In this document: in pieces, positions 1 through 11,110 of the stretch
How positions within the stretch are numbered: position 1 is the stretch's first letter
Layout: each line of letters starts with the position of its first letter
DNA from: Candidatus Aenigmatarchaeota archaeon
Lineage (GTDB): Archaea > Aenigmatarchaeota > Aenigmatarchaeia > DAOWOJ01
Assembly: GCA_030642125.1 (NCBI GenBank)
Contig: DAOWOJ010000006.1
Location: forward strand, 1 to 11,110
Direction: 5' to 3'
DNA length: 11,110 nucleotides
Notes under the pieces: generated by a model
Database searches by the model: none
What the model saw: the letters and a program-made list of their open reading frames with translations, nothing else
Told to the model about the DNA's origin: nothing
Position numbers and translations under genes: made by a program

Positions 1-571
1 AACTGCTACAATAATAGCAAGAAAATATATTAATGAAATGAACAAAAGCATAGGAGGAATACTTCTTGCATCGATATTATCTGATACTGTTGTTCTAAGT
101 TCTGTTACAACAACACAAAAAGATATTAAAATTGCTGATAAATTATCAAAAATTGTTGGTATACAAGATATTAAAAAATTTGGAATGGATATTAAAAAGA
201 AAAAAGCAAGTTTAAATGGACTAACAGCTTTGGAAATATTATTATCAGATTTAAAGGATTTTTATTTTAATAAAAATAAAGTTGGAATTGGACAAATAGA
301 AGTAATGGATTTTGATGAAGCTGAACAGAGGGAAAATGAGTTAATAAAAGAATTGAATGAATATATTAAAAAATACGAATATTCGCTTTTGATTTTGATT
401 GTAACAAATATTGTAGAAAAAAGTTCTAAATTGTTGGTAGCAGGAAATATATCAAAAGTAGAAAAAGCATTTAAAAAACATGTTGAAAATAATTCTATAT
501 ATCTTGAGAATGTAATGTCTAGGAAAAAACAGATTGTTCCATTTATAGAACAGGCTTTTAAAAATGAATAA
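1..571 (+). CDS. ppaC: Family II (Mn-dependent) inorganic pyrophosphatase, 3' part
   Basis: Hydrolyses pyrophosphate to two phosphates in the cytoplasm, pulling biosynthetic reactions forward. The frame is open from base 2 and runs off the left edge, so the N-terminal DHH domain with most metal ligands is outside. The visible part starts at the end of DHH (TATIIARKYINE, then ILLASILSDT with the family Ser-Asp-Thr), followed by the DHHA2 domain. The near-invariant C-terminal SRKKQIVPFIEQAF, which contacts substrate in this family, is present. The ATG at 38 is internal and not the start, because homology continues upstream of it in frame. The gene ends in TAA and is convergent with carS across 115 bp containing T-runs (e.g. 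622-628). Identification rests on these motifs; family assignment is firm. Confidence 0.88.
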   Translation, partial: TATIIARKYINEMNKSIGGILLASILSDTVVLSSVTTTQKDIKIADKLSKIVGIQDIKKFGMDIKKKKASLNGLTALEILLSDLKDFYFNKNKVGIGQIEVMDFDEAEQRENELIKELNEYIKKYEYSLLILIVTNIVEKSSKLLVAGNISKVEKAFKKHVENNSIYLENVMSRKKQIVPFIEQAFKNE

Positions 572-686
572 TGTTTTCGATTTTAGATGCATAAAACAAT
601 GTTCTATAGTATATTCAACATCTTTTTTATATTATATATTACAAAATAATTTCTATAGATTCGTTTGTGTTATTTAGGTTATAATT
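572..686. terminator. Convergent intergenic region with T-rich termination signals
   Basis: This is the 115-bp gap between the pyrophosphatase (+) and carS (-), which converge. It is almost pure A/T with a T-run at about 622-628 on the plus strand and A-tracts that give T-runs on the minus strand, as expected for archaeal oligo-T termination. The stop of the pyrophosphatase gene overlaps GAATAATGTTTT (566-577), a motif recurring at other gene ends here. No gene is seen in the gap. Confidence 0.4.
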
Positions 687-1223
687 TTAATATGGTTCAT
701 TCTTTATTTTCAGTGAATATGCAAATAAATTAGATAAATAGTGAAATACAGGTGTTATTATGATTCCAACTATAATTACAGATATCGGTATATTGAAGAA
801 TGGATATGCAAATAACACTGCTCCAAATACAAAATCAAGTTGATCTAATAATATGACTGGTTGTCCTCTTTTAAGTTTAAATCTCCTTTTTATAAAAGAT
901 CCACAACAATCACCGAACATAGCTCCTGCAGATAATAAAAATCCTGATAATATGTTTGGTTTTGGAATTCCTGGATCTTCGATAAAGAATATTGGATAAA
1001 ATACATACACTAGCATTATTCCAACAAGTGATCCTATCATAATTCCTAAAAACAATCCTTCAAATGTTTTTCCTTGTCCTAGTAATGGTTGTCCAAACAA
1101 CTTTTTATTGAAATCTATTCTATGCGTATTGCTAATTTCCTTTGATAATGTTGCTGCTCCATTTGAACAATATGCAGGAATAAATACCCAAATTGAATAT
1201 AAAATTAATTTAATTATTTCCAT
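687..1223 (-). CDS. carS: CDP-archaeol synthase (CDP-2,3-bis-O-geranylgeranyl-sn-glycerol synthase)
   Basis: Transfers CMP from CTP to unsaturated archaetidic acid, giving CDP-archaeol, the branch point for archaeal polar lipid headgroups; an integral membrane enzyme. The 178-residue length is normal for the family (formerly DUF46). Visible marks are an N-terminal membrane segment ending in PAYCSNGAA, the soluble GQGKTFEG loop (residues about 50-57), further hydrophobic segments, then the GD..GSFIKRR motif (about 104-114) and RGQPVILLDQLDF (about 119-131), matching the CDP-alcohol synthesising core. The start ATG has no obvious Shine-Dalgarno. Gene order is divergent from the Ca2+ ATPase (173 bp apart) and convergent with the pyrophosphatase. 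The gene is a strong archaeal marker. Assignment is by motif recognition. Confidence 0.88.
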   Translation of the reverse strand: MEIIKLILYSIWVFIPAYCSNGAATLSKEISNTHRIDFNKKLFGQPLLGQGKTFEGLFLGIMIGSLVGIMLVYVFYPIFFIEDPGIPKPNILSGFLLSAGAMFGDCCGSFIKRRFKLKRGQPVILLDQLDFVFGAVLFAYPFFNIPISVIIVGIIITPVFHYLSNLFAYSLKIKNEPY

Positions 1224-1396
1224 AAGTTATATTATCTATTCAAATTAAAAACAATTATATCAAAATTCAATGAAATTAATTTTTGATAAATATTGTATAT
1301 ATTTTACTAAATAATGTTTTTTTAAAGATTTTTGAATTATCGTTTTATAATCTAAAATCACATTTATTATTGATATATCAAAGATTGGAGATTTGA
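1224..1396. promoter_or_regulatory. Divergent promoter region of carS and the Ca2+ ATPase
   Basis: This 173-bp gap separates two divergent genes and must hold both promoters. It is A/T-rich with several TATA-like stretches, none clearly better than the others. GGAG at 1387-1390 lies 6 nt before the ATPase ATG and is a plausible Shine-Dalgarno. AATAATGTTTT near 1310-1320 matches the motif found at gene ends in this window. No small gene is supported. Confidence 0.4.
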
Positions 1397-3871
1397 ATGA
1401 ATATAAAAAAAGGATTAACAAAAGAAGAAGTAAAAGAAAGATCAAAAAAATATGGGAATAATGAGATTAAAAGAAAGAAGAAAACAAATCCTATAAAATT
1501 ATTTCTATTACAATTTACTTCTCCACTAATTATTTTATTGATAGTAGCTGCTTTGTTTTCTTTTTCTGTTGATTTTTTTAGACATGAAAATTATTCAGAA
1601 AGCATTTTAATTATAATAATTGTTTTTGCATCAGGTATTGCAGGTTTTGTGCAGGATTACAAAGCAGAAATGGCAATAGAACTACTTCAAAAAATGGCTA
1701 CTCCTAAAGCTAAGGTTATAAGAGATGGAGAAGAGAGAGAAATAGAATCGATATATATCGTTCCAGGTGATTTAATAATTGTAGAAGGTGGCGATATTGT
1801 TCCAGCCGATTCTAAAATAATTGATGGTAATCTAGAAATTGATGAATCTATATTGACAGGTGAATCTGGTGCTAGAAAAAAGAAAGCGAAAGATAATATT
1901 TTTTCTAATTGTGGAGTTTATAATGGTATTGGCATAGCAGAAGTTTTTGCAATTGGAATGGAAACTCAAGTAGGTAAAATAGCTTCTAAGATGCAGGAAA
2001 TAAATGAAACTGAAACTACTTTTCAGTCACATATGAAAAAATTTACAAAGAATATTGTTGGTTTGACATCACTTGTAATTATTATAACTTTTTTTATTGG
2101 TTTTCCAAAATTTGGTTTCTTAGAGTCTTGCTTAATAGCAGTTTCTTTAGCAGTTGCAGCTATACCAGAAGGACTACCTGCTGCCATTACTATTGCTTTG
2201 TCTTTGGGAGCAAAAAATATGGTCAAAAAGAATGCGTTAGTGAGACGTTTAATAACAACAGAATCAATCGGTTCTGTGGATATTATTTGTACTGATAAGA
2301 CAGGAACTTTAACGCAAGGAAAAATGGAAGTAGGTAATATTTGGATGATTAAAAATAGTGAAAAAGCTAAAGAAATGATAATGAAATGTTGTTACTATTG
2401 TAACAATGCTAAACAAATTTTTAAAGATAAAGAAAAAAAATGGGTTGGTGATGAAACTGATATTGCTTTGAAGCAGTTTTCTCTATCTTCTGTGAATGAA
2501 CAAGGAAAAAGAATACATGAAATTCCATTTAGTTCTGATAGAAAAATGATGACAGTTGTTCAATATTCAGATAAAAAAAATATTTTTTCAAAAGGAGCTC
2601 CTGAGACTATTATTAAAAAATGTAATAGATGTTTAGTCGATAAAAAAGTCATTAAATTAAGTGAAAAATTAAAGAAAAATATTTTAGAAGAAAATAAAAA
2701 GCTTGCATCAAAAGGTTATAGAATTTTATCAATGGCTTATAAAGATTATAAAAAACCTATTGAAAAGAATTTAATTTTCATTGGGTTTACTATTATTTCA
2801 GATCAAGCTAGACCAGAAGTAAAAAAAGCAGTTAGTGAATGTTATTCTGCTGGAATAAGAACAATAATGATCACAGGAGACAATCCTTTAACAGCTAATG
2901 CTATAGCTAATGATGTTGGGATAAATACAAAAGGCGTTTTTACTGGCAATGACATTGATAATATGGATGAAAATGAGCTAAAAAGATCTTTGAAAAAAGA
3001 TATTAATATTTTTGCTAGAACAAACCCATTTCATAAATTGAGAATTTTAAAAGTTTTGCAGAAAGATAATCATGTTGTTGCAATGACTGGTGATGGTGTA
3101 AACGATGCTTTAGCGCTGAAAAAAGCAGATGTTGGAATATCAATGGGAATCAAAGGAACAGAAGTTGCAAAAGAAGCAAGTGACATAGTTTTGTTAGATG
3201 ATAATTTCGAAACAATAAAGGATTCTATTAAAGAAGGAAGAAAAATATTTGATAATATAAGAAAATTTGTTAATTATTTGTTTACTTGTAATATTGCAGA
3301 AGTTATTGTTGTATTATTTGCAACAATTTTTATGCCATATCCTATACTTTTTCCTATACAAATACTTTGGATAAATTTAATAACCGATTGTTTTCCTGCA
3401 TTGGCTTTATCAGCAGATCCTGCAACACCGAATATAATGAAAAAAAAACCTAGGAAAAAATCAGAAAATATAATAAATAAAAAACTTGGAGCATTGGTAG
3501 GTTTTGTCGGTATTAAAAAAGCATTTGTTCTTTTAGGAACATTTTTTGTTGTTTTACCTTTGGGTATAGATAAAGCTAGAACAACACTTTTTACAGGATT
3601 TATAATATATGAATTTGTACGAATAGGTGTAATAAGATATAATGAAAAATTAGCATCATTTAAAGATTGGTTTGCAAATAAATTTCTAATTTATTCATTG
3701 CTTTTGTCTTTTGGTTTGCAATTGCTTGTAATATATACACCATTGTCAGCTTATTTCAATATTGTTAGTATAGGTTTATATGAATGGATTGTTTTAATTA
3801 TAGGAACTGTTGTTGGTTTTACATTAGGTATTTTGATATCTTGGATTATAGATAAAACGATAAAAGAATAA
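1397..3871 (+). CDS. Cation-transporting P-type ATPase, Ca2+ (type II, SERCA/PMCA-like)
   Basis: Membrane pump that uses ATP through an aspartyl-phosphate intermediate, most likely exporting Ca2+. The 824 residues show all domains in order: N-terminal cation-ATPase segment (about 3-60), actuator domain with TGES (154-157), M4 motif PEGLP (257-261), phosphorylation motif DKTGTLT (D300), nucleotide domain with KGAPE, and hinge TGDGVND (564-570). Ca2+-liganding positions of SERCA are matched: Glu in PEGLP (E258), NxxE in M5 (N632, E635), and NxxTD in M6 (N660, T663, D664). This argues for Ca2+ over H+, Na+/K+ or heavy metals, though transport of a related ion cannot be excluded. The start is supported by GGAG 6 nt upstream. 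Ends in TAA within an AATAATGTTTTT motif. Intact, with no frame problem. Confidence 0.9.
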   Translation: MNIKKGLTKEEVKERSKKYGNNEIKRKKKTNPIKLFLLQFTSPLIILLIVAALFSFSVDFFRHENYSESILIIIIVFASGIAGFVQDYKAEMAIELLQKMATPKAKVIRDGEEREIESIYIVPGDLIIVEGGDIVPADSKIIDGNLEIDESILTGESGARKKKAKDNIFSNCGVYNGIGIAEVFAIGMETQVGKIASKMQEINETETTFQSHMKKFTKNIVGLTSLVIIITFFIGFPKFGFLESCLIAVSLAVAAIPEGLPAAITIALSLGAKNMVKKNALVRRLITTESIGSVDIICTDKTGTLTQGKMEVGNIWMIKNSEKAKEMIMKCCYYCNNAKQIFKDKEKKWVGDETDIALKQFSLSSVNEQGKRIHEIPFSSDRKMMTVVQYSDKKNIFSKGAPETIIKKCNRCLVDKKVIKLSEKLKKNILEENKKLASKGYRILSMAYKDYKKPIEKNLIFIGFTIISDQARPEVKKAVSECYSAGIRTIMITGDNPLTANAIANDVGINTKGVFTGNDIDNMDENELKRSLKKDINIFARTNPFHKLRILKVLQKDNHVVAMTGDGVNDALALKKADVGISMGIKGTEVAKEASDIVLLDDNFETIKDSIKEGRKIFDNIRKFVNYLFTCNIAEVIVVLFATIFMPYPILFPIQILWINLITDCFPALALSADPATPNIMKKKPRKKSENIINKKLGALVGFVGIKKAFVLLGTFFVVLPLGIDKARTTLFTGFIIYEFVRIGVIRYNEKLASFKDWFANKFLIYSLLLSFGLQLLVIYTPLSAYFNIVSIGLYEWIVLIIGTVVGFTLGILISWIIDKTIKE

Positions 3872-3884
3872 TGTTTTTAATAAA
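3862..3884. repeat. 23-nt repeat at the ATPase 3' end, second copy at 8730-8752
   Basis: These 23 nt are identical to 8730-8752. The block covers the last codons and stop of the ATPase gene here, while the other copy lies just beyond the stop of an unknown-family gene on the opposite strand. Its core, AATAATGTTTTTAATAAA, contains a T-run and is likely part of a terminator. A related version occurs near 6999-7024. Confidence 0.6.
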
Positions 3885-3894
3885 AATTAATTAA

Positions 3895-4734
3895 GCATCA
3901 TTAAAAATAAAGTCAAAAACAAAAGAAACTTTAGCTGGTCGAGTTATTGAAGAAACAATGAAAGTTATGTCTTTTAGAGAATTTTTGGGATTAAAGGGAA
4001 TAAAAATAAAAAATCTAAAAATGGAAGAATTACAAATAAAGCCTTTATTCTATGAATATCTAAAAAAAGGAGGATTTCCAGAATTTGTTAATGAAAATGA
4101 TGAAGATTTTATAAAAAATCAAGTGAAAGCAATTATACTTGATAAAATTATTTATTAGGATATTCCAGAAGTTTTTAAAATTAGAGAACCAATAAAGATG
4201 TTTGCATTAATAAAATTAGTTGCGAATTCTCCAGGAATGTCAATTAATTATCAAAGCATTGGTTCTGATCTTGGAACAACAAGACAAACAATTTCAAATA
4301 TGTTTGAATATCTTTCAGATACATTTCTTGTAAAAATTATACATAATTTTTACAAGAAATCTGTTAACTAGCGAAAAAAAGCTAAAAAAGATATATTTAA
4401 GTGATATTTCTCTGATAAATTTATATAACAAAGATTCTGATAAAGGTAAATTAATTGAAAATATTGTGATAAATCATATAGAAACACAATTTTTTTGGAG
4501 AAAAAATAAATATGAAGTTGATATTATCTCAATAAAAGAAAATAAAATAATTCCAATAGAAGTAAAATATAAAAACAATATTAGAACAAAAGACATGAAA
4601 GGATTATAAAATTTATGGATTTATTTAAAATTAATGAAGGTATCATAGTAACAAAGGATGTTGTAGATGAAATAGTTATAGAAAATAAAAAGATAAATCT
4701 TATTCCTGTATGGTTGTTTTTGTTAATGAAGTAA
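3895..4734 (+). pseudogene. Remnant of an AAA / DUF4143 ATPase (5' truncated, nonsense, two frameshifts)
   Basis: The intact family has an AAA_14 ATPase domain followed by a DUF4143 domain. Only the end of the ATPase part and DUF4143 remain; Walker A and B are missing. The frame opens after a stop at 3892-3894 with residues resembling the family segment before the arginine region (KTKETLAGR, then MSFREFLGLKG). It reads to TAG at 4156-4158, then continues in the same frame (DIPEVFKIREPIKM, a winged-helix-like stretch) to TAG at 4369-4371. Translation then resumes in the next frame (TSEKKLKKIYLSD to PIEVKYKNNIRTKDMKGL), and shifts again near 4605 to finish KFMDLFKINEGIIVTKD...WLFLLMK with TAA at 4732-4734. 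The 3' half includes the restriction-endonuclease-like EVDII...PIEVKY motif. The ATG at 3958 with stop at 4158 is a fragment of this remnant, not a separate gene. Confidence 0.85.
4323..4360. repeat. 38-bp inverted repeat (two 18-nt perfect arms, 2-nt centre)
   Basis: The arm 4323-4340 is the exact reverse complement of 4343-4360, with AC (4341-4342) between them. The palindrome lies inside the ATPase remnant, immediately before its first frameshift. In the frame of the parent protein it encodes FLVKIIHNFYKK, which is plausible family sequence, so the symmetry may have been perfected by mutation (for example template switching) after the gene decayed. An RNA would form an 18-bp hairpin with almost no loop. 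Confidence 0.85.
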
Positions 4735-4831
4735 AGCAATTCGTGTTTATTTAATATTACATAAAAAATAAAAAGAGTATAAAATGAAAATTGTTATATA
4801 TAATTAAATTTAGTTGATTATAAATATTAAA
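4735..4831. other. A/T-rich spacer without a visible gene
   Basis: The gap between the ATPase remnant and the promoter module of the first TPR gene is almost entirely A/T. A 7-codon ATG frame near 4784 is too short to support. No RNA gene or repeat was recognised. Confidence 0.5.
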
Positions 4832-4891
4832 ATTGTCTGCTTTAAATGTTTTTAGTATATAATTACCAATAAGTAAAAAGTTAGTGATGAA
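4832..4891 (+). promoter_or_regulatory. Promoter module A, upstream of the first TPR gene
   Basis: The stretch ATTGTCTGCTTTAAATG, then TTTTTAGTAT and AATTACCAATAAGTAAA, is closely similar to 6388-6447 upstream of the other TPR gene. It shares TTTAAAT...ACTAATAAGT with two further copies at 7589-7644 and 9315-9370. TTTAAATG (4841-4848) is a likely TATA box 43-50 nt before the ATG, giving a short leader. GTGATG (4884-4889) just before the ATG fits an archaeal Shine-Dalgarno. Confidence 0.6.
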
Positions 4892-5371
4892 ATGAGTGAT
4901 GTAGATGTTGATATGTTAGAAAGGAAAGCGTTTGACTTAAGTGAATCAGGAAACCATACAGGAGCGATAAACTGTTATCGTAGTGCATTAAAGAAAAGGC
5001 CGAAACACAATACTGCATTGAACAACGAAGGTGTTTCTCTTGAAAAATTAGGAAGATATACAGAAGCGATGGAATGTTTTTGTAAGGCAGTGGATATAGA
5101 TCCGTATGATGCTTTTGCATGGTACAACCAAGGTCTTTCTCTTTTCTACTCAAAAAATTATAAACGTGCGGAAGAATGTTTTGGTAAGGCAGTTACTATA
5201 GTTCCGGATGATGTTGATTCATTGTATATTAGAGGTTGTTCTCTTGATAAATTGGGAGAATCTGAAGAAGCAATGAAATGTTATGATAAAGCATTGGAGA
5301 TAGATTCTTCTAAAGTGTTGCATTCCTGGTGGTCCAATTGCAATAGTCACTATCATATATATAATTTCTAG
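4892..5371 (+). CDS. TPR-repeat protein, 3' end replaced by an antisense kae1 fragment
   Basis: Predicted soluble tetratricopeptide-repeat protein, 159 residues; such repeats mediate protein-protein contacts, partner unknown. Four 34-residue units are readable: about 9-40, 41-74 (NTALNNEGVSLEKLGRYTEA), 75-108 (AFAWYNQGLSLFYSKNYKRA) and 109-142 (VDSLYIRGCSLDKLGESEEA...DKALEID). The last 17 or so residues (LHSWWSNCNSHYHIYNF) do not look like a repeat. The DNA from 5320 onward is homologous to the kae1 gene read antisense, so the original 3' part was lost or displaced. The joint has the shared bases GCATT, which occur both in TPR-type sequence (GCTGCATTGAA, as in the intact paralogue) and in kae1. 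Start ATG 4892 is preceded by GTGATG. It may be an expressed truncated protein or a pseudogene. The paralogue at 6448 is intact. Confidence 0.7.
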   Translation: MSDVDVDMLERKAFDLSESGNHTGAINCYRSALKKRPKHNTALNNEGVSLEKLGRYTEAMECFCKAVDIDPYDAFAWYNQGLSLFYSKNYKRAEECFGKAVTIVPDDVDSLYIRGCSLDKLGESEEAMKCYDKALEIDSSKVLHSWWSNCNSHYHIYNF

Positions 5372-5424
5372 TTTGATTTTAGCTATTTTTAATGAATTAT
5401 TTAAAACATTTTTTGCTACATTTA
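5320..5424 (-). pseudogene. Duplicated fragment of kae1 (partial, antisense to the TPR gene end)
   Basis: This 105-nt stretch aligns with 8436-8534 inside kae1 in the same orientation. Most bases match, with a 3-nt insertion (GGT, giving IGPPGM where kae1 has IGPGMP) and a few other changes. Translated on the minus strand it reads NVAKNVLNNSLKIAKIKLE..., against NVAKNVLNNSLEIAEIKLE in kae1. Similarity starts abruptly at GCATTCCTGGT and stops at CATTTA. It lies far from any kae1 start, active site or stop and cannot be functional as Kae1. It supplies the stop codon of the TPR frame on the plus strand. Confidence 0.85.
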
Positions 5425-5540
5425 AGTTCTGCAGACATCTCATTATTTAATCGGACTAAATGATCTAGTAGTTAGATGGTGCGATTAATCTATTTATATA
5501 TGAATAACATGCAACTTAATTGTTAAGTAGGTGTTGTAAA

Positions 5541-5762
5541 ATGCGAAAAACGATAGAAGTTGTGTATGAGGATGGAGTATTCAAACCGTTGGAGAAAGTG
5601 GAAATAAAGAGAGGTAGGAAAGCAAAAGTTATAATAGAAAGGGGAGTTCTGACATTAGAGAATATTAAAGAAATAGAAGAATCGGTTAAAGTCTTGCCAA
5701 AAGTAAGAATCAATCCGCAAAAATTAGATGAGCTGTATTATGAAGGAAAAATATTTTATTGA
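5541..5762 (+). CDS. VapB-like antitoxin of the AF2212/DUF104 family
   Basis: Small 73-residue protein beginning MRKTIEVVYEDGVFKPLEKV, the signature of the DUF104/AF2212-like antitoxins, which neutralise PIN-domain (VapC) ribonucleases and repress their own operon. The N-terminal beta-rich DNA-binding part is residues 1-33; the C-terminal part (VLPKVRINPQKLDELYYEG) would wrap the toxin. I chose ATG 5541 over an in-frame TTG at 5520 because AGGTG (5530-5534) is correctly spaced and family similarity starts at this Met. Its 3' end overlaps the toxin gene by 23 nt, the usual coupling. Because the partner has an in-frame stop, this is probably now an orphan antitoxin. Upstream, 5425-5540 holds no gene; a weak 7-bp inverted repeat (TTAATCG 5447-5453 / CGATTAA 5482-5488) could be an operator. 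Confidence 0.8.
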   Translation: MRKTIEVVYEDGVFKPLEKVEIKRGRKAKVIIERGVLTLENIKEIEESVKVLPKVRINPQKLDELYYEGKIFY

Positions 5763-6201
5763 TACAACTATTTTTCTGAAAGTTATACTTGATGGTTAAG
5801 TCGAAGTTCTAAGAAAACTTTCTGACTATGTATTATACATATCTGTTAATGTTCTTGAAGAGGCAAGTTTCAAAATTATTATTAGTAGCGTTTTAGATGA
5901 ATTAAAAACAGAGAAATATGGTTTTTATAGAATAAAAAAGGAATTCGAGAAGGATAAAGGGAAGAAGTTAATAATTGATAGATTACATTTACTCAATTCA
6001 ATAAAAGATAAGATATTTGTCTTAGAATTAAATGAAGAAATTTTCGATACTTCTAAGAAATTTATTAAAAAATATCGGTTACTCTCGAATGATGCTCTTA
6101 TTGCAGCGACTTGTAAACATTATGGTATAAAAAACATTGCTACATTTTATTCAGATTTTAAAAGAGTTGATTTTTTGTATATAATAAAGTTGATTGACTG
6201 A
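5740..6201 (+). pseudogene. VapC-type PIN-domain toxin with a premature TAA at codon 20
   Basis: The frame starting at ATG 5740, overlapping the antitoxin, reads MKEKYFIDTTIFLKVILDG, then TAA (5797-5799). It stays open in the same frame for another 133 codons to TGA at 6199-6201. The whole has PIN-domain features in order: Asp8 (FIDTT), Glu40/Glu41 after SVNVL, NDALIAATC with the third acidic residue, and the final FYSDFKRVD. VapC enzymes are Mg2+-dependent ribonucleases. A single C-to-T change of a CAA Gln codon would give the observed TAA. No in-frame ATG follows soon after, so the toxin is likely not made. The body shows no other damage, so the lesion is recent or the stop is a sequencing error. 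TAA is used as an ordinary stop elsewhere here, so recoding is not indicated. Confidence 0.85.
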
Positions 6202-6387
6202 TTAAAACACATGGCTAGCGTATGTATGTACGAGAATTGGTTCTTTATTGATAATTATATACTAAAGCGTTGAAAATATTTAAAAGAAGATAACGATTGA
6301 TAATTATCTGTTTATATATTAGAAATTGATAGATAAATTAGTTGAATATTAAAAAAATAGTAATATCAAGTCATAATCAAGTAAATT
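6202..6387. other. Spacer without a visible gene
   Basis: This A/T-rich gap lies between the toxin remnant and promoter module B. It contains TTGATAATTAT twice (about 6248-6258 and 6297-6307) as an imperfectly spaced direct repeat. A 20-codon ATG frame near 6211 has no support. No RNA gene was recognised. Confidence 0.45.
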
Positions 6388-6447
6388 TGGTTGTCTGGCT
6401 TAAATACTTTTAGTATGTAATTACTAATAAGTAAAGAGTATGATAAA
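6388..6447 (+). promoter_or_regulatory. Promoter module B, upstream of the intact TPR gene
   Basis: Closely similar to 4832-4891: GGTTGTCTGGCTTAAATAC, then TTTTAGTATGTAATTAC and TAATAAGTAAA. CTTAAATA (6399-6406) is the likely TATA element, 42-49 nt before the start codon. The sequence just before the ATG, GAGTATGATAAA, has only a weak Shine-Dalgarno-like part. ATTACTAATAAGT also occurs in the 90-nt blocks at 7555 and 9281. Confidence 0.6.
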
Positions 6448-6942
6448 ATGAGTAATGTCAGAACATTGGAAAGCAAGGCACTTCACTTAAGTAAATTAGG
6501 AAAATTCGAAGAAGAGAGAAAATGTTATATAGAGATATTGAGAGAAGATTCTAATAATGTCAATGCATTGAACGATTTGGGTGTTTCTTATCATGAATCA
6601 GGAAAAATTGAAAAATCAATAGAATGTTATGATAAAGCATTGGAGATAGATCCAAATGATGCTGTTACATTGTATAACAGAGGTCTTTCTCTTTTCAACT
6701 TAGAAAGATATGAAGAAGCGAAAGAATCTTATGAAGAAGCATTGGATATTGATCCTAAGAATGTTGCTGCATTGAACAACTTGGGTATTTGTTTTGAGGA
6801 ATTAAAAGAATTTGAAAAAGCGATGGAATGTTATAAAGAAGCATTGGATATTGATCCTAAGAATGTTGCTGCATTGAAAAATAAAGAAGATATTTTTGAT
6901 AATATGCCAAATGAAAATTATTTTAGTAATATGATAATATAA
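6448..6942 (+). CDS. TPR-repeat protein (intact paralogue)
   Basis: Soluble 164-residue tetratricopeptide-repeat protein with 34-residue units: about 4-37 (TLESKALHLSKLGKFEEERK), 38-71 (VNALNDLGVSYHESGKIEKS), 72-105 (AVTLYNRGLSLFNLERYEEA) and 106-139 (VAALNNLGICFEELKEFEKA). An incomplete fifth unit begins VAALKNKEDI before an Asn/Met-rich tail. TPR proteins serve as scaffolds; nothing shows the partner. It is a paralogue of the gene at 4892 (shared LSLF, CYDKALEID and promoter) but keeps its own 3' end. Two 41-nt segments encoding the ends of units 3 and 4 are identical in DNA, pointing to recent repeat duplication or conversion. No signal peptide or membrane segment. ATG 6448 is chosen because the promoter module lies in the same place relative to it as in the paralogue. 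Confidence 0.82.
   Translation: MSNVRTLESKALHLSKLGKFEEERKCYIEILREDSNNVNALNDLGVSYHESGKIEKSIECYDKALEIDPNDAVTLYNRGLSLFNLERYEEAKESYEEALDIDPKNVAALNNLGICFEELKEFEKAMECYKEALDIDPKNVAALKNKEDIFDNMPNENYFSNMII
6736..6776 (+). repeat. 41-nt direct repeat within the TPR gene (second copy 6838-6878)
   Basis: The segments 6736-6776 and 6838-6878 are identical and start 102 nt apart, exactly 34 codons, one TPR unit. They encode EALDIDPKNVAAL. Identity at synonymous sites implies recent unit duplication or conversion, in contrast to the other units of the gene. Confidence 0.8.
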
Positions 6943-7022
6943 TTTATTAAAAATATTATTCTTTTATAAAATAATTCCGATATAAATAGAGATAATAAAA
7001 ATAATGTTTCAATTAAAATTAA

Positions 7023-7568
7023 TTATATAGTCTCAGGACCATCTGTTATTTCGCCATTTTCATCATATACTGTTATAGTTGATTGACTAATTCCAAGTCT
7101 TGAAATATTAATTTTATCGGTTCCGGTATATCCTACACACATATTTATTCTTGAAATTTCATTAGAGACTTCATCATCTGTTATCATTTCTTCATATTTG
7201 CCATCTCGTGAAGTATATATACCATAAAGAATTTGACCAATATTATTATTAGCATTTTCTGATGATTTTCTACCAACAATAACACAATCTCCTTCATTAA
7301 GATTTGTACTATGTGGGTTTTGTGATGATCCTAAATACAATTTGATATTTTCATTTTCACGTTTTATTTCAACTGAGTCTTTTCCGTCTGCATCTCTAAC
7401 TACAACTTTATATCCATTTTCTTGTAAACAAGTTCTAGCTGTTTTCTGCTGATCTCCATAACGACGATTATTATATAACATTCTTTCAGATGTTTCATCA
7501 TCATGATTATAAATTGCATTCTGAAACACTGTATTTATAGAATCAGTAAGTCCGTCTTTTATTTCCAT
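7023..7568 (-). CDS. Unrecognised ~180-residue family, copy 1 (possible divergent FHA-like C-terminal half)
   Basis: I do not recognise this protein. It is 181 residues, hydrophilic, with no signal peptide or membrane segment. It is a clear paralogue of the gene at 8758-9294: both begin MEIKD, both have a hydrophobic V/I-I-G-R strand near residue 100 (VIVGRKSSEN), and both end with nearly the same 17 residues (TVYDENGEITDGPETI here). The middle is very divergent. The order GR (99-100), VSNEIS (134-139), INISRLG (153-159) recalls an FHA domain, but the canonical Ser-Arg-x-x-His and Asn-Gly are not present, so phosphopeptide binding is not supported. The start is fixed by the 90-nt block shared with the paralogue. 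TATTTAAA on the minus strand, 21-28 nt upstream of the ATG (7589-7596), suggests a leaderless mRNA. The 3' flank is T-rich (minus strand), a likely terminator. Confidence 0.75.
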   Translation of the reverse strand: MEIKDGLTDSINTVFQNAIYNHDDETSERMLYNNRRYGDQQKTARTCLQENGYKVVVRDADGKDSVEIKRENENIKLYLGSSQNPHSTNLNEGDCVIVGRKSSENANNNIGQILYGIYTSRDGKYEEMITDDEVSNEISRINMCVGYTGTDKINISRLGISQSTITVYDENGEITDGPETI

Positions 7569-7644
7569 TATATTAATTATATTAAAGATTTAAATACTTT
7601 TCTGTTATTTATTACTAATAAGTTAGAAAATGTGATAAAATAAA
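7555..7644. repeat. 90-nt block identical to 9281-9370: start codon plus two-way promoter module C
   Basis: All 90 bases match 9281-9370. On the minus strand the block holds a purine-rich stretch (AGAAAAG, BRE-like), then TATTTAAA, then the first five codons of the family gene. On the plus strand the same sequence has TTTAAATACTTTT...ATTACTAATAAGT...GTGATAAAATA, matching the promoter and leader of the plus-strand TPR genes but with ATA where the TPR gene has its ATG. The near-palindromic TATTTAAATA core could serve both directions. Plus-strand sequence after the block (to 7701) codes for nothing recognisable. Confidence 0.85.
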
Positions 7645-7701
7645 CTAACTTCGATAACAAAGTAAATTTTATAAAATTTTTTAATCTATTATATACTAAA
7701 T

Positions 7702-8704
7702 CTACAACCAACTGACATCAACATCTTCTACCCTGAAATTTTGTATTATCTTAGATTTTGATATATCAATTGGTTTTTGTGATTTATACATTAACATGCA
7801 TGTCCATGCTATATTTATGCCATTATCCCCACAAAATTCTTTTGGAACAACAAAAAAATTAGATTTTCTATCTTCACACATTATATTTAACATTTCTGTG
7901 AGTCTTTGATTTGATGCAACTCCTCCAACTAATAATACTTCATTCTTTTTTGTGTGAGCAATTGCTCTTTCCACAACTTCTGTTAGCATTGCAAAACATG
8001 TTTCTTGTAAAGAATAACATATATTTTCTAATTTTTCACCAGATTTAAATTTCTTTTTTGCTTCTGTAAGAATTCCTGTAAAACTCATATCCATTCCTTT
8101 TACAGAATATGGTAACGAAGTCCATTTTCCATTTTTAGCTAATTTTTCTATGATTGGTCCTCCTGGTTGCGGTAATTCACAGAATCTAGCAAAAGAGTCA
8201 AGAACATTGCCTATTGGTTGATCTAAAACCTCTCCTAAAATTCTGTATTTTTTTTCAATAAAACTTATGATTTGTGTATTTCCTCCACTAGTGTATAATA
8301 TTATAGGATCTTCTGATTTAGTCATTAATTTTCCAATTTCTATATGAGCGATAGCATGATTACATCCAAATAATGGTTTGTTTTCTTTTAAACTTAATAT
8401 TCTTGCTACTATTGCTCCAACTTTCAAGCATGGTGGCATTCCTGGTCCAATTGCAAATCCTATCATATCTATATCTTCTAGTTTGATTTCAGCTATTTCT
8501 AATGAGTTATTTAAAACATTTTTTGCTACATTTATATGATGATCTACAGCTTCTCTTGGAATTATACCATTTTTCGATTTATATACATCTTTTACATTAG
8601 ATAAAATTTTTCCATGTTCATCTATTATACCGATACCAAAAGTATTTCTGCTAATTAAGTGCAGTACTTTCGATACCTAAAGATATAATTTTATTATCTT
8701 TCAT
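7702..8704 (-). CDS. kae1: Kae1/TsaD, tRNA N6-threonylcarbamoyladenosine synthase subunit, split by a 13-nt BHB intron
   Basis: Catalytic subunit of the KEOPS complex, which transfers threonylcarbamoyl to A37 of ANN-decoding tRNAs. Spliced coding sequence is complement(7702..8645 and 8659..8704): 990 nt, 329 residues, normal for a Kae1 without the Bud32 fusion. Exon 1 (46 nt) encodes MKDNKIISLGIESTA plus the first base of codon 16. Unspliced, the frame meets TAG two codons later (GIESTALN, stop). Removing 13 nt gives His16 and GIESTAHTFGIGIID, the conserved N-terminal ATP-site motif. Other marks: GPGMPPCLKVG (about 82-92), metal ligands His112 and His116 in NHAIAHIEIG, GGVASNQRL, and Asp289 in CGDNGINIAW. 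The ATG at 8466 is internal (residue 76) and would drop the ATP-site motif. ATG 8704 has no Shine-Dalgarno. A duplicated fragment lies at 5320-5424. If the intron is not spliced, this is a frameshifted essential gene, which is unlikely. Confidence 0.88.
8646..8658 (-). other. 13-nt bulge-helix-bulge intron in kae1 mRNA
   Basis: On the minus strand the intron is TTAATTAGCAGAA. Central 4-bp helix: exon CTGC (8664-8661) with intron GCAG (8651-8648). Bulge 1 is ACT (8660-8658), cut AC|T; bulge 2 is AAA (8647-8645), cut AA|A. The intron loop is TAATTA (8657-8652). The outer exon-exon stem pairs AAAGTA (8670-8665) with TACTTT (8644-8639), all Watson-Crick, and extends outward to 13 pairs including G-U (GGTATCGAAAGTA with TACTTTTGGTATC). 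The cut sites dictated by the BHB rule coincide exactly with the 13 nt that the protein family alignment requires to be absent. The intron is phase 1, within the codon for His16. Confidence 0.85.
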
Positions 8705-8729
8705 TTGATATATTTTTAAATGCAATTAC

Positions 8730-8752
8730 AAAAGAATAATGTTTTTAATAAA
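8730..8752. repeat. 23-nt repeat, identical to 3862-3884
   Basis: Identical to the ATPase 3'-end block. Here it lies between kae1 and the upstream unknown-family gene (both minus strand). On the minus strand it gives TTTATTAAAAACATTATTC, which could either end the upstream transcript or supply an A/T-rich promoter element about 30-50 nt before the kae1 ATG. Confidence 0.6.
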
Positions 8753-8757
8753 TTATA

Positions 8758-9294
8758 TTATATAGTCTCAGGACCATCTATTATTTCACCAGTTTCATCG
8801 TATGCTGTGATAGTTACTGGATTCTTTCCGAAGTTTGAAATTTTAATTTCACGGCCATGTGTTCCATATTTCGCTTCAATATAACATTGTACTATTGAAA
8901 TGTCTCTAGGAACCTTTGTGTTTGTAATAGTTTTTTCATATTCATCTTCTGGTGAAATTCTTGTGCAATAAAGACAATCATTTGTCGAGTCTCTACCAAT
9001 AATATGACCTTCTATTTTTTCCCCAATAACGGTAAAATATGCTTCTTCTCCTGATCTTAAACCCATTACACTATTTCCACTTCCATGTCCTACAGAAAAT
9101 AAATTTTCGCCACGTGTACTGTCAACTATAAGTTTACATCCTTCTCCTAAACTAGCTTCAATCGTTCTTGAGTCACCTTTGTGTATATTGTAGTTTCTCT
9201 TTATACTTTCATGTGAACCTACATCAAGAGCATTAAATGTACTTTCAAGTACTTTTCTGTAATGCTTAGTAGTAGATAAATCTTTTATTTCCAT
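8758..9294 (-). CDS. Unrecognised ~180-residue family, copy 2 (possible divergent FHA-like C-terminal half)
   Basis: A 178-residue paralogue of the gene at 7023-7568; not recognised. It begins MEIKDLSTTK and ends TAYDETGEIIDGPETI, close to copy 1 at both ends, with a divergent middle. The C-terminal half again has a hydrophobic strand and Gly-Arg (HIIGRDSTND, GR at 100-101), VPRDIS (128-133), then IKISNFG (150-156), an FHA-like order lacking the usual His and Asn-Gly. Gly/Ser-rich SVGHGSGNSVMG (67-78) may be a loop. No membrane segment or signal. The promoter and start lie in the 90-nt block identical to copy 1, with TATTTAAA 21-28 nt before the ATG, so a leaderless transcript is likely. kae1 follows 53 bp downstream on the same strand and may partly depend on this transcript. 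Confidence 0.75.
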   Translation of the reverse strand: MEIKDLSTTKHYRKVLESTFNALDVGSHESIKRNYNIHKGDSRTIEASLGEGCKLIVDSTRGENLFSVGHGSGNSVMGLRSGEEAYFTVIGEKIEGHIIGRDSTNDCLYCTRISPEDEYEKTITNTKVPRDISIVQCYIEAKYGTHGREIKISNFGKNPVTITAYDETGEIIDGPETI

Positions 9295-9370
9295 TATATT
9301 AATTATATTAAAGATTTAAATACTTTTCTGTTATTTATTACTAATAAGTTAGAAAATGTGATAAAATAAA
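9281..9370. repeat. 90-nt block identical to 7555-7644: start codon plus two-way promoter module D
   Basis: No mismatch to 7555-7644 in 90 bases, while the coding bodies just inside the block have diverged strongly. The identity ends abruptly on both sides (after the MEIKD codons and after GATAAAATAAA). TTTAAATA is at 9315-9322. The plus-strand side resembles the TPR promoters; sequence beyond 9370 to the end of uS10 at 9420 shows no gene. Confidence 0.85.
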
Positions 9371-9419
9371 TCACATATACTTTTTTATGATTCGTTTAGA
9401 AAAAGATAAAAAATTTATT

Positions 9420-9740
9420 TCAGTTTTTTAGTTCTATTGATAATTGAATATCACTTGATATATTCATTCTCATGATTTGATGTAAAACTCTTTCATTTGC
9501 CCCAATGTCTAAAATTCTTTTATGTATTCTCATTTCATACTTATCCCATGTAGCATTTCCATGACCTGTGCCACTTCCGCAAGGAGTTCTCATTACTGGT
9601 ATCTTTAATTTTTTTGTTGGTAATGGAGATGGTCCTCTAAATGATACTCCATACTTTTCAGCCATTCTTTTTATTTCATTGCATACTTCATCCAATTTTT
9701 GGATGTTGATACATGATATTTTTATTCTTGCAATTTGCAT
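9420..9740 (-). CDS. rps10: Small ribosomal subunit protein uS10
   Basis: Component of the head of the 30S subunit. The 106-residue protein starts MQIARIKISC and follows archaeal uS10: KLDEVCNEIKRMAEKYGVSFRGPSPLPTK, then ATWDKYEMRIHKRILDI (about 63-79, the conserved RIHKR), ending with MRMNISSDIQLSIEL. Between residues 52 and 62 it has TPCGSGTGHGN, several residues longer than the usual SPDGEGT-type loop. A clear Shine-Dalgarno GGTGA (9745-9749, minus) stands 4 nt before the ATG. The gene begins only 27 nt after the end of the tRNA-Gln gene, so they are probably one transcript. It is not next to EF-1alpha, its usual archaeal neighbour, at least on the visible side. Confidence 0.93.
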   Translation of the reverse strand: MQIARIKISCINIQKLDEVCNEIKRMAEKYGVSFRGPSPLPTKKLKIPVMRTPCGSGTGHGNATWDKYEMRIHKRILDIGANERVLHQIMRMNISSDIQLSIELKN

Positions 9741-9787
9741 TTATTCACCAATTCAACTTAATTGAAATAGCCCCGGACAGGTTCGAA

Positions 9788-9807
9788 GTCGGCGATATAT
9801 TATATCT
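9788..9807 (-). other. tRNA-Gln intron 3, T-arm 53/54 (20 nt)
   Basis: An exact BHB: exon CGGC (9813-9810) pairs with intron GCCG (9793-9790); bulges AGA (9809-9807, cut AG|A) and ACT (9789-9787, cut AC|T); inner helix GATAT/ATATC with loop AAT. Cutting at these sites gives a normal T-arm, five pairs (one G-U) and loop TTCGAAC. Without removal, the sequence before TTCGAAC (CCGAC) cannot pair with CTGTC. Confidence 0.87.
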
Positions 9808-9822
9808 CTGCCGTCATCGGGC

Positions 9823-9858
9823 ATTTTCCATATCATCTTTTCAAATTTTTGGATTTGA
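9823..9858 (-). other. tRNA-Gln intron 2, anticodon loop 37/38 (36 nt, or nested 23 + 13)
   Basis: At the canonical archaeal position. Single-intron reading: exon TTTT (9864-9861) pairs with GAAA (9828-9825), bulges GG|T and AT|G, inner helix CA-A-ATC with GAT-A-TG containing one A-A mismatch. Alternative: TTTT pairs with AAAA (9841-9838), bulges GG|T and GA|T, inner helix CAAAT/ATTTG, which would first release 23 nt (9858-9836). The 13 nt left (9835-9823) can form a second BHB. All routes give the same mature loop. Confidence 0.78.
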
Positions 9859-9874
9859 CCAAAACCCGACATAC

Positions 9875-9892
9875 TTGGTCATTGAAATTATT
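9875..9892 (-). other. tRNA-Gln intron 1, D-loop (18 nt)
   Basis: The D-arm is interrupted after AGTGGTCAA. Exon GGTC (9898-9895) pairs with intron GACC (9880-9877), extendable to TGGTCA/TGACCA. Three-nucleotide segments AAA (AA|A) and AAG (AA|G) follow each strand, as in a BHB. The outer stem is poor, so this is a relaxed motif. Because both junctions carry AA, the exact boundary may shift by up to 2 nt with no change in the mature sequence. Confidence 0.75.
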
Positions 9893-9936
9893 TTGACCAC
9901 TATACTACGGGGCTATAAACATACTTTTATGTTAAT

Positions 9937-9950
9937 CATTTAAATTTTTA
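9937..9950 (-). promoter_or_regulatory. Likely TATA element of the tRNA-Gln/rps10 transcript
   Basis: On the minus strand TAAAAATTTAAATG lies 23-36 nt before the first base of the tRNA, the expected place for an archaeal TATA box. No other promoter-like sequence fits in the 27 nt between the tRNA and rps10, which has its own Shine-Dalgarno, so this promoter probably serves both. Confidence 0.5.
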
Positions 9951-10146
9951 AAAATAAATACTATCGTAAAAGAGTTAATAATCCATGTCGATAGTGTTAA
10001 GTACAAAGTTACAAAGAAAACAAAAATTGTAGAAGAAATTTATGATGAAATTCGGAGATCGTATAAAATTTGTGGAAAAAAGAAACTAATATACTATTTC
10101 AGATGTTTTTCATTGCTAAAAATGATTTCAAAGATACTAATATTTG

Positions 10147-10160
10147 TTTTATATAAATAA
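10147..10160 (+). promoter_or_regulatory. Possible TATA element of dnaJ
   Basis: TTTTATATAAATAA is a good match to the archaeal TATA consensus 43-56 nt before the dnaJ ATG, which predicts a 20-30 nt leader. TGATG (10193-10197) shortly before the ATG is a possible Shine-Dalgarno. No heat-shock operator was recognised. Confidence 0.4.
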
Positions 10161-10202
10161 ATAACCTTTAATGTAATAATAAATACTATATTTGATGATA
10201 TT

Positions 10203-11110
10203 ATGCAAAAAGATTATTATGAAATTTTAGGCGTTGATAAAAATGCGTCTCAGGAAGATATAAAGTCTTCATTTAAAAAACTTGCGCGAAAATATCACCC
10301 TGATATGAATCTTGATAATAAAGCGGAATCAGAAAAAAAGTTCAAGGAAATGAATGAAGCATTTCAGGTCTTAAGTGATCCTGAAAAAAGAGCTCAATAC
10401 GATCAATTCGGTAGTGCTTCTTTTAATGCAGAAGATTTTAGTAATTTTAATTTTAGAGATATATTTTCTGATATCGGAGATATTTTTAATGTTTTTTCTG
10501 GTTTTGGTGGAGGAAACAGAGAAGATAATTCTATCGGTCAAGATTTAATATATAATATAAGTATAACTTTGGAAGAAGCTTTTTTCGGAACTGATAAAAA
10601 GATTGTTGTTTCAAGACACAAGAATTGTGACAAATGTAATGGTACAGGTAGTAAAGATGGTCATTTGAAAGAATGTAAAAGATGCAATGGTTCTGGAAAG
10701 ATTAAAAATATAAGTAGATCTGGTTTTTCTCAATTTATAAGCGTAAGGATGTGCAATGAATGCAATGGGACAGGAAAAATAATAGATATACCATGTTCAA
10801 ATTGCAAAGGAATTGGTAAAATAAGTGAAACGAAAACAATAGATGTAAAAATTCCTCGTGGAATTGATGATGGATCACATTTAAGAATTTCTAATCAAGG
10901 TGAAATTGGAACAAAAAGCCGTGGTGATTTATATATTGTAATTAATGTTGAATCGCATAGTATTTTTGAAGTGCATGATGATGATTTATATTGTAAAACA
11001 GAAGTAAGTTTTACACAGGCATGTCTTGGAGACGAAATACCTATACCTACAATAGATGGAAAAGCAAAACTAAAAATACATCCTGGTACACAAAGTCATA
11101 CAGTTTTCAG
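10203..11110 (+). CDS. dnaJ: Chaperone DnaJ (Hsp40, type I), 3' truncated by the window
   Basis: Co-chaperone that stimulates the DnaK ATPase and delivers unfolded proteins, in the cytoplasm. 302 residues are visible and the frame runs off the right edge. Order: J domain 1-70 with HPD at 32-34; short Gly/Phe-type linker (about 71-108) that is richer in Asp and Asn than usual with one GFGGG; four zinc-binding repeats CDKCNGTG (142-149), CKRCNGSG (158-165), CNECNGTG (184-191), CSNCKGIG (198-205); then C-terminal substrate domains (KIPRGIDDGSHLRI, GDLYIVINV, QACLGDEIPIPTIDG). All eight zinc cysteines are present. No dnaK or grpE is visible; either may lie beyond the right edge. The short gap and lack of homology upstream support ATG 10203. 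Confidence 0.95.
   Translation, partial: MQKDYYEILGVDKNASQEDIKSSFKKLARKYHPDMNLDNKAESEKKFKEMNEAFQVLSDPEKRAQYDQFGSASFNAEDFSNFNFRDIFSDIGDIFNVFSGFGGGNREDNSIGQDLIYNISITLEEAFFGTDKKIVVSRHKNCDKCNGTGSKDGHLKECKRCNGSGKIKNISRSGFSQFISVRMCNECNGTGKIIDIPCSNCKGIGKISETKTIDVKIPRGIDDGSHLRISNQGEIGTKSRGDLYIVINVESHSIFEVHDDDLYCKTEVSFTQACLGDEIPIPTIDGKAKLKIHPGTQSHTVF

Follow-up and report, generated by a model that had tools for sequence, protein, structure and literature searches.

A predicted 13-nt BHB intron in the kae1 gene of an Aenigmatarchaeota genome, with intron-like inserts in kae1 and rtcB of related genomes

Described BHB introns and the interrupted kae1 gene

In the open-licence literature, BHB introns in archaeal coding sequences have so far been known from one gene in one phylum. 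The cbf5 introns of Desulfurococcales and Sulfolobales are 16-44 bp long and disrupt the codon of a catalytic residue, and both spliced cDNA and losses in some lineages have been reported (PMC2738675). Besides its own case, HVO_1309, the crenarchaeotal cbf5 intron was the only one reported up to the date of PMC7714728. The HVO_1309 intron, a BHB intron of 46 nt in a 5' UTR of Haloferax, was found via circular RNA (PMC7714728). For Halobacterium, a single circular RNA was described from the gene of a hypothetical protein (PMC12558985), and the available parts of PMC12397907, PMC12558985, and PMC12918454 hold no such coding-sequence intron beyond references to cbf5. Putative inserts of 12 bp are mentioned for protein genes of an archaeal virus, where splicing is undemonstrated and the inserts are possibly not spliced (PMC2738675). 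Archaeal tRNA introns span 11-129 nt (PMC4090602) or 11-175 nt (PMC2738675).

The locus described here resembles cbf5 in that a short, patchily distributed intron lies in the coding part of a gene for an RNA-modification enzyme, with the cut placed between bulge bases two and three (PMC2738675). It differs in gene, phylum, and insert length (13-30 nt) and in being known from DNA alone, and it falls outside the cbf5 type, which is defined by location in cbf5, as the gene encodes Kae1. With the HVO_1309 intron, which is processed by EndA, it shares a BHB in an mRNA, whereas HVO_1309 carries its intron in the untranslated leader and no codon is rebuilt there (PMC7714728). Very short length and location in protein genes are shared with the viral 12-bp inserts (PMC2738675). 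Minimal tRNA introns at position 37/38, such as that of the tRNA-Tyr of the same genome, likewise have one bulge base, a short loop, a 4-nt helix strand, and AA|A, but are flanked by the anticodon stem instead of a 13-bp exon-exon stem in a coding message.

An earlier note on this DNA had called BHB introns in protein genes rare, with cbf5 as the known case, and had stated that none this short is known in an mRNA. The first statement stands for coding sequences, where cbf5 is the sole case found in print, and has to be widened by the one 5' UTR case (PMC7714728). The second holds against the 16-44 bp of cbf5 and fails to allow for the putative 12-bp viral inserts (PMC2738675). Its remark that no intron is known in kae1 agrees with the open-licence literature, where none of the matches listed described an intron in kae1 or rtcB, judged mostly by title and the start of the abstract, with subscription journals and preprints lying outside this search. 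With multi-genome support, kae1 would be the second such gene, and rtcB probably the third, in another archaeal phylum.

Kae1 is the catalytic subunit of KEOPS and makes t6A37 in tRNA. In the window (the whole stretch of DNA that was analysed, 11,110 nucleotides), its gene yields a 990-nt frame (329 aa and stop) once positions 8658-8646 are removed, and the spliced protein scored 448 bits against TIGR03722 arch_KAE1 (cut-off 375) in a profile search. The features of the gene are as follows.

7702..8704, minus strand: kae1 (Kae1/TsaD, tRNA t6A synthase) with the predicted intron; profile match and frame
8659..8704, minus strand: exon 1, codons 1-15 and the first base of His16; sequence and frame
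8646..8658, minus strand: predicted 13-nt BHB intron, TTAATTAGCAGAA; sequence, fold, and frame, with the site also interrupted in genomes G012, G026, G063, and G087
7702..8645, minus strand: exon 2, from the second base of His16 through the stop; frame
8651..8653, minus strand: in-frame TAG ending the unspliced reading at codon 18, with two codons open past the junction; sequence

Unspliced, frame 0 from the ATG at 8704 reads MKDNKIISLGIESTALN and ends at the TAG at 8653-8651. The break caused by the 13 nt falls within GIESTAHTFG, and the rest of Kae1 follows in another frame that is open for 314 codons. Excision of 8658-8646 leaves GIESTAHTFGIG intact, and among 17 neighbouring 13-nt deletion registers this one alone gave STAHTFG. 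The earlier note had described kae1 as out of frame after codon 15, had derived the same 13 nt from the cuts AC|T and AA|A together with His16 and the 990-nt frame, and had argued that structure and protein predict the same boundaries. Each of its elements was recovered at its position, the frame was reproduced when recomputed, and the rule-based cuts coincide with the exon borders.

The gene could instead be inactivated, a 13-nt insertion having broken kae1, which would now be decaying while another copy functions. Such decay has a precedent nearby in a 108-nt kae1 piece at 5317-5424 on the minus strand, which is 87% identical to 8433-8534 and ends a TPR reading frame, and the genome (575 kb in 117 contigs) is only 57% complete. 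However, exon 2 has stayed open over its 314 codons, with identities to relatives of up to 58% in one search and 61% in another, the assembled 57% of the genome yielded no further full-length kae1, and four other genomes share the split codon and the BHB geometry, which makes inactivation highly improbable. The gene is also flanked by two paralogous small proteins (MEIKD...) at 8758-9294 and 7023-7568 on the minus strand. The two share a start region of 90 identical bp (9281-9370 and 7555-7644) and resemble each other at their ends, and a search of NCBIfam matched neither.

Predicted fold and the splicing genes of the genome

The minimum-energy fold of the minus strand (-17.6 kcal/mol) has a 13-bp outer stem, in which three pairs are G-U, the helix CTGC/GCAG, and two 3-nt bulges. 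Its parts are listed in the order of the transcript.

8665..8677, minus strand: outer helix, 5' strand, GGTATCGAAAGTA; RNA folding
8661..8664, minus strand: central helix, 5' strand, CTGC, exonic; folding and covariation
8658..8660, minus strand: 5' bulge ACT, predicted cut AC|T; folding and frame
8652..8657, minus strand: loop TAATTA, without inner helix; folding
8648..8651, minus strand: central helix, 3' strand, GCAG, intronic; folding and covariation
8645..8647, minus strand: 3' bulge AAA, predicted cut AA|A; folding and frame
8632..8644, minus strand: outer helix, 3' strand, TACTTTTGGTATC; RNA folding

The z-score of the fold was -4.1 over 61 nt and -6.3 over 48 nt. When the exons were recoded synonymously with the codon usage of the window, a run of 13 bp arose in 497 of 300,000 recodings; among 5000 random 13-mers drawn from the window, 32 completed the central helix in register. 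The 4-bp central helix with 3-nt bulges on opposite strands is present and is 100% paired in the five interrupted sequences described below. Since an outer helix is present without an inner one, the window element takes the relaxed hBH form (outer helix, bulge, central helix, loop); its 6-nt loop leaves no inner helix for the full hBHBh' motif. It had been called a complete BHB, which is right for the helix, the bulges, the TAATTA loop, and the 13-bp outer stem and goes too far for the inner helix. In G063, the intron does form an inner stem, but unpaired bases set it apart. As a 13-nt intron without inner helix, the kae1 element would be a near-minimal substrate.

A strict BHB scan of the same genome (introns of 9-60 nt, outer helix of at least 6 bp) covered 61 of the 117 contigs or 314,181 bases and is blind to introns without outer helix, the form seen in rtcB. 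It returned 1522 motifs, 70 of which passed the coding test, and the longest outer helix among them is that of kae1. For the 45 highest-ranked of these 70, the translations across the joined exons were read, and all candidates but kae1 were put down by eye to chance or neighbouring genes.

The best explanation is that kae1 very probably carries a BHB intron removed by the tRNA splicing route, as modelled from sequence and fold. In the folded pre-mRNA, two exon segments would make up the outer helix of 13 bp, and CTGC of the exon would pair with GCAG of the intron, leaving the two 3-nt bulges. EndA would cut AC|U and AA|A, and RtcB would join the exons to GCA C|AU, giving an intact ESTAHTFG motif. 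We infer cleavage, ligation, the use of the spliced message, and any regulatory role.

The products of BHB splicing are sealed by the RNA ligase RtcB. Genes for a splicing endonuclease and for RtcB both occur in the genome of the window, the former as one EndA (contig C21; 97 bits against TIGR00324, cut-off 59.6) and the latter as two partial genes. An alignment of 33 EndA sequences of the class from 31 loci, drawn up without the longer EndA forms, has the catalytic Tyr in 33, His in 31, and Lys in none. The third catalytic position, Lys in the M. jannaschii chain, is Ala in most of these sequences (L097, L105-L134), and the residues in the window's genome are Y, H, and A. Activity of the class EndA is an assumption because the catalytic Lys is absent from all 33.

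Five tRNA genes were found in this genome at E < 0.001, three of them with inserts in the anticodon loop. The tRNA-Tyr insert of 11 nt (CTGT/ATAG, AG|A, AA|A) has the same minimal layout as the kae1 intron, while the inserts of tRNA-CAT (13 nt) and tRNA-Thr(GGT) (14 nt; L101, 1359-1466, minus strand) form three of four central pairs. The 37/38 placement is our own; ARAGORN agreed on the lengths of the Tyr and Thr inserts, though in other registers, and missed the tRNA-CAT gene, which Rfam detected. The variable region of the tRNA-Thr(GGT) gene is also longer by about 21 nt, and five of the ten tRNA-like matches were weak.

The same His codon in related genomes

The spliced Kae1 was searched against 156 genomes of the class, which are the same set as for the phylum; G000 denotes the genome of the window, other G numbers the other genomes of the class, and f a family. 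Matches were found in 128 genomes and the motif region was examined in 123; the matches in the other five, G049, G071, G107, G122, and G131, were short or truncated. Kae1 was uninterrupted in 113 genomes and interrupted in five, four had only a TsaD of bacterial type, and one was truncated (G090). The interruption is patchy: of 118 genomes with a visible Kae1 motif, it occurs in five, namely G000, G012, G026, G063, and G087, from four families (f1, f11 twice, f19, and f21). The four others fall in three families other than that of the window, for which no same-family relative was present among the related genomes returned, and a search of viral contigs for a relative gave none. Among named kae1 genes, the closest belong to four Candidatus Aenigmatarchaeota loci with 54-58% identity, and all four are uninterrupted. 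Among 65 named kae1 loci, 59 had the motif in frame, L078 and L085 showed it by eye with one letter changed, and L082, L087, L094, and L095 did not cover it in this check. In family f8 (G014, G068, G069, and G072; L012, L246-L248), the sole match was a TsaD judged by its sequence to be of bacterial type, e.g., MKILAVDTSCDETSAS, with 32-35% identity to the Kae1 of the window.

The inserts measure 13 nt in G000, 16 in G012, 14 in G026, 16 in G087, and 30 in G063. Those of 13, 14, 16, and 16 nt shift the frame by +1, +2, +1, and +1, and that of 30 nt is in frame with two stops. All five split one His codon (C|AT), and excision gives GIE[SG]TAHT[FL]G in each genome. The 3' bulge is AA|A throughout, and the central helix is CTGC/GCAG except in G012, where CCGC/GCGG represents a compensatory change. 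In the alignment of the five rows, 80 of 85 pair cells were formed (94.1%), and four pairs were changed on both sides, so that the structure is kept by compensatory change within these five related sequences. Pairing fell to 29-45% when the partner strand was slid by one to three columns. Two of 500 shuffles matched the observed pairing percentage, a count that gives no probability since the five rows are related. The comparison of kae1 in related genomes that had been proposed as a check thus revealed the same site interrupted in four more genomes, with compensatory changes in the stem.

These comparisons bear on two translational readings of the locus. In programmed ribosomal frameshifting, a +1 shift in the overlap would keep about four extra residues; the frames in the window do overlap, and a +1 shift before the TAG would enter the long frame. 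However, the inserts would need shifts of +1, +2, +1, and +1 and stop read-through at one site, the extra residues would break up a motif that 113 of 123 genomes keep uninterrupted, and neither the stem nor the covariation would be accounted for, so frameshifting is highly unlikely. Translational bypassing, in which the ribosome hops over the insert, is known for short non-coding gaps in phage T4 gene 60 and some yeast mitochondria. Here the His codon is split C|AT and a whole-codon hop gives no His, and a GCA-CAY landing site was not found after the insert in the stretch read, which leaves bypassing vanishingly improbable.

An assembly or sequencing artefact has to be considered for a metagenome-assembled genome, and the earlier note had named a correction of the reads as a way in which the insert could disappear. 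Five genomes with differing inserts at the same codon, four of them in addition to that of the window, speak against such an error, as does a rule-based structure whose two helices have chances of 0.2% and 0.6%. Database proteins point the same way. Among the best 120 of 5454 matches, nine Kae1 proteins have a misread junction at their start, including the G026 reading MFGHRKYCTLNSRNTFGVG (P0092) and the G012 reading LVSRVPHNIFSGNTLG (P0021); the seven others (P0030, P0034, P0054, P0090, P0100, P0105, and P0120) were seen at the protein level. P0021 recurs on three contigs of at most 18,614 bases, G012's own contig having 71,913, and P0092 is listed from two contigs, one apparently that of G026. 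An artefact is therefore extremely unlikely. P0001, a 207-residue piece identical to the Kae1 of the window, does not include the intron region and is hence uninformative.

A BHB intron is the sole known reading that accounts for one split codon, five inserts of 13-30 nt, one geometry, compensatory changes, and the same restored motif together. As gene-calling programs misread genes of this kind, genomes like these may harbour further intron-split genes that have gone unnoticed.

In the outer register of the exon stem, 13 of 14 pairs form in G000, G012, and G087 and 12 in G026 and G063, and the runs from the central helix are 13 (G000), 12 (G012), 3 (G026), 9 (G087), and 9 (G063). The run in G026 is only 3 because of a single mismatch at the fourth pair of the outer stem, and the mismatches in G012, G087, and G063 lie at the far end. 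One of the 113 intronless genomes reaches 12 pairs and none reaches 13. Their longest run is 7, in two f17 genomes, and all others have at most 3. These two genes, L257 (G093) and L296 (G094), possibly retain a relic of intron loss in their 7-bp run.

All five intron genes have the silent codon pair ATC plus AGT or GGT, which is present in none of 114 distinct intronless 30-mers, and G062, an intronless congener of G026 with an 83% identical Kae1, uses ATT and TCA. The needs of pairing explain this only in part since T at the third position of Ile would pair too, and the rest of the sharing may stem from common descent or co-transfer of the flanks. A quick tree was built from 63 Kae1 proteins after removal of the motif columns; 20 of its 60 inner branches were unresolved, and the G063 row was partial. 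The intron needs five changes on this tree, which would fit several gains at a single site, spread by transfer, or an ancient intron that was lost many times. The intron is probably old or has repeatedly moved within Aenigmatarchaeota.

Intron-like inserts in rtcB

An rtcB match was present in 136 of the 156 genomes of the class. Close inspection covered 25 of these, 20 chosen for broken or odd matches together with G000, G012, G026, G063, and G087, and led to 21 intron models of 21-34 nt at three conserved positions in 18 genomes. The models were required to restore the protein motif and then ranked by BHB geometry.

rtcB insert loci: L333 (G012), L335 (G026), L337 (G063), and L369-L381, L383, and L386 (15 further genomes)
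Site A, PDGH|GYGFP: 12 genomes, G128, G024, G018, G011, G110, G083, G105, G040, G047, G107, G084, and G082
Site B, the next Tyr codon: five genomes, G026, G063, G144, G147, and G030
Site C, GIG|DINCG: four genomes, G012, G105, G040, and G011

Three genomes carry two rtcB inserts apiece, and G012, G026, and G063 have predicted introns in both kae1 and rtcB. Sequences DINCG and GYGFP are taken by us to lie near the active site of RtcB. In contrast to the kae1 intron, most rtcB inserts form an inner helix, and their outer helix is short or missing. Their flush inner helices sum to 129 bp vs a mean of 15.2 and a maximum of 36 in shuffled inserts, and these shuffles are the main independent check because the models were picked by motif and structure rule. 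The models are clearest for G012, with TAGG/CCTA and an inner stem of 10 bp, and for G026, with AAGG/CCTT and an inner stem of 9 bp. Folded stretches gave z-scores of -4.6 for G026 and -1.3 for G012; that of G040 (-1.6) began inside the intron and is no fair test. G063 is a weak case with two of four central pairs. The central helices of site A have three of four pairs except for G024 with four, no significant inner run was found in G024, G011 (site C), and G030, and that of G147 is marginal.

The rtcB gene of G087 is uninterrupted. No insert was found in the stretches examined of G062, G086, G097 (without its start), and G151 or in the partial copies of G000, and the rtcB of G061 is broken elsewhere, with no intron model.

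The intron-like inserts seen in the rtcB of 18 genomes make a wider set of mRNA introns probable, and Aenigmatarchaeota probably splice some mRNAs with the tRNA-splicing machinery, to judge from their genomes. The rtcB introns, if true, would make the ligase depend on itself, as RtcB would be required before its own message could be translated. Tentatively, lineage-wide minimal BHB introns in conserved active-site codons of Kae1 and RtcB could form a self-dependent switch that ties expression of the enzymes to splicing capacity, with the kae1 intron spreading together with its flanks, a mode of spread that the shared silent codons of the intron-bearing exons suggest. The choice of conserved active-site codons bears on the origin and persistence of pre-mRNA introns.

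Two further irregularities were seen among the rtcB genes. In G011 (L372), the frame changes near residues 26-54, besides the two modelled introns, and no model fits this change. Frames of 827-1018 aa (e.g., G020:C2 and G114:C29) probably contain inteins, going by frame size alone.
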